Below, in pieces: positions 1 through 64,000 of a stretch of DNA of 64,000 nt. The DNA comes from Candidatus Poribacteria bacterium. Lineage in GTDB: Bacteria; Poribacteria; WGA-4E; PCPOR2b. The first letter of the stretch is position 1, and every line of letters starts with the position of its first letter. Location of the stretch: assembly GCA_028819845.1 (NCBI GenBank), contig JAPPKS010000021.1, forward strand, positions 1-64,000, written 5' to 3'. The notes under the pieces were generated by a model. That model ran no database searches and was not told the DNA's origin. It saw nothing but the letters and a program-made list of their open reading frames with translations. A program made the position numbers and the translations under genes.

Positions 1-59
1 ATACGTTATTGCGGGTTGGTGGCATTTCCTTATCGTCATTATCGCCGAGCCTCCTCATG

Positions 60-2096
60 TTATACAGTGCGCAGCAATAGCCAAAATCCTAAACCAAGCA
101 ACAACACCCCGGTTCCAACCTTAACGGGCATCAGATGCCGTTGCAGCACACCGCCCAACTGCATCGAAGTCGTGCCCCAATACACAAAGCAGAACACTAT
201 CAGCAGTGGCGTGATAAACATCATATTGTACAGAATCAGATACGCTAGCGCATTTACTCGCATCCCCTCAACACCCATCACAAACGTAATCGTCGGCAAA
301 TACACTTGACCCGTACAGACTAACTCTAGGGCAGATATTGCGAACCCGATGACTAACGCGCCGATAATGACGCTTGATGTCCGCGTCTGTTCGCGGATGA
401 CTTTGTGGATACGCTGTTTCAGCGACTTGGGCAACTGCAATGTAATCTCCTTCACCTTGCCCTGTTTGGCTTTGATAGCGTCATAAATGCTCAAGAACGC
501 CAGCGTGAACGTCCCAATCGCGGCCACTAGGTAAACGCACTTGGCAACGACGGAGAACTCGTTGAGAAACGAGAGAAACTTGAGCAAGCCCATCCCCAAC
601 AGCAGGTAGGTTACAAACACCGCGGCAGCGAATGCACCGCCGGCGACGAGCATCTCTCTACGCGACCGTCCAACGAGTGAAAGATAGGAGATGAAGAACA
701 CAATGGTGGCAAATGCGCACGGGTTAATCCCATCAAGCAATCCCGCACCCGCAACAGCCAATGTCCCGAACGCGCTAAAGCGTTTGACAATTTCGGATTC
801 CGCTTCCCCGGTTTTAGCTTTTGCCTCGGATATCCGAGACGCGACTCCCGTTGCGAGGTATGTTCCGATAATCTCTTCCAGTTGCGACTCATCAAGTTCA
901 TCCAGCAGGTACGCATCGCCAATAAATACTGCAGGTGAGGTGAGCCGTTTCACCTCCGGAACGTTGAAAAGCGCCCCCATCGCCTCAAGCAGTTGTTGGT
1001 CGGTTTTGGCGTCGCGTTTTTCAACCACAATCTGCGGGTATTCGGTTTTAAGGCGTTTCAAAATCTCATTGGCTCTGGCACACTTCTGGCAGCCCCGTTT
1101 ATGGAAGTAGGTGATATGAACGGCACGGTCATCAAGTACAAGCTCTTGACCGTCAAATTCGTCTTCTTCGTATAGGGAATCGTAGAGCGCTAATAAGGTT
1201 TCAAGGTCAGCGTCGGGTACAACTCCTTCCGAGACCGTAACACGCTGATTCTTCCTCGACACTACTTGTTGCCGAACCGCGTCGAGTCCAATCTCCAGAA
1301 CACCAACCGCTTCTCCTTTCGCGGGGTTGGAGACAATGGTTGTGTTTCCTACGACAATCGGTGTCGCCGAGGCTGATTCAGAAGTTTCATTCTTGGCGAG
1401 GACGAGAACGGATAGCCATGAGAATCGCTCTGCAAGTTCACGCGCCTCCGCCTCTGATCCGTGAAACACGCCCACGACAATATCGCTTTGACGCGTAATT
1501 ACTTCCCCCAACGTCTCTAGCGCTTCCATTGGACGGGTGATGGCGACACCCGGATTGTATGCGGAAATCTCAGTTTCATACGAATTTGATATCAACCCAA
1601 CCACGGCGACTTTTCTCTTCGCCGCTTCGACAACTTCAAACGGGCGCGGAAACCGCGCCCCTACTACGATATTCGTGCAAATAACGGGCAAATCTGGATG
1701 GTTGGCGTAGAGGGCAGAAAGTGAATCAAGGGGAAGACACAAGTCGCCCGGTCCGAGGCAGAGCGCATCGTAATTCATTACGCTCAAGGCTTCGAGGGCG
1801 ATTTGGCAGATGAGTTCACTGTTTGGGTCGGCTGGGTCGAGGATGTTTCCGGCGTGAAGGTTCAGAGCGGCGGCGTGTACTTCACGCAAGGAGTGAATGA
1901 CGGTCTGGCGTCGGGAAAGCCCGCCGACTTGCTCGGTTCCGCATCCGTGCAGTCCAAGCTGCCCACCTTCCTCACCGGCATATATGAGCGTAAAGGCATC
2001 GGGGGCATCCGCAATGCTTGGCGTGTAAGGAACCAAGCAAACGAGTACAACGGAAAACCCAATGGCAAGTGAAATGCGCGTGACCCCAAAATTCAT
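60..2096 (-). CDS. UshA-like / glutaredoxin / DsbD-type membrane fusion protein
   Basis: Predicted envelope thiol-redox protein of 678 residues, three modules in one chain. Residues 1-31 are a signal peptide. Residues about 35-290 resemble the 5'-nucleotidase (UshA) metallophosphatase fold, but the DxH and GNHE metal ligands are absent. It does have the Cys-rich HGCG (C52) followed by GGLSRR seen in the UshA-like (seleno)protein group. Residues about 325-415 are a glutaredoxin/thioredoxin-like domain with CQKC (C336, C339). Residues about 440-678 are a CcdA/DsbD-type membrane domain with the paired cysteines in NPCAF (C460) and ELVCTGQ (C594). By family knowledge such domains carry electrons from cytoplasmic thioredoxin across the membrane; that the two other modules are the acceptors is inference. 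A sigma-54-type promoter lies 64 bases upstream, and an NtrC-type activator gene is the next one upstream. Module calls are firm; the overall role is not. Confidence 0.8.
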   Translation of the reverse strand: MNFGVTRISLAIGFSVVLVCLVPYTPSIADAPDAFTLIYAGEEGGQLGLHGCGTEQVGGLSRRQTVIHSLREVHAAALNLHAGNILDPADPNSELICQIALEALSVMNYDALCLGPGDLCLPLDSLSALYANHPDLPVICTNIVVGARFPRPFEVVEAAKRKVAVVGLISNSYETEISAYNPGVAITRPMEALETLGEVITRQSDIVVGVFHGSEAEARELAERFSWLSVLVLAKNETSESASATPIVVGNTTIVSNPAKGEAVGVLEIGLDAVRQQVVSRKNQRVTVSEGVVPDADLETLLALYDSLYEEDEFDGQELVLDDRAVHITYFHKRGCQKCARANEILKRLKTEYPQIVVEKRDAKTDQQLLEAMGALFNVPEVKRLTSPAVFIGDAYLLDELDESQLEEIIGTYLATGVASRISEAKAKTGEAESEIVKRFSAFGTLAVAGAGLLDGINPCAFATIVFFISYLSLVGRSRREMLVAGGAFAAAVFVTYLLLGMGLLKFLSFLNEFSVVAKCVYLVAAIGTFTLAFLSIYDAIKAKQGKVKEITLQLPKSLKQRIHKVIREQTRTSSVIIGALVIGFAISALELVCTGQVYLPTITFVMGVEGMRVNALAYLILYNMMFITPLLIVFCFVYWGTTSMQLGGVLQRHLMPVKVGTGVLLLGLGFWLLLRTV

Positions 2097-2159
2097 TGAC
2101 GCCGCCCCCTTGATAGTGAATCTCCGCGTTCCAAATCAAGATACTTTGGGCATTGTATG

Positions 2160-2176
2160 AGCAATTTCTATGCCAA
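2160..2176 (-). promoter_or_regulatory. sigma-54 (-24/-12) promoter
   Basis: Minus-strand reading gives TTGGCATAGAAATTGCT, matching the TGGCAC-N5-TTGC consensus except for one C to T change. The invariant GG and GC are separated by exactly 10 bases. It points at the start codon at 2096 with a leader of about 50 bases. The neighbouring gene encodes a sigma-54 activator, which strengthens the call. Confidence 0.65.
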
Positions 2177-2295
2177 AGCTAAAATTATACCCAAATTTAG
2201 ACTCGGTTTGGACTCGGAAAACCTTACGTATCAAGGGATACGGGCATTTTAAATTATTTTTCAGACTGGAGCGGCAGCGCCCTGGCGAGATTTGG

Positions 2296-2426
2296 AAAGG
2301 GGTGAAACATTTTGTTTACAACATTCGGGAATTGACGATTGAAAACCCCGTGAACCCTTACCAAAACTAGTGTTCAGGGGTTGCAAACAAAATATGTACA
2401 AAGAAACGTAATGTGTCACCCCTTTG
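2296..2426. promoter_or_regulatory. paired inverted motif, candidate activator-binding sites
   Basis: The 16-base motif GTTGYAAACAAAATRT occurs on the minus strand at 2322-2307 and on the plus strand at 2380-2395. Each copy is followed in the same direction by TCACCCCTTT: directly after one base in the minus copy (2305-2296), and after about 20 bases in the plus copy (2416-2425). The pair lies about 120-280 bases upstream of the sigma-54 promoter, the usual distance for enhancer sites of NtrC-family activators. Binding by the adjacent regulator is inferred. The rest of the 2097-2498 spacer shows no convincing gene; a 66-codon frame at 2170-2370 overlaps these sites and is taken as chance. Confidence 0.4.
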
Positions 2427-2498
2427 AAAAGGGAGTTGTAGGAGAGAGAAGAGTATTGAACAGATTGAAAGGGCAGGTTGGAAATGCCGAAAGACGCT

Positions 2499-3944
2499 TC
2501 ACGCGTCGTCCGACGATTTTTGGAGGCGGCTCAAACGGTTGTGCAGTGCCTGTCTTGTTAACTCCAAGAGTTTAGCTGCAAGTGTCTGGTTGCCATCGGC
2601 GCGCTTGAGGGCTTCGGTAATTATCTGTTGTTCCGCTTCTTTCAAAGCTTCTTTCAATGCCGGAAGTACCGGGAGCGCCGACAATCCTTCCGCAAAATTG
2701 CTTCCTTTAATCGTCGTATTCTCGTGGGAAACTATAGACTGCTCGCCAATCTCCCGCTGGAAAGATGCTATGGAAAGTACACCCCCTTTGTGCCGGCTGA
2801 CAGCGTCTAGTACCATGCCTTCAAGTTCTCGGATATTGCCCTGGAAGTGGTGGGTTCCAAGCAAGGTATAAAGTTCCGGTGGAGCCGTGGGTGTTTCCTT
2901 TTCTAGTTTCTTAGCGGCGATTTCCAGAAAATGCGATACCAATAACGGGATATCGCCCGCCCGCTCGCGAAGCGGCGGCAGGTGAATATGATGGGGTTTC
3001 AGCCGAAAGTAGAGGTCGGTACGAAAGGTGTCGGAATCATTCAAGAATTGAATTTCTCGATTGGTCGCAACAACTATTCTTGCGTTATTTGTTCGCTGGA
3101 AATCGTCCCCAAGCGGATAGTAAGTGCCGTCCTGCAAAAAACGCAGCAGTTTGACCTGCGACTCCAGGTGCAGGTCGCCGATTTCATCAAGGAAGAGCGT
3201 GCCGTTTGACGCGTGTTCAATGAACCCCTTTCGATCTGAATCCGCCCCAGTGTACGCCCCTTTTTTGTGGCCGAAAAGCGCGTCCGAAAATAGGTGGTCG
3301 TCAAGCCCCGAGACATTGACTGAAACAAATTCACCCTCCCGTCCGCTCAGCTTGTGGATTGCCGCTGCAATCAGTTCTTTGCCAACGCCGGTTTCGCCCG
3401 TAATCAAAACCGGCATCGGCGCTTGCGCAATTGTCTCGGTATATTGGAATACGGCATACATCGCACGATCCTGTGTGACGATGTTCGAAAACGCTTCAGG
3501 ATGTTCCAAGGCGTCGGACAGGAGGCGGTCTTTGAGTTGCCGGTTTTGACGGCGCAGCTCGCTCATTTCTACGCCGCGTCGAACCGTGGACACAAACCTG
3601 ACGCTATCGATCGGTTTCAGGATGTAGTCGTACGCCCCAAGTTTCAGACACTCTACCGCCGTTTCCACATTGTTTACTGCGGTGAAGACCATTACGGGAA
3701 GTTCCGGAAAGTCCGAAACAATCAACGGTAGTATGTCCATTCCGGATAAGCCGGGCATCAGCAAGTCCAGCACCACAACCGAAAAGTCATCCTTTGACAG
3801 CGTGGACATAACCTGTCGGCTGTCACCGCATTGGACGATATTATTCATGCCCGCTAAATTCAACGTGTGATCCGCACTGAATAGGAAATGTTCTTCGTCG
3901 TCAACCAGTAGAATGGGATGCGTAGGAAACGGAACTGGATTCAT
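2499..3944 (-). CDS. NtrC-family sigma-54-dependent response regulator
   Basis: Cytoplasmic transcription activator, 481 residues from the chosen start. An N-terminal receiver domain (about 10-125) has the acidic pair D15/D16, phospho-acceptor D60, T88 and K110. The central AAA+ domain has Walker A GETGVGKE (183-190), the sigma-54 contact loop GAYTGA (229-234) and Walker B LFLDE (250-254). The C-terminus carries a Fis-type helix-turn-helix, with GNQTLAAKLL near its first helix. An upstream in-frame start at 4001 would overlap the kinase gene; the ATG at 3944 lies 10 bases after the kinase stop and begins right before the receiver fold, so I prefer it. It is co-transcribed with the kinase at 3955-5565. 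Likely target: the sigma-54 promoter at 2160-2176. Confidence 0.92.
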   Translation of the reverse strand: MNPVPFPTHPILLVDDEEHFLFSADHTLNLAGMNNIVQCGDSRQVMSTLSKDDFSVVVLDLLMPGLSGMDILPLIVSDFPELPVMVFTAVNNVETAVECLKLGAYDYILKPIDSVRFVSTVRRGVEMSELRRQNRQLKDRLLSDALEHPEAFSNIVTQDRAMYAVFQYTETIAQAPMPVLITGETGVGKELIAAAIHKLSGREGEFVSVNVSGLDDHLFSDALFGHKKGAYTGADSDRKGFIEHASNGTLFLDEIGDLHLESQVKLLRFLQDGTYYPLGDDFQRTNNARIVVATNREIQFLNDSDTFRTDLYFRLKPHHIHLPPLRERAGDIPLLVSHFLEIAAKKLEKETPTAPPELYTLLGTHHFQGNIRELEGMVLDAVSRHKGGVLSIASFQREIGEQSIVSHENTTIKGSNFAEGLSALPVLPALKEALKEAEQQIITEALKRADGNQTLAAKLLELTRQALHNRLSRLQKSSDDA

Positions 3945-3954
3945 ATAGTCACCG

Positions 3955-5565
3955 TTAAGGGGCGGCAGGCAGCTTGACTGCCGCTGTCGTTCCCTTTCCA
4001 AGTTCGGAGGAGAAGGTTAATTCCCCGCCATGATTCTTGACAATATTGTAAGAGATGGAAAGCCCTAGTCCGACGCCGCTGGCATCTCGCTTGGTCGTGA
4101 AGAAGGCGTCCATAATGCGTCCTAAATTTTCAGGCGGAATTCCCTCTCCCTCGTCGCAAACCTCAATCAATACACCCTTTGAACTCGTACGGGTCGAAAC
4201 CACGATTTTTTTGCTCGGATCGGACAGCGCATGGCAAGCGTTGGTGATTAAGTTAATAAATACCTGTTCGAGATGTTGCGAGTTGCCGAGAACATCAGGC
4301 AGATTGTCCTCAAATTGAGTCGAGAAGTGGTTCGTAGATGTTTTAATCAGATTCTGCATAATTACGGCTGCGGAGTCAATCACCGCATTACAATTGACCG
4401 GTTGGCTTAAATCTTCGCCGCCGCTTTGCGAAAAATCGCCGAGCGCATCCACGATTTTTTTGATACGATTCGCACCGTCAATGATGCCGGTAGCTAGTTT
4501 GCTGATACGGCCCCGCAATTTCGAATAGGGCATGCCGGCGCACATGAAATCCCCTTGCTCGCCGCAATATTCATCCAGAAACGGTATTACGCTTGACCAA
4601 GATGTCTGAAGGGATTCTCCGTTTAGCAAGACAAAATTGGTCGGGTTGCTAATCTCGTGCGCAACGCCGGCAGTGAGCTGCCCTAATAAGGCCATATTAC
4701 TCGCTTGAATTAACTGCTCCTCGGCGCGCTTGCGTTCCGTGATGTCCAGCGCAAAGCCCGCTACGCGGTAGGGTACGCCGTTGTCATCGTTGACTGGAAA
4801 GGCGCGCGCATGAATCCAACGGATTTCACCATCCGGACGCACCATACGGAACTCATACTCCACTAAATCGCCGCGTTTCTGACGCTCAAAATTCGCAATA
4901 ACCTGCGGCAAGTCATCCGGATAGATGCTGTCCGCCCACGACATCGGCGCCGCCATTAAGTCCGTGCGGGACCGTCCCCATATCTCATCGTATCCGGGAC
5001 TGAGGTAGAAAAACTCGTCCCCTTCCAGCGACATTAGCCAGAATACCTCGCGGACGCTGTTCGCCAACTGGTGAAAGCGTTCTTCACTCGCTCGAAGCTC
5101 CCGTTCCGTCTCCTTCTGCCGCGTGATGTCCCGCCAAATGAACCGGCAGTAAAGCGCCTTTCCTCTTGTATTACGGTAGGTTACGGCATTTAAGTTTACC
5201 GCCAATGTACTTCCATCACTCTTCCGCAATACTAGCTCCATATCACGTATTGTACCGTCGCTTACAAGGCTGGCGAAGGCTTTCTTTGCACCTTCAACAC
5301 TGTCCGGATGATATATCACCGAAATAGGGCGGCCGACAATCTCCGCTTCTGCGTATCCCAACGCCGCACATAACGCTTCATTGCAGTGGAGAACCCTTTC
5401 CGAGACGGCATCAGCAGAAGCAAACATGTCCGGGCCATTGTAATATGGATCGGCCTCCGACATCCGCTTGAATTTATCTCTATCGCGCTCTAACCTCGCC
5501 ACGCGCTGGCGCAACCGCCGTATTTCGCTATTTCGTTGTGATTGTTTCCCATCTTCCTTTTGCAT
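3955..5565 (-). CDS. PAS-domain sensor histidine kinase
   Basis: Probably soluble sensor kinase of 536 residues; no membrane segment is visible. Order: a charged coiled-coil start (about 10-35), PAS 1 (about 45-150), PAS 2 with PAC (about 160-285), a HisKA-type dimerisation region with H303 in VAHEISNPTN, and an HATPase domain with N-box (438-447), DEGEGIP (471-477) and GVGLGLS (497-503). The family autophosphorylates on His and passes the phosphate to the receiver Asp of its partner, here D60 of the adjacent NtrC-type regulator. The ligand read by the PAS domains cannot be told. The leader is short, with GAGGTGA just upstream of the ATG and a good sigma-70 promoter at 5602-5630. Confidence 0.92.
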   Translation of the reverse strand: MQKEDGKQSQRNSEIRRLRQRVARLERDRDKFKRMSEADPYYNGPDMFASADAVSERVLHCNEALCAALGYAEAEIVGRPISVIYHPDSVEGAKKAFASLVSDGTIRDMELVLRKSDGSTLAVNLNAVTYRNTRGKALYCRFIWRDITRQKETERELRASEERFHQLANSVREVFWLMSLEGDEFFYLSPGYDEIWGRSRTDLMAAPMSWADSIYPDDLPQVIANFERQKRGDLVEYEFRMVRPDGEIRWIHARAFPVNDDNGVPYRVAGFALDITERKRAEEQLIQASNMALLGQLTAGVAHEISNPTNFVLLNGESLQTSWSSVIPFLDEYCGEQGDFMCAGMPYSKLRGRISKLATGIIDGANRIKKIVDALGDFSQSGGEDLSQPVNCNAVIDSAAVIMQNLIKTSTNHFSTQFEDNLPDVLGNSQHLEQVFINLITNACHALSDPSKKIVVSTRTSSKGVLIEVCDEGEGIPPENLGRIMDAFFTTKRDASGVGLGLSISYNIVKNHGGELTFSSELGKGTTAAVKLPAAP

Positions 5566-5601
5566 TTCTCACCTCGGGATTTGCCGGATAAGTTCGCAAA
5601 A

Positions 5602-5630
5602 AGAATAACACCGTTTTGCGTGTATGTCAA
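5602..5630 (-). promoter_or_regulatory. sigma-70 promoter of the kinase-regulator operon
   Basis: Minus-strand TTGACA (5630-5625), a 17-base spacer and TATTCT (5607-5602), about 37 bases before the kinase ATG. It abuts a palindromic repeat at 5633-5668. Confidence 0.65.
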
Positions 5631-5632
5631 CA

Positions 5633-5668
5633 ACCCCCTCTAGCTCCCCCTTGGTAAGGGGGAGGATT
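5633..5668 (-). repeat. C-run palindromic repeat, copy 1
   Basis: Imperfect hairpin of the form AATCCTCCCCCTT-AAGGGGGAG-TAGAGGGGGT, read on the minus strand. Near-identical copies occur at 38884-38920 and 52347-52383, all between genes. The three differ by a few bases, mainly in the loop, so it is a dispersed small repeat family. The hairpin lacks a following T-run and is not a simple terminator. Confidence 0.75.
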
Positions 5669-5834
5669 AAACTGAAAAAAAACGTCGCGATTCGGAAATC
5701 GCTCCTACAGGCCGTTGAATAAGGAGGTGCATAAACACCCAGGTTCTGCTGGACGGGATAAATGAAAAATCCGCGCGGCGCTATTGGGCGTTCCGCGTTT
5801 CCGCCCGCTAATGCCTTACGTTTGCCAATGGCAA

Positions 5835-8636
5835 CTACTCGAGGAGAAATAGGCGGCCATCCCCGGCAGTCACCGTCAACGATACCGATCGGTTTTGCGC
5901 ACTGAAACCCACGACCGGCGTCTGTGTGCCATCGGATTTATCGATCTCGAATAGAGCTTTGGGCTTGCCGTTGAATGTTAAAACCGCTTTCTGTTCCTTC
6001 GTGAAGTCGCGGTTGACCAGCATGAAGTAGTTTACGCCTGAACTATCCACGAACTCGCCTACAACCCACTTCCCCTGGCTGATTGAACTTATTAACTTGG
6101 ACTCTGACGCATCTCGAGTCAGTTCCGGCAAAGGCTCTGTATGAAAGACGTTGGTGGATTTCAGCCGCAGCAAGGTATCGCCAATATTGAGTATCTCCCC
6201 GTTCACTCGGCGCAGCATAGAATAGTGCAAGGACCGGCTGCCGTCGCTTTCTATAACAGCATCATGCCAATTATGGCCGCCATATTCGACCTCCGTGTTG
6301 TAAGTGAACCAGCCCAAGGTTCGTGCGCCATAAGCCAATGCGCTATAAGCCTGCCAGCGAAGCTCCGCTTCACTCGGGCTGCGAATGTGGAAAAACGCGA
6401 CCACTGAACCGATGAAGCCAAAGTGGACATCTGCCCTCAGGGCTTCTTGACGCACGATTTCAAAATTGGGGAAGAAATGCCCGCCGTAGGACGGAGATTC
6501 GCCGCCCAACGCATAGTTGTCATAAGTAAACAGAGACGGTTCGACGGTTTCAATAAATGACCGGACGTAGTCTCGGTAGACCGGATAGGGAGAATACGGC
6601 CCATAGCACGGGAGTAGATTCACTACAAAGGGTTTGGAAGGTGTGAGCCGGCTAAATCGGCGGTTTTGCTCCGCGAGGTCTAAATACTGCCACTTCCCCG
6701 GCTCGTCGTGTCCCGAGATATCAAAAACCTCAGAATCCTCATTGGCTTTTACGAGTTCTGAGTCATCCCAAGTAGACGCCCAAGTCGAAGAAATACGCCT
6801 TCGCAACCCGTATTTTGCACGCCAGGAACCGACGCTGAAGTTTGCCATAGCGCATTCAGCCTCCCATTCTGCGCCGAGGCCGGGGCCGCTGGTGAAAAGT
6901 CCGTAGATTGGGAAACGCAACTCGCCGGGTTTCAGCGGAGGCAGAGAAAATTCCGATGCATAGTCCCGTAGAACGCCTTTGCGCAGGGAAAAATCATCAA
7001 ATCGCACTGAGCCATCCCGCCACTCTTTCGTAATCACTATCCGCAATTGTGCTGCGTTAACCGGGCTATAGAGCTCTTCAAAGAATGCAATCCAGTCGTC
7101 CTGTGTATCGGGAAGTTTGACCTCAAAACTTTCGGATGTCTTTCCGTCTGTGTCGATCCACTGTCCCGCAACCGACACCTTTCCACGGCACTCTGCGGCA
7201 TAGTACCCCTTGAAAACATACGCAGTATCGGCTGTCACGGGCACTGACTGACTGCGAATTGTAAAGGAATTCGCAGGCAATCCCTGCTGCAGCGCTAAAC
7301 AGAATCCCTCCCCATTCCTGCCGGGAGATGCCTTGTCGAATGTTTCACCCGCGAATTGTTGGCTCCAAGAATCAAAACTCCAGCCGGCCGGCAGCCTTCC
7401 GTCAAATTGCGTACCAAAGACGTCAAATCCGGAATTCGGAAATAGGTTGGACGTATCCAGCGGCGGCACGGGTGGAATCCGTGCGAAAAAGGCTCTGCCA
7501 TCTTCAGTGTAGCTAAAATACAAGGTTTCGTTGACGATATACATATCAGGTGCCGTCTGGTTCATTGCCGATGGCGAGAGAATTTCGCTGGCGCTCCAGG
7601 TTTTGCCGGCATCTTTCGAAATTGCATACCGAATCGCGGAGACTGTTTCGCGCCCGTCCTGCCAGGCAATAGCCAAAGTCCCATCCCCCATTATCCCTAT
7701 GACCGGCAGGAGGTGATTGCCTTCCGAACTATCGTCCACGCGCACTTTATCTTCCCAAGTGACACCGCTATCGGCTGAACGCATGCAAAAAATCCCGCCC
7801 GCGTCGCTAAAGACAATATTAATGCCGCCGTCGCTGTCAGCGGCTATAGTGTGATCGTCCGCCAAGGAAAGCGGGTTCTTGACCTGAGTCGGAGTCGAGG
7901 ACGACCATTTGTTGCCATCGTAGGTCAAAACGTTGAGCCGATCGTTTCGCTTTCGCAATACGTACCGGTAATCACCCACGACTATAGCGTCGGAGCAATA
8001 ACTTTGGGTCGGGTTGCCGCCATCCATGCCGCTGCCCGTTGCCAAGTGCCTTCCGAGCTGCGTCCAGGTCAAACCGCCATCGCTAGAGCCGCAATCGTTT
8101 GCAGTCCAGTCGGCGTCGTTATGGAATGCCCAGAGATTCTTCCCGTCCTCGCTAACGGCCAGCCCAAGGCCGTTGTGCTGTACCCATCCGTAGCCCTCCA
8201 ATCCAATTGCAGTCGGCTCGTTCCATGAAAGCCCGAGATCGAGTGATGAGGTGTAGTAGGGCGAGGCTCTATCATCGCCGCGGGACCAGAGTAGATGAAG
8301 TTTCCCCTGAATGTCAAAAGCCAGTTCAGGCAGGACATCGCTAGCGTCAGCGGGGGAATTGTGTATGAAGTTTACTGGGCGGCCCATCCAGTTTGCGCCC
8401 CCATCAGTGGACGAATTGAACCGCAGGTGAAGGCCCCAGCGCTGTTGCGGCGGAAAACAATCCCGAGTCGTCCACATAACAACGACGAACTCGCCCGTAT
8501 TATCGACAGTTATTGTGGTCTTTACCACCTCGTTGTCTGAGCCGCTAATTGCAAGCGATGCCCACAAACTCGACGAAGCAAGTGCACAAAATACAATAGC
8601 CACGATTGCGGCTAATGATACTGCATTCCAATCCAT
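5835..8636 (-). CDS. secreted BNR-repeat protein with glycosidase-like C-terminus
   Basis: Exported protein of 933 residues with a signal peptide (about 1-32). Residues about 35-390 form a sialidase-type beta-propeller with at least five Asp-box/BNR motifs of the S-x-D-x-G-x-x-W kind (SSTDGGANW, SSDGGLTW, SADSGVTW, SKDAGKTW). Residues about 395-560 look like a galactose-binding jelly roll. Residues about 575-850 look like a TIM-barrel glycoside-hydrolase region rich in Trp, Tyr, Asp and Glu, followed by a beta-sandwich ending (about 860-933). BNR propellers occur in sialidases and also in non-catalytic binding proteins; I see no complete sialidase Arg triad by eye and do not claim that activity. 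It is a single gene. Probable role: glycan binding or breakdown outside the cell. Confidence 0.7.
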   Translation of the reverse strand: MDWNAVSLAAIVAIVFCALASSSLWASLAISGSDNEVVKTTITVDNTGEFVVVMWTTRDCFPPQQRWGLHLRFNSSTDGGANWMGRPVNFIHNSPADASDVLPELAFDIQGKLHLLWSRGDDRASPYYTSSLDLGLSWNEPTAIGLEGYGWVQHNGLGLAVSEDGKNLWAFHNDADWTANDCGSSDGGLTWTQLGRHLATGSGMDGGNPTQSYCSDAIVVGDYRYVLRKRNDRLNVLTYDGNKWSSSTPTQVKNPLSLADDHTIAADSDGGINIVFSDAGGIFCMRSADSGVTWEDKVRVDDSSEGNHLLPVIGIMGDGTLAIAWQDGRETVSAIRYAISKDAGKTWSASEILSPSAMNQTAPDMYIVNETLYFSYTEDGRAFFARIPPVPPLDTSNLFPNSGFDVFGTQFDGRLPAGWSFDSWSQQFAGETFDKASPGRNGEGFCLALQQGLPANSFTIRSQSVPVTADTAYVFKGYYAAECRGKVSVAGQWIDTDGKTSESFEVKLPDTQDDWIAFFEELYSPVNAAQLRIVITKEWRDGSVRFDDFSLRKGVLRDYASEFSLPPLKPGELRFPIYGLFTSGPGLGAEWEAECAMANFSVGSWRAKYGLRRRISSTWASTWDDSELVKANEDSEVFDISGHDEPGKWQYLDLAEQNRRFSRLTPSKPFVVNLLPCYGPYSPYPVYRDYVRSFIETVEPSLFTYDNYALGGESPSYGGHFFPNFEIVRQEALRADVHFGFIGSVVAFFHIRSPSEAELRWQAYSALAYGARTLGWFTYNTEVEYGGHNWHDAVIESDGSRSLHYSMLRRVNGEILNIGDTLLRLKSTNVFHTEPLPELTRDASESKLISSISQGKWVVGEFVDSSGVNYFMLVNRDFTKEQKAVLTFNGKPKALFEIDKSDGTQTPVVGFSAQNRSVSLTVTAGDGRLFLLE

Positions 8637-8690
8637 TTTTGAAATCTCCGCGATTGACCAATACTTTGGAATGTATTGGATAAATTACTC

Positions 8691-8719
8691 TTGAAATACC
8701 GATTCATCTACACTATTAT
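8691..8719 (+). promoter_or_regulatory. sigma-70 promoter of the propeller-phosphatase gene
   Basis: TTGAAA (8691-8696), 17-base spacer, TATTAT (8714-8719). It reads toward the ATG at 8869 and leaves a leader of about 140 bases. Confidence 0.45.
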
Positions 8720-8868
8720 AGAACACACTTAACGGCCGTGACCATTGAAAAAATGTGATGAAATCTTTCCGCCTTCGCGGATTTCCTTCGGAACAGATGC
8801 CTCTCCTATCTGTTTGTTGGATGTTAACGTGAAATTGGGTCCGGGCTCGCCCGCAGCCAATCCTTAAG

Positions 8869-11800
8869 ATGCCCGCGCTGAATGCGTACATGAAACCGAT
8901 ATCCGTTAAATCCCATTTAAGATGCCAAATCACTCAGGCTCATTACGGTACGTTCATCGGTGTGTTGGCAATCCTCATGTTTTGCGTCCAGTATCAGGAC
9001 GCGATTTGCCAGCAAAACACCACGCAAGAGAATCGAACCGTGGGAATATGGAGAACCTACCGGCATGTAGATGGGCTGGTGAACAACACTGTATTTTCTG
9101 TCTTGCAAACCACTGACGGCGCAATCTGGCTTGGAACGCAAGACGGCATAAGCCGGTTTGATGGGAGGAATTGGGTCAGCTACTCGCAAAAAGATGGACT
9201 GGCCGGCACCACGGTTCGCACACTATTTGAAGATCGAACTGGCGCTATCTGGGCAGCAACGAATGCCGGACTTAGCCGCTATGACGGGAAACAGTGGCAC
9301 CGTGTTGCGTTTGAAAATCCCCCAAGCGATATATCAGGAGCAGTATCGGCGCTTCTCATTGATCGGGAAGGTGTTATCTGGGTAGGAACGCGGCGCGGTC
9401 TAATTCGATACGCCGGGCGAGAGTGGCGATCAATTTATGAGGCGAGCCGGGGTCGTAGGGTATCAGCCCTTCTTCAAGACAGAGAAGGAAACGTCTGGGT
9501 CGGGACGAGAAATGGACTCAATCGGTTTGATGGAGAAAACTGGAGCAGAATTAACCGAACTTCCCCGTCTGTCATTCCCCTGCATGAGAACCAAGATGGC
9601 AAAATCTCCCGTGTAACCGCGTTGCTTGAAACGCAATCTGGCGCCATTTTGGCGGGGACAATCGGCGGAGGCGTCAAGCGATTTGACGGGGAACGGTGGA
9701 CGGACATCACCAAAAGCGATGGATTGGCTGGCGATGTCGTCCACACCATGATGGAGGACGACACGGGAGTGTTGTGGTTCGGAACAGAAACTGGCGGCGT
9801 TTCTCGGTACGACGGCAAGAATTGGGAAACATATACAGCCGAAGATGGATTAGCTAGCAATTCTGTGTTTGCGCTCATGCAAGACAGGGAGGGCGCCATA
9901 TGGATTGGTACACTCGGCGGCGGCGTCAGTCGGTTGGATACGAGAAGTTGGACCGTGTATACGCAGAAAGACGGTTTGCCGAGCGATAAAGTGCAGGCCA
10001 TCCGACAGGACGAAAGCGGCGGCATTTGGATCGGGTCGTTTGGCGGTGTCAGCCGATTTGACGGGGAAAATTGGATATCCTATACAAGAATGGACGATTT
10101 GACATTCGGTCGTGTAAGCGCGATCCTCCAAGACAAAGAAGGGACAATTTGGGTTGGAAAGCAACGTAGAGGTGTTAGCAGCTTCGATGGAAACCGTTGG
10201 ACACACTATACCCTACGAAATGGATTCATGGCGAGAAGTGTAAACGCAATGTTAGAAGACATCGATGGTCACATCTGGTTCGCTACCGGAAGCCAAAATC
10301 AACCCGGTAAGGGCATTATTCGGTTCGATGGGAAATACTGGACGACCATCACAGAGTCTGACGGGTTGCCGTATAACACCGTTTCATCAATATTTCAAGA
10401 TAGACAAGGGGCATTATGGTTCGGCACCGGCGGACAAGTTAATCCCGGGGCAGGCGTAGGTCGATTTGACGGCGAAAATTGGATTACTTACACTACAGCG
10501 GACGGACTGGCAAATAACACGGTTTTATCTATTTTCCAAGACCAAAAAGGGGATATGTGGTTCGGAACGCACGGCGGCGGTGTCAGCCGTTTTGATGGGA
10601 CGAACTGGAAATCATATACCATTGCAGACGGGCTTGGAAGCCACTATATCGGTGCAATTCTTCAGGACACCGACGGTGTGATGTGGTTTGGAACGCTCGA
10701 CGGTGGAATCAGCCGCTTTGACGGCAGGACGTTTCAAACAGTTGATTCGCGAGACGGCTTGCCGAACGACAGCGTGACGTCTGTGTATATGGACCGTAGC
10801 GGGTCGGTTTGGGTCGGGACGCACGGCGGCGGCGCAATCCGGTTTAGCCGACCGAAGAAAGTTGAGTTGCCGCTGGCAATAACCAAAGTTACCGCCGACG
10901 ACCAAATCTACGAACCGCCGGCAGATTATCTCACGTTACCCGCCGGAGTCAAACGCGTAGTTCTGAGTTTCAATGCCGTCAGCTTCAAAACTCGATCTAC
11001 CGGGATGCTGTATTATCACAGACTTATCGGGAAAGAATCGGATTGGCAACCCCCATTAAATTCTGAAGAAATCCAATATTTTAATCTTTTGCCAGGCGAC
11101 TATGCATTTGAGGTGCAAGCGGTTGACCGCGATTTGAATTATTCCACCCCTACAACTCTAAATTTCACGGTACCGACGCCATTTCACAAAACAGCTCTTT
11201 TCCTCGTGCCGGCGGTTGGCGGCAGTGCGATTTTGGTCGGGATACTTGTGATGCAGACGATACTATTATTCAAGCGCCGCAGGCAGGTAATCGCCTACCA
11301 ACGTATTGCAGTGGAGGAAATCAAGGCAGCACGGGATATGCAATTGTCTCTGATGCCCGAAACTGCACCTCAAATAGAAGGTTTTGATATTGCTGCTGTC
11401 TGTGAACCTGCTACAGAAGTCGGTGGGGATTACTTTACATACCTTTGGCTAGACGAGGATAAAACACAGTTTGGCATCGTGTTGATGGATGTAACGGGCC
11501 ATGGCATGGCAGCGGCAACGAATGCATTTCTCGCCAACGGCATGCTGCAATTGGAAAGCCGCAGGGGAAGTTTTCCGTCTGAAATACTGGCGAAGATGCA
11601 CCAATCGCTTCAAGAAATCCTTCCCAAAAGAGCATTTGTCGCGACATCGTTCGCGCAAATCAATCTTCGAGATAATACGCTGACACATTTCAACGCAGGT
11701 CTTCCCGAACCGATTTTGTTGAGGAAAGGCAAACCCGTGGAGTGGCAAATCAAAAGCACCGTGCCGCTCGGGTGTTCATTTCGCGCGGAACATATCGGGG

Positions 11801-12042
11801 CACCCATTAAGTTGTACAAGGGTGATGTGCTACTGTTTTTCAGTGATGGGCTGACGGAAGCTAGAAATGCTGACGAAGACGAGTACGAGAAAATTCGGAT
11901 GTGGAATTTGCTAAAAGCACTCGTTTATCAGCGGAAGCCCTCGCAGGGGTGGGTGGATACAATCCTGAACGATGTGCGGACATTTACCGCGCCTACCGAA
12001 CTCGCCGATGATATGACGGTCGTCGTGGTAAAAGTATTGTGA
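8869..12042 (+). CDS. two-propeller sensor with Y_Y_Y domain and SpoIIE phosphatase
   Basis: Membrane-spanning signalling protein of 1057 residues. A signal anchor lies at about 27-46. Residues about 55-655 hold 14 repeats of the IWxGT-x-GGVSRFDG-x-x-W type, the number expected for two seven-bladed propellers. A Y_Y_Y domain follows (about 664-765), then one membrane helix (about 770-795) and a PP2C/SpoIIE serine phosphatase (about 808-1057) with GGDY, DVTGHG (about 873), FSDGLTEARN (about 990) and DDMTVVVVKV at the end. The periplasmic part matches the sensors of hybrid two-component proteins, but here the output is a phosphatase rather than a kinase. By family, the target would be a phosphorylated anti-anti-sigma-type protein; none is encoded nearby. 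A second possible start is the ATG at 8890; neither has a clear ribosome site. Confidence 0.9.
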   Translation: MPALNAYMKPISVKSHLRCQITQAHYGTFIGVLAILMFCVQYQDAICQQNTTQENRTVGIWRTYRHVDGLVNNTVFSVLQTTDGAIWLGTQDGISRFDGRNWVSYSQKDGLAGTTVRTLFEDRTGAIWAATNAGLSRYDGKQWHRVAFENPPSDISGAVSALLIDREGVIWVGTRRGLIRYAGREWRSIYEASRGRRVSALLQDREGNVWVGTRNGLNRFDGENWSRINRTSPSVIPLHENQDGKISRVTALLETQSGAILAGTIGGGVKRFDGERWTDITKSDGLAGDVVHTMMEDDTGVLWFGTETGGVSRYDGKNWETYTAEDGLASNSVFALMQDREGAIWIGTLGGGVSRLDTRSWTVYTQKDGLPSDKVQAIRQDESGGIWIGSFGGVSRFDGENWISYTRMDDLTFGRVSAILQDKEGTIWVGKQRRGVSSFDGNRWTHYTLRNGFMARSVNAMLEDIDGHIWFATGSQNQPGKGIIRFDGKYWTTITESDGLPYNTVSSIFQDRQGALWFGTGGQVNPGAGVGRFDGENWITYTTADGLANNTVLSIFQDQKGDMWFGTHGGGVSRFDGTNWKSYTIADGLGSHYIGAILQDTDGVMWFGTLDGGISRFDGRTFQTVDSRDGLPNDSVTSVYMDRSGSVWVGTHGGGAIRFSRPKKVELPLAITKVTADDQIYEPPADYLTLPAGVKRVVLSFNAVSFKTRSTGMLYYHRLIGKESDWQPPLNSEEIQYFNLLPGDYAFEVQAVDRDLNYSTPTTLNFTVPTPFHKTALFLVPAVGGSAILVGILVMQTILLFKRRRQVIAYQRIAVEEIKAARDMQLSLMPETAPQIEGFDIAAVCEPATEVGGDYFTYLWLDEDKTQFGIVLMDVTGHGMAAATNAFLANGMLQLESRRGSFPSEILAKMHQSLQEILPKRAFVATSFAQINLRDNTLTHFNAGLPEPILLRKGKPVEWQIKSTVPLGCSFRAEHIGAPIKLYKGDVLLFFSDGLTEARNADEDEYEKIRMWNLLKALVYQRKPSQGWVDTILNDVRTFTAPTELADDMTVVVVKVL

Positions 12043-12088
12043 CAACGAATTGGATATTTGCCTGAAGGTCGGCGTTACGCTACAATTT

Positions 12089-13249
12089 TCATGCCGCTTC
12101 GCGAGCGGTGTCAACCAGCGGGTAGTCATAAATCCGATAGCGCTTATAGACTCTCGCCCCCATGTTTTCCAGCGCTCGATTCATGAGGGTGTTATCCTCT
12201 AAAATCCACGACAATTCAGCCCGCCGATACCCTTTTTTCTTACCCTCTACGTAGGAATAGTAATACAGCAGCGCATCAATTCCTTGCCGCCGAAATTCTT
12301 TTTTTATACCCAGCGTTAATACGCGAATCTTGTCGATTTTATTTCGAGCAGGCCAGATTTTGCCGCTATGCCAGAGCAATTTGAGCAACCCAAACGGAAA
12401 TAGCCGCCCGTTGGTATACTTCAGCGCTTGATAGAAGTCGGGTAAGGATAGGACAAATGCAACTGTCTCACCTTCAATTTCGGCAAAACGCACAATATCA
12501 GGATCGACAATCGGTTTGAGTTCCGCCGCCAGGTGATCTATTTCTTTATCCGTCATTGGGACAAATCCCCAGTTTCTCTCCCATGCAGAGTTATAGATTT
12601 CCTTCACACGTCGAACTTCTTGGTCAATCTGTTTTACATTGAGGCGGCGCGTTGTGACTTTTTTTCTCTTTTCGATTAATCTAACGGTTTTCTTCAGGCG
12701 GTCAGGCAAGGGTACTTCATCGGTGATTTCGTATGCGAGTAGGTCCATTGTTTTCTTGAAGCCGAAGCCTTCAATGAGGTCGACATAATAGAGCGGGTTA
12801 TACGGCATCATGATGACGGGCGGGCGATCAAATCCATCAATTAGCAAGCCACATTCTTCATTCGTTGAGTAACTCGCGGGCCCTCGCATTATTTCCAAGT
12901 TATGAGTTCGCAACCAATCAGCGGCATGAGAAAACAGGGCTTCGGCTACTTTGTGGTCTTGGATGCACTCGAAAAATCCAAAGAAACCCACAGCTTCCTT
13001 GTGAAAACCAACATGGTTGCGGTTGTTGATTGCAGCGATACTACCAACGGTTCGTCCATCACAACGCGCAATAAAAAGTGCCGCATCAGCGGAATCAATA
13101 AACGGGTGCTTAGACAAATCTAAACGGTTTTTGAGATGTCCGCGCAGCGGCGGTACCCAATTTGTATCGCCGCGGTATATCTGCCATGGCAAGCTAATGA
13201 ATGCCTTGAGATCCGATTTCGATTGAACGCGAGTGACAACAACTTCCAT
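12089..13249 (-). CDS. GNAT-fold acyltransferase (YghO-like), candidate ceramide synthase
   Basis: Soluble protein of 386 residues. An N-terminal region of about 120 residues (with RGDTNWVPPL and a DGRTVGSIAA strand) and a C-terminal GNAT-like region (about 230-380, with TLGIKKEFRRQGIDALL as the acyl-CoA pyrophosphate loop) make a two-lobed transferase resembling the uncharacterised YghO group. It is last in a minus-strand run, 45 bases after a serine palmitoyltransferase-like gene. Known: GNAT-type N-acyltransferases act as ceramide synthases in bacteria of the Caulobacter type. Inference: this enzyme N-acylates the product of its neighbour. The fold is fairly sure, the substrate is not. Confidence 0.65.
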   Translation of the reverse strand: MEVVVTRVQSKSDLKAFISLPWQIYRGDTNWVPPLRGHLKNRLDLSKHPFIDSADAALFIARCDGRTVGSIAAINNRNHVGFHKEAVGFFGFFECIQDHKVAEALFSHAADWLRTHNLEIMRGPASYSTNEECGLLIDGFDRPPVIMMPYNPLYYVDLIEGFGFKKTMDLLAYEITDEVPLPDRLKKTVRLIEKRKKVTTRRLNVKQIDQEVRRVKEIYNSAWERNWGFVPMTDKEIDHLAAELKPIVDPDIVRFAEIEGETVAFVLSLPDFYQALKYTNGRLFPFGLLKLLWHSGKIWPARNKIDKIRVLTLGIKKEFRRQGIDALLYYYSYVEGKKKGYRRAELSWILEDNTLMNRALENMGARVYKRYRIYDYPLVDTAREAA

Positions 13250-13294
13250 GTTGAATATTGGTAACTAGCAAAAATTGCGTTCTATGTTCAATTC

Positions 13295-14506
13295 TTAAAC
13301 AATCCCTAGTTCTTTACCGAGTTTCGCAAACTTGTCAAGTACAAAGTCGAGGTGATCGTCAGTGTGTGTCGCCATATAGCTTGTACGAAGGCGCGCACCT
13401 CCCGGCGGCACGGCAGCGCTGGCGCCGGGAACTGGATTTGTGAAAATTCCCTCGTCAAGCAAGCGTCTCCAAAGTACCAAAGCTGTGGTATCATCTTCGG
13501 TGAGAATTGGAACAACAGGCGACTCAGACTGGCCGATGTCATATCCGAGCGATCGGAACCCTTCCTGCATTTTTCGGGTATTCCGCCAAAGCCGTTCCCG
13601 CCGTTCCGGTTCGGACTTGATGATTTCTAACGCCGCATGTACGGTCGCAACTGCGGATGGGGGCATGCTTGCGCTAAAGATTAAACTGCGCCCATGGTGT
13701 TTCAGGTAGTCTAGTACGGCCGCTTCACCAGCGATAAAACCTCCAATGCATGCGAAAGACTTGCTGAAAGTTCCCATAATGAGGTCGACATCGTTTTCAA
13801 CATCGAAGTGTTCGGCACTCCCTGCGCCTGTTGGTCCAAGTACACCAACTGCGTGCGCATCGTCAACCATCAATCGGCATTCGTGTTTTTGGGCTGCTTC
13901 CACGATACCGGGAAGATTCGCTATGTCGCCCTCCATACTGTAAACACCTTCCACAACTATAAGCTTACCTGCTCGGGAAGCCGCTAATTCCAATCTGCGG
14001 CTGAGATCGTCTAAGTCGTTATGCGCAAATCTTACCATTTCTCCACGAGAGAACAGGCATGCATCGACGATACTCGCGTGACTCAAAGCATCAATGAATG
14101 CGATGTCCTTGCGCTTTACAAGCGCGCCTATCACACCAAGGTTCACAAGAAAGCCGGTACTAAAAACTAACGCAGCCTCCTTATGTACGAATTCGGCAAG
14201 CGCTTCTTCGAGCGCGATGTGAATATCCAGCGTCCCGTTCAGAAAACGGCTTCCCGTGCAGCCAGAACCAAATTTCTGGGCGGCAGCAGCCGCCGCCTCA
14301 AGAACCTTCGGGTGATGCGTCAAACCGAGGTAATTATTGGAGCCAATCATCACCTTTTTTTCGCCGTCAATAAGGACTTCAGTATCTCTGGATTCTTGGA
14401 TTGGAATGAAGTAAGGATAAAGCCCCGCTTCTCGTGCTTGTTTGGTACCTTTCCCGAGGACACTCTTACCACTGGTAAAATCCAAACATTTTTCAAATAA
14501 ATCCAT
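13295..14506 (-). CDS. spt: serine palmitoyltransferase-like alpha-oxoamine synthase
   Basis: PLP enzyme of 403 residues, full length for the alpha-oxoamine synthase family (KBL, BioF, ALAS, SPT). Key residues: H143 in LSHAS, D215/H218 in VDDAHAVG and the Schiff-base lysine K249 in TFSKS. The stretch EVLIDGEKKVMIGSNNYLG and the block GSGCTGSRFLNGTLD resemble bacterial serine palmitoyltransferases, which condense serine with palmitoyl-CoA to 3-ketosphinganine, the first step of sphingolipids. 2-Amino-3-ketobutyrate ligase is the main alternative; no threonine dehydrogenase is next to it, and lipid genes are (MlaD-like upstream, acyltransferase downstream), so SPT is favoured. Gap to the upstream gene is 80 bases. 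Confidence 0.75.
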   Translation of the reverse strand: MDLFEKCLDFTSGKSVLGKGTKQAREAGLYPYFIPIQESRDTEVLIDGEKKVMIGSNNYLGLTHHPKVLEAAAAAAQKFGSGCTGSRFLNGTLDIHIALEEALAEFVHKEAALVFSTGFLVNLGVIGALVKRKDIAFIDALSHASIVDACLFSRGEMVRFAHNDLDDLSRRLELAASRAGKLIVVEGVYSMEGDIANLPGIVEAAQKHECRLMVDDAHAVGVLGPTGAGSAEHFDVENDVDLIMGTFSKSFACIGGFIAGEAAVLDYLKHHGRSLIFSASMPPSAVATVHAALEIIKSEPERRERLWRNTRKMQEGFRSLGYDIGQSESPVVPILTEDDTTALVLWRRLLDEGIFTNPVPGASAAVPPGGARLRTSYMATHTDDHLDFVLDKFAKLGKELGIV

Positions 14507-14586
14507 TGCGCGTTCCGATCATTACTTAACAGTGAGAAGCTTGGCAGTATGATTTGAATGATTCAGTGACAGAATTATTTATATAT

Positions 14587-15915
14587 CTAAAAAAGGCTGA
14601 GCTTAACATATTTTTTCGGATTTGCATGAATGTCTGCAATGAGTGTCCTGAGATTGTCGACTAGCCGTAAAAGGCTTTCGGCGGTCTGCGGATCGGCCGT
14701 TAACTGACCCAAGGAGCCTTCCCCGTTGTCGACCCGTGTCAAGATGGATTCCAAATGAACCGTCGTTGCAAGCAGGCTATCCACCAAATCCGATCCTGTT
14801 GCAAGCGTGTCAATCGTATTTCCGGGGGTATTGAGTTTCTGGGTCAACGTTGCAATGGAAGCCGTAGTTGCGGAAATCTGCTCGGCAAACACTTCATTCG
14901 ACAAGAGCTGTCCGACTGCTCCCTCACCCGACTGTGCGAGTTCTACAAACTGTTCCATTTTTTCCGCCGTGGTGTGAATTTGATTGTACAGTTCCGGCGT
15001 GTTGACAAACTTTGCGGCCGTTCCTTCACCATGGGATATTTTTTCGACCAGTACCTCCGTCAAGGCGATCGCCCTCTCTAAGCGGGCTTCAAGGTTTTCC
15101 AATACTTGATCGCCTTTTGTCGTAAAGGCTAACGCCTGATTGAAGAGCGCAGCATCCGTGCTCAGTTTTCCCAACGTGCCCTCTCCGTTAGCAACATTTT
15201 TTCCCCATACTGCCGTGGAAGCAGCACTCTGAGTAACACTCTCGGCAAGTTCTCCATCGGAAAGCAATTGGGGAAGAAGGCCTTCGCCCCGATTTAAATT
15301 TGACATCAAATGCGAAACGCCTTGCGTTGCTTGGTTAAGGTTTTGGTAGATTTTACCATCTTTCAACAATTGTGCAAATGTACCGTCACCTACTTGAAGT
15401 TGACTCACGAGGCTCTCGAATCTGTTTAAGAAGCTATTCATGCTGTTGCTGACTGCCGCTATCTGATTTAATACGACAGTTGCTTCCATCGGCGGAATGC
15501 TTGACAATGTGTCCCCGGCTGCAACTAGTGCGCCCGCCGAGGTGCCTAATGAAATCTCAATAACTTTGTTGTCAGTTAGCCCTGCAGACTTAACTTGGAC
15601 AATCGAATCGCTTCTCAGGTGTTCGGCTGCATTTTTGTTCAGCGCTAACTGGATACGGACTTTATTCATCCCCATATGATGAATGAATTCAACTTTCTTG
15701 GCTTCTCCAACTTCAATTCCAGCCAAGCGGACGGGAGTCCCCGGTTTGACACCCGCTGCAGAATCGATAAACGTCTCAACGGTAAATTGATTTCTAATGG
15801 CTCTCAGCCCATTTTCGCTGTAAAACAAAAACCAAAGTATGATCGCCAGGCAAATAGCTGCAAATATACCCACACGCAATTGCGACCAAGTGACTTGTGC
15901 TCTTTGTAATCGCAT
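14587..15915 (-). CDS. mlaD: MlaD/MCE-family lipid-transport substrate-binding protein
   Basis: Periplasmic, inner-membrane-anchored subunit of an MCE lipid ABC transporter, 442 residues. One N-terminal helix (about 15-35) is followed by a single MCE domain (about 40-125, with GVKPGTPVRLAGIEVG). The long C-terminal part (about 140-430) contains six spaced copies of a G-[ED]-G-x-x-x-x-L/F motif such as NGEGTLGKL and NGEGSLGQL, probably a helical needle or barrel extension. It ends in NPKKYVKLSLF, a tail I recognise from other MlaD-like proteins of this long type. E. coli MlaD is much shorter (about 180 residues). GGAG lies just upstream of the ATG. It follows the ATPase gene by 53 bases. Confidence 0.88.
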   Translation of the reverse strand: MRLQRAQVTWSQLRVGIFAAICLAIILWFLFYSENGLRAIRNQFTVETFIDSAAGVKPGTPVRLAGIEVGEAKKVEFIHHMGMNKVRIQLALNKNAAEHLRSDSIVQVKSAGLTDNKVIEISLGTSAGALVAAGDTLSSIPPMEATVVLNQIAAVSNSMNSFLNRFESLVSQLQVGDGTFAQLLKDGKIYQNLNQATQGVSHLMSNLNRGEGLLPQLLSDGELAESVTQSAASTAVWGKNVANGEGTLGKLSTDAALFNQALAFTTKGDQVLENLEARLERAIALTEVLVEKISHGEGTAAKFVNTPELYNQIHTTAEKMEQFVELAQSGEGAVGQLLSNEVFAEQISATTASIATLTQKLNTPGNTIDTLATGSDLVDSLLATTVHLESILTRVDNGEGSLGQLTADPQTAESLLRLVDNLRTLIADIHANPKKYVKLSLF

Positions 15916-15968
15916 GAATTATTTCTCCGTGAATTGTTTCAAATTCGCTCGGCGATGAACATTGGGAA

Positions 15969-16727
15969 TTAGGTCAAACTGGAATCGAGTGCCCGATAAA
16001 CCCGCTTCGAAGGTTGAATGAATCTTTGAACATAGGGATTTTTTGATGCTGTTAATTCATCAGCAGTACCGTCAAAAAGGATTTCACCGGCGTAAAGGCA
16101 AATGAAGCGCTTGGAAACACGAAACGCCGTGGCCAACTGATGGGTCACGAGTACCGACGTCACATTGTGCTGGAACTGTTGATTTTGTATACAATCACAG
16201 ATACGGTCGCGTGCAATCGGATCGAGTCCTGAAGTCGGTTCATCGTAAAGAATAATTTCCGGGTGACAAGCAAATGCGCGGGCAATAGCAACTCGCATCT
16301 GCATTCCGCCGCTGCATTGATTAATTGTCAAGTCGGCGGCGTTCTGCAATCCAACTAAGTCAAGGAGTTTGTCAACTTCTTGGCGAATGATTGCCAGCGG
16401 CATTGAAAAGCGTTCGTGAAGCGGGAAAGCGACGTTTTCCCAAACAGTGAGAGAATCGAAAAGCGCACCGTTCTGAAAGACAATCGCCATTTTATTTCGA
16501 ATGTGTTCCTGTTCTGTTTTAGACAACGTCATCATACTCTTTTCACGCATCCAGATTTCGCCGCCTGCAGGTTCAAGCAATCCGGTTAAGATACGAAGTA
16601 GCGTAGTCTTCCCCGATCCGCTTGGCCCAAGAATCGTGGTCACTTCCCCAGCGGGGATATCAAATGTGATATTTTTGAGGATTTGTGTATCCCCATAAAA
16701 AAAATCAATATTTTTCAGTATAATCAT
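15969..16727 (-). CDS. mlaF: MlaF-type ABC transporter ATPase
   Basis: Cytoplasmic ATPase of 252 residues for the lipid transporter. Walker A GPSGSGKTT (about 33-41), Q-loop in VFQNGALFDSLTV (the FQ-x-GALFDS form is typical of MlaF), ABC signature CSGGMQMRVAIARA, Walker B with EPTSGLDP and the switch His in LVTHQL. It powers lipid movement between the membranes in the family. Neighbours supply the permease (upstream) and MCE subunit (downstream). Confidence 0.92.
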   Translation of the reverse strand: MIILKNIDFFYGDTQILKNITFDIPAGEVTTILGPSGSGKTTLLRILTGLLEPAGGEIWMREKSMMTLSKTEQEHIRNKMAIVFQNGALFDSLTVWENVAFPLHERFSMPLAIIRQEVDKLLDLVGLQNAADLTINQCSGGMQMRVAIARAFACHPEIILYDEPTSGLDPIARDRICDCIQNQQFQHNVTSVLVTHQLATAFRVSKRFICLYAGEILFDGTADELTASKNPYVQRFIQPSKRVYRALDSSLT

Positions 16728-16877
16728 GTTGATTTAACGGCTGCCGCGAAGTCAGTTTCATCGTGGAATGTTTTTTAGTTGAACGAGCAAATACTTTCAA
16801 GCACGATTTTCTTCTTCGGGCAGTGACAAATCCAACCAACTTCAAACACTTAAACCGGCAATCGCGGTTATTTCATC

Positions 16878-17654
16878 CTAGAACGATCTGCCTATGCTAG
16901 TTACCAGAAAGTCAAAAAATAGTATGAGCAAAATGGCATTAACCGCAGCACGCGTAGCACCTTTACGTACACCAATTGCTCCACCGGACACTCGAATACC
17001 GGAGTAGCAGGCAAGCGTTACCACCACTAGGCCGAATACGACTGCCTTCATCAATCCCCAAAGTAAATCGCCGGACGAAACTTCAGCCAAAGACTCTCTT
17101 AGAAATCGCATTAGTGTTAACTCGCCCGATAACTCGGCAACTAAACCGCCCGATAGCAGGGCTGCTACAGTATGGGCGCATGTAAGGGCTGGGTATATAA
17201 AAAGGCTAGCGATGATGCGCGGCGTAATCAGTTTGCGAATAGGGTCAATACCCATCGTCACGAGCGCATCAATCTGTTGACTCACTTGCATCGATCCCAG
17301 TTCAGCAGCAGTCGCTGGGCAGATGCGGCTGGAAACAATCATCGCTGTGAAGACAGGGCCTGCGCCTCGGACGATCGAATCGCCTGTTACACGGCCGAGG
17401 AAAGACTGTGCACCGTATGACCGAAGTTGGAACAGGGTTTCCATTGAAATAATAGCCCCGACGCAACACCCCGCGATGAGCACAATTACAATCGACCCCA
17501 CGCCCAGAATATCCATGTGGTCAAACAAGTCTTTCCAATATCGAGGCCTTCGGAACAAGCTGCGAATCACACGACCGATGAAAAGTGTGAGTTCTTGCAA
17601 TTCAAGAACAATCAACTTCAATCGGTTGTTAATCTCAAAAAAGATTTGCTTCAT
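16878..17654 (-). CDS. mlaE: MlaE-type ABC transporter permease
   Basis: Inner-membrane permease of 258 residues with about five hydrophobic segments and the MlaE family features GxxVGAxISMETLFQLRSYGA, ELGSMQVSQQIDALVTMGIDP and the Gly-rich C-terminal SGGAIGVRKGATRAAVNAI. In Mla systems it forms the dimeric membrane core with MlaF and MlaD. A 150-base gap separates it from mlaF, and only 51 bases from the M16/LolA gene upstream, so one transcript is likely. No MlaB, MlaC or MlaA partner is seen in the window. Confidence 0.92.
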   Translation of the reverse strand: MKQIFFEINNRLKLIVLELQELTLFIGRVIRSLFRRPRYWKDLFDHMDILGVGSIVIVLIAGCCVGAIISMETLFQLRSYGAQSFLGRVTGDSIVRGAGPVFTAMIVSSRICPATAAELGSMQVSQQIDALVTMGIDPIRKLITPRIIASLFIYPALTCAHTVAALLSGGLVAELSGELTLMRFLRESLAEVSSGDLLWGLMKAVVFGLVVVTLACYSGIRVSGGAIGVRKGATRAAVNAILLILFFDFLVTSIGRSF

Positions 17655-17705
17655 GTTAGGGAATGTACAAAGCCGAAACGCATAATATGAAGAATTGTAA
17701 CGGGA

Positions 17706-19931
17706 CTACTTCTCAAACAGCGATTCATCCACCTCCGCATTGATTATAATCTCGTCCAAGGTGCCTTCGGCAAATTCCTCTCCATTTTGGTAAACGACCG
17801 AGTGAAATCCAAATTTCACGCCAGAGACATCTCGATAATCATCAATAAACTCCTCCGTCTCCACTGGACCCGCTTGTCCCATCCCTTGATACGATTTCTT
17901 AATGATATACTTTGTTTCTTGGTCAATAAAAAGTTTCAATGCATCCACATCCGATGAAGTAATCTGGAGAGTGTCGGCCAATTTGCCATTTACATCTTCT
18001 GTGCCGAGATATTGAACAGATACGTCATCGCTTGAAGAAAGGCGGGTTAGAAGGTAGATGGTGTCTCGAAGGGCAACTTTTTTGATTTCTTCGGCTTGTG
18101 ATTCGGGAAGGGATTGAACGCCGTGAGGGGTTACCATCCAAGCAGATTTACCATCAAATATCTGGCTTGCCTGCATACCCATTGATGGAAACGACATATC
18201 GAGTCGGATTTTGTCTGGTAAAACATGATACCGTTTTATTTCTGCTTGCATCATACCCCCAGGCGTTTTCATAGAGAATCGACCGTTAGCCACAAGATTC
18301 CTCACCGAGTTTAATTTCTCATGACCGCCGTACGCCTCAAAGACCTCGTTAAGAATTGCCTTCGCCATGGAAATTTCTTCTTCACCCGCTTCGGGGACAG
18401 GTTCGGGCGAGGGAGGTGGAATAGCAATATCGACTTCTGTTACATCTCCAAGCGAATTCAACGGTTTATCAAAATCAATAGACTTGCCAACAGCGATGAG
18501 CGCAAATTTGTCTGGATGTAGATATTCACTGGCAACGCGCTTGACATCTGCCTTCGTTACCGCCCGAATCCCCGCCATCAGCTGCTCAACGAAATCCTGT
18601 GGATATTCATAGTATTCATACCGGAGCGCGCGAGACAGTATCTCTGCCTTGGAATCATAATCAAACACAGAAGAATTCATGAAGCCGTCAATTGCCTGTT
18701 TTAACTCTTCGCCGGTGACCTCCTCAATTCGCATCTTTTCGACTTCAGCCAGAATCGCCTCGATGGCTGTCACAGTAGATTCAGACTTGGTGCCGCATAC
18801 AATGTAGAAGACACCGGGCACATCATAACCGGCGCCATAGTTGTTTCCTACTGAATATGCGAGCCCTTTTTCGACTCGGATGGTGTTCATCAACCGGCTG
18901 GAAAATCCAATGCCGAGAATTTGGGACATCACTACCAAGGCAGGATAGTCCTCATTCTTACGCAACCAGCCAATATGTCCCATTCGGATATTTGTCTGGT
19001 TCACGTCGTCCTTGTTCACTAGCGCAACTCTCTTCACAGACGTTGCGGGAATTTCGGGTATTGCAGGGATACCCATCTCCGCAGGTTCCCATTCCTTGAA
19101 AGTATCCTGGATTTTCGCCAGCATAACTTCGGAACTAAAGTCACCAAGCACACCTATAATGACGTTATTCGGGTGGAAATACTTCTGATAAAAAGCCACG
19201 AGGTCATCACGAGTAATGTTGTTTATTGTATCATACTCGGTCGTACGTGCATAAGGGCTGTCCGCTCCATAGATGAGCTTCCGGAATTCTCGTGCCGTAA
19301 TTCCTGTTGGGTTGTCATTTCGCCGCGAAATGGCGCTGCGATGCTGCACCTTTTCCAACTCGATTTTATCCTCTCGGAACGCAGGATTCATGAGAATATC
19401 AGCAAGGATAGATAAGCCCGTATCGAGATCTTCTTTTAAAACCGACATTGACGCCGAGCCTGAATCGCCGCCGATACCTGTTTCAACCGATGCGGCTAAA
19501 CTCTCAAGAATTTCATCGAGTTCATCTCCGGTTTTACTTGTCGTTCCACCCGTACGCATGACTGCCCCGGTAATCTCCGCCAGCCCGACCTTGTCCGCCG
19601 GTTCGTAAATTGAACCGGTGCGAATCCAAACCGAAATTTCAATAATCGGAAACTCGTGCTCTTCTAACAGATAGACCACTATCCCATTGTCCAATTCAAT
19701 CCTTTGGGGAACCGGCGGCTGCGGCTGATTCAATGGTGGGTAGACGAGCCCTTCGTGCGGTTTTTTTCTGGGTGCGGCCTCCTCAGATACGCTTATTTCT
19801 CCATCCAGCAGATTGCGCGCATCAGCCAAAACCCCCGCGGATTGTTGATGCGGCGTCATCTGATTGCTTGCACTTGCGGCCAAAGCAAATGTCAAGCTGT
19901 ATAGAAATATATGAAATGCGATTTTTCTCAT
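17706..19931 (-). CDS. M16 peptidase-like partner subunit with LolA-like C-terminal domain
   Basis: Exported 741-residue protein. After a signal peptide (about 1-21) come two M16/insulinase half-barrels (about 70-500). The zinc motif HxxEH is replaced: the position equivalent to GxxHxxEHMxFKGT reads GLAEITGAVMRTGGT, so it cannot bind zinc in the usual way. It is the R/Y-type partner of the active protein encoded just upstream, as in heterodimeric M16B peptidases. The C-terminal 200 residues (about 535-741) look like the outer-membrane-lipoprotein-sorting (LolA/LolB-like) fold, an unusual addition that could bind lipid or lipoprotein. Its ATG overlaps the stop of the active M16 gene in ATGA (19928-19931), so translation is coupled. 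Confidence 0.85.
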   Translation of the reverse strand: MRKIAFHIFLYSLTFALAASASNQMTPHQQSAGVLADARNLLDGEISVSEEAAPRKKPHEGLVYPPLNQPQPPVPQRIELDNGIVVYLLEEHEFPIIEISVWIRTGSIYEPADKVGLAEITGAVMRTGGTTSKTGDELDEILESLAASVETGIGGDSGSASMSVLKEDLDTGLSILADILMNPAFREDKIELEKVQHRSAISRRNDNPTGITAREFRKLIYGADSPYARTTEYDTINNITRDDLVAFYQKYFHPNNVIIGVLGDFSSEVMLAKIQDTFKEWEPAEMGIPAIPEIPATSVKRVALVNKDDVNQTNIRMGHIGWLRKNEDYPALVVMSQILGIGFSSRLMNTIRVEKGLAYSVGNNYGAGYDVPGVFYIVCGTKSESTVTAIEAILAEVEKMRIEEVTGEELKQAIDGFMNSSVFDYDSKAEILSRALRYEYYEYPQDFVEQLMAGIRAVTKADVKRVASEYLHPDKFALIAVGKSIDFDKPLNSLGDVTEVDIAIPPPSPEPVPEAGEEEISMAKAILNEVFEAYGGHEKLNSVRNLVANGRFSMKTPGGMMQAEIKRYHVLPDKIRLDMSFPSMGMQASQIFDGKSAWMVTPHGVQSLPESQAEEIKKVALRDTIYLLTRLSSSDDVSVQYLGTEDVNGKLADTLQITSSDVDALKLFIDQETKYIIKKSYQGMGQAGPVETEEFIDDYRDVSGVKFGFHSVVYQNGEEFAEGTLDEIIINAEVDESLFEK

Positions 19932-21478
19932 TCGCCCGCCTCCTTTTCTTCCTTAGTTGCCTCTGTCACAAGTTCTGCAACGGATCGATTGGAGCTTACA
20001 AAATATTCATTTGCAACCCGCGTAATATCTTCAGCCGTCACCATTTCAATTCGTTCAAGGGACTTGAAGAGTTCTCTCCAATCTCCCAAGAGGAATTCAG
20101 AACTACACAACATACTAGCTAACCCGCTGCTAGAACGCAGCGAATGAATTAACCCCGCTTTTGCACGCCGTTTGACCTTCTTTAACTCCGCCTCCGAAAC
20201 CAGCTCCGTTTTGAGTGTCTCAATCTCAGTCAGAATCATTTCTTCATTTTCGGCGTTCGTATGCCCCTGAGCAGGAAATGAATAGAAAACAAACAGATTT
20301 GGATATTTTTCACCCGGAAACCCCGGAAAGGCGCCTGCGGAAATCGAAATTTTCTCGTCTCGGACTAATCGTTTGTACAAGCGCGATGTGCGCCCTGATG
20401 CCAAGATATCGGTGATTGCATTAAACACGGCGTTATCCGGATGTCTGATTTCGGGTTTATGATACGCAATAACAATTACGGGTTGTGTTTGTTCCACAAT
20501 TTTGACACGCCGTTCGCCTAACTGTTTAGGCTCGGCAGTCTCAACAAGCGGCACATCCTGTCGAGATGGAAGCCTGCCAAAATATTTTTCCGCCAATTCA
20601 ATCACGGTATCGGTGTTAACGTCACCAACAATTGCCGCGACCATATTTCTTGGCGTGTAGTGTTCTTCAAAAAATTTCAGCGCTTCAGCTCGAGTGGTTG
20701 TGTGAATGTCTGACATATGACCGATGGTCGGCTGACCATACGGATGTGCAAGATAAGCAAGTCCTGTGAGTTCCTCAATCAACCTCCCAACAGGGCTGCT
20801 TTCAGTCCTAAGACGCCGCTCCTCCTTGATAACTTCTTTCTCTTTGAAGAAATCTCTGAGCACCGGTTCAAAAAATCTCTCAGATTCAAACGCCATCCAC
20901 AACTCCAGCTTATTTGAAGGGAGGCTATAAAAATACACTGTATAATCAGCAGATGTACCCGCATTCACGCCAACGGCGCCCTCCTGCTCTAGAATCTTTG
21001 AATATTCCTCGCCATTCGAATATTGGGCTACTTCCGATTCTAGCGCATCAAAGTCTGTTTCTAGCTCCTTCAATCTCTCCGCATTCGCGCGATTGCCTTT
21101 TGCCCATTCGGCTCTGAGGTCATCGAACACCCTATCCAGTTTGTCCATAATGGATTTTTCTTTTTTGTAATCCACTGTTCCAAGGGTGGTTGTTCCTTTG
21201 AACGCCATGTGTTCGAAGACGTGGGAAATCCCTGTATTCCCGACGACCTCATCGCTGCTGCCGACATTGACATAGATGTGTCCGGAAAAAACCGGGGCGT
21301 CATGCCGTTCGAAGATGATGAACTTCATGCCGTTAGGCAGAACATGCTCCCGGATTTGGTGTTCGATACCTTCAAACCCGGCAGCATTTAAGGCCACAGG
21401 ACAAATAATGATAAATACCCAAGCGAGTAAGATGATTCTCTTCATGGTTTGAGGCATGACAGCTCTGAATAGTTGCAT
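19928..21478 (-). CDS. M16B zinc metallopeptidase, catalytic subunit
   Basis: Exported peptidase of 516 residues from the chosen start. The zinc site is intact: HVFEHMAFKGT gives HxxEH, and the downstream Glu cluster is in the EEYSKILEQEG to ESERFFEPVL region. Two M16 half domains span most of the chain; a charged coiled-coil insertion (KLDRVFDDLRAEW onward) sits just after the zinc motif. An open frame reaches 21556, but AAGGGGAG lies 6 bases before the ATG at 21478, and the longer version would run through the terminator at 21517-21548. The hydrophobic signal follows at MKRIILLAWVFIIICP. First gene of the M16-Mla-sphingolipid run. Confidence 0.9.
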   Translation of the reverse strand: MQLFRAVMPQTMKRIILLAWVFIIICPVALNAAGFEGIEHQIREHVLPNGMKFIIFERHDAPVFSGHIYVNVGSSDEVVGNTGISHVFEHMAFKGTTTLGTVDYKKEKSIMDKLDRVFDDLRAEWAKGNRANAERLKELETDFDALESEVAQYSNGEEYSKILEQEGAVGVNAGTSADYTVYFYSLPSNKLELWMAFESERFFEPVLRDFFKEKEVIKEERRLRTESSPVGRLIEELTGLAYLAHPYGQPTIGHMSDIHTTTRAEALKFFEEHYTPRNMVAAIVGDVNTDTVIELAEKYFGRLPSRQDVPLVETAEPKQLGERRVKIVEQTQPVIVIAYHKPEIRHPDNAVFNAITDILASGRTSRLYKRLVRDEKISISAGAFPGFPGEKYPNLFVFYSFPAQGHTNAENEEMILTEIETLKTELVSEAELKKVKRRAKAGLIHSLRSSSGLASMLCSSEFLLGDWRELFKSLERIEMVTAEDITRVANEYFVSSNRSVAELVTEATKEEKEAGE

Positions 21479-21516
21479 TACAACTCCCCTTTGTTTCTGA
21501 CAACTAGTTGACTTCC

Positions 21517-21548
21517 AAAAAAAAGCCCAGAAACTATTGTTTCTGAGC
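21517..21548 (-). terminator. rho-independent terminator after the rubredoxin-like gene
   Basis: On the minus strand, CAGAAAC-AATA-GTTTCTG (a perfect 7-base-pair stem, 21545-21528) is followed by GGGC and eight Ts (21524-21517). It lies 26 bases after the rubredoxin-like stop and separates that gene from the M16 operon. Confidence 0.8.
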
Positions 21549-21573
21549 GGGGGCAAACACTTATGTTAAATAG

Positions 21574-21846
21574 TCACCCTTTGAGGTTCCCAGCCTTCCT
21601 GATATCTTCACCAAAACCAACAATTGCAAACCGGATATGCGAAGACAGGGCTGAATTCTCAGCCCGTAAATCCGCACCCTCCTCATCAGGATACATTACA
21701 TGCTGAGCAACGGCTCGCTTTACCCACCGTTCGGCCCGGTCATCATAAGGGATGAATTTCTCTTTTGGCGCTGTGCACGCGGGACACTCCTCGGTCGGAC
21801 TCTCTTCCGCTGTCCATAAAAACCCACAAGCCGTACAAACATACAT
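21574..21846 (-). CDS. small rubredoxin-like zinc/iron-binding protein
   Basis: Protein of 90 residues. MYVCTACGFLWTAEESPTE then CPACTAPKEKF supplies the two CxxC pairs (C4/C7 and about C21/C24) of a rubredoxin-like rubredoxin/zinc-ribbon knuckle. The remaining 55 residues have no match I recognise. Rubredoxin-like domains of this short form carry one Fe or Zn and often serve as electron donors to peroxide-scavenging enzymes, but no rubrerythrin is adjacent. A single gene ended by the terminator at 21517-21548. Confidence 0.7.
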   Translation of the reverse strand: MYVCTACGFLWTAEESPTEECPACTAPKEKFIPYDDRAERWVKRAVAQHVMYPDEEGADLRAENSALSSHIRFAIVGFGEDIRKAGNLKG

Positions 21847-22099
21847 TGGTTGTCCTCACTTTCTGTGTGGTATTGCCGAGCGACTGTTTTCAGTTTCGTG
21901 CGTTTCGATAGAAACTTGAACGGGGAGCAATGATTCTGTGACCTGGATATGGGTGGACTGCTGTCCATTGTAGAATTGAAGTAACATTAGCAACGCAAAT
22001 ATATCCAAACCACCAGCTCCAGTAGCTAACCAAACCCGACTCTTATCCTTCTACAATAGCACGACTCGCCCCTCGAATTTGATGCGTTTAGTATTTTTT

Positions 22100-22837
22100 T
22101 CACCTTAAAGAGTTCTTTATGGCTGCCCACGCTGTTGAGACTGCATTCACAGGTTTGATAGACAATTCATTCCCTTCTTTTACTCGGATGAAATCCAGCT
22201 CCAGTCGGAATTCACCAATATCTTCATCACTAGTTGATAAGCCAATGGTACCTGCTACAGCTTCTTTATCGACAAACGATAACAGTTCCTTATCATCTAT
22301 GAAGAGCGTAAAGGAATTATCAATTATCTCAATTACAATTAAAAACCAAGTTTTTAAATCGAAGTTATGCTGCGCATTTGCATGATTTTTCACTGCTTGA
22401 CGCAGGTCTTCTTCGTCAAGTGGTTGCTTGTCTGGTCTAAACGTATTGACCCGTATATTTTCTTCATGGGGATAAAAGGTGAATTTTTCCCCTGTCCAAA
22501 AGTTAAAACGTCCAAGGCTATGTCTGACGTTAACGGTGAACGAACTTCTTTCTTGAATCTGCGTAAAGCGGAGTTTCAAGGTAGTTGTGTAATCCAGCCA
22601 TGTGTTAGATTGTGGCGAATTAATTTTCAGAAGTGTTTCATTCTTCAAGATGAGTTTTCCACCATCTACCTTAACGTTGCCTGGTGGGAAGGCATCGCTT
22701 ACATTCCACTTAGGCAACAGCCGATTATCGAATTCATCAACAAAAAACTCCTCGTTTGAAATACCCGGAACCTGTGCAGTTAGAAATAGGAGTACCGCTA
22801 TAACTTTAACTCGCCCTTCTGATGGCTTTTTGAACAT
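22100..22837 (-). CDS. secreted protein with concanavalin-like beta-sandwich
   Basis: Exported protein of 245 residues with a signal peptide (about 1-28). The rest (DEFDNRLLPKWN... and a final RLELDFIRVKEG strand) has the alternating pattern of LamG/concanavalin-like jelly rolls used to bind or cleave sugars; the family itself is not certain. GGGAGG lies just before the ATG. No obvious partner: the upstream spacer is over 300 bases and the downstream one about 250. Confidence 0.6.
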   Translation of the reverse strand: MFKKPSEGRVKVIAVLLFLTAQVPGISNEEFFVDEFDNRLLPKWNVSDAFPPGNVKVDGGKLILKNETLLKINSPQSNTWLDYTTTLKLRFTQIQERSSFTVNVRHSLGRFNFWTGEKFTFYPHEENIRVNTFRPDKQPLDEEDLRQAVKNHANAQHNFDLKTWFLIVIEIIDNSFTLFIDDKELLSFVDKEAVAGTIGLSTSDEDIGEFRLELDFIRVKEGNELSIKPVNAVSTAWAAIKNSLR

Positions 22838-23175
22838 AACTACCTCCCTTAATTCTAATTGTGCTTCGCCCTTCGGTCTACTTTAGCGTAACTTGCCGTT
22901 GTGTATCAAAGGAGAGAGTGGGAGATAAACTGTTACTACTATTTCCCTAACGACCGATAAAAATCACAAACAAAAACCTAACTGTTTGATCGACTTGGTG
23001 CGCTGTATCCAAACTCGACAGATGACACCTTCTTTTATGTTATGCTGCTTAAAATTGCGAAGAATTTTCCTCCAATCCAAGCTGATTTTAGCACACCTCA
23101 TATAGAAATGCAAGAAATAAATTGTGTTGTTCTGTCCTCATTAAGATGCGGGTTGCCGGTTCAAAAAACACCGTT
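22838..23175. other. spacer without recognised gene
   Basis: 338 AT-rich bases between uvrB and the secreted-protein gene, both transcribed on the minus strand. I see no frame of length, no tRNA and no strong terminator; a promoter for the downstream gene presumably lies here but no clear -35/-10 pair stands out. Confidence 0.5.
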
Positions 23176-25164
23176 TTAGTGCTCTGCAAACTCGCGCTTA
23201 ATCTCTGCAATCTGGTCCCGCAAAGCTGCTGCCCGTTCAAACTCCAGATCCACTGCCGCAGCCTGCATCTCTTTCGTCAATTTGGCAATTAACGGCTGAA
23301 TCTCTTCCGGATTAGCCTCCACTGGAATGGCGGGCACGGTTGTTTCAGACGGTTTTTCCTCGTAATCTGTAGCAAGTTCATCAATCAAGTTGTGTATGGC
23401 TTTGTTAATTGTCGCCGGCGTAATATCGTGTTGTTCATTATACACCATCTGGATTTTTCGCCGGCGTTCGCCCTCATCAATGGCGTTGCGGATGGCAGGT
23501 GTCGCTTCATCTGCGTACAATATGACCTCGCCATCGACATTGCGGGCGGCGCGCCCAGCGATCTGGATAAGCGAAGTTTGGGATCGGAGGAAACCTGCGC
23601 GATCCGCATCAAGAATCGCTACGAGCGAGACTTCGGGGAGATCTAAGCCTTCACGGAGGAGGTTAATTCCGACAAGCACATCGAAAACACCTTGGCGAAG
23701 TTCCTTCAAAATACGGGCGCGATCCAAGGTATCGACGTCGGAATGGAGGTATTCAGCTTTAATGCCTCCTTCGGTCAGGTAGTCGGTCAGACCTTCTGCC
23801 ATCCGTTTGGTGAGTGTGGTAACCAACACACGCTGGTTCTGGGCAACTCGCTCGTGAATGACACTCATTAGATGGTCGATCTGCCCTTCGACCGGACGGA
23901 CGATTATCTTGGGATCAATCAATCCTGTCGGGCGAATGATTTGTTCCACGACTTGGGTGCTGTTATCTAATTCGAACTCACCGGGGGTTGCTGAGACAAA
24001 CACAGCCTGTTTGACGTACGATTGAAACTCGTCGAATCGGAGCGGACGGTTATCTAGGGCGGAGGGGAGGCGGAAACCGTAATCCACTAACGACTGTTTT
24101 CGTGAGCGGTCGCCTCGATACATCCCGCGCAGTTGCGGCAGCGTCACATGAGATTCGTCAACGAACATCAAATAATCATCGGGGAAGTAGTTAATTAGAC
24201 AGTACGGCGGTTCGCCGGGCTGCAAACCGGAGATATGGCGTGAATAGTTTTCTATACCCGAACAGTAACCGACCTCGCGCATCATCTCAAGATCAAACCG
24301 CGTCCGACCCTCAATCCGCTGCGCCTCCAGCAGCTTGTTGTTCGAAACGAAGTAATCAATCCGATCCTGAAGTTCGGTTTCAATGTCCAACAGTGCTTGT
24401 TCAAATCGCTCAGCATCCGTCATGAAATGTTTTGCTGGATAAATCGCCACTTCGGCATGGTCTTCCATGATTTCTCCGGTGAGTGTGTCAATCTCGGTGA
24501 TGCGATCTACTTCGTCGCCGAAGAGTTCAATCCGATAAGCGGTGTCTGAGTATGCGGGAAAAACCTCAATCACATCCCCGCGCACACGAAAACACCCGCG
24601 CGAGAAATCGACGTCGTTCCGCCCATACCGAATATCCACAAGTGAACGCAGCAGCTTATTACGTTTAATGATGTCACCAGTTTTCAGCTCGACCCGTTGT
24701 ACATCGTACTCCTTCGGCGACCCAATACCATAAATACAAGATACACTAGCAATAATGATGACGTCTGGGCGTGATAACAGCGATGCCGTAGAAGCAAGGC
24801 GGAGCCGATCAATCTCTTCATTGATTTGTATATCCTTCTCAATATAAGTGTCTGTGCTGGGAATGTACGCCTCCGGTTGGTAGTAGTCATAGTAACTAAC
24901 AAAGTAGTGAACGGCGTTGTTGGGAAAGAACTCACGGAATTCGGTGTACAATTGTCCGGCGAGGGTTTTGTTCGGCGATATGACAAGCGTTGGTCGCTGC
25001 AGGTTCGCAACGACGTGAGCCATAGTAAAAGTTTTGCCGGACCCCGTCACGCCCAACAATGTCTGAAACCCATCCCCCTTCAATAAGCCTTCAGTCAGTT
25101 TATCAATTGCTTGAGGTTGATCGCCTTGCGGCGCGTAATCTGAGATTAACTCGAACTTATCCAT
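23176..25164 (-). CDS. uvrB: excinuclease ABC subunit B
   Basis: Nucleotide-excision-repair helicase of 662 residues, the usual length. Walker A is in [12 protein letters not shown] (about 39-50). The beta-hairpin that clamps damaged DNA is in [18 protein letters not shown]. Helicase motifs V/VI are in [13 protein letters not shown] and QIAGRAARN. The C-terminal UVR motif (about 620-660, with [12 protein letters not shown]) contacts UvrC. It loads onto damage with UvrA and directs incision by UvrC, neither encoded here. It is the last gene of a probable minus-strand unit with the PBP1A gene (61-base gap). Confidence 0.98.
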
Positions 25165-25225
25165 CAGTTATAACCCATCAAGTACAAGGTTAGGTACATG
25201 CTATTGGCCGCTAAGCCTCAAATGC

Positions 25226-27664
25226 CTACTCATGTACATTACAGATAATCCTAGGTTCAGAGCCCACGAGAAATGCTTCACGGATAATTTTGCCTTCCGG
25301 ACATTTTTCGGATTTCAGTAATCCCGTCTCTTTATCTATCTGTTTGAAGAGGACACCTGGAGGGGCGCGAAATTCCTCGTCCATACGTACTCGCGCAGCC
25401 TCATTAATGAATCGCGCCCATATCGGTAACGCCCCAATTGCGCCTGAATTCTTTGTGCTTTTCCGGTAATCATCAAATCCGACCCAAACGCCGGCAACGA
25501 GGCTAGGCGTATATCCAATGAACCACGCATCTGAGAAGTCGTTCGTTGTACCGGTTTTGCCGGCAGCGCGGTGCTTTAATCCCCACTTTGAAACAGCGGT
25601 TCTGCCGGTACCATTTTTGATTACGCCTTCCATAAGGTATGTAATAAGATAGGCGACGCTTTCGTCAAGTACCTTCTCGCGCTCAACCCGGTTTTCGATG
25701 AGAATCTCTCCGTGCTGATCTTCGACAAATTGAATACTTATCGGTGTCGCACGTTCGCCGCCATTGGCGAAAACCCCATAGGCAGAACAGAGTTCAAGAA
25801 GAGACAAACCCTCCGACCCCAACGCAATCGCTGGATAAGGGGGGATGCGGCTTTGTATACCCAATCGATTTGCTAGTGCGAGTGTACGCTTAAGCCCTTC
25901 CGGCTTGTCGTGTTCGTCCTTGGGAGTTTGCCACATCATTTTGGCTGTTGCGATGTTAATCGACTTCTCCAACATTGTACGCAGGGTTACATCGCCATAG
26001 AACCTTCTTTTGTAGTTTTTGGGTGCCCATCTTACCCCCACTTCACCCTCAGTAGACCACGCTTCATCACGGACTATCGTTGCGGGTGTAACTAACGGCG
26101 GCGTATTAAGCATTGCTGCAAAGACAATCGGCTTAAATGCTGAACCAGGTTGACGCTGAGATTGAACAGCACGGTTAAAATAGTTGAATTTCTGCCCGGT
26201 AATATAGAAATCCCTCCCGCCAACCATGGCTTTGATGTGACCCGTCTTGGGTTCAATAGCGATTAACCCCGCTTGTAAATAGTTTTTGATAGGATCAATA
26301 CCGCCGGGTCTTTTCTTGTTGAAATCGTAATCCGGCAAATTTTTGAAATCCGCTTTGTCGAGCACCCGCAACTGTTCGGCGACCACACTTTCCGCTGTCT
26401 TCTGCATAGACATATCTATCGTCGTGTAGACCTTTAAACCTTGACTGTATAATAAATCTTCAAGCTCAGGAATTTTTGTCAGTTGTTCATGGACATATTG
26501 CAAAAAATGGGCGGCTTCCTTGAGTCGCACGGTCTCAGGTAATTCGACGACTAGCGGCTGATTCTCAGCTTCGTCAAATACTTCTTGCGTGATGAAACCG
26601 GCTCGCAGCATCTGTTTGAGAACGAGATTTCGTCGGGTTTTTGCACGCTCCGGATGACGTACAGGTGAGTAATAGCTTGGAGACTTTGGTATAGCTGCAA
26701 GTGTGGCGCATTCATGAACTTCCAACTCCCCAACTGATTTGCCGAAGTAGCTCTTCGCCGCGTTCTGAACGCCAAGCACTTCATGCGAACCATGTCTCCC
26801 CAAATTGATGAAATTGAGATACCGTTCAAGGATTTCGTCTTTCGAAAAGTTTCTCTCCATTCGAATCGCCAGCAAGGCTTCTTTTACTTTCCGTAAAATC
26901 CTCCGTTGTGGACTCAGATAGATGTTCCGAGTGAGTTGTTGCGTGATTGTGCTTGCTCCGTGTAAATTTCCTGTACGGACATAATGCACTAATGCGCCGG
27001 CAATGCGTTTGACATCCAAACCCCAATGGTCATAAAATCGCCTGTCCTCAATCGCAAGAAACGCTGTCAGCAACTTGTCGGGCATTTCACCGATAGGAAT
27101 AATTTCCCGCGCGTCGCCGCCCTCGTCGTATTTCTCGCTAATTAACTCTGGCTCAAGATTGAAGTGAGATATTATTTCGTTATCTGCATTTCGAATAGAA
27201 GCAATCTTGCCATGGAGCACCGAAATTTCCACCCGATAAGGGGTATGATTCGCACTCGGGTGGTGAAAGCCCTGAAGATAGACCCGCATTGTCCCCGTTT
27301 TTCCGGTTTTATCAAGGGCTATCGAATATTCTCCGACAGCAATGGGCTTCGTTAATTCTGGCGGCGTCTCCTCGTAATCCAAACGCTTCAGTTTATCCAC
27401 AAGAAATTCGACTGAGTTTTCGGGCTGGACGGCACACAAGGAAGAGTAGATTTTAAGATGTTGTTTCCACGTATCCGCCTTTCGATAATCCAACTCTCCT
27501 AAATCTTTACCTTTGATAGCGTCCCATGAAGCGAGCGTCAGCCCGCCTGCGAATCCGATACCGATGAAAATCATCATCAAAACGGCGATAAATGCAACCA
27601 GTAAAATGCTCAGTATATTCCGTAAAATTGCCCTCATCGCCTTCATACTCATGATTGTCATCAA
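25226..27664 (-). CDS. class A penicillin-binding protein (PBP1A-type)
   Basis: Bifunctional peptidoglycan synthase of about 812 residues. A membrane anchor (about 12-40) is followed by a GT51 glycosyltransferase with catalytic Glu in AIEDRRFYDHWG and the IYLSPQRRI and NLGRHGSHEVLGVQNAAKSYFGK motifs. The transpeptidase has the serine in GSAFKP (SxxK), SIN in EKSINIAT and KTG in AGKTGTTND. It polymerises and cross-links glycan strands on the outer face of the inner membrane. Starts: a TTG at 27664 or the ATG at 27661, preceded by a GGGG; further ATGs follow within nine codons. Confidence 0.95.
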   Translation of the reverse strand: MMTIMSMKAMRAILRNILSILLVAFIAVLMMIFIGIGFAGGLTLASWDAIKGKDLGELDYRKADTWKQHLKIYSSLCAVQPENSVEFLVDKLKRLDYEETPPELTKPIAVGEYSIALDKTGKTGTMRVYLQGFHHPSANHTPYRVEISVLHGKIASIRNADNEIISHFNLEPELISEKYDEGGDAREIIPIGEMPDKLLTAFLAIEDRRFYDHWGLDVKRIAGALVHYVRTGNLHGASTITQQLTRNIYLSPQRRILRKVKEALLAIRMERNFSKDEILERYLNFINLGRHGSHEVLGVQNAAKSYFGKSVGELEVHECATLAAIPKSPSYYSPVRHPERAKTRRNLVLKQMLRAGFITQEVFDEAENQPLVVELPETVRLKEAAHFLQYVHEQLTKIPELEDLLYSQGLKVYTTIDMSMQKTAESVVAEQLRVLDKADFKNLPDYDFNKKRPGGIDPIKNYLQAGLIAIEPKTGHIKAMVGGRDFYITGQKFNYFNRAVQSQRQPGSAFKPIVFAAMLNTPPLVTPATIVRDEAWSTEGEVGVRWAPKNYKRRFYGDVTLRTMLEKSINIATAKMMWQTPKDEHDKPEGLKRTLALANRLGIQSRIPPYPAIALGSEGLSLLELCSAYGVFANGGERATPISIQFVEDQHGEILIENRVEREKVLDESVAYLITYLMEGVIKNGTGRTAVSKWGLKHRAAGKTGTTNDFSDAWFIGYTPSLVAGVWVGFDDYRKSTKNSGAIGALPIWARFINEAARVRMDEEFRAPPGVLFKQIDKETGLLKSEKCPEGKIIREAFLVGSEPRIICNVHE

Positions 27665-27679
27665 CCCCGATAATACGCG

Positions 27680-28660
27680 TTACTCAATTTTGAGAATAAT
27701 TTTGCCAAAGTTCTCATTGGCTTCCATGTATCGATGCGCGTCGCACGCTTGAGATAACTCCATGATTGTATCAATAACCGGTTTAATCCTGCCTTGCTTG
27801 AGCAGAGGAAGCCAGCGATTCACGAATCGCCTGGTAATCTGAATCTTCTCCTCAATCGGGAGAGAACGCATCACCGATCCAAAAATTTGTAGACGTTTTC
27901 TCAGGATATATCCGAGATTGGATTCGGCGGTGGTACCTCCCATCAGTCCTACTATAAGTAAGCGTCCGCGCGGCTTCAGGATGGATAGATTCCGTTCGAG
28001 ATAAGGCGCACCAATAAAATCTTGAATAACGTCTACGCCCTCCCCATTTGTCAATTGCAAAATCTCCTCGGCGAAATTGCATGCTTTATAGTTGATACCC
28101 TCTGTACAACCGAGCGCTCTACTTTTTCTTATTTTGTCCTCAGATCCGGCAGTGATAAATACACGGGCGCCAATATGATACGCCATTTGTGTTCCCGCCG
28201 TCCCGACACCGCTGCCGCCCGCATGAATAAGCACGGTTTCGTTTTGGCTTAACCTGCCCAATGTAAAAAGAGTTTCGTTAGCCGTAAAGAACACTTCTGG
28301 AATCGCCGCAGCTTGTTCAAAACTCCACCCGTCGGGAAGCGGAATTGCCAAACGGTAATCGATTACAGCTTTCTCGGCATATCCTCCCCCTCCAATTAAG
28401 CCGAACACCCGATCGCCGCGGCTAAAACCTGGGACTTCATTTCCAATGGCTTCGACAATTCCTGCAATCTCCAACCCGAGAATTTCAGATTCGCCCGACG
28501 GCGCATTGTATAACCCCCTACGTTGAAGCGTATCCAATCGATTAAGGGCGGTCGCTTTCACGTTGACCAACAACTGATTAGGACCAGGTATTGGCGCCGG
28601 AACTTCCGATAATCTCAAGACCTCCGGGCCGCCATCACCCGTTCTGATAATTGCCTTCAT
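27680..28660 (-). CDS. NADPH:quinone oxidoreductase (PIG3-type MDR)
   Basis: Soluble medium-chain dehydrogenase/reductase of 326 residues without the zinc-binding cysteines of alcohol dehydrogenases. The start MKAIIRTGDGGPEVLRLSEVP, GNEVPGFSRGDRVFGL and nucleotide-binding HAGGSGVGTAGTQMAY are typical of the quinone oxidoreductase/PIG3 branch. It reduces quinones or enones with NADPH. First gene of a likely qor-PBP1A-uvrB run (15 bases to the next start). Confidence 0.88.
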   Translation of the reverse strand: MKAIIRTGDGGPEVLRLSEVPAPIPGPNQLLVNVKATALNRLDTLQRRGLYNAPSGESEILGLEIAGIVEAIGNEVPGFSRGDRVFGLIGGGGYAEKAVIDYRLAIPLPDGWSFEQAAAIPEVFFTANETLFTLGRLSQNETVLIHAGGSGVGTAGTQMAYHIGARVFITAGSEDKIRKSRALGCTEGINYKACNFAEEILQLTNGEGVDVIQDFIGAPYLERNLSILKPRGRLLIVGLMGGTTAESNLGYILRKRLQIFGSVMRSLPIEEKIQITRRFVNRWLPLLKQGRIKPVIDTIMELSQACDAHRYMEANENFGKIILKIE

Positions 28661-28963
28661 CCGTTCCCGCGGTAAAACGTAGTGTTAGCTTCTCTCATCT
28701 CTGTGCCGTGATTATCAACGGGTTTGAGATACTACACATTCGCTGATTTTATCACATTTATCCACCGATTGCAACGTTTCCAAGCCGTTCAGCCGATACT
28801 GTTAAATCCGCTTGGGTTCGGATATCACTTGATTTTAAGCTACATTTGGATTATCATTTAGCGCCGAAACTCATGCTTAATTTCGAGACTCATCTTACCA
28901 TTCAGGGTACACACATCATCCCGCTCACAACGTGGATTTTAGGGTTTTAAGGACTGGAGGTTC
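28661..28963. other. divergent spacer with candidate plus-strand promoter
   Basis: Lies between the minus-strand oxidoreductase and the plus-strand gene at 28964. TTGATT (28829-28834), 17 bases, TATCAT (28852-28857) is a candidate sigma-70 promoter for the plus-strand pair; GGAGG sits 5 bases before the ATG at 28964. Nothing else recognised. Confidence 0.35.
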
Positions 28964-29749
28964 ATGGTGGGAAATTTAACCATTTTACCGGAAGATTTCG
29001 CAGATTATCTCAGCATTGAAAATGCTGAAGGACGTTTGAATGAGGCGTTGGAAGCCGCTGAAAAGATTACTAAAGCAGGTGTGAGGCTGTTGCCTAATCT
29101 CGATCACGCCGCAATTTTTACCGACCCGCCGCATCTGGTCGCCGGCCCTCTGAAACAGCTCGGTTACATTTCGGGATGGGACGCCCGCTGCTATCCTTCG
29201 CCAGTGGACGGTTATGACTATATCAATGTGTCCGCAAGATTGCGCCAGGATAGCGCTGCACGAACCAGAGGTTGGTTTGACTACGTTGCGGTTGTGCATC
29301 CAGTCGATGAATCCGGTCTAGATCACATGCTAAGTCAAGGCTACGGCAATCCGTTCATCCACCACCTGACTTGGGGCATTGTTCCTCCAGAGCGCACGAG
29401 CACAGACGAGTTTGAATATTCAAGCCAAGTGGTGCCTTTCATGGTTAAGACGCGGGCGGTCATCACTGAAGCAATCGGAGACGAACCGGGAACACTGATC
29501 ATCGCGTTACCCCAAGCGGCAGTCAATCACGCTGATTTTGCACACGCGCTGCCGGCGTGGGTTGAAGGATTAGAACCGCATCAGTATCAGGTCGAATCCA
29601 TGGAGGGTGGAGGGTTTCTGATTCAGTTCTTCGTGCTGACCGGCGGAAGAATCGAAGTTGCGCTGAGAATTGGAACACAACAGACATTTAACCCAAAGAG
29701 TGTCCACAAGATTTCTCAAGATGAGATTAGCGCGGTGCAGGAGGAATAA
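28964..29749 (+). CDS. protein of unknown function upstream of Xaa-Pro aminopeptidase
   Basis: Soluble protein of 261 residues; I do not recognise the family. It starts with an alpha-helical region (about 10-45, SIENAEGRLNEALEAAEKI). Then it shows alternating beta strands with conserved-looking aromatic and His residues: LDHAAIFTDPPH, RGWFDYVAVVHP and NPFIHHLTWGIVPP. The His-rich beta pattern recalls glyoxalase/VOC-like repeats, but this is a guess. A second half (about 150-250) again has GTLIIALPQAAVNHADFAHALP. A strong ribosome site precedes its ATG, and only 15 bases separate it from the aminopeptidase gene, so co-expression is likely. Confidence 0.7.
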   Translation: MVGNLTILPEDFADYLSIENAEGRLNEALEAAEKITKAGVRLLPNLDHAAIFTDPPHLVAGPLKQLGYISGWDARCYPSPVDGYDYINVSARLRQDSAARTRGWFDYVAVVHPVDESGLDHMLSQGYGNPFIHHLTWGIVPPERTSTDEFEYSSQVVPFMVKTRAVITEAIGDEPGTLIIALPQAAVNHADFAHALPAWVEGLEPHQYQVESMEGGGFLIQFFVLTGGRIEVALRIGTQQTFNPKSVHKISQDEISAVQEE

Positions 29750-29764
29750 AAGGAGAAACAACGA

Positions 29765-31066
29765 ATGCATGAAAATATACGTAAGGAATTCATGCGTAAA
29801 ATGAAGGGAGGGGTTGCAATTTTCCCGAGCGCATTGCCGGCTATTCGTACCCATGATGTCGAATATGAATACCGCCAAGACAGTAATTTTTACTATTTAA
29901 CGGGTTTTGAGGAACCGGGTTCAATCTGCGTCCTTGCACCAGGCCACCCCGAACACCAATTTGTTTTGTTCGTGAATCCTCATGATCCGGAACAGGAAGC
30001 ATGGACAGGAAAGCGTGTGGGAGTTGAGGGCGGGAAAACCGTCATTGGTGCCGATGAAGCCTATCCAATCACAGAATTTGACCAAAAAATCCACGAATAC
30101 CTTAAAGATGCGAATCAAATTTACTACCGTTTCGGATCCGATGAAGTCTTTAATCGAAAGATAGTCGAACTCTGCAAGCAGTACGGACGCCGTCGCGCAC
30201 TCCAAGGAACAGGACCTAATACCTTGATTGATCCGGGTGAGATTCTCGGCGAAATGCGCCTCATCAAAAGTGGAGAAGAACTCAAACGCATTCGGCGGGC
30301 TACGGAAATCACGGCGGATGCGCATATCATGGCGATGAAAACCCTACATCCCGGTCAGTACGAATATGAAATTCAGGCGATGATAGATTCGATCTTCCGT
30401 AGGAGCGAAGGAAGTCAGCCCGGGTTTCCTACAATCGTGGCAAGCGCCGCAAATGCGGCGACGCTGCACTATACGGCGAATAACCGCCAAATTCAGGACG
30501 GCGACTTGGTTTTGATAGATGCCGGGTGTGAGTACAAATATTATAGCGGCGATATTACGCGGACGTACCCGGCAAACGGCAGATTTACCGCAGTGCAGCG
30601 CGAGATTTACCAGCTCGTACTTGAATGTCAACTCGCCGCCATTGAGGCCATCCGTCCGGGTGTACCACTTGATGAACCCAATAAGAAGTCGGTAGCATTG
30701 ATGACCGAGGGTATGTTGAAGATTGGCTTGTTAGCCGGCGAGAAAGAAGAGTTGATTGCGGAAGAGAAACATAAGCAGTTTTGCAGGCACGGGGTTGGGC
30801 ATATGTTGGGGCTTGATGTTCACGATTTAACGAAAACGCGGGAAGGGGGCACACATAAGACGTTTCAACCGGGGATGGTATTTACTGTTGAACCGGGGTT
30901 CTATATCGCTGCCGACACCGAAAATGTCAATCCGAAATACTTAGGAATCGGTGTACGTATCGAGGATGATATCCTCGTCACCCCGTCCGGATGTGAAGTT
31001 CTGACTGCTAAAGTCCCGAAAACGATTGATGAAATTGAACGCTTGATGGGAGAATCGAGAAATTGA
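29765..31066 (+). CDS. pepP: Xaa-Pro aminopeptidase (M24B)
   Basis: Cytoplasmic dimetal peptidase of 433 residues that removes an N-terminal residue preceding proline. An AMP_N domain (about 1-140, with EYRQDSNFYYLTGFEEPG) precedes a pita-bread catalytic domain. The five metal ligands are visible: LIDAGCE and SGDITRTYP (Asp, Asp), HGVGHMLGLDVHD (His), VEPGFYI (Glu) and IRIEDD (Glu). AAAGGAGA lies before the ATG. Confidence 0.95.
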   Translation: MHENIRKEFMRKMKGGVAIFPSALPAIRTHDVEYEYRQDSNFYYLTGFEEPGSICVLAPGHPEHQFVLFVNPHDPEQEAWTGKRVGVEGGKTVIGADEAYPITEFDQKIHEYLKDANQIYYRFGSDEVFNRKIVELCKQYGRRRALQGTGPNTLIDPGEILGEMRLIKSGEELKRIRRATEITADAHIMAMKTLHPGQYEYEIQAMIDSIFRRSEGSQPGFPTIVASAANAATLHYTANNRQIQDGDLVLIDAGCEYKYYSGDITRTYPANGRFTAVQREIYQLVLECQLAAIEAIRPGVPLDEPNKKSVALMTEGMLKIGLLAGEKEELIAEEKHKQFCRHGVGHMLGLDVHDLTKTREGGTHKTFQPGMVFTVEPGFYIAADTENVNPKYLGIGVRIEDDILVTPSGCEVLTAKVPKTIDEIERLMGESRN

Positions 31067-31099
31067 CGACTGTCCCACAAAAGTCAATTTTCGGTAACA

Positions 31100-31309
31100 A
31101 TGCACGATAGTTTACCACGAACAATCGGATGTGTTAAATGCGGCAGCGATGGCGAGCGAGTCCGGTTCCGCGGCAACGGCTGATTATATGACTCCGGGCT
31201 ATATTTCTCGCCTCCCGGTATTCTGTACTCTTTGGGCGTGAACGGTATTAATTTTATTTTTATGCTGGCTGCGCTGTTCGGCAGCGAGGAGGCAATGCTC
31301 ATTTTCTAG
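31100..31309 (+). other. short frame with CxxC motif interrupted by TGA
   Basis: From an ATG at 31100, 27 codons read to CVKCG and RFRGNG, then TGA at 31181-31183, then 41 further open codons in the same frame to TAG at 31307. The second part is hydrophobic (GINFIFMLAALFG). It could be a broken small zinc-ribbon membrane protein, a chance frame, or, less likely, a recoded TGA. Very uncertain. Confidence 0.15.
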
Positions 31310-31643
31310 TTATACTTGACCCTACCTTTTTTTTCAATGCACTACCTTTGGCGCTTTTGAGCGTGCCGGATTGTGGTTTGTCACCACCTTTATCAGCTCT
31401 ACCGACAATTCCCACGACTAAAAGAAATGCGACAACCAACACAAATACTATTATGGCAAGAAAGGACTCAAGCACATTCAGAAACCCATTCAAGATTGCT
31501 TGACCTAATGACCCCGCATCTCGGTTTTCTATTATAGCGACAACCAGTACGACATTGATTAGAAAAAGCGCTAAATAACCACGCTTTTTAAAAATGAGTA
31601 CGGGCACCCGAACTATCTGTCGAACCATGTCATTCACTCTCAT
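31299..31643 (-). CDS. small two-helix membrane protein
   Basis: Protein of 114 residues with two hydrophobic segments (about 22-42 and 58-80) and a Lys-rich tail. No family recognised. Its ATG overlaps the stop of the J-domain gene (31640-31643), so it is translationally coupled and probably works with that protein. Confidence 0.6.
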   Translation of the reverse strand: MRVNDMVRQIVRVPVLIFKKRGYLALFLINVVLVVAIIENRDAGSLGQAILNGFLNVLESFLAIIVFVLVVAFLLVVGIVGRADKGGDKPQSGTLKSAKGSALKKKVGSSITRK

Positions 31644-32503
31644 ATAGATATTCCCCCGTACACGTTAACTATGTCCATCTTCAATATCCCCCGTCGGGAC
31701 ATGAACGGACATTCATTTAGTCTTCGCCTCAATCTTTTCTCATCACCCACGAATAAGCCGGCTATCACTATACCCGCGAAGATTAAAAAAAATACTCGCA
31801 TAAGAACACCGGCAATACTAGTCGCGTTGGAAGAGCCGTCAAAGAGGATAATCCCGATACTACATCCCGAAAAATACGAGAAGATTAAAAATGTAAGACC
31901 TATCGGTAGCGCTGATCGAAAAAATCCGAACACTGTGTCTACTACCCTCAAGATAAAGCCAGAGCTATTGTATTTTGATGTTTTCCATAACCACGGAACA
32001 CGACCGAGGGGGGCCAGTATGAATGCGCCGATCAGTATCACCCAATACATGTAATCACCCATAAAGTCGCCGATGGCTTCCATGGAGTCATATTGTTGTA
32101 CGATGAAGAGCATAACCATGTATGCGATGGCTCCGACGAACACGCAAACAGTCCAAACGTTTATCCAACCATCTACCTCCCCGTCTTGTGTCTCGTCTTC
32201 GTGTACACCTTCCTGCCGTACCTGTTCCTCATTGGCGCGCTGTTCGCTATGGTGTTGTTGTGTCTCACGCTGCCGCTCGCTTTCCTGCTGTACTTGTTGT
32301 TCGCGTTCCCATTGGGAACGATGTTCGGTCTCAACAATTATTTTGTACGCCGTCTCTACCATCTGAAACCGTTCGGCGGCATCGGGAGACGAATTTTTAT
32401 CGGGATGTGTGATTTTTACCATCCGACGCCATGCGCGTTTCGCCTGTTTAAGTGTGGCATTCGGCTTTAATCCTAAAATGCGAAGTGCTTCTTCACGGGT
32501 CAT
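31640..32503 (-). CDS. membrane-anchored J-domain protein
   Basis: Protein of 287 residues. An N-terminal J-domain (about 1-60) with the essential HPD in KITHPDKNSSPDA recruits and stimulates a DnaK-type ATPase in known family members. A Gln/Glu/Arg-rich linker (about 62-105) leads to four or five membrane helices (about 110-260). The Gly/Phe and zinc-finger domains of true DnaJ are absent, so this is a specialised co-chaperone. With the coupled two-helix protein it may tether DnaK activity at the membrane; that is inference. Confidence 0.8.
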   Translation of the reverse strand: MTREEALRILGLKPNATLKQAKRAWRRMVKITHPDKNSSPDAAERFQMVETAYKIIVETEHRSQWEREQQVQQESERQRETQQHHSEQRANEEQVRQEGVHEDETQDGEVDGWINVWTVCVFVGAIAYMVMLFIVQQYDSMEAIGDFMGDYMYWVILIGAFILAPLGRVPWLWKTSKYNSSGFILRVVDTVFGFFRSALPIGLTFLIFSYFSGCSIGIILFDGSSNATSIAGVLMRVFFLIFAGIVIAGLFVGDEKRLRRRLNECPFMSRRGILKMDIVNVYGGISI

Positions 32504-32930
32504 TGTTAAGTGTTAATGTTAAGAAGGTTATTGTCCGAAGTGGTCGGGGCCATCTTTTTCCCGAAGGAAACCAAATACAAAAAACCCAGAACTACCCGAT
32601 AACGTATATGAACTGAATTTACAGCCACCAACCCTACATGTCTCTGTCGTGAAAGCGCTTGATTCCAATAGTGTAAGGCAAGGCATTAATAAACGACTAT
32701 GTTCAACCTAACCAACATGTTAGTAAGTTTTGTGCAGAATCGAAACAGCGTGAATCCATTTGACAAAGCCAATTTGATGTGATATGCTTATTTTATTTGG
32801 TGAGATCGATAGAAAACAAACTTACTGATTTGCGATGAAGAGAAGACAAGATTCAGAAGGACGATTATCTCTTCGCCCAAACGGTCTGAAGAAAAATCAT
32901 CAATTCAGTTAACAAGGAGGATTATCATTC
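32504..32930 (+). promoter_or_regulatory. spacer with sigma-70 promoter of the ferredoxin cluster
   Basis: TTGACA (32760-32765), a 17-base spacer and TATGCT (32783-32788) form an excellent sigma-70 promoter about 140 bases before the first ferredoxin. The last 60 bases before the ATG, including AAGGAGG, recur before the second and third ferredoxins. The 32504-32750 part holds nothing recognised. Confidence 0.6.
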
Positions 32931-33188
32931 ATGACTTACGTCATCACTGAGCCGTGCATTGATGTCAAGGACACCGCCTGCGTGGACGTATGCCCTGTTG
33001 ACTGCATTCACCCTACATCTCAGGAAGAGGACTTTGAAAACGTCAAGCAGCTTTATATCGATCCCGAAGAGTGTATTGATTGCAATGTGTGTGAACCGGA
33101 ATGTCCCGTCGAAGCAATCTTCATGGACGAAGATGTCCCGGAAAAATGGGCACACTTCACGCAAATCAACGCGGATTATTTCCAGTAG
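32931..33188 (+). CDS. seven-iron ferredoxin, tandem copy 1
   Basis: Soluble electron carrier of 85 residues. Cysteines C9, C17, C21, C25, C48, C51, C54 and C58 follow the pattern of [3Fe-4S][4Fe-4S] ferredoxins: C9, C17 and C58 for the 3Fe cluster; C21, C48, C51 and C54 for the 4Fe cluster; C25 spare. It is acidic, as expected. AAGGAGG lies 11 bases before the ATG. It is the first of three nearly identical genes; this copy has [12 protein letters not shown] and EKWAHFTQ. Confidence 0.95.
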
Positions 33189-33326
33189 TGATAGCTGCTC
33201 GCAAAAATTCAGATGGGTACAGATTTACGCTCAAAAGTAGAGGTGGAGTTAGAAGCACAATTATCCTATCGCACTCACGGTCTGAAGAAAAATCATCAAT
33301 TCAGTTAACAAGGAGGATTATCATTT

Positions 33327-33584
33327 ATGACTTACGTCATCACCGAACCGTGCATTGATGTCAAGGACACCGCCTGCGTGGACGTATGCCCTGTTGACTG
33401 CATTCACCCTACATCTCAGGAAGAGGATTTCGAAAACGTCAAGCAGCTTTATATCGATCCCGAAGAGTGTATTGATTGCGCTGTATGTGAGCCGGAGTGT
33501 CCGGTCGAAGCAATCTTCATGGACGAAGATGTTCCGGAAGAATGGGAACACTTCACCAAAATCAATGCGGATTATTTCCAGTAG
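33327..33584 (+). CDS. seven-iron ferredoxin, tandem copy 2
   Basis: Near-identical to copy 1 with all eight cysteines kept. Differences: N52 to A (ECIDCAVC) and EEWEHFTK for EKWAHFTQ near the C-terminus. It has its own AAGGAGG ribosome site in the duplicated leader. No separate promoter is evident, so it is probably read from 32760-32788. Confidence 0.95.
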   Translation: MTYVITEPCIDVKDTACVDVCPVDCIHPTSQEEDFENVKQLYIDPEECIDCAVCEPECPVEAIFMDEDVPEEWEHFTKINADYFQ

Positions 33585-33723
33585 TGATAGCTGCTCACAA
33601 AATTTCAGACGGGTACAGATTTACGCTCAATAGTAGAGGTGGAGTTAGAAGCACGATTATCCTATCACACATACGGTCTGAAGAAATATCATCAACTCAG
33701 TTTGCAAGGAGGATTTACTATTT

Positions 33724-33981
33724 ATGACTTACGTCATTACCGAGCCGTGCATTGATGTCAAGGACACCGCTTGCGTGGACGTATGCCCGGTTGACTGCAT
33801 TCATCCTACATCACAGTCAGAGGACTTTGAAAACGCCAAGCAGCTTTTTATCGATCCTGAAGAATGTATTGATTGCGGTGTGTGTGAACCAGAATGTCCG
33901 GTCGAAGCAATCTTCATGGACGAAGATGTTCCGGAAGAATGGGAACACTTCACCAAAATCAACGCGGATTATTTCCAGTAG
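33724..33981 (+). CDS. seven-iron ferredoxin, tandem copy 3
   Basis: Third copy; eight cysteines kept. It is the most diverged: S for E after TSQ, NAKQLF for NVKQLY and ECIDCGVC. Position 52, between two 4Fe ligands, is N, A and G in the three copies, which could tune the cluster; this is inference. A DUF971 gene follows by 99 bases. Confidence 0.95.
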   Translation: MTYVITEPCIDVKDTACVDVCPVDCIHPTSQSEDFENAKQLFIDPEECIDCGVCEPECPVEAIFMDEDVPEEWEHFTKINADYFQ

Positions 33982-34080
33982 CAATAGTTGCTCACAAAAT
34001 TTCAGACGGGTAGTGATTTCAGCTTTGATGGTTACAAGACTGGGATAACACCCGTTTCTGAAGTTATTGTGGAGCAAGTC

Positions 34081-34416
34081 ATGATGGTGCATACCATGGT
34101 ATATAAGCCAACCCAGATAAAGCGTTTTTTAAACGGGATAGCCATTCAATGGAGCGACGGTCATCGCAGCGAACATTCCCATAAATTGCTGCGGCAAAAG
34201 TGCCCGTGCGCCCGCTGTAAAGCAGTCCGAGAGGATGAGAACCCGCTGCGGGTGTTGCCTTCCGAAGATTTTGTTGAGAATCTTAAAGTCGTTAATATTC
34301 AACCCGTTGGCAGGTATGCAATCCGCTTGACTTGGAACGACGGACACAAAACGGGCATTTATCCCTTTGAATTGCTGCGATCTCTTAACACAACCCCCGC
34401 CAATCCACCGTCATAA
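34081..34416 (+). CDS. DUF971 protein
   Basis: Protein of 111 residues from the chosen start. KPTQIKRFLNGIAIQWSDGH, HKLLRQKCPCARC and WNDGHKTGIYPFELLR are the hallmarks of the DUF971 / GBBH-like N-terminal domain, often linked to iron-sulfur cluster handling. The CPCARC motif is kept. An open frame extends to 33988, but GGAG lies 8 bases before the ATG at 34081 and the family begins there; the longer frame runs into the ferredoxin repeat. Its place after three ferredoxins supports a role in Fe-S metabolism. Confidence 0.85.
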   Translation: MMVHTMVYKPTQIKRFLNGIAIQWSDGHRSEHSHKLLRQKCPCARCKAVREDENPLRVLPSEDFVENLKVVNIQPVGRYAIRLTWNDGHKTGIYPFELLRSLNTTPANPPS

Positions 34417-34451
34417 TACAAATCCGCAGGTACCTAAAGCTACACGCCTGC

Positions 34452-35093
34452 TCACCCTTCTGTCACCCCTTCTTCAGAGAGCAACCGAACCACAAGATAA
34501 GCATTAGGTGTTTTCTCTTCCGCTCCAATCTTTTCGCTTAAATCTCGGCACGTGTCCCAGTAACGCGCGTAATCAATGGGTTTATAAAGTCGGCGTTGAC
34601 CGATAAATGTCTTGCGGCAACACGCCAATTCACGCCCATTGTCGATTGGATATCCCCACACCCGGCAAATCAATGGACGATGTTCGTAAACCGAACAGAC
34701 TCCCCCAATAAGCATCGGGCATTCCGCCTCCGGTTTCCCTTTCAACACTTCGACCGATTCCATGCCAGCGTCCCTCGTCATCCGTTCATGGGAAAATCCG
34801 ATTTGCTCAAGCTTTCGAACGGAGCGCTCGGCTTTTTTGCGGATATGCTCCTGTATCTCTGGAGGGTGTTTTTTCAGTCCTACCTTGAGGTCTTGTCCTT
34901 CTATTTCACTGATTAACATCGTCGCCGTGTTGCGGCAGCAATCATAACAGGTGGAGGGACACGGGAAGTTGCCCCGCGCTTTGTACAACCGCTGTGTCTC
35001 AAGATGCACCTCTCTCATCAGATGCCGATACTGTTCCACTACCGAGTTTGAGTTGGCGTCTTCGTTATCCTTCTGAATCTCTATCGGTTGCAT
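34452..35093 (-). CDS. YkgJ-type cysteine-cluster protein
   Basis: Protein of 213 residues with the cysteine pattern of the YkgJ / UPF0153 family (CPSTCYDCC, then CPMLIGGVCSVYEHRPLICRVWGYP, then CC). The family is thought to bind zinc or an Fe-S cluster; activity unknown. The helical middle (about 70-120) is longer than in the shortest members. It follows the cold-shock fusion gene by 24 bases on the same strand. Confidence 0.8.
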   Translation of the reverse strand: MQPIEIQKDNEDANSNSVVEQYRHLMREVHLETQRLYKARGNFPCPSTCYDCCRNTATMLISEIEGQDLKVGLKKHPPEIQEHIRKKAERSVRKLEQIGFSHERMTRDAGMESVEVLKGKPEAECPMLIGGVCSVYEHRPLICRVWGYPIDNGRELACCRKTFIGQRRLYKPIDYARYWDTCRDLSEKIGAEEKTPNAYLVVRLLSEEGVTEG

Positions 35094-35117
35094 AATCTCT
35101 AGATGTTCAGTGAAACT

Positions 35118-36092
35118 CTAATCCCTCGTTCTTTTTTCGGACGGAATTGCCTGAAACTTGCAGACGGCATGCCTGAAAACAACAACTTTAGAACCGTTTT
35201 CCAAAACTATCTTAATTTCGAATGGGCTGACCCAATCCACCAAACCCCGAAAAATCTCCCCCTCGCGCATAACTACTTCGATAGGGTATTCCTCCTTACG
35301 CGCAAGCTGAATTTCCCGTGTGTCGATTTGGCAGCACTCCTTCTGAGAGTTAATCGGCTTTAAATTTTGCGATTTAATCTCCTCATCGTAACGCATGAGC
35401 GCATGTATAGCATCCTCGTCTTCAGCTTTATAACAATATTTTACGTCCATCTTGGGAATTTCCAGGCCTTCTTCTTCTCCTTGCAGCGTAAAAGTGGATT
35501 GCGTGAAATCGCTAATCGTCATAGGGCACTGCTCGTGATTGTACAGCCCGAAAACCATGGATGTTTGCAGCCGGATTTGCTTTTGCATGTATAAGGTGCC
35601 GAACGTAACACGTTCAGTTTTATCGAAGCTAGGTTTAGACTGCGCACCGGACGCTGCTATTTCCTCAATCAGCTCATCTGCTGCATCGTCCGGACTGGAA
35701 GATGGCAGTTCAACGGATTGTTCAGATTTCCGGGCGCTAGACGATGCAACTGACGCCGGCCGAATCGGTTCTTGAAACGATACCGGATTATCTCCATCAG
35801 CAGTTTCGCTTTGTTCGCGTGAAGCGAATCTTGGGTAGTCACGAGGAATTATCGCCTTGCCTTGACGCAACCACTTTTGCTCAAGTTGTGTAAGCAGGAC
35901 CTCAACGTTTCGCGCCACTAGCCCCCGCTTGCCCTCGGTAATTTCGTATTTGACCCGTTGTCCTGCGCCAAGCTCGTCGTCCGCCCAGTTAATTGCAGAG
36001 ACGTGCAAAAAAACATCGGCTTCGCCGTTGTCTTGGGCGATAAATCCGAAGCCTTTGTCTTGGTTGTAATATTTAATGCGACCTGTTGGCAT
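35118..36092 (-). CDS. cold-shock domain fused to Sm/Hfq-like domain(s)
   Basis: RNA-binding protein of 324 residues. Residues 1-66 are a full cold-shock domain with RNP1 KGFGFI (13-18) and RNP2 VFLHVS (27-32). A disordered Ser/Glu-rich linker runs to about 160. Residues about 262-316 read like an Hfq/Sm fold: MREGEIFRGLVDWVSPFEI matches the Sm1 bend and VVVFRHAVCKF matches the Sm2 strand of Hfq (YKHAI). Residues about 172-224 (MVFGLYNHEQ..., FTLQGEEEG, MDVKYCYK) may be a second, weaker Sm-like unit. Cold-shock and Sm domains on one chain are not a standard bacterial architecture to my knowledge. The gene lies 68 bases after a long-chain acyl-CoA synthetase gene. Confidence 0.75.
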   Translation of the reverse strand: MPTGRIKYYNQDKGFGFIAQDNGEADVFLHVSAINWADDELGAGQRVKYEITEGKRGLVARNVEVLLTQLEQKWLRQGKAIIPRDYPRFASREQSETADGDNPVSFQEPIRPASVASSSARKSEQSVELPSSSPDDAADELIEEIAASGAQSKPSFDKTERVTFGTLYMQKQIRLQTSMVFGLYNHEQCPMTISDFTQSTFTLQGEEEGLEIPKMDVKYCYKAEDEDAIHALMRYDEEIKSQNLKPINSQKECCQIDTREIQLARKEEYPIEVVMREGEIFRGLVDWVSPFEIKIVLENGSKVVVFRHAVCKFQAIPSEKRTRD

Positions 36093-36160
36093 CGTCTCCT
36101 CTCATACTTAACATCCCTTCAGCAATCGCATAATATCATGCTTTGGCAAACGCCAAGGTT

Positions 36161-37966
36161 TCAAACACTCTCTCCGCCGTACATCTTTTCAATCTTATCG
36201 CCGTATTTTTCAAGGATGACTTTGCGCTTGAGTTTCAGAGTCGGAGTCATCTCATCAGCCTCTTGGGTAAACTCGCGATCTAACAACGTGAACATCTTTA
36301 CGCGTTCAAAGTCGGCTAACGCTGTTGAGAGCTGCTCAATCTCCTTACGGATGAGTTGGCGGATTTCTTTTGTCTCTATCAATTCCGCCGTTTCCTGCAC
36401 TTCCAGTTGCATTTCCTCGGCAAACGCCTTGAGCGCATCGAAGTTCGGCACGATTAGTGCAGAGATGCTTTTGCGTTGATCGCCTAGGAGCATCACCTGA
36501 TTGATGTATCGGCTTTGAATGAGTTGATTCTCAATCGGCTGCGGTGCGACGTTTTTCCCGTTAGAAAGCACGATGATATTTTTCTTCCGATCGGTGATAC
36601 TCAGAAACCCGTCCGCATCCATCTCCCCGATGTCGCCTGTGTGAAACCACCCATCGGTGTCGATAGACTCAGCCGTCTCTTCAGGCTTGTTGAAATAACC
36701 CTGCATGATGTGCGGCCCGCGCGACAAAATCTCTCCATCTTCCGCAATTTTGACTTCAATTCCCTCAATCTGTGTCCCCACGGAGCCGAATCGCCACTGA
36801 TCCGGGCGGTTAACACTAATCACCGGTGAAGTCTCCGTTAGCCCGTAGCCTTCAAGAATCAGGATGCCGGCGGCATGGAAGAATTCCGCAATGGATTTGG
36901 ACAGTGGGGCGCCGCCAGAGACAAAGAAGCGCAACCGTCCGCCCGTTGCACTCTGAAGTTTATTGAACACCAGCTTGTTTGCGAGACCATACTTTAATCC
37001 CAAAATCGGAGAAGTATTTTTCTGTTGCTGAATTGATTGGCTTACTTTTTCACCGACCCCCACGCTCCAATAGAAAATCTTCTGTTTTAAGGATGACCCC
37101 TCTTGAACCGCGCGGATAATTTTCTCATGCATCATTTCATAGAGGCGAGGCACGCTCATCATAATGGTGGGACGAACTTCCTTCATATTCTGGGCAACCG
37201 TGAATGGACTTTCGGCATACGCAACGGTCGCGCCGCAACTCAGCGGCAGATAATGCCCACCCATCCGCTCGAATACGTGCGCCAATGGAAGAAAAGACAA
37301 GAATACGTCTTCATCGGCAAAACCCACAATCTCAAAACACGCTTGTACGTTAAACATGAAGTTGTTGTGAGTCAACATTGCGCCTTTGGGCTGCCCCGTT
37401 GTGCCGGAGGTATAGATAATCGTGGCGAGGTCGTCGGACGTGACAGCGCCGCGTGCTTTTTCGTAAACCAAATCGCCGTCTTCCGCCTTTTCGCCTAAAT
37501 CGCGGACCTGATTAAATGTGAGCACGCCGCCGCTATTTTCCGAATCTATTGCATCGAAGATGATGACGTGTTGGAGGCCGTCAATGTCCGCTCTAAAAGT
37601 CTCCACTTTTTGCAACTGTTTTTCACTGGAAACACAGATAACCTTTGCCCCGGAATCCCTCACGATGTGCTCAACTTGAGGAGGGGTCAGTGTTGAGAAC
37701 ATTGGGACGTTGACTCCGCCTGCGGCAAGAATTGCAAGATCGGTGATTGCCCACTCTGGACGATTTTCCGACAGCAAGGCAACCCGATCGCCCTTTTGCA
37801 CCCCAAGCTCGATTAAACCCAAACAAAGATGCTTCACCCGAACCCCAAGTTCATCGTAGGAGATGTCTTGATACGCTCCATCTACCTTGCTGGATAGCGC
37901 CGCCTTTGAACCGTGTTGGTTAATCGAATTTTGCAGCCGCTCATTGATTGTGGTATTTTCCATCAT
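36161..37966 (-). CDS. long-chain fatty-acid-CoA ligase (AMP-forming)
   Basis: Acyl-activating enzyme of 601 residues from the chosen start. It has the P-loop-like IYTSGTTGQPKGAM, the GYGLTETSP adenylate motif, DGWFHTGDIG and the fatty-acyl signature DRKKNIIVLSNGKNVAPQPIE of the long FACS type. It activates fatty acids to acyl-CoA with ATP for lipid synthesis or breakdown. GGAGGGG sits 5-6 bases before the ATG at 37966 (a second ATG follows at 37963); the frame remains open to 38044 but lacks a ribosome site there. First gene of a likely three-gene unit with the cold-shock and YkgJ genes. Confidence 0.93.
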   Translation of the reverse strand: MMENTTINERLQNSINQHGSKAALSSKVDGAYQDISYDELGVRVKHLCLGLIELGVQKGDRVALLSENRPEWAITDLAILAAGGVNVPMFSTLTPPQVEHIVRDSGAKVICVSSEKQLQKVETFRADIDGLQHVIIFDAIDSENSGGVLTFNQVRDLGEKAEDGDLVYEKARGAVTSDDLATIIYTSGTTGQPKGAMLTHNNFMFNVQACFEIVGFADEDVFLSFLPLAHVFERMGGHYLPLSCGATVAYAESPFTVAQNMKEVRPTIMMSVPRLYEMMHEKIIRAVQEGSSLKQKIFYWSVGVGEKVSQSIQQQKNTSPILGLKYGLANKLVFNKLQSATGGRLRFFVSGGAPLSKSIAEFFHAAGILILEGYGLTETSPVISVNRPDQWRFGSVGTQIEGIEVKIAEDGEILSRGPHIMQGYFNKPEETAESIDTDGWFHTGDIGEMDADGFLSITDRKKNIIVLSNGKNVAPQPIENQLIQSRYINQVMLLGDQRKSISALIVPNFDALKAFAEEMQLEVQETAELIETKEIRQLIRKEIEQLSTALADFERVKMFTLLDREFTQEADEMTPTLKLKRKVILEKYGDKIEKMYGGESV

Positions 37967-38062
37967 CCAACCCCTCCGTGTTGTTGTGTTTACACTGCGC
38001 CCACATACCCCGATTATTATATCAGGTATACAGAGTGCAGTCAACGGGATTCAATGGTAGCA

Positions 38063-38079
38063 GGCATACTCCGTATGCC
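38063..38079. repeat. GGCAYAC hairpin repeat, copy 1
   Basis: Perfect 7-3-7 inverted repeat GGCATAC-TCC-GTATGCC between divergent genes. A sequence of the same design, GGCACAC-GGC-GTGTGCC, lies at 45901-45917. Confidence 0.5.
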
Positions 38080-38270
38080 GTAAAGCTCGTCCCTATGCTC
38101 CCATCGGGTTTCAAAGCAATATTGCAGATTACGGAACGCGATGCCGTTAATTCGTCTCATACAGTTGAAAAGCTGGAAATGGGTTGATACAACTCTGGCG
38201 TTCTGCTAAAATGGTTGTTCTACCAGGATTGCCTACCCCTCTTAAAGGAACCACACAGGAATTATACAGC

Positions 38271-38807
38271 ATGACTATTCCGATTTACACTATCGGTTAC
38301 GGAAGCCGTTCCATTGAACAGTTTGTCGAGGTATTGCAGCGGTATGAAATTGAATACCTCGTCGATGTACGTTCGACGCCGTATTCGCGCTACAAACCGG
38401 AGTTCTCAAAAGCGGAGCTGGCGGAGGAGCTGCAACAACACAGTATACGTTATATGTTCATGGGCGATACGCTCGGCGGACATCCCGACGATGAACACTG
38501 TTACGTGAACGGGGTGGTGGATTACGAGAGAGTAAAAGCGACGCAATTTTACGCCGATGGAATCGTCCGTCTCCAAACCGCTTTTTCTCAACAACAACGC
38601 ATTGCCCTCATGTGCAGCGAGGCAAAACCGGAGACATGCCACCGCAGCAAGCTGATTGGCGCAACCCTAACTGACGGCGAGATACCGGTGATCCACATTG
38701 ACGAAAACGACACACCCCAGTCCCAAGCTAAAATCATCAATCGTCTGACCGGCGGCCAACTCTCCCTGTTCGGCGAAACCGCATTCCGCTCACGCAAGTT
38801 TTTGTAG
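38271..38807 (+). CDS. DUF488 protein
   Basis: Soluble protein of 178 residues. YTIGYGSRSIEQF, LVDVRSTPYSRY, GDTLGG and CSEAKPETCHRSKLI are DUF488 family motifs; members are predicted nucleic-acid or redox-linked proteins without a firm activity. The open frame reaches 38184, but the family starts at MTIPIYTIGYG and AGGA lies before the ATG at 38271. Confidence 0.85.
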   Translation: MTIPIYTIGYGSRSIEQFVEVLQRYEIEYLVDVRSTPYSRYKPEFSKAELAEELQQHSIRYMFMGDTLGGHPDDEHCYVNGVVDYERVKATQFYADGIVRLQTAFSQQQRIALMCSEAKPETCHRSKLIGATLTDGEIPVIHIDENDTPQSQAKIINRLTGGQLSLFGETAFRSRKFL

Positions 38808-38883
38808 CTTGGGTAGAGCGATCAACTGAGCGAATCGCGAAGGGTCAACCGACCGAACAGCGCAGGCGATAGTTTTCTCTAGC

Positions 38884-38920
38884 AAATCCTCCCCCTTGAT
38901 AAGGGGGAGCGAGAGGGGGT
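38884..38920 (+). repeat. C-run palindromic repeat, copy 2
   Basis: AAATCCTCCCCCTT-GAT-AAGGGGGAG followed by CGAGAGGGGGT; same family as 5633-5668 and 52347-52383. Confidence 0.8.
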
Positions 38921-39016
38921 CGATTTATTGCCGTAGGCGGGGATCAACCGACCGAATAGGGCGGGCGATAGTCTTCCTAATAGTTTTCCCCTTGCCCCGC
39001 ATTGGCGATGTAGATT

Positions 39017-39127
39017 TTGTAGGTTGGGTTGAGCGAATATTTCCGAAAAAGTTACTGCACTCCTACCTCGTCCAAATTTTTTTACGGTGACTATAAAATA
39101 ACCCGTGAAGCGTAACCCAACGCTTTT
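39017..39127 (+). repeat. GTAGGTTGGG-ended element, copy A
   Basis: Begins TTGTAGGTTGGGTTGAGCG and ends GAAGCGTAACCCAACGCTTT, so its ends are inverted repeats about 110 bases apart. Copy B at 39976-40088 has the same ends and length but a different centre. Shortened versions begin at 38803 and (inverted) at 40195-40214. Confidence 0.6.
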
Positions 39128-39408
39128 TGATTTTTTCGATGAGTCTCGTTTATGGTAATCGATTGAATCATCCGAATTAGCTCAATTTGCGAGCGTACTT
39201 TCCCCTCCTCTCATCGGCGTTTCAGCCCGACACATTCATATCCGCCGAACCATCCAGAAATCTATAGAAAATCCATAAACACTCCGCCCTCGCCTGATAA
39301 GTACACCGGCGCGGCATAATCCTAAAATCCCGTCGATTTCCGTATCGACTCGATGGCGATAGCGGTTTTCCAAAATGGACACACCTTGCAATATCGACTG
39401 TCTAGCAA

Positions 39409-39918
39409 CTACGTGCACTCCTCGAATTCTGGCGAATACCGCACCATGCCACTAACCTTATCAAAAACGCCATGTTTCAGCTCTATCGCCATGAAATTTT
39501 CAGTTGCGCCGTATTCATTGCTCAAGCCGTAAATGTCGGCACGCTCGAATCCGAATCGTGAATAGTAACTGTGATTTCCCAACACAACCGCCATGTCAAA
39601 TCCCGCCATCGTGCATCGCTTTAACCCTTCGCGTGTCAACATAGAGCCAATGCCTTGCCCCTGGAACTCAGGAAGGACGGATAACGGTGCCAGCCCAACA
39701 CCGCGGAACTCTCTGGGGGCGAGTCCTATAGTAACCGGTGAAAACATTATATGACCGACAATCTTGTTGACACTGACTGCAACAAGTGCGACACTTGACT
39801 TGTTTCTATATCGGAGTGTCTCAACGATATTGGCTTCGACTTCTCCGCCGAGCGCTGCTACGATAACCTGGCGGATTTCCTGAACTTCCTCTTGCTGTTC
39901 GTCCCGTATCTCTGTCAT
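39409..39918 (-). CDS. GNAT N-acetyltransferase (YhbS-like)
   Basis: Protein of 169 residues. Acetyl-CoA loop in LSVLPEFQGQGIGSMLTREGL, upstream strand VGHIMFSPVTI, and GNHSYYSRFGFERA, the usual YhbS-type C-terminal block. It acetylates an unknown small molecule or protein. A single gene between two repeat-rich spacers; its ATG is 57 bases from copy B of the terminal-repeat element. Confidence 0.88.
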   Translation of the reverse strand: MTEIRDEQQEEVQEIRQVIVAALGGEVEANIVETLRYRNKSSVALVAVSVNKIVGHIMFSPVTIGLAPREFRGVGLAPLSVLPEFQGQGIGSMLTREGLKRCTMAGFDMAVVLGNHSYYSRFGFERADIYGLSNEYGATENFMAIELKHGVFDKVSGMVRYSPEFEECT

Positions 39919-40829
39919 TGTGGTAGTGGCACCGGAATCCTTCAGCTTACAATCGTCACACGATTATCTAGATCTTGTAGGTTGGGTAGAGCGGATAACC
40001 CCACATCCGAAACAATGCCAAATTCACGCTCGGAATACCCAAACCACACGCATGCAAACATAGGTGCAGCGAAACCCAACGCTTTTCTACCGTCTAGAAA
40101 TTTCAAAATGCGTCGGCTTTCACCAAATCCTATCAAATTACAAACAACTACAAGTATCAACATCCACTTGACGCTTGTCTCGCATATCATTTACTCCGCT
40201 AGACCAACCTACAGAAATAGCAGTCCCCCAAATAGTGAATCTTACATTTGTACATACGCGGGTGTAGCTTCCATATAAATACATATTTACTGAATACATG
40301 TAAAGTTTCAGGGCAATGTCTCCACTCAGATACTTTCTATACTTTTCGGCTCCTGAATAGTGAATCTGTTTGGGACACTTCGCCTGAACTAGCCTTGCAA
40401 TTCCCATAGGCACTTCAACAAACGCTACGATTTTCAAACGCTCCACCCGATGATATTGCACCAACCGCTTCTCGATTAGCGAGAGTGACAGATCTTTTTT
40501 CTTGGTTACCTTTTGGTTACCTCATGTTTCCAATGAACCCGCTCCACAAGCGGATCGGTGCATTTCGAAAAAGGTAACCATAAACACTGATTCACTCCGA
40601 AGCCGGTCAATTTCCATTGCTTTTCCCTCCTGATTTTGATCTGGAATAAAAGGGGAATACACCTACCGGCGCCACTCCCATCACTAATTGAATTGTCGCC
40701 AGCGTTGCCAACCCAATTCTCCCTACCAAATCCCCCTCGATTGTGCAATAATATCTATCGGCTATCTCAAATTGGACACTCTTGTGGACGGACTCTGTAT
40801 TTTCAAACTGGCGTTGTGGAACCATAAAT
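39919..40829. other. long spacer with repeats and decayed-looking sequence
   Basis: About 900 bases. Copy B of the GTAGGTTGGG-ended element is at 39976-40088, and a lone inverted end at 40195-40214. GGTTACCTTTT (40504-40514) faces AAAAAGGTAACC (40568-40579), an inverted repeat around about 53 bases with a small CCGCT-AGCGG hairpin inside. A 108-codon minus-strand frame at 40138-40464 has no family resemblance and overlaps the repeat end; I do not call it a gene. Confidence 0.6.
39976..40088 (+). repeat. GTAGGTTGGG-ended element, copy B
   Basis: Begins TTGTAGGTTGGGTAGAGCG and ends GCAGCGAAACCCAACGCTTT. Same ends and nearly the same length as copy A. Confidence 0.6.
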
Positions 40830-43205
40830 ATGCTCCGAATCATTTTTACGGTTGTTTTATTGTTACTCGTTATCGCCGTCGGCGGTGCAATCTTTGTACT
40901 AGTTTTAATTCGTGCGTCGCTGCCTAAACTTGATGGCGAAGCGCGCGTGCCGGGTTTGGAATCGCCGGTCAAGATAACCTCGGATCGATACGGCATACCA
41001 ACAATTGCCGCTCAATCGCGTCTGGATGCCACGCTGGCATTGGGATATATAACCGCCCGAGACCGACTCTGGCAAATTGATATCCTACGCCGGCGCGCCG
41101 CGGGAAGGCTGAGCGAAATCCTCGGCAAAGGGGCATTGGGTTTCGATAGAAGTCAACGCACTGTCGGTTTTGCGCGTGCGGCGAAAGCCATCGCCGCCAA
41201 TCTCCCGGAAGACCAAAAAGAGATACTCCGCAGCTACGCTTCAGGCATAAATGCCTATATCAATGCGGCAAAAGTCCTGCCTTTCGAATTTCTTATCCTG
41301 CGTTATCGACCCGAGCCCTGGACAGTCGAAGACAGCATCCTGGTGATACTGAATATATTTCAGGATTTAACCCGGCATAGCGAGGAAGATGAAAGGATGT
41401 TGAGCGTCATGGCGGCATCGCTTCCGCCGGAGGTTGCGGAATTTCTGACCCCTGATACAGACGACTATACGACTGTTTTATTGGGCGGGAAGCACTCCCA
41501 TCGCCCCATCCGACCCATTCCTATTGAAGCGCTGGCTTCAGTCCGCGGCGCATCCGCGCCGACCGGCAAAAGCGCAGGGTTGGTCCAGATACAGCCGCGT
41601 GTCGGATCGAACAACTGGGCTGCCGCAAAGTCGAAGACGAGCGGCGGACGCGCCATGGTTGCCAACGATATGCATCTTGGGCTTAGCGTTCCAAACATCT
41701 GGTACCGCGCCGCACTTCGCTATGGTGATGTTGAAATGTCGGGCGTGGCTATGCCGGGCGTCCCCGGCGTGGTTGCCGGTTCTAACGGGCATGTGGCGTG
41801 GGGATTCACAAACATCAGCGGCGATTTTCTCGATCTTGTCGGCTTAGAATTAAACCCCGAAAATCCGGAAGAGTATATGACACCTGCCGGCTGGAACCGA
41901 TTTGAGGTTGTGAACGAAACCATTCGGGTTAAAGGCGGCGCGGCGGTTGAACATCCTGTTAAACTGACAATATGGGGGCCTGTCAGCGAAACCGCGTTGA
42001 TGCGGCAACCTGTTGCGATACACTGGACCGCGCTTGAACCGCAAGCCGTGGACATCGGCTTGTTACACATTGATGAAGCCGACACGCTTGAAGATGCTAT
42101 TCGCGTCATGAATCGTTCCGGGGGACCGCCGCTTAATGCCGCCATAGCTGACAACACCGGACGGATTGCGTGGACCTACTGCGGCAGGACGCCCGCTCGA
42201 AAGGGCTTTGACGGCGCTACGAGCAAGTCTTGGGCAGATGGGAAAACCGGTTGGCTAGGCTATATTCCACCGGAAGACCTGCCGCGCGTGATAGATCCGC
42301 CTGCGGGTTTCTTGGTAACAGCGAACAATCGGACGCTCGGGAAAGACTACCCGCATATAATCGGTCACAATTACTCAAACAGCTACCGCGCCTACCGAAT
42401 CAACGAACGCCTAAGTGAGATGGATCAGATTACGGAAGCCGATATGCTCCAACTACAGTTGGATACAACCAGCCGCTTCTACGATTTTTACCAACAGCTT
42501 GCGCTTTCAGTGCTGACAAACGAGGCGCTTGCGAATGCGCCAGACCTGATAGACGTGCGCCGCCATATCGAAGCGTGGAACGGTAAAGCAGCGGCGGACA
42601 GCGTCAGCTACGGTGTACTCGTTCACTTCCACCAACGCTTAGCGACTGATGTGTTTACGCCATTCTTGGCTCGCTGTAAAGAAGTGGATGAAAACTTCGT
42701 CTTTACATGGCGTACCATCGAACCCCCGCTTCGGATGATGCTCACAGAGCAGGTGCCCGAGCTGATTCCGGATACCAGCTACCCAAATTGGGAGGTGTGG
42801 ATACGCGTCAAGTTGGAAGAGGTGCTTCAACAGTTATATCGTGAATACCATATAATTGCGCTTGATGAACTGACTTGGGGTCGAATCAACGCGTCAGATA
42901 TTACCCATCCATTGGGGCGGCGCATCCCGGTATTGGGCAAATATTTGAACATGGCGCAAGATTTACAACCGGGAGGGACGTTTTGCGTCCGTGTTACGAA
43001 ACCGGATTTTGGTGCGTCTGAACGATTCGTCGTCTCACCGGGGCGGCACGAAGACGGCATATTACACATGCCCGGCGGCCAGTCGGGACACCCACTGTCG
43101 CGAAATTACAGGGATGGGCATAAGCACTGGGTGAAAGGAGAAGTTCACGCGTTCCTGCCGGGGCCGCCCGTACACACCTTGATGCTCAAGCCGGATTTGA
43201 ATTAA
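40830..43205 (+). CDS. penicillin acylase-family Ntn amidohydrolase
   Basis: Envelope enzyme of 791 residues with an N-terminal signal/anchor helix (about 4-27). The A-chain region includes DRYGIPTIAAQSRLDATLALGYITARDRLWQ. Self-cleavage is predicted at RVG|SNNWAAAK, making S260 the N-terminal nucleophile of the B chain. DMHLGLSVPNIWY and GVPGVVAGSNGHVAWGFT are family motifs, and the C-terminal HMPGGQSGHPLSRNYRD closes the barrel. Members hydrolyse amides such as beta-lactams or acyl-homoserine lactones; the substrate here is unknown. The frame is open to 40782, but the ATG at 40830 starts the hydrophobic signal and has GTGGA before it. Confidence 0.92.
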   Translation: MLRIIFTVVLLLLVIAVGGAIFVLVLIRASLPKLDGEARVPGLESPVKITSDRYGIPTIAAQSRLDATLALGYITARDRLWQIDILRRRAAGRLSEILGKGALGFDRSQRTVGFARAAKAIAANLPEDQKEILRSYASGINAYINAAKVLPFEFLILRYRPEPWTVEDSILVILNIFQDLTRHSEEDERMLSVMAASLPPEVAEFLTPDTDDYTTVLLGGKHSHRPIRPIPIEALASVRGASAPTGKSAGLVQIQPRVGSNNWAAAKSKTSGGRAMVANDMHLGLSVPNIWYRAALRYGDVEMSGVAMPGVPGVVAGSNGHVAWGFTNISGDFLDLVGLELNPENPEEYMTPAGWNRFEVVNETIRVKGGAAVEHPVKLTIWGPVSETALMRQPVAIHWTALEPQAVDIGLLHIDEADTLEDAIRVMNRSGGPPLNAAIADNTGRIAWTYCGRTPARKGFDGATSKSWADGKTGWLGYIPPEDLPRVIDPPAGFLVTANNRTLGKDYPHIIGHNYSNSYRAYRINERLSEMDQITEADMLQLQLDTTSRFYDFYQQLALSVLTNEALANAPDLIDVRRHIEAWNGKAAADSVSYGVLVHFHQRLATDVFTPFLARCKEVDENFVFTWRTIEPPLRMMLTEQVPELIPDTSYPNWEVWIRVKLEEVLQQLYREYHIIALDELTWGRINASDITHPLGRRIPVLGKYLNMAQDLQPGGTFCVRVTKPDFGASERFVVSPGRHEDGILHMPGGQSGHPLSRNYRDGHKHWVKGEVHAFLPGPPVHTLMLKPDLN

Positions 43206-43227
43206 GCCGATTGATACGCAACCACCC

Positions 43228-44460
43228 CTAAAACACAACAGGCAGCGATTTCAAGCCGCGGTGAAAAAGATTTGCTTCCCACTCTAGTGCTTCCGTCTCA
43301 AGCTGCAGCGATGGCAGGCGTTGGAGCAGCGCGTTAATGGCGACTGCGCCCTGCAGGCGGGCTAGCGGGCCGCCCACGCATAGATGGATACCGGTGCCGA
43401 GCGCAACATGTGGATTATCCGGCCGCCTGATATTCAGCCGGTCGGGTTCGGAAAACTCTGCCGGGTCACGATTTGCGGCGCCCATCGTCGGTAAGACAAT
43501 CTGTCCCTTGCGTATCTGATTACCGCCAATCTCGACATCTTCCGCAGCCATCCGCCAAATCCGCTGCAGCGGGCTATCGTATCGCAGCAGTTCCTCCACC
43601 GCCGCTTCTATTAAAGCCGGGTCGTTTCTCAAAGTTACTAGTTGGTCAGGGTGGCGAAGCAACGCCAGTAAGCCGTTGCCAATCAAGTTGGTTGTCGTCC
43701 CGTGCCCGGCAAGGATGAGTGTAATACAGGTTGAAAACAGCTCGCTTTCGGTGAGTCGATCGCCCCTCACCTCAATGGAAATAAGGCTGCTGATGAGGTC
43801 GTTCCGGGGTTGTTGGCGGCGTTCTGTGACAAGCGGGCGGAGATAATGTGTCAGTTCGTATAGGCTTTGCCGTGCCCGCTCAACGTTGTCCAGCGCGGCG
43901 CGGCCTGTTCCAACAAGTCCTACGCCGATATCGTCTGACCATCTCTTATATTGGTCCCGGTCTTCCGGCGGTATGCCGAGCATCTCACCGAGCACGATGG
44001 CGGGCAGTGGATAGGCAAAATCGCGAATGACATCCATCCGCCCGGCGTGTTTGACCTCACTGATTAGCTCGTCCACAAGCGCTTCAATACGCGGGCGCAT
44101 GCTTTGAACTAAGCGCGTCGAGAGGACTGTTTTCAACAACTTCCGGATTCGCGTATGATCCGGCGGATCCAAGTGCGTTATCGCCCTTGAAAAGTGCCCC
44201 TTGAGGGGCCCCATTTTTTCCCGTCCGTTCTCTGGCAACTGTTCGAGAAACAGGTCAATCCGGCCCACATTTGAGAAGCGGGAAAAGTCACGCAGCGTGG
44301 CAGTGACATCATCATAGCGTGTAAGCACCCAACTGTTCCAGGCATCACTCCAATGTACTGGATCGGCGTCGCGTAGCTGGTGGTAAATCGGATACGGATT
44401 CGCATAGAATTCGGGCGAAAGCAGGTGTCGATCTAATGTGGTTCTGTCGCTTTCAGACAC
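43228..44460 (-). CDS. cytochrome P450
   Basis: Soluble bacterial P450 of 410 residues. I-helix oxygen-binding motif LAGHGTTT; K-helix E-x-x-R in EELLRYDSPLQ; heme-binding loop ALGTGIHLCVGGPLARL with the cysteine ligand C361. The first residue of that loop is Leu rather than the usual Phe. It hydroxylates an unknown substrate with electrons from a ferredoxin; three ferredoxin genes lie 9 kb away, but a link is speculation. The start is GTG, with GGAGGAATCT directly before it. It is 83 bases after the NHL gene on the same strand. Confidence 0.95.
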   Translation of the reverse strand: MSESDRTTLDRHLLSPEFYANPYPIYHQLRDADPVHWSDAWNSWVLTRYDDVTATLRDFSRFSNVGRIDLFLEQLPENGREKMGPLKGHFSRAITHLDPPDHTRIRKLLKTVLSTRLVQSMRPRIEALVDELISEVKHAGRMDVIRDFAYPLPAIVLGEMLGIPPEDRDQYKRWSDDIGVGLVGTGRAALDNVERARQSLYELTHYLRPLVTERRQQPRNDLISSLISIEVRGDRLTESELFSTCITLILAGHGTTTNLIGNGLLALLRHPDQLVTLRNDPALIEAAVEELLRYDSPLQRIWRMAAEDVEIGGNQIRKGQIVLPTMGAANRDPAEFSEPDRLNIRRPDNPHVALGTGIHLCVGGPLARLQGAVAINALLQRLPSLQLETEALEWEANLFHRGLKSLPVVF

Positions 44461-44543
44461 AGATTCCTCCTTTCGCGCGTTTCTCGGTCAGGAATGCTTC
44501 TACTTGCGCTCAATGTTGGGCTGATGAAAGTGAAACCGATTTG

Positions 44544-45518
44544 TCAGATTCTAGCGAATTTGCGAAACGCGTGCCAATCAGCGGGTGCGGCGCCGCCGGT
44601 GTATGATGTCGAAACTTCACCGATATAAAGGCTACCCTGCGAGTCAATGGCGATGCTATGCGGTGCGAAGTATCTGCCTTCCCCAAGTGGATCGGCTGCC
44701 CCCCATTCAGACAAAATTTCCCCATTCAAGTTGCGCACGGTCACTCGCGCCGATGGATTGTCGTGATCGGGAACTTTGCCCGAGCTCATGAACACCCCGC
44801 CGACCTCCGCGACATACATATTCTCGTTAGGATCAAGGCACATATCGCAAGGCCAATAAATGTCGCTCCATTGATTGATAAATTCACCCTGCGAATTAAA
44901 AACTTGAATACGAAGGTTCTGCCGGTCAGCGACATAAACTAAGCCGCTTTTATCTACACAGACACTGTGCGGTGTGACAAACTGGCCCGGGCCGTCGCCG
45001 GGTTCACCCCACGAAAAGAGCAACTCGCCGTCGGCGGTGAATTTATGTACCCGAGCGTTGCCATAGCCGTCGGTTACGTACAAATCGCCTTCCGGCGATA
45101 GCGTTGCCCACGTCGGAAAGTTAAACGGCGGGCCGCCGCGCCGTACGGCTGATGCCTGGTCCCCCCACACGTAGCCGGTATCCGCAGGATGGTCTTTAGT
45201 CTCGATTTCCATGAGCAACTCGCCGTCAGTCGTAAATTTCCGAATCGAATGACCCCAATCGTCAGCGCAGTATATCGCGTCATCCGGACCAATGAATATG
45301 CCGTGCGGCCGCTTAAATTGGTCCCTCCCCCACGTCTGCAAGACGGCGCCGTCTGCGTCTAACACGACCATACCGGTTGTTTCGCGCGTAAAGGCGTAAA
45401 CTCTGTCTTGTGAATCAACAGCAACGCCAGGACTATCTTCGAAGGGCCAGTCCGCAGGAAATTGCCCCCATTCCCGAACTTCTTCATAAACGAAGTCACC
45501 AAAACCAACTCGTCTCAT
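44544..45518 (-). CDS. NHL-repeat beta-propeller protein
   Basis: Protein of 324 residues made of about six NHL/SMP-30-like blades. Repeated units read like HGIFIGPDDAIYCADDWGHSIRKF, HSVCVDKSGLVYVADRQN-RIQVF and HSIAIDSQGSLYIGEV. No signal peptide is seen, so it is probably cytoplasmic. Members include lactonases, peptidyl-amidating lyases and ligand-binding scaffolds; catalytic residues cannot be assigned. It precedes the P450 gene and may act on the same compound. Confidence 0.8.
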   Translation of the reverse strand: MRRVGFGDFVYEEVREWGQFPADWPFEDSPGVAVDSQDRVYAFTRETTGMVVLDADGAVLQTWGRDQFKRPHGIFIGPDDAIYCADDWGHSIRKFTTDGELLMEIETKDHPADTGYVWGDQASAVRRGGPPFNFPTWATLSPEGDLYVTDGYGNARVHKFTADGELLFSWGEPGDGPGQFVTPHSVCVDKSGLVYVADRQNLRIQVFNSQGEFINQWSDIYWPCDMCLDPNENMYVAEVGGVFMSSGKVPDHDNPSARVTVRNLNGEILSEWGAADPLGEGRYFAPHSIAIDSQGSLYIGEVSTSYTGGAAPADWHAFRKFARI

Positions 45519-45938
45519 TTTGCGTGCGTTTCTCCTTTATCGGTTTGTCACATTACAATTGCTGTCCGACCTCAATTGATACACCGGAATTTTTTCCATT
45601 TTAGCACGATTACGGTGAATGGTAAACTGAAAAGCTAAACAAGTTCTTGGGCGTACACACCTAAACAATGTGATTCGATGCTGCATTGAGTCCGGGGATT
45701 ATATCATTCCTGCCTAATGGGAAAAAGAAACAGGTTGGAAAGTTGTTCAACAAGCGGCTGTTACACGTACACAAATCGTCTTAACTAAATCCCCGCATCG
45801 TGCTATAATATGGCGGGTGTCAAGAGGCGCGGAAAGCAATTCACCGTCGGATGCATTAATCGCAGATTACGAATTAATTAATGGCCTGTTTTAGGTTCAC
45901 GGCACACGGCGTGTGCCTACTACTTTAAGGAGAAAAAG
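45519..45938 (+). promoter_or_regulatory. spacer with candidate promoter of the dehydrogenase-GH127 pair
   Basis: TTAACT (45781-45786), 17 bases, TATAAT (45804-45809) points at the ATG at 45939, with AAGGAG 9 bases before it. The hairpin GGCACAC-GGC-GTGTGCC (45901-45917) sits in the leader. The rest of the spacer shows no gene. Confidence 0.4.
45901..45917. repeat. GGCAYAC hairpin repeat, copy 2
   Basis: Perfect 7-3-7 inverted repeat in the leader of the dehydrogenase gene, same design as 38063-38079. It could also act as an operator or RNA hairpin for this operon. Confidence 0.5.
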
Positions 45939-46913
45939 ATGCCAAGAGAATTAGTCGCGGTTGCCCCCGGGCAGCCCGTCTTGAGAGAGTATGAAGATGG
46001 TCCCGTTCCTGCGGATAGTGTGCGGGTTCAAGTCGAGTTCGGCTCACCCAAACGCGGCACCGAACTCACAGCATACTACGCGCACGACGGCGAAACTTTT
46101 CCGATGGGCCTTGGGAATATGTACGTCGGAAAAATTATTGAAATCGGGGAAGAGGTTGAAGGTTGCGAGATTGGGGAACGCGTCTCCAACCATGGACACC
46201 TCAGGGAGACGCATACGTTGCCTGCTAGGAATGTCGTTAAGATGCCTGACCAGATGACGTGGAAAGAGGCGGTCTGCTATGATCCGGCGCACTTCGCAAT
46301 GTCTGCGATTCGTGATGGAAAGGTCCGCGTTGGCGATCGGGTGGCTGTCTTTGGACTTGGTGCAATAGGGTTGATGACGGTGCAGATGGCACGCATCGCG
46401 GGGGCTGATTTTGTGGCTGCCGTCGACCCGCTCGAAAGACGGCGGAAGGTCGCGGAAAAGACTGGGGCGGAACTTGTCATTGATCCCGCTGACTCAAATA
46501 CCGGCGAGGTACTTAAAGAAGCGACTGGCGGACTTGGCGTTGATGTGGCTGTAGAAACGAGTGCAGTGTACGAAGCCCTTGATGATGCGCTTCGCGGCGT
46601 CGCTTTTGAAGGGACAATCGTATACGCTGGACGCGCGAAAATGTGTACAGGCGGACTTGACCTCGGTGCTGTCGCACATGTCAACATTCCTAACATCATC
46701 TTCGCACGCGCCAACAGCGATCCGAACCGCGATCATCCGCGTTGGGATTTCAAACGTATCTTCGAAACCTGCTGGAAGTGGCTGGAAGACGGCAAATTTG
46801 ACTGCGAAGACGTTGTTGACCCGGTGGTGCCGTTTGAAGATTCGGTTGAAGCTTACATAGAGATGGACAAGCACCCTGAACGGAGCGTCAAATTGGGCGT
46901 CGCCTTTGGGTAG
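45939..46913 (+). CDS. medium-chain dehydrogenase of the zinc-ADH fold, ligands altered
   Basis: Oxidoreductase of 324 residues. The nucleotide fold has VFGLGAIGLMTVQMARIAGA. The catalytic-zinc Cys normally in the CGTD position is replaced (PKRGTELTAY), and the four-Cys structural zinc lobe is missing, so metal-dependent alcohol oxidation is doubtful. Similar shortened MDR proteins accompany sugar-degradation genes. It is followed after 27 bases by the GH127 gene, preceded by GGGGGAGG, so the two are almost surely co-transcribed; oxidation of a released sugar is a reasonable guess. Confidence 0.82.
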   Translation: MPRELVAVAPGQPVLREYEDGPVPADSVRVQVEFGSPKRGTELTAYYAHDGETFPMGLGNMYVGKIIEIGEEVEGCEIGERVSNHGHLRETHTLPARNVVKMPDQMTWKEAVCYDPAHFAMSAIRDGKVRVGDRVAVFGLGAIGLMTVQMARIAGADFVAAVDPLERRRKVAEKTGAELVIDPADSNTGEVLKEATGGLGVDVAVETSAVYEALDDALRGVAFEGTIVYAGRAKMCTGGLDLGAVAHVNIPNIIFARANSDPNRDHPRWDFKRIFETCWKWLEDGKFDCEDVVDPVVPFEDSVEAYIEMDKHPERSVKLGVAFG

Positions 46914-46940
46914 TTTTACTGAAAGGGGGAGGATTACACA

Positions 46941-49900
46941 ATGGTGAATTTGAAGGAGTCCATGAATTTAGCAGGGCACAATTTAATTCATATGCTTTCG
47001 CCGGACGAAAACTACTTGCCCAACTTCTGGATTTTCGTGGGTAACGACTACGGTTCAGAAATCCGTTTCTTCGGTCCGGGTCATAATATCGGCCGATGGT
47101 GGGATGCTTTGCTCCGTTTGGAAGACGCGACGGGCTTCAAAATTCCGCCGGATATAGAAGCAGCCATGCTGGAGAACCTAAAGAGGTTTTACGACAATCC
47201 GGATCATTTGTGCCTCCGGCCGCTCGACATGCCCCGCGTCGATGGCGAAATCCTCGACTTCCATTCTCCTCGAGAAAGCCTCCTAGCCCTCACCGGACTT
47301 ATTAAATACCGTAACGACCAATGGGCGATTGAAAAAGCGCATTTGATGTTGGAGTCCATCGACCGTATTCTCTATCCCTACGAAAGATGGGAAGCGGACC
47401 CTGGTAGAGGCATCTGGAATGTCGAAGCGACCCATCGTTATAGAGAAGCCGGCAGCCCCGAAATCCAATCTGCTTGGGCGCTTTCCGCAGTTGTATCCCA
47501 CGGCCGCCTGATTGAAGCGCTGATCGAATACTATGAAGTATCAAAGGACGCCTTAGCGTTGAAACTAGCGGAGAAATTCGCTCGATATCACCTGGCTCAA
47601 ACCACCAGGCCAGATGGACGCTACCACGCAAGGTGGGACGCCACAGAAGACCCTTTCATCATGCGCGGACATACGCACTCCTATCTAAACACGCTGCGCG
47701 GGCTGTTGCGCTTTGGCGAAATCTCCGGTCAACACAAGTATATTGATGTGGTCGCTAACACTTATCGACAAACCATACCAAAGATTGTCAAAAAATCTGG
47801 TTACACATGCCATGACCTCGGAGACGATAGTGCCCACAAAGGCGAGGTAACTTCTCCGGGCGACGCCGCTCAGATTGCACTCTGGCTCGCCGTTCGCCAC
47901 GGCTACAGCGAGTTTCTCGACGATGTCGAACATAACGTCAGAGCCCGCCTCATTCCTTCGCAGATTACCGATAGTCCTCCGCTGGAACCGTCCAATTCGG
48001 ATGGTGCACAGGTCGATGTGAGAGAGCGGATTATCGGCGCTATTGGCGGCCTGCACGCCATGCCGCATGCGGGCAAACAATCCGTCACCGATGTCACCGC
48101 CGCCGCTTTACACTCCCTCATTGATATCTACCATCATATCGCCGAAACCGACGATAAAGGATTGACGATTAACTTCCATCTCGATTACGAGGATGAAAAC
48201 CTAAAAATCACAGGTACGAGATCGCATCAGGCGAAGGTCAAAATTAGTCCCAAAAACCAGGAAAATACGTTTATAAGGATACCCCGGTGGACGCCCAAAG
48301 ACACAGTTCGCGTGACCGTAAATGATGAAGAGTATGCACCAGACAAAATTGGTGATTTTATCGTTATCCCGAAAGAAAAATTACCGGGCAATATTGACTT
48401 ATCATACGAGTTACCGGTACATCAAGAAGTTGAAATCACTGACAAAATGGAATACACACTCAGTTGGCGGGGAGATGAAGTGTTTGACATTACTCCCAAT
48501 AATGATTTTTACCCGTTCTATCCAACTGGCCAAAAAGCATCCGTCCGCAGCAACAACGTTCCAAGTGCCAATCCCATACAATTACAAGCCCAACCATTTG
48601 ATTTGCAGCACGTGTGTTTGCACGATGGCCCGTTTAAAGATGCCATGCTGCGAGACGGCAAATACCTTCATGCACTAGATGCCGACCGCCTGCTGCACAT
48701 GTTTCGCGTAACGGCGGGTATACCGTCGTCTGCCGAGCCGCTCGGCGGATGGGAAAGTCCGGATTTTATCCTCCGCGGCGCCTTCATAGGGCATTACCTC
48801 ACAGCCTGCGCCTTAATGTATGTCAGCGCCGACGATGGAGTGCTCAAGGAGAAAGCCAATTATATAGTAGCGGAATTGGCTAAATGTCAACAGGACATTA
48901 AAGGCGGTTATCTCAGCGCATTTCCGGAAGATTACTTTGATGACATCGAAGCCGGCGAGCCTGGACGTATCGGCATCTCAAGAGTGTCATGGTACGTCAT
49001 CCATAAAATAATGGATGGGCTTTACAACGTGTACCATCTTATCGGCAACCAACAAGCGTTGGACGTGCTCAAAAAGATGGCCGCGTGGGCAAAATGGCGT
49101 ATAAATCGATTGGATGAGGATCATTTGCAAGAGGTACTTAACATAGAGCACGGCGGGATGAAGGGGCTGATGTTGAAACTGTATGCCGTAACCCAAGACA
49201 GGGATCATCTGAGATTGGCTATGCGATTTGAGCACAACCGAGTCTTTAACCCGCTAGCTGAAGGCGACGATGACATCTTAATCTGGCTTCACGGCAACTC
49301 GACTATACCCAAAATTCTTGGCGCTGCCCACCGGTATGAACTATTCGGCGAGAAGCGTTATCACGACATTGTTGATTTCTTTTGGAATCAAATTGTCAAT
49401 ACCCGCTCGTATGTTACCGGCGGATCAACGGATCATGAACACTGGCAACAGCCGAATGAATTGTCGTGCCAACTAAGCAATCGAACGCATGAATCCTGTA
49501 CGACCTACAACATGTTGAAACTGACGCGCCATCTTTTTGGATGGACTGCCGATCCGCGATATGCGGATTACTATGAACGAGCGTTATTCAACGGGATTCT
49601 CCCCACGCAAAATCCCGATGACGGCATGTTGATGTGGTATGTACCTATGGCTTCAGGTTACTTCAAATGCTTTAGCATGCCTGAAAGCGACGACACGCCA
49701 GAACGAAAAGACGCCTTCATGTGCTGTGTAGGTACAGGAATCGAGTCATTCGCCAAATCTGGCGACAGCATTTACTTCCATCATGGCGACGAACTTTACA
49801 TTAACCAGTTTATAGCATCAGAGTTGTCGTGGCGAGAAAAGGGACTCCACCTACGCCAGGAAACCAACTTTCCTGAAGAGGATTACACTCGAATTGTACT

Positions 49901-50837
49901 GTCATTAGCGGCCCCTATCGAATTCTCCATACATTTTCGCATACCTTACTGGGCAGTACATGGCGGCGAGATGTTGCTCAACGGCAATTCACTACAAGTT
50001 TTTTCCTGTCACGGAGATTTTTTGACGATCAAACGTATATGGCAAGATGGCGACACGTTGAAACTGCGTTTGCCGATGAGTCTACATCTACACCCCATGC
50101 CTGACGATGAAACACTTACAGCTATTATGTATGGCCCGTTGGTGTTGGCAGGAGAGTTAGGTAAGGAAGATGTCCCCAGCGTCAAAGCTGGCGAGGCGAG
50201 TATGATGGAGCCGGTTGATGCGCCGGTTCTCATTGCCGATTCGGATGATCTTAACAAATGGATACAGCCGGTCGAAGGCAAACGGCTGACCTTTCGCACC
50301 GTGGGGCAAAATGAATATGTGACGCTCATCCCGTTTTATCAACTATTTGATGATCGCTACGCGCTTTATTGGCGTGTATACCAACGAGGCAGCAAAACCC
50401 ATGCAGACTATCTAGCCGAAGAACAACAAAGAAAGAAAAAACTTCGGCGAACCGTCGATACCGTCAAGGTGATTTCGAATATTGAGTCCGAATATTTGCA
50501 TAAGCTTGAGAGCGAACACAGTTCAGCTTCACAACACATGGGCCGGCACTGGCGAAACACATCAGAAAGCGGATGGTTTAGTTATGAGTTGGCTGTTCTT
50601 GCAGACGTACCGATGACGCTAAGTGTTACCTACTGGGGCAGTGAGGATGGGCGTACTTTTGACATTTTTGTGGGGGATTCGCGTATTGCTACGCAAACCC
50701 TCAACATTAATCACCCCGGTGAATTTTTTGATGTAACTTACGGCATTCCTATTGAGCTCACGCGAGATAAAGACCGTGTGCGAGTGAAATTCCAGGGAAG
50801 CGTCGGTATGGTATTCGATTGTACAATGTTGAAGTGA
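46941..50837 (+). CDS. double-barrel GH127-type glycosidase (DUF1680)
   Basis: Protein of 1298 residues without a signal peptide. The C-terminal part (about 545-1175) is a full GH127 beta-L-arabinofuranosidase-like enzyme. The zinc site is E851 and C853 in HESCTTYN plus C928 and C929 in FMCCVGTG, matching E338, C340, C417 and C418 of the characterised Bifidobacterium HypBA1, in which C417 is the nucleophile. The N-terminal part (about 1-530) is a second alpha/alpha barrel with the same order of elements: helical pairs, then HAMPHAGKQSVTDVTAAALHS and a beta-sandwich with FIRIPRW. It lacks the CC motif and may be a non-catalytic or different family domain. Residues about 1190-1298 form a beta-rich ending (MTLSVTYWGSEDGRTFDIFVG), likely a further sugar-binding domain. 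It is about twice the usual length. Confidence 0.85.
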   Translation: MVNLKESMNLAGHNLIHMLSPDENYLPNFWIFVGNDYGSEIRFFGPGHNIGRWWDALLRLEDATGFKIPPDIEAAMLENLKRFYDNPDHLCLRPLDMPRVDGEILDFHSPRESLLALTGLIKYRNDQWAIEKAHLMLESIDRILYPYERWEADPGRGIWNVEATHRYREAGSPEIQSAWALSAVVSHGRLIEALIEYYEVSKDALALKLAEKFARYHLAQTTRPDGRYHARWDATEDPFIMRGHTHSYLNTLRGLLRFGEISGQHKYIDVVANTYRQTIPKIVKKSGYTCHDLGDDSAHKGEVTSPGDAAQIALWLAVRHGYSEFLDDVEHNVRARLIPSQITDSPPLEPSNSDGAQVDVRERIIGAIGGLHAMPHAGKQSVTDVTAAALHSLIDIYHHIAETDDKGLTINFHLDYEDENLKITGTRSHQAKVKISPKNQENTFIRIPRWTPKDTVRVTVNDEEYAPDKIGDFIVIPKEKLPGNIDLSYELPVHQEVEITDKMEYTLSWRGDEVFDITPNNDFYPFYPTGQKASVRSNNVPSANPIQLQAQPFDLQHVCLHDGPFKDAMLRDGKYLHALDADRLLHMFRVTAGIPSSAEPLGGWESPDFILRGAFIGHYLTACALMYVSADDGVLKEKANYIVAELAKCQQDIKGGYLSAFPEDYFDDIEAGEPGRIGISRVSWYVIHKIMDGLYNVYHLIGNQQALDVLKKMAAWAKWRINRLDEDHLQEVLNIEHGGMKGLMLKLYAVTQDRDHLRLAMRFEHNRVFNPLAEGDDDILIWLHGNSTIPKILGAAHRYELFGEKRYHDIVDFFWNQIVNTRSYVTGGSTDHEHWQQPNELSCQLSNRTHESCTTYNMLKLTRHLFGWTADPRYADYYERALFNGILPTQNPDDGMLMWYVPMASGYFKCFSMPESDDTPERKDAFMCCVGTGIESFAKSGDSIYFHHGDELYINQFIASELSWREKGLHLRQETNFPEEDYTRIVLSLAAPIEFSIHFRIPYWAVHGGEMLLNGNSLQVFSCHGDFLTIKRIWQDGDTLKLRLPMSLHLHPMPDDETLTAIMYGPLVLAGELGKEDVPSVKAGEASMMEPVDAPVLIADSDDLNKWIQPVEGKRLTFRTVGQNEYVTLIPFYQLFDDRYALYWRVYQRGSKTHADYLAEEQQRKKKLRRTVDTVKVISNIESEYLHKLESEHSSASQHMGRHWRNTSESGWFSYELAVLADVPMTLSVTYWGSEDGRTFDIFVGDSRIATQTLNINHPGEFFDVTYGIPIELTRDKDRVRVKFQGSVGMVFDCTMLK

Positions 50838-50935
50838 GGTTGAATGAATTGTTGCTGAAGCGGCTATCGTTAGACGGTGGGGATATGCTTGTCCTGATGT
50901 CCGACTGTATCATTCGCAACAGACAGAATTATGAT

Positions 50936-52186
50936 TTAATCTAACATTTGATCGTGGTAAGGACCGAGCACCGTATCAATTGAAGAGGCTTCGGGGAACC
51001 AAGAGATAATTTTTCGCAACACTTCGTCGAGTAGGGCGTCGGGACAAGAAGCACCTGCTGTGAGGACGATGTCGATTGGGGCGCAACCGAGAGGATTCAT
51101 TGGAAGCCAATTGTCTGTTTCACGCACGGTTTTTGTGTCGATCCCTAAGTGTCGAATGCGTGTTGGCGAGATCATTTCGTCGGCGTCGCAGATGAAATAG
51201 GTCGGCATTTTTTGTTCACACAGTTCGACCAGGTGGCTAGTATTGGAGGAATTGTATCCCCCTACAATTACTGCCAAGTCGCCGCCGTCTTCGATAAGGG
51301 CAATAGTTGCATCCTGGTTTTCTTTCGTGGCGTAGCAAAGCGTGTCCTTCGCGTCGGCAAAGTGTTCGTCAATATTTTCCTCGCCATACCGATCAACCAT
51401 CGCTCGCCAAAGCAGGTCGGCAATTGCCTGTGTCTCAGTAGCGAGCATCGTTGTTTGATTAACCACGCCGATACGCTGGAGATGGAGATTCGGGTCGAAG
51501 CCCTGAGAGAAACGGTCCTCGAAACACGCAAAGAAAAATGCAGCGGATGCTTCCCCGCGTATAACTTTTGCGAGGTTTTTCGTTTCTTCCAAATCGCGCA
51601 CCACGACTACAGGCGCTTCCGCTATAGCATGAGAAAACGTTGCGCGCGTTTCCTCGTGGTACCGCTTACCGTGGACAACAACGGTGTAATTTTGTAGACC
51701 TATCTCTCTGCTTTTTTTCCAAACCTTCTCGACAAAAGGACAGGTAGTATTGTACGCATAGGGATTGATGCCGCGCCGATCTAGTTCAGCTTGTATTTCC
51801 AGCGTGGTTCCAAATGCTGGCACAATGACAATATCATGCGGCGTCAATGTGTCAAATGGAATGAGTTGGTTGCCCGCGGTGTCGCAGAGGAATTGCACGC
51901 CACGCTGTTGCAAATTTGCGTTCACGCGCGGATTGTGGATCATTTCCGACAGTAGAAACACCCGTTTATCCGGATTTTCTTCAAGCGCACGGTAGGCAAT
52001 CTCAATAGCGTTTTCAACCCCGTAACAGAATCCGAAATGTCTCGCAATTTTGAAACGAACCGGGCCAAATTCCAACACTGAAGGGGAGAGATCGCGCTTT
52101 CGCGGATCGGTAATGCGGCGCGACTTTTTGACGAAGGAAATGATGGAACTTCGGTAGAAGTGTGGGACATCAAACTCTCTGGGCAT
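50936..52186 (-). CDS. ispH: 4-hydroxy-3-methylbut-2-enyl diphosphate reductase
   Basis: Last enzyme of the non-mevalonate isoprenoid pathway, making IPP and DMAPP with a [4Fe-4S] cluster. The three cluster cysteines are in FGFCYGVENA (about C54), NTTCPFVEKVW and GASCPDALLDEVL. 416 residues is about 100 longer than the E. coli form and resembles the long form of cyanobacteria and plants, with an N-terminal extension of about 45 residues and a longer middle. It is a single gene; the spacer upstream holds a C-run palindrome. Confidence 0.93.
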   Translation of the reverse strand: MPREFDVPHFYRSSIISFVKKSRRITDPRKRDLSPSVLEFGPVRFKIARHFGFCYGVENAIEIAYRALEENPDKRVFLLSEMIHNPRVNANLQQRGVQFLCDTAGNQLIPFDTLTPHDIVIVPAFGTTLEIQAELDRRGINPYAYNTTCPFVEKVWKKSREIGLQNYTVVVHGKRYHEETRATFSHAIAEAPVVVVRDLEETKNLAKVIRGEASAAFFFACFEDRFSQGFDPNLHLQRIGVVNQTTMLATETQAIADLLWRAMVDRYGEENIDEHFADAKDTLCYATKENQDATIALIEDGGDLAVIVGGYNSSNTSHLVELCEQKMPTYFICDADEMISPTRIRHLGIDTKTVRETDNWLPMNPLGCAPIDIVLTAGASCPDALLDEVLRKIISWFPEASSIDTVLGPYHDQMLD

Positions 52187-52492
52187 TTACATCACTCCGG
52201 ACATTCCAAATCACGCCTCCATGCGCTGTTGTTCATTAACCAACATCTAGTCCTTTGGATAGAAAATCCGGCAATTAAACTTGGACAATCTATAAAATCT
52301 GTAATGGTCAAGAGGATAGTTTGCGCACATTGATGCTTGCATCGGAAAATCCTCCCCCTTGCTAAGCGGGAGCTAGAGGGGGTCAGGTGATTTGCGCCCG
52401 CGCTAAGTCCGACATCCAGGCTGAATCTGGAAATTTTTACCAAGTGAGAAATAGTCGGCAGTGTCAACCTTCTCATTGACTAATACAAAAAT
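52187..52492. other. spacer with C-run palindrome
   Basis: About 300 bases between two minus-strand genes. Apart from the repeat at 52347-52383 nothing is recognised. Confidence 0.6.
52347..52383 (+). repeat. C-run palindromic repeat, copy 3
   Basis: AAATCCTCCCCCTT-GCT-AAGCGGGAG followed by CTAGAGGGGGT; one compensating change within the stem relative to copy 2. Confidence 0.8.
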
Positions 52493-53500
52493 TTATAAAA
52501 TCTTAGTAATCTCGTCGGTTTCAAAAATAGGCAGCGGACGGCGTTGGCCGTCGGTCTCAAGCCAGAGACCGCTATCCGGAGCTAATAATTGACCAACTAC
52601 CTCACAAGAGATATTTTGGTTAGATAGGGCAATCAAAATTTCTTTGGTATACGCTGGCGCCGCGGCAATGAGTAATGCCCCCGAAGAGATAACGCCCAAC
52701 GGATCGAGGTGAAATTCTGCACACAGTTGTTCGGTCTCTTCCGAGATAATCAGTCTTTTCTCCCAAAGGATTGCACCAAGCTTCGTTGCATACGCTAACT
52801 CGTGAATTGCCGTCGCCACACCGCCTTCAGTTGGATCATGCATCGCATGAACGCCCTTGATGCCGGCAGCAATTGCGGCTTCTTTCAAGATTGAAATGCC
52901 GGGATTTGTCAAATAGCTTCTCGCCCGTTTCAAGAATGCAGGCGAAAATCGGTTAGACAAATATTCCTCTCGCTCACGCGCGATTATTGCTGTCGCTTCG
53001 ATGCCAATCCCTTTGGTTAGTATTAAATCGTCCCCCGCGCGAGCTCCTGTTGCAGTAATCAAGTTCTCCTTTTTGACCTCGCCGAGCATTTGTCCGATGA
53101 CGATCGGCCGATCCAAGCCGAAAGTGACTTCAGTATGCCCGCCGCATAGCGTAATGTTAAATTGTCTGCATGCCGACGTTATTTGCAGCATAATCTTACG
53201 AACCAAATCCTCGGTTGTTTGATTTTCGGGCAAGAGAATGGACACTAACAACCATTTTGGAACTGCGCCCATCGTCGCAATGTCGTTGCTATTTACGCAG
53301 ACAAGGTACCAACCAATCTCTTCAGTTGCAAACGTAATTGGATCTGTCGTCGCAACAAGACAAGTTTCCCCAAAGTCAATAACTGCAGCATCTTCGCCGA
53401 TGGTTGGTCCCGCGAGAAGGCGGTTTTCGTTCTGCGGTTTGGGTAGAATTTCCTGCAAGAAATCTATACTTAGCTTTCCGGGCGGCAGTATCATCGTCAA
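52493..53500 (-). CDS. AIR-synthase/HypE-like ATP-binding protein
   Basis: Protein of 335 residues of the PurM-like superfamily (HypE, SelD, ThiL, PurM). GEDAAVIDFGETCLVATTDPITF, VNSNDIATMGAVPKWLL and HDPTEGGVATAIHELA are the family's ATP/Mg blocks. No Sec/Cys SelD active-site motif is present at the N-terminus and no hydrogenase genes are near, so the group of uncharacterised archaeal- and bacterial-type AIR synthase-related proteins is the best call. It begins with TTG at 53500 or the ATG at 53494, 20 bases after rpmH, so it probably shares the rpmH transcript. Confidence 0.82.
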   Translation of the reverse strand: MTMILPPGKLSIDFLQEILPKPQNENRLLAGPTIGEDAAVIDFGETCLVATTDPITFATEEIGWYLVCVNSNDIATMGAVPKWLLVSILLPENQTTEDLVRKIMLQITSACRQFNITLCGGHTEVTFGLDRPIVIGQMLGEVKKENLITATGARAGDDLILTKGIGIEATAIIAREREEYLSNRFSPAFLKRARSYLTNPGISILKEAAIAAGIKGVHAMHDPTEGGVATAIHELAYATKLGAILWEKRLIISEETEQLCAEFHLDPLGVISSGALLIAAAPAYTKEILIALSNQNISCEVVGQLLAPDSGLWLETDGQRRPLPIFETDEITKIL

Positions 53501-53520
53501 GCATTCTCTAGATATGAAAT

Positions 53521-53655
53521 TTAGGCACTGAGCACTTTTCGTCCCTTCGCCCGTCTTCGAGACAGGATTTTTCTCCCATCCCGATAGGACATCCGTTTAC
53601 GGAAGCCAAATTTGTTTTTTCGTTTGCGGCGGTGAGGTTGGTATGTACGTTTCAA
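53521..53655 (-). CDS. rpmH: 50S ribosomal protein L34
   Basis: 44-residue basic protein read with a TTG start at 53655. The translation [20 protein letters not shown] and the ending [12 protein letters not shown] are unmistakable L34. AGGAG lies about 8 bases before the TTG. It is transcribed away from dnaA, the usual bacterial origin layout. The next gene on its strand is an AIR-synthase-like gene, not rnpA. No ATG exists before the KRTY block. Confidence 0.97.
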
Positions 53656-53696
53656 TAGCTCGCTCCTTCCTAGATTAATCTGCGAAAAGCAGAGGA

Positions 53697-53726
53697 ATAA
53701 TAGTCTATTCGATCAGAATTTGTCAA
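53697..53726 (-). promoter_or_regulatory. rpmH: sigma-70 promoter of rpmH
   Basis: Minus-strand TTGACA (53726-53721), an 18-base spacer and TATTAT (53702-53697). A small TCTGC-GAAAA-GCAGA hairpin (53680-53694) lies in the leader. Confidence 0.65.
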
Positions 53727-54007
53727 GTTTAATCCCCTTCAACAAGTTCGATTTACATCTTGCGCAAAGTTCCGATTCATGATATACTAGGACTTTAGTT
53801 GCATCTTATTTCGTGGGCAGCGTTGCGGCAATGTACATAAGGTCAGACATTCTTGAGACGTTATTTTGCGCAAGGTGTATTTAAGACGATAATCGTACCG
53901 TAATTAAAATTTAGTGGGATTTTCGACCATCATTTTTTCCGACATTTATACTCTTCTTTTGCTATACAAAGTACTACTACTACCACGTTTCTAGGTCGTA
54001 TAAATTT

Positions 54008-54038
54008 TGTGGATAAGTTGTGAATAACTTGTGGATAT
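54008..54038 (+). promoter_or_regulatory. three phased DnaA boxes upstream of dnaA
   Basis: TGTGGATAA (54008-54016, consensus), TGTGAATAA (54019-54027) and TGTGGATAT (54030-54038), all in the same orientation and exactly 11 bases apart, i.e. on one face of the helix. They may serve dnaA autoregulation and a bipartite origin. Confidence 0.8.
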
Positions 54039-54209
54039 AAATCCCTCTCTCATCATTTACCCGCCAATACACCTCAGCATAGTTATTTCAAAATGTTTGC
54101 ATAGCCAACTGTATTAGTACCTTGATGTGTTTTACTTTGCTTAACACAGCTTTAATGAAACTCTCATATGGTGCCGTAATCTCCCCGCACAAATGAATCT
54201 AGGAATACT

Positions 54210-55553
54210 ATGATGCAGCAGAGCCCGAATGACATCTGGATGCAAATTTTATCTGAACTTGGTGACATTGCGCGCGAGGATATTTTTCTAAAACAGACCA
54301 AACCTATTACCCTGACCGACAGTCAGTTCACTGTATCAGTGCCAGCTCTCTTCACACAAGAGCAAATACACGATCGATTTCTAACATCGATAAACGAATA
54401 CTTAGAAGAGTTCGTGGGGACGGGATGCAGGCTTAACATCACCGTGGTTCAGCCTGATAATAATTCGACTCCCGGTTTTTCGTCCGCCGCTGCCGCAACC
54501 TCCGTACTTCCCGCTAAAGAAACCCGCCTAGACCCCAAGTGCACGTTCGACCGATTTGTCGTTGGAGCCAGTAACCGTTTGAGCCATGCTGCTGCACTTG
54601 GCTGCGCTAAAGAACCCGGAGATAAACACAACCCGCTATTCATCCATGGCGGAGTTGGGTTGGGGAAAACGCACCTGCTACATGCAGTTGGCAATTATAT
54701 CCAGGCACATCATTCACACCTCAAAGTGCTTTACGTGACTTCTGAAATCTTTATGAACGAATACATTGATTCTATTTCCGCCCGGACAACTGCGCAGGAT
54801 TTTCGTAACAAATACCGAACAGCAAACGTGCTTTTGATTGATGACATCCAGTTTCTACGGGGCAAAGAGGGCACACAGGAGGAATTCTTCCACACCTTCA
54901 ACGAGTTACATTTGAACTCGAATCAGATCGTGATGACAAGTGACCGCCCACCCAGAAACCTTGAAACTGTTGAGGAAAGACTTACGTCTCGCTTCGGGTG
55001 CGGCATGGTAGCAGATATCGATCCGCCGCAATTTGAGACACGACTGGCTATCCTGCGCCAGAAGTGCGAAGACTATGGATATGAAAATATTACTGATAGT
55101 GTTTTAAGTTACATTGCTGAAGTGGTTCAAACTAACATCCGCGATCTTGAAGGCAAACTCAATCGCCTCGTTATGGAGAGTAGTGTCCGTGAGGAAGAAT
55201 TAACTGTTGAGTTTGCGGCGCGAGTGTTAGGCCCTCTCTCTACACAATCGCCTGTCGTTCACCATAGAGCTATCACCGTCGATGATATACAAGAAGCTGT
55301 CGCCAACTATTTTGAATTAAAGATATCGCACCTGAAATCTTCCAAGCGAAACCGGGCTTACGTCTACCCGCGGCAAATTTCGATGTATCTCTGTAGAGAA
55401 TTGACAAGTATGTCATTGCAAGAAATTGCGGCTGCTTTCAATAAGCAGGATCATACCACCGTTATCCATGCGTGCGATAAAATCCAAGAAAGGATACCAC
55501 ACGATACAAAACTTGAGCAGGATATCAAATTATTGATTGCTGATATACAATAA
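54210..55553 (+). CDS. dnaA: chromosomal replication initiator DnaA
   Basis: Origin-binding AAA+ ATPase of 447 residues, normal length. Domain I (about 1-80), short linker, Walker A in HGGVGLGKTHLLHA, Walker B in NVLLIDDIQFL, sensor II region in SNVREL-like TNIRDLEGKL, and the C-terminal DNA-binding signature in FNKQDHTTVIHACDKI. TAGGA precedes a double ATG (54210 or 54213). It is transcribed toward oriC and dnaN. Confidence 0.98.
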   Translation: MMQQSPNDIWMQILSELGDIAREDIFLKQTKPITLTDSQFTVSVPALFTQEQIHDRFLTSINEYLEEFVGTGCRLNITVVQPDNNSTPGFSSAAAATSVLPAKETRLDPKCTFDRFVVGASNRLSHAAALGCAKEPGDKHNPLFIHGGVGLGKTHLLHAVGNYIQAHHSHLKVLYVTSEIFMNEYIDSISARTTAQDFRNKYRTANVLLIDDIQFLRGKEGTQEEFFHTFNELHLNSNQIVMTSDRPPRNLETVEERLTSRFGCGMVADIDPPQFETRLAILRQKCEDYGYENITDSVLSYIAEVVQTNIRDLEGKLNRLVMESSVREEELTVEFAARVLGPLSTQSPVVHHRAITVDDIQEAVANYFELKISHLKSSKRNRAYVYPRQISMYLCRELTSMSLQEIAAAFNKQDHTTVIHACDKIQERIPHDTKLEQDIKLLIADIQ

Positions 55554-56226
55554 CTTAACTAATGCCGATACATCAAATATTTGAGCCCTTTTGTTGTTGG
55601 TTGAGACCAAATAGTTACATACCATCGCGCTGTCGTGTTGCAAAAACTAATAATGGCATTTGCCTCGTGAAGTTTCTCATGTCGGATGTTCCCGCACTGA
55701 ACACCTACTGCATTATCCGCAAAATACCATTTCGGTTGCATTGCAATTGTAATTTTTATCTCCATAGCTGCGTTAATAAGAATTTCTATCAACAGGCAGC
55801 GGTTTGACGATAGCAACAATAATAACTACGCCATCAGTCTCGATAGCGAACCGTACCACAATATTTACCAGTCGGGTTTATATTTTAGCAAAACTTCGAA
55901 CAAAAAATAATGTGTATAACTTGTGGATAAGCATGTGTATAACTTTGTGTATAGTTGGTGGATAAATGTGGATAAATAAAGAGATGTACAAAAATTGTGG
56001 ATATCCGATTAATTATCCACAACTTTTACCCAGCATCGCAACCCAATAATTATTTAGCATTTCAGCAGTTATCCACATTTCCACACCTACTACTATTACT
56101 TTAATTTTTATATAAATTTATAATATCAAGAGTACAGTACTCCCAAATGAAGACGGGATTGCTTGACCGTAACCTAGCGATTAAAAGTAATTTGAAATTT
56201 TAATAACACACTTTAAGGGGGAAAAA
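55554..56226 (+). other. oriC: chromosomal origin of replication (oriC)
   Basis: 673-base dnaA-dnaN spacer. A dense DnaA-box cluster occupies 55911-56077. Plus-orientation boxes are at 55911-55919 (TGTGTATAA), 55922-55930 (TGTGGATAA), 55934-55942, 55946-55954, 55957-55965 (GGTGGATAA), 55967-55975 (TGTGGATAA) and 55996-56004. Reverse boxes TTATCCACA are at 56013-56021 and 56069-56077. After the last box come a CTA-repeat tract (56087-56101) and an AT-only stretch (about 56100-56128), fitting a DnaA-trio and unwinding element. The first 350 bases show no clear function; short frames on both strands there look like chance. Confidence 0.93.
56087..56128 (+). promoter_or_regulatory. DnaA-trio-like tract and unwinding element
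   Basis: CTA-CTA-CTA-TTA-CTT (56087-56101) is followed by about 27 bases of almost only A and T. It lies 10 bases after the consensus box at 56069-56077 and a weaker box-like ATTTCCACA (56077-56085). The order box, trio, AT-rich tract is that of the Bacillus subtilis basal unwinding system. Confidence 0.6.
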
Positions 56227-57330
56227 ATGGAGCTAATATTCGAAAAGGAAAATTTGCTAAAAGCAATACAAGTAGTACAGAGTGTAGCTGCTGGAAGAAA
56301 CACGCTGCCCATATTATCAAACGTTTTAATTGATGCGACCGGCGATCAAATTGTGATTGCATCAACAGATTTGGAGGTCGGTATTCGGATGATTGTTCCG
56401 GGGACAATATCCGACGGGGGGGCTATCACTCTCTCCGCCAGAAAACTTGCTGAAATTGCACGCGAACTTCCGCCGGCAGAAATTAGGTTTACTACAACAG
56501 CAAACGATCGCGTTGAAATTGCATGCGCCCAAGGTACGTACAAAATGATTGGTTTGCCCGATGACGAATTCCCGAATCTTCCTACAATTAAGGACGATTT
56601 TTTTACAATAAACGGCGAAGTTCTACGATCAATGATTTACAAAACGGAGTTTGCAGCTTCCATTGAGGAAACGCGGTATTTTCTTAACGGGCTTTACTTT
56701 TATTTGACGCCCGAAATTACTCAGATGGTTGCAACAGACGGGCGGCGTTTGGCTATCGCTTCAAATGGTCCATTGACACCAACGCCGCAAGAACCCATAG
56801 GGATAATTGTGCCACTCAAAGCAGTCCGTGAAATTGTCAAGACTTTTGCCGAATCGGAGGAGATACGCGTCTGTTTGCGGGAAAATCAAATCATTTTCGC
56901 GGATGATGTTGCAACCCTTACTTCTCGATTGGTGGAAGGGGAATACCCTAAATACGAGCAAATTATCCCGAAAGACAACGATGGGAAAGTTGTGCTTGAT
57001 GTGGAGTTGTTTTTCAGTGCTTTGAGGCGTGTGGCTTTGTTCTCAAACCCAAAAAATTTCTCCATCCGATTGGACGTTGATGAAAACGCAGTCAATATCT
57101 CTGCAAAAACGCCGGAATTGGGAGAGGCTGAGGAAACTATAGATTTCAAAAGCAGCAATGGCGGTATCGAAATCGCATTTGATGCACGTTTTCTGATGGA
57201 TGTGTTACGGCATATTCAAACTGAAGAGGTGGCGATGGAATTCAAGGATCCGTTGAGTGCCGTGGTTTTAAAACCTGTAGGCGAAGATAATCATCTCGGC
57301 TTGATTATGCCTATGAGGCTTGAAAGCTAG
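56227..57330 (+). CDS. dnaN: DNA polymerase III beta sliding clamp
   Basis: Ring clamp subunit of 367 residues, normal length, made of three similar domains of about 120 residues. The start MELIFEKENLLKAIQVVQSVAAGRNTLPIL and the C-terminal LIMPMRLES are family typical; the last residues shape the pocket for clamp-binding motifs. AAGGGGGA lies 5 bases before the ATG. It is followed by recF after 32 bases. Confidence 0.98.
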   Translation: MELIFEKENLLKAIQVVQSVAAGRNTLPILSNVLIDATGDQIVIASTDLEVGIRMIVPGTISDGGAITLSARKLAEIARELPPAEIRFTTTANDRVEIACAQGTYKMIGLPDDEFPNLPTIKDDFFTINGEVLRSMIYKTEFAASIEETRYFLNGLYFYLTPEITQMVATDGRRLAIASNGPLTPTPQEPIGIIVPLKAVREIVKTFAESEEIRVCLRENQIIFADDVATLTSRLVEGEYPKYEQIIPKDNDGKVVLDVELFFSALRRVALFSNPKNFSIRLDVDENAVNISAKTPELGEAEETIDFKSSNGGIEIAFDARFLMDVLRHIQTEEVAMEFKDPLSAVVLKPVGEDNHLGLIMPMRLES

Positions 57331-57362
57331 GCCGAAGGTCTCCGACATTACTCGTTAAAACG

Positions 57363-58685
57363 ATGCGATTAAACTACCTTCTGTTACGTAACTTTCGGAT
57401 TTATGTAGATTGCGAGATTGAATTTCCGAATAAAGGTAACCTGATTGTCGGCGGAAATGCACAGGGTAAAACTAGCCTGTTGGAGGCGATTTACTTTCTT
57501 AGCACAGCCAAATCCCACCGCACCTACCCAGATGTTGAGCTAATACGGCATAACGAAAACTGGTTTTATCTAAAAGGTATGATTGCGCCTGTTTGCGATG
57601 CGACTACACGAACTCAGCCCACCGGCACTCATTCTAATCTAATTCACGAATCCCCGCTCTCAAACTCGGCAGTTCAATCTAGCTATATTGAAGGATGCCA
57701 GGCATCTGCCGACATTAGTAATTGCTATTCAACTTCGTCTAAGCCCGAAAGCCAGGATCTAGACTCGCTTAATATGACTCTGGAAGTCTCGAACGAATCG
57801 AATGGCAAAAAGCGGTTTAAGCTGAATGGAGATCTTCAACGGAAGCTTTCCGAGTGGATTGGACAGTTCAATGTCGTTTTCTTTTCACCCGAATCGCTTA
57901 CTTTAGTAAAAGGGGCGCCATCCGAACGCCGACGTTTTATTGATATACTAATATCTCAACTCAGTCCGGCGTACTTAAACCATCTGCAAAATTACCAGTT
58001 TGCGCTCAAGCAACGAAATGAGCTACTGAAGCAAATTCGGGCAAATCAAGCCAGAAGCGATCTTTTAGAGGCTTGGGATTCACTACTCATTGACGATGGT
58101 GTTTCTATTATACAAACTCGAAGTAAAATGCTAAGGCAGTTGAGTACGTATGCGCAAATAAAACATAGTGAACTGACCGGTGGGAGTGAAACACTTGTCG
58201 TGGAGTACCAACCACCGGAAGCTCTCGAAGGTATTGACTCCATTAGCCAATCCGAAGCCGTGGATGAATACTTAAAGGCTCTATCTTGTTCTCGATCGCA
58301 AGATATACTCCGTGGGACGACGTCCGTAGGTCCCCACCGGGACGATTTGAAACTGACGCTAGAAACAGGGAGAGGCGAATATTTGCAACGCCAGGATGCC
58401 AAATCCTTCTGTTCACAGGGACAACAACGGACGATTGCTTTAGCTTTAAAATTGGGTGAGTTAGAGTTGATTCGTGGAATAACAGATAAAGCGCCAGTTG
58501 TATTGCTAGATGATGTTATCTCGGAACTAGATGAGATGCGTTCGGCATATTTGTTTGATATGCTGCAACGATTAAATTCACAGACATTTATCACTTCGAC
58601 GCGGCGGGAGGTTTGGACCGAATCTCTGGAAGACAGCTGCATTTTAACGATAAAAAATGGACAAGTTATCAGACAACACGCATAA
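57363..58685 (+). CDS. recF: DNA repair/replication protein RecF, with insertion
   Basis: SMC-like ATPase of 440 residues that loads RecA at gaps with RecO and RecR. Walker A GGNAQGKTSLLEAIYFLS (about 30-47), signature FCSQGQQRTIALALKLGELEL and Walker B VVLLDDVISELD. The family is usually about 360 residues; here about 60 extra residues (about 74-136) rich in Ser, Asn, Thr and Gln sit between two strands of the head domain. The reading frame is intact through it, so it is an insertion, not a frameshift. Its end overlaps the DciA-like gene by 29 bases. Confidence 0.95.
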   Translation: MRLNYLLLRNFRIYVDCEIEFPNKGNLIVGGNAQGKTSLLEAIYFLSTAKSHRTYPDVELIRHNENWFYLKGMIAPVCDATTRTQPTGTHSNLIHESPLSNSAVQSSYIEGCQASADISNCYSTSSKPESQDLDSLNMTLEVSNESNGKKRFKLNGDLQRKLSEWIGQFNVVFFSPESLTLVKGAPSERRRFIDILISQLSPAYLNHLQNYQFALKQRNELLKQIRANQARSDLLEAWDSLLIDDGVSIIQTRSKMLRQLSTYAQIKHSELTGGSETLVVEYQPPEALEGIDSISQSEAVDEYLKALSCSRSQDILRGTTSVGPHRDDLKLTLETGRGEYLQRQDAKSFCSQGQQRTIALALKLGELELIRGITDKAPVVLLDDVISELDEMRSAYLFDMLQRLNSQTFITSTRREVWTESLEDSCILTIKNGQVIRQHA

Positions 58686-59238
58686 AATTGAAAATATCCT
58701 TTCATACTTATTGCGCGAATATGGTTACGATCGTAAAATACTTGAGGCGAAAGTGCTTGCTGCCTGGGATAGTGCCGTGGGAGAACCTGTGGCGCGCAAT
58801 ACTCGAGCCATATCACTGTTTAACGGTAAGTTAACGGTTTATGCGGTGAATTCCGTTTTGATTACTGAGCTTTCGTTACTTAAGCAGCATGTCACTGAAA
58901 AAATCAACCATACTGTTGGCAAAACCGCAGTGACAGATTTGCAGTTTTTTGTAAAGCCTATCAAGCCTAGTACCCGAAAGATGCAACCTCGTCAGCCCTC
59001 CAAGCGTCTAAATAGTTTAGAAAAAGTTGTACTTACCCCTTATATTATGGAGCGAATCGATCGTAAGGTTGCCAAAGTAGAGGATACAGAGTTGAAAGCG
59101 TGCTTAAAACGTGTTTTTATGAAACAGAGCCAACGCGCTGTTATTGATGATGTCCAGTCGAAATCCGGTTACATCTCCTCCCAGAATCAACCTAATCACG
59201 ATACTGATTCTCCTGAGCGCGGCCGCGGTTCCTCATAG
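58657..59238 (+). CDS. DUF721/DciA-like helicase-loading protein
   Basis: Protein of 193 residues. The N-terminal 100 residues (LLREYGYDRKILEAKVLAAWDSAVGEPVARNT, then LTVYAVNSVLITELSLLKQHV) are the DUF721/DciA domain, a KH-like fold that delivers DnaB helicase in bacteria lacking DnaC/DnaI. The basic C-terminal part (about 105-193) is long and probably flexible. Its place between recF and gyrB is the usual one for this family. It overlaps recF, so translation is coupled. Confidence 0.85.
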   Translation: MDKLSDNTHKIENILSYLLREYGYDRKILEAKVLAAWDSAVGEPVARNTRAISLFNGKLTVYAVNSVLITELSLLKQHVTEKINHTVGKTAVTDLQFFVKPIKPSTRKMQPRQPSKRLNSLEKVVLTPYIMERIDRKVAKVEDTELKACLKRVFMKQSQRAVIDDVQSKSGYISSQNQPNHDTDSPERGRGSS

Positions 59239-59331
59239 GGACAGATTTTACCAACTTTGAGTCCGAAAAAGAAGTAACAATCTTCTCGAAATATTAATCT
59301 CCTACCCGGCTCATCAATAGATATCAAATGA

Positions 59332-61800
<2,469 letters not shown>

Positions 61801-61851
61801 TAGGTAGAAAAGGATTTGTACTCACCAACTGTAACAGAAGTAGGGTAGAAC

Positions 61852-64000
61852 GTGCTCACATCAGATAGAGAAAACCAAAATATCCTTCCGAGATACATTG
61901 AGGAAGAGTTAAAGGAATCGTACCTGACCTATGCGATGAGCGTCAATACGAACCGGGCGATTCCTGATGTAAGAGACGGGATGAAACCGAGCACGCGGCG
62001 CATTATTTATGCTATGGGCGAGATCAATCTGACGGCTAATCGTCCTTACGATAAGTGTGCGGCGGTTGTCGGCGAGGTGATGAAAAATTTTCATCCGCAC
62101 GGAGATGGTCCGATTTACGACACATTGGTCGGGTTAGCGCAAGAGTTTGCGATGCGCTACCCGTTAATTGACGGACAGGGGAACTTTGGCTCGATTGATG
62201 ATGATCCCCCTGGAGCCATGCGTTACACAGAATGCCGGTTAATGCCAGTTGCTGATGAGATGCTGGCGGACATTCACAAGAATACTGTAGATTTTCAGCC
62301 GAACTACAAGGAATCGGCGACCGAGCCCACAGTGCTTCCGGCATGTTTACCTAATTTGATTGTCAACGGCACCACTGGAATCGGCGTCGGATATCTCACG
62401 CGTATCCCACCCCATAATTTAAACGAGATTGTCAATGGTTTAATTTTAATTCTTGAGAATCCGGCTGCCACGGTTGAAGAGTTGATGAGATGCATTCCCG
62501 GCCCCGATTTTCCGACAGCAGGTTTGATTGTCGGCGAAAACGGCATTCGCGAAACGTATACAGTTGGCAAGGGGAGTATCACGGTTCGGGCAAGAGTTGT
62601 GATTGAGCGGTTGGCAGGGGGAAAGGAACAGATTGTCATTACAGAAATACCGTACCAAATCAAGAAAAACCAGTTGCTTGAGAAGATGTATGAACTGGTC
62701 GTAAGTAAAACAATCACCGGGATTTCGGACATACGTGACGAATCGGATCGGGAAATACGTGTTATTGTTGAACTGAAGCGGGGCGAGATTGCACAAGTCA
62801 TCTTGAATCAATTGTACAAGCACACCCAGATGCAGAGCAACTTCAACTCGATTATGTTGTGCTTGGTCGACGGAATTCCGAAAGTATTGCCTCTGAAAGA
62901 GATACTTAAGGCATATCTTGAACACCGGAGAGAAGTTCTTCGTCGTCGAACTCAGTTTGATTTGGATCAATGCGAGAGACGAGCGCACATTCTGGAAGGG
63001 TATCGTATAGCGTTGAATCAAATCGAGGAGGTAATCGAGATTGTTCAGACAGCGGACAATCCGCAAGATGCGAGGGATGAATTGATCAGAACTTTTTCGC
63101 TGTCGGAAATACAAGCCAATGAGATATTGGGAATGACATTACGCCAGTTGACCGGCTTGGAACGACAGAAAATCAATAACGAATACGCCGATCTTCTGGA
63201 AAAGATTGAAGAACTGAAAGCCATTCTCGAAAGTGAGATGTTAATTACCGACATAATCAAGACCGAGCTATTAGAATTAAAATCCAAATACGGGGATGAA
63301 CGTCGAACTGAAATCATTGATGCCGTCAAAGAGTTTAATATTGAAGATTTGATTGCCGATGAAGAGATGGTTGTGGTTATCTCACACACTGGCTACATCA
63401 AGCGGATGCCAATCTCGGTCTACCGCCGCCAGCATCGAGGCGGCGTCGGAGTTATGGGGATGGGGACAAAGGAAGGGGATTTCGTCGAACACATATTTGT
63501 TGCTTCCGCGCACCAGTATATCCTATTCTTTACGGATAGCGGAAAATGTTATTGGCTTAAGGTCTTTCAGATTCCCGAGGGCAGCCGGACATCAATTGGT
63601 CGAGCCATTGTCAACCTTTTACGGGTCGAGAATGACGAAAAAATTACAGCGTTTGTTTCAGTACGGGAGTTTGACGAAAATCGGTTTGTTTTCATGGCAA
63701 CTCAAAATGGGATTGTAAAAAAATGCAGCCTCGACGTTTTCAGTAGGCCGTACTCCGCTGGAATTATCGCCATTAATCTTGATGTAGGAGATAAGTTGAT
63801 TGAAGTACAGTTAACCGAAGGAGACCACCAGGTCGTCCTTGTGACGAAATCCGGACTGTCGATTCGCTTTAATGAGGATGAAGTCCGTAGTATGGGGCGA
63901 ACAGCGGCAGGGGTGCGGGGGATTCGTTTAGCGGATGATGATTTTGTTGTTGGAATGGTGTCTGCCGCGGATGAGAGGCTAATGCTGCTAGTTGTTACGG
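61852..64000 (+). CDS. gyrA: DNA gyrase subunit A, 3' end beyond the window
   Basis: The frame opens at the GTG at 61852, just after an in-frame TAG (61846-61848), and runs to the window end, giving about 716 residues without a stop. Start LTSDRENQNILPRYIEEELKESY is N-terminally complete. The catalytic tyrosine is in AMRYTECRL. The quinolone region reads HPHGDGPIYD, with Gly at the position of E. coli Ser83 and Asp at 87. The DNA-wrapping C-terminal domain begins with VVVISHTGYIKRM; its GyrA box reads QHRGGVG instead of QRRGGKG. 51 bases separate it from gyrB. Confidence 0.96.
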   Translation, partial: MLTSDRENQNILPRYIEEELKESYLTYAMSVNTNRAIPDVRDGMKPSTRRIIYAMGEINLTANRPYDKCAAVVGEVMKNFHPHGDGPIYDTLVGLAQEFAMRYPLIDGQGNFGSIDDDPPGAMRYTECRLMPVADEMLADIHKNTVDFQPNYKESATEPTVLPACLPNLIVNGTTGIGVGYLTRIPPHNLNEIVNGLILILENPAATVEELMRCIPGPDFPTAGLIVGENGIRETYTVGKGSITVRARVVIERLAGGKEQIVITEIPYQIKKNQLLEKMYELVVSKTITGISDIRDESDREIRVIVELKRGEIAQVILNQLYKHTQMQSNFNSIMLCLVDGIPKVLPLKEILKAYLEHRREVLRRRTQFDLDQCERRAHILEGYRIALNQIEEVIEIVQTADNPQDARDELIRTFSLSEIQANEILGMTLRQLTGLERQKINNEYADLLEKIEELKAILESEMLITDIIKTELLELKSKYGDERRTEIIDAVKEFNIEDLIADEEMVVVISHTGYIKRMPISVYRRQHRGGVGVMGMGTKEGDFVEHIFVASAHQYILFFTDSGKCYWLKVFQIPEGSRTSIGRAIVNLLRVENDEKITAFVSVREFDENRFVFMATQNGIVKKCSLDVFSRPYSAGIIAINLDVGDKLIEVQLTEGDHQVVLVTKSGLSIRFNEDEVRSMGRTAAGVRGIRLADDDFVVGMVSAADERLMLLVVT

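Follow-up and report, generated by a model that had tools for sequence, protein, structure and literature searches.

The gene analysed here lies within the window, a stretch of 64,000 nucleotides from a Candidatus Poribacteria bacterium (contig JAPPKS010000021.1), and is an open reading frame on the minus strand that runs from 36092 to 35118, starts with ATG and encodes 324 residues. The reading frame itself, its full-length conservation and the alignment of its orthologues indicated that the gene (35118..36092, minus strand) is complete and encodes, in order, a cold-shock domain (CSD), a disordered linker, a first Sm/Hfq unit, a second linker and a second Sm/Hfq unit. The N-terminal CSD that an earlier note had proposed from the sequence was readily confirmed. 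Residues 3-64 (35901..36086, minus strand) matched Pfam PF00313 at 4.5e-20 and 71.7 bits against a cut-off of 27, with the RNP1 (KGFGFI) and RNP2 (VFLH) motifs intact, and Y8, Y9, F17, F28 and H30 were invariant in the alignment of 23 orthologues. The modeled CSD was also close to CspA, CspC and CspE in structural comparisons (Foldseek TMt 0.86-0.94).

The linker that follows (residues 67-163; 35604..35894, minus strand) begins with a conserved segment at residues 67-84 (LxxxExxxLxQGKxxIPR) and continues as an S/P/Q-rich region whose length varies (alignment gaps) and which is predicted to be disordered (AlphaFold2 (AF2) pLDDT below 50 at residues 81-160). Unit 1 (residues 164-222; 35427..35603, minus strand), delimited by AF2 and hhalign, has the signature YxxKQI-x3-T-x-M-x-F ... 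KYCYK. It is separated from unit 2 by a linker of two short predicted helices (residues 223-257; 35322..35426, minus strand; AF2 secondary structure). Unit 2 (residues 258-315; 35148..35321, minus strand) was identified by Pfam Hfq_1, a PDB profile search and hhalign, and its signature, GE-x3-G-x2-DW-x-S ... VVVFRHA, includes the equivalent of the YKHA motif of Hfq. The whole protein has a net charge of -13, much of it in the linkers, and such acidity is unusual for a general RNA chaperone.

Taken as a single sequence, residues 258-313 matched Pfam Hfq_1 (2.4e-4) and Pfam Hfq (4.7e-3), in both cases under the curated cut-off. The scores against the strict Hfq models were 17.0 bits for PF17209 (cut-off 27) and 14.9 bits for TIGR02383 (cut-off 61.7), and for this reason we do not class the protein as a strict Hfq. 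Many of its orthologues exceeded the Hfq_1 cut-off. When a profile of the tandem built from 30 relatives was searched against the PDB, the best matches were 5dy9 (5.5e-6), MJ1435 (6.8e-6) and Caulobacter Hfq (7.1e-5), all over unit 2; nearly all the significant matches were to Hfq, and those to NusA were weak. Comparison by hhalign with an Hfq profile gave 4e-10 for unit 2 and 3.6e-5 for unit 1, with column-shuffled unit-1 controls above 0.1; the profile was built from five Hfq sequences, and this comparison complements the PDB profile search and does not replace it.

AF2 modeling of the whole chain, based on the 23-orthologue alignment, predicted the CSD, disorder at residues 81-160 and two alpha1-beta1-beta2-beta3-beta4-beta5 units at residues 164-222 and 258-315. 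Both units have the Hfq topology in this prediction, unit 1 with high pLDDT. The tandem modeled alone with 30 diverse relatives reached a pLDDT of 92.4 and a pTM of 0.87, and therefore the predicted mutual arrangement of units 1 and 2 is a confident one. Among the best 50 Foldseek matches of the tandem model in the PDB, all were Hfq with the exception of FMRP (two) and the Spt5 KOW domain (one); the whole-chain model retrieved Csp structures first and Hfq next.

Unit 1 is the more diverged of the two. Its direct comparison with unit 2 was marginal (E 1.3e-3, probability 18%), and its homology consequently rests on Hfq and on L073, a 96-residue single-domain Hfq-like protein of an outlying Poribacterium, rather than on unit 2. 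The match of unit 1 to L073 by hhalign was 3.5e-9 (shuffles above 0.1), and L073 itself passed the cut-off of 27 bits for both Hfq_1 (40.6 bits) and Hfq (29.5 bits). Based on these profile matches, units 1 and 2 can both be placed in the Hfq/Sm fold group. The earlier note had called the C-terminus Hfq-like, had offered the middle of the chain as only a possible second Sm fold and had suggested structure prediction and profile comparison with Hfq. By both approaches the two units are of Sm/Hfq type: the C-terminal assignment holds, residues 262-316 form an Sm beta-sheet in the prediction, and the middle unit is a definite Sm fold in the model. Sequence profiles and modeling thus support a predicted fold of one CSD and two Sm/Hfq units in a single chain. 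We ruled out a false Hfq of the FlgV type, as fold prediction and profiles here indicate Sm/Hfq; BB0268/FlgV, formerly called an Hfq homologue, has a different structure with two transmembrane segments (PMC11607428).

Of the 73 sampled genomes of the window's order, 68 encode the full architecture in a single open frame, by our own count from a full-protein profile search, and the orthologues compared were 44-60% identical. Such full-length conservation excludes chance as an explanation. A complete fusion was also present in a genome of another family (G062), and in G061 two ends of the gene sit at the ends of two contigs. A genome of a further family (G063) encodes a 195-residue protein with a CSD and a single Hfq unit bearing a QKHALKY motif (L110:2619-3203, minus strand). 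It is the minimal form of the fusion and represents either a natural intermediate or a fusion that arose in parallel. In families f7 and f8 the Hfq tandem has no CSD and is often preceded by a long N-terminus that is basic and RG-rich. Searches for the fusion outside the Poribacteria gave only two insignificant matches in plasmids (E 0.1 and 3) and none in viral contigs, and the matches listed for phages covered the CSD alone. A scan of genome contigs, with a reach of close relatives, returned matches in Poribacteria only.

Directly downstream of the fusion gene, after a gap of 24 bases and on the same strand, is a gene for a metal-binding ykgJ-type CxxCxxCC protein (34452..35093, minus strand; Pfam PF03692 1.7e-4, 22.7 bits against a cut-off of 23). 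A gene of this type was directly 3' of the fusion on the same strand in 8 of the 12 relatives examined, and it is probably a co-transcribed partner. Convergent to these genes are a syntenic GBBH-like_N (DUF971-type) gene (33988..34416, plus strand; Pfam PF06155 2.3e-24), also near the fusion in most of the 12 relatives, and three tandem open reading frames for near-identical 85-residue ferredoxins (32931-33188, 33327-33584 and 33724-33981, plus strand; Fer4 1e-9). A ferredoxin gene was close to the fusion and convergent, as in the window, in 10 of the 12. In one other genome (L104) two consecutive ferredoxin genes occupy the syntenic position. Of the two neighbours pointed out in the earlier note, ykgJ is conserved and the acyl-CoA (fatty-acid) ligase is not. 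No Rfam family, such as a cold-shock thermosensor, was detected in the window, and promoters and terminators near the gene showed no excess over the shuffled expectation.

The genome from which the window derives contained no Hfq or LSm protein over the curated cut-offs. The usual neighbour of hfq is miaA, and no hfq-like open reading frame was found beside miaA in this genome or in four others of the phylum. A separate canonical Hfq or LSm was consequently rejected for the window's genome. Besides the CSD-Hfq fusion, this genome carries a tandem paralogue that lacks the CSD (G000:C26) and a CSD protein of ordinary Csp size (G000:C22). Across the phylum, Hfq_1 matches over the cut-off were found in 22 of 85 genomes, and nearly all Hfq-family matches were in frames of about 158 residues or more, which correspond to tandems or fusions; G060 and G002, which encode short proteins of a single domain, were the clear exceptions. 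Two short proteins (L088:949-1305 and L074:1478-1882, both plus strand) each combine a coiled-coil-like N-terminal part with one Hfq_1 domain (34 and 33 bits, respectively), and L088 sits just 5' of a nadC-like gene. The earlier note had named a separate canonical hfq, with the fusion absent in relatives, as evidence against its reading; the window's genome has no such hfq, and the fusion is nearly universal in relatives. Apparently, the fusion replaces the ordinary small Hfq across the order.

The residues that contact RNA in Hfq are unequally retained in the two units. In an alignment of 30 relatives, the FRHA motif of unit 2 was strongly conserved (F 29/30, R 26/30, H 27/30). Relative to the proximal U-pocket of Hfq, unit 2 keeps H57 (27/30), a basic residue at K56 (R 26/30) and an aromatic residue at F42 (25/30), whereas unit 1 keeps only K56. 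In unit 1, K171 and Q172, both in helix 1, and K222 were identical in all 30 relatives. Gln8 of Hfq is replaced by Asp, Gln41 is variable and the tyrosine and lysine positions of the distal face are unconserved, with a near-invariant E279 occupying a distal-face position. RNA specificity should therefore differ from that of E. coli Hfq.

Based on these data, we favor the reading that the protein is the main Hfq-type RNA-binding protein or chaperone of the order, with a built-in CSD and a duplicated Sm subunit in a three-domain chain, and we consider this reasonably probable. The N-terminal CSD would bind and melt single-stranded RNA with low specificity, and the flexible linker would tether it to a pair of diverged Sm/Hfq subunits folded into a single rigid block. 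Several tandem blocks, most simply three, may close into an Sm ring, a pseudo-hexamer in which units 1 and 2 alternate. Unit 2 would supply a proximal pocket like that of Hfq (R307-H308, in place of Hfq K56-H57) and unit 1 conserved basic and aromatic surfaces (K171-Q172, K214 and K218-Y-C-Y-K222). With the U-rich ends of RNAs held in such a ring and folding of the bound RNA prevented by the CSDs, mRNAs and sRNAs could be annealed more readily or protected. We infer that each part binds RNA, that rings form with their subunits in alternation and that the protein acts as an sRNA matchmaker; for the CSD, binding is suggested by its intact RNP residues, and for the proximal face of unit 2 by the FRHA motif.

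Cyanobacterial Hfq acts through the pilus ATPase PilB as a protein scaffold, without binding RNA. By analogy, the Sm tandem could be a scaffold for protein-protein contacts that has lost RNA binding, leaving the CSD as sole nucleic-acid binder, perhaps to dock RNA to YkgJ or ferredoxin. The closest Pfam family of the tandem is Hfq_1 ("Hfq related"), whose control matches include Synechococcus, the classic RNA contacts at Q8, Q41 and the distal site have not been retained, and the conserved neighbourhood of ykgJ and ferredoxin points to dedicated partners. However, the FRHA of unit 2 (the YKHA equivalent) retains its histidine and basic residue in most relatives, the Lys and Gln of helix 1 in unit 1 are invariant, and the N-termini of the CSD-less paralogues are long, basic and RG-rich, as is typical of RNA binders. 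On balance, we think a pure scaffold unlikely.

Hfq and CSD proteins are both known to act at intrinsic terminators, and the protein might mainly be a transcription antitermination or termination factor, in which a CspE-like CSD melts nascent terminator hairpins and the Sm tandem binds the U-tract. Consistent with this, the best NCBIfam match of the CSD was the CspE antiterminator, though under the cut-off of that model, and the tandem gave weak NusA profile matches and a Foldseek match to the Spt5 KOW domain. Attenuation of the SgrS terminator by cspD has been reported (PMC9765468). The NusA and KOW matches were, however, far weaker than those to Hfq and reflect generic small beta-barrels, and the neighbourhood has no transcriptional gene, so that we consider this role quite improbable. 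Finally, the genome is a draft assembly, but a sequence fusion artefact or mis-assembled gene has a negligible chance of being correct and was ruled out, since the same architecture occurs in one open frame throughout the order, including in assemblies of one contig.

Relatives of the tandem were also found with genes that resemble defence systems. A third tandem-Hfq clade fell on one side of a branch with 100% support; it is on a long branch and its exact place is uncertain. In this clade, stand-alone tandem-Hfq genes (L030:1075-1695, plus strand; L033, L038 and L039) adjoin type IIG restriction-methylation-like genes and are also beside polysaccharide-export-like (SLBB-type) genes. Elsewhere in the clade, the tandem is the C-terminal part of larger proteins: GmrSD-like proteins (L032, L080 and L081) and sacsin/TmtA-like (HATPase) proteins of 1208 and 1244 residues (L077:2580-6203, minus strand, and L079:27-3758, plus strand, respectively). 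L080:2224-4887 and L081:1890-4622 (both minus strand; GmrSD_N 4e-32 and 5e-34) end in the Hfq tandem followed by a CSD, the reverse of the order in the order-wide CSD-Hfq protein, and so CSD and Hfq have apparently been joined at least twice. We tentatively speculate that in Poribacteria the duplicated Hfq chain with its CSD serves the order as a general RNA chaperone, an asymmetric pseudo-hexamer with unwinding domains, and that the tandem was later recruited for nucleic-acid recognition on restriction-like and TmtA-like defence effectors, where a CSD was joined independently; this wider picture is possible rather than probable.

Many bacteria rely on Hfq as their central RNA chaperone, normally a symmetric homohexamer built from one small subunit. 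Its replacement throughout an order by a chain of duplicated, diverged Sm units with a CSD, if correct, would be a bacterial parallel to the divergence of eukaryotic Sm/Lsm subunits. It would also unite on one polypeptide the two principal small folds that serve bacteria as RNA chaperones, and how they cooperate would be directly testable. The fusion also suggests where to seek sRNA biology in the sampled genomes of the phylum that have no canonical Hfq.

An early survey of Hfq distribution may reportedly have mentioned, for some bacteria, unusual proteins of a double-Sm kind. In the open-access papers searched, there was no report of Hfq in tandem, of a protein carrying two Hfq domains or of Hfq fused to a CSD. 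The protein shares with bacterial Hfq (PF17209; TIGR02383) the Sm fold with its N-terminal helix, the YKHA-like Sm2 motif (FRHA) in unit 2 and profile homology; unlike Hfq, it has two diverged Sm units and an N-terminal CSD, scores under the Hfq cut-offs, has lost Gln8 and the distal-face residues, and is not encoded at miaA. The cyanobacterial type, Hfq_1 (PF21979)/NF047718, is the best Pfam match of unit 2, and its known members are small single-domain proteins without a CSD or duplication. The archaeal Hfq-like MJ1435 and 5dy9, the best PDB sequence-profile matches of the tandem, likewise differ in being 71-residue, single Sm domains without a CSD. CspA and CspE have a closely similar fold to the CSD with its intact RNP1 and RNP2, but are stand-alone proteins of about 70 residues, whereas here the CSD is one domain of 324 residues. 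Burkholderia Hfq2, at 175-216 residues, is likewise an enlarged Hfq-type protein, with no CSD reported (PMC7074383); the present protein has a CSD and two Sm units. Compared with these systems, the CSD-Hfq protein combines known folds in a new domain architecture, with conservation across the order.

Follow-up and report, generated by a model that had tools for sequence, protein, structure and literature searches.

A probable two-part chromosomal origin around dnaA, with DnaA-trios, and its variants in related families

Does the dnaA region of this genome hold the origin of chromosome replication, and how is such an origin built? We examined a window of 64,000 nucleotides, taken from a draft genome of 35 contigs (the window's own contig is 142 kb), and compared it with related genomes whose families we coded f1 (the window's own) to f10. 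The gene order at the locus is rpmH-dnaA-dnaN-recF-dciA-gyrB (Table 1), with rpmH being our own assignment for a short frame whose product we take to be L34. When aligned, the window's DnaA has the motifs that we take to be Walker A and B, the SRF arginine finger and the DHTT residues of box recognition.

We conclude that the locus is very likely (probability about 0.93) the chromosomal oriC of a diderm, split into two parts that flank dnaA. The boxes and trios, their order, polarity, spacing and conservation, the gene context and the change of skew are all directly observed. The host is very probably a diderm: Omp85 (PF01103) has five matches in the window's genome and is present in all five genomes searched, so an outer membrane fits (7 of 14 control genomes also match).

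Table 1. Genes and putative origin elements of the locus, and the second DnaA of the same genome.
Feature	Position	Strand	Details
rpmH (ribosomal protein L34, presumed)	53519-53655	-	44-residue translation; divergent from dnaA
Upstream origin half, three DnaA boxes	54008-54038	-	Boxes at 54008, 54019, 54030; 11 bp steps; 0, 1, 1 mismatches
dnaA	54210-55553	+	PF00308 E 5e-65; PF08299 E 4e-30; PF11638 weak, under its cut-off
Downstream DnaA-box array	55911-56021	both	Minus: 55911, 55922, 55934, (55946), 55957, 55967, 55996; plus: 56013; register common to relatives
BUS box pair	56069-56085	+	TTATCCACA then ATTTCCACA, one-base overlap; box pair at same place in relatives
DnaA-trios	56087-56101	+	Top CTACTACTATTACTT, bottom 3'-GATGATGATAATGAA-5'; from sequence
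AT-rich stretch, probable DNA unwinding element	56102-56128 (end approximate)		From sequence
dnaN (sliding clamp)	56227-57330	+	PF00712, PF02767, PF02768
recF	57363-58685	+	PF02463 and gene order
dciA (replicative-helicase loader/operator family)	58657-59238	+	PF05258 E 2.5e-16
gyrB	59353-61800	+	PF00204, PF00986
Second DnaA, window genome	L115 8241-9395 (G000 contig 35)	-	ATPase and box-binding domains; no DnaA_N match

Origin elements in the window

The preliminary description had placed three same-strand boxes, 11 bases apart, ahead of dnaA, and we found them as described, all on the minus strand. Among 2000 dinucleotide shuffles of the upstream region, three boxes were reached once and two pairs at 11-bp spacing never. 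We give almost no credence to the idea that this cluster has an unwinding site of its own, which an adjoining CTA repeat (53974-53982) might suggest, with a CTACTACTA tract about 25 bp ahead of the first box. The repeat has the wrong polarity, reading TAG instead of CTA along the boxes' strand, the region's best box-trio score was matched by 935 of 2000 shuffles, and no similar tract adjoins the upstream boxes in the other eight f1/f2 loci. On polarity, shuffles and absent conservation we reject it as a second unwinding site.

Behind dnaA, the downstream cluster comprises eight boxes with at most one mismatch (the unbracketed boxes of the array in Table 1 and the plus-strand box at 56069), and the two-mismatch boxes at 55946 and 56077 raise it to ten; a stray box, also with at most one mismatch, lies apart at 55713. 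The earlier count of at least nine boxes after dnaA is therefore right if a two-mismatch box or the stray one is admitted, and one too high otherwise. Successive steps along the array and box pair are 11, 12, 12, 11, 10, 29, 17, 56 and 8 bp, so that the strict 11-bp phasing of the upstream boxes is absent here. The gap between dnaA and the array (55554-55910) is about 357 bp long in the window's genome, as against 10-26 bp in the other f1 loci and 48-196 bp in those of f2; the window's DnaA also sits on a longer branch of the DnaA tree.

As the preliminary description had it, the boxes lead to a CTA repeat followed by an AT-rich stretch. The boxes at 56069 and 56077 have 0 and 2 mismatches, and five trios begin at 56087, 9 bp from the strong box and 1 bp from the second. 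Searches for the basal unwinding system (BUS) have used a box with at most two mismatches, a spacer of 0-16 bp and at least three trios (3'-NAN-5') with GAT first, according to the accessible text of PMC8287927, and the window's box (which has a second box near it), spacer and trios all fall within these limits. Judged by sequence, the box pair, trios and AT-rich stretch together are a textbook predicted BUS.

None of 2000 shuffles of the downstream region reached nine boxes, and none reached its box-trio score. The box-trio site at 56069 ranks first of 423 candidates in the 142-kb contig, with a score of 26.1 compared to 22.1 for its own second box and 8.2 for the best unrelated site; because we chose the weight matrix by hand once the tract had been seen, it is the rank that counts here rather than the exact score. 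With box clusters on both sides of dnaA and a BUS far above chance, the claim of a two-part oriC with strand-opening signals is upheld.

How such an origin would work can be proposed by analogy with Bacillus subtilis and Helicobacter pylori, on which we model DnaA binding, looping, opening and loading. DnaA would bind the three phased upstream boxes and the larger downstream array, and a DnaA loop would probably bridge the two clusters. A DnaA filament starting at the box pair (56069-56085) would extend along the bottom strand of the trios (56087-56101) and open the AT-rich stretch, and helicase would then be loaded, presumably with help from DciA. The helicase-loading half, for which the preliminary description had also claimed signals, we only infer from the dciA gene downstream.

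Conservation and skew

The preliminary description had tied its case to conservation in relatives and to a switch in GC skew, and on both points the data agree with it. We found a DnaA match in 52 of 58 relatives and in 73 of 84 genomes of the phylum. Boxes, box register and trios are kept in relatives: the box array is present in 9/9 f1/f2 loci, its register downstream of dnaA is common to relatives, and clusters lie on both sides of dnaA in the window as in all nine f1/f2 loci. A strict trio search succeeded in 8 of these nine loci, the ninth being truncated, and likewise in 37 of 41 f3 loci; among the four f3 misses, two loci are cut short and two have, by eye, a variant tract or lead. On contig 14 of the window's genome (G000; L250 4613-5683), two phased pairs of exact DnaA boxes, oppositely oriented and separated by about 1 kb, lie on either side of a gene.

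GC skew is -0.034 for positions 1-54000 and +0.089 for positions 56230-118000. This sign change around the locus in the window's own contig is also seen inside genes of one strand, with third-codon-position skew going, from left to right, from -0.058 to 0.060 in plus-strand genes and from 0.003 to 0.154 in minus-strand genes. The cumulative minimum is at 45.6 kb, off the boxes, on a curve with hardly any slope between 40 and 56 kb. In the relative G005, which is assembled as one contig, skew is weak: it switches only over roughly 20 kb to either side of dnaA, and 20 samples taken around the chromosome gave no two clean arms; in G047 we looked for a sign switch at dnaA and found none.

A rival account is that the boxes mainly let dnaA and dnaN be autoregulated at the level of transcription, with replication beginning elsewhere or at several places, and the weak skew in G005 and G047 speaks for it. 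The upstream boxes lie about 170-200 bp ahead of dnaA, a distance at which autoregulatory boxes are common, and the sister family f4 seems to live without dnaA (see below). We consider autoregulation a very improbable account: the trio tract and the box pair, together with the precise distance between them, are strongly conserved and have no known role in autoregulation, and skew does change sign around the locus in the window's contig.

Variants in related families

Phased box pairs upstream of dnaA occur in 9/9 f1/f2 loci versus 0/41 f3 loci (two of the 41 have less than 600 bp upstream). Such pairs are also found outside the order, in loci of f5 (G060), f8 and f10, so f3 more likely lost its upstream boxes, and the bipartite origin is probably ancestral. 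The same occurrences in f5, f8 and f10 led us to drop the idea that the upstream boxes were gained jointly with a second DnaA. As a separate observation, dnaN lies away from the dnaA cluster in f3 (L198-L203; G013, G026, G031, G039), and the four f3 genomes searched have three or four dnaN matches each, of which one lies in a frame 577-606 codons long.

The second DnaA is a paralogue of about 380-400 residues present in 11/11 f1/f2 genomes, including the window's (Table 1; homologues L116-L125). In the alignment, each of the 11 has retained Walker A and B, and none has domain I or the SRF arginine-finger motif. No second full-length DnaA match was found in f3 genomes (G033 has a short C-terminal fragment). 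A tree built with 7 of the 11 places them in a single clade with a long stem, nested among the DnaAs of the order, which probably reflects an old duplication and fast change. The accessible text of PMC8287927 reports that DnaA variants lacking the arginine finger bind nucleotide but cannot open DNA, and for this reason our guess is that the second DnaA is a cap or regulator. A literature search found no description of a paralogue like it.

In f3 the opening element seems to be mirrored: a box, trios and AT core are followed by opposite-strand trios and a box, usually with 3-4 bp between box and trios and about five trios, facing the first BUS. The mirror was first spotted by eye and then tested against shuffles in the 90 bp to the right of the trios. 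We tested 47 of 50 f3 loci, leaving out L214 (which passes in a separate test) and L026 and L166 (whose flank is too short); the 47 include L265, where the first BUS was not found either and which was scored as a miss. The opposite-strand box-trio element beats 95% of shuffles in 37 of the 47 loci, and 33 pass at the 1% level; a same-strand control passes in 6. The element was found in 0/8 f1/f2 loci, and a search for the mirror in the window gave opposite-strand trios with P = 0.23 and no box. In other phyla (80 loci, mostly Firmicutes), 53 loci had a first BUS and sufficient flank, and 5 of these pass at 5% and 1 at 1%, which is near chance. Of seven outgroup loci from the same phylum, four pass for opposite-strand trios, one of them with a low score, and one passes for the box-trio element. 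Examples of the opposed BUS can be seen in L012, L015, L020, L027 and L168, about 55-65 bp past the start of the CTA tract.

The sequence variant of the far box tracks that of the first BUS box. We compared the two in 48 f3 loci, all but L214 and L265. A recognisable box pair together with a far match was present in 26, and the variants agree in 23 of these, among them all four loci with TTATCAACA and the single one with TTATGCACA; the three loci that disagree have one doubtful far match in common. In a looser test, the agreement of the far box with the whole left array was reached in 0 of 10000 permutations (27 loci), and these mirror statistics overstate the case because related sequences are not independent. 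In genus g6 of f3 the far box is poor or absent. We found no description of an opposed-BUS arrangement in a literature search, which covered mostly non-subscription sources and included the accessible parts of PMC10201434, PMC10316083, PMC13220808 and PMC13326638.

In f4, represented by three draft genomes (G011, G014 and G016, with completeness of 96, 96 and 80%; loci L195, L196 and L197), dnaA seems to have been lost. There was no match to PF00308 in any of the three and none over the cut-off to PF08299 (one noise match, E 1.4). The genes dnaN, recF and gyrB are present and adjacent, and neither dnaA nor a box cluster was found between dnaN and the gene to its left, which is 393 and 491 bp off in two genomes and 283 bp in the third. 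The f4 genomes have 0, 1 and 0 phased box pairs (1, 1 and 1 in a reversed-pattern control), compared to 3 to 10 in eight dnaA-bearing genomes. In a GyrB tree, f4 falls somewhere within the order (100/99). Free-living bacteria without dnaA were unknown before certain cyanobacteria, according to the accessible text of PMC7198777; f4, whose genomes measure 5.2 to 7.0 Mb, would add one more case, in another phylum.

We rejected true loss for the f3 and f1 genomes that have no dnaA match, which are explained by assembly gaps. G006, G008, G013, G031, G070 and G071 lack a recF match as well, the second DnaA still being present in G006 and G008. For G039, G076 and G077, the contig breaks off 142-244 bp past the recF match.

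A tentative and rather doubtful scenario would connect these families. The class ancestor may have opened its origin symmetrically, from a head-to-head BUS pair on one AT core, with filaments on both strands each placing one helicase. Family f3 would have kept this arrangement; in f1/f2 the far half would have decayed while the second DnaA, which lacks domain I and the arginine finger, emerged, perhaps as a filament cap or box-bound regulator; and f4 would have lost both dnaA and oriC. If true, symmetric opening would be a sequence-encoded answer to the loading of the second helicase. How helicase reaches the strand that lies across from the DnaA filament is, for B. subtilis, described as unclear in the accessible text of PMC10201434; with two trio arrays facing each other in one origin, second-strand helicase loading would become directly testable.

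Comparison with known origins

The box, trio and AT-rich order had been likened to that of B. subtilis, and both the order and the strand polarity do match, as do the gene neighbours. In the layout given in the accessible text of PMC13220808, B. subtilis has a bipartite oriC with boxes on both sides of dnaA and a BUS in which a downstream pair leads to trios and an AT-rich DUE, as here. The window differs from B. subtilis in its very probably diderm host, in having dciA in the cluster, and in a box pair that overlaps by a base.

In H. pylori, the gene neighbours and the box sequence differ from the window's, and the window is also unlike it in placing its opening half in the interval from dnaA to dnaN. 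What the two have in common is a diderm host (very probably so in the window), two box clusters and a trio-bearing DUE in one of them; a two-cluster origin (oriC1/oriC2) with DnaA-trios was already described in H. pylori (accessible text of PMC8235120). The emphasis that the preliminary description laid on a diderm is very probably correct as to the host, given the five Omp85 matches, and does not hold as a novelty in view of this precedent.

BUSs have been predicted in 1755 of 2070 origins (85%) and are functional in three Gram-negative species (PMC8287927, accessible text); on box, spacer and trios the window shows no difference from the systems described in that text. The f3 origins differ from them in a second, apparently opposed BUS on a common AT core, which that text does not describe. 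Given the H. pylori precedent and the prediction of BUSs in 85% of origins, the window origin is a sound, ordinary case of a known type. It adds a two-part origin with DnaA-trios from its phylum, and the greater interest lies in its kin of the same order.
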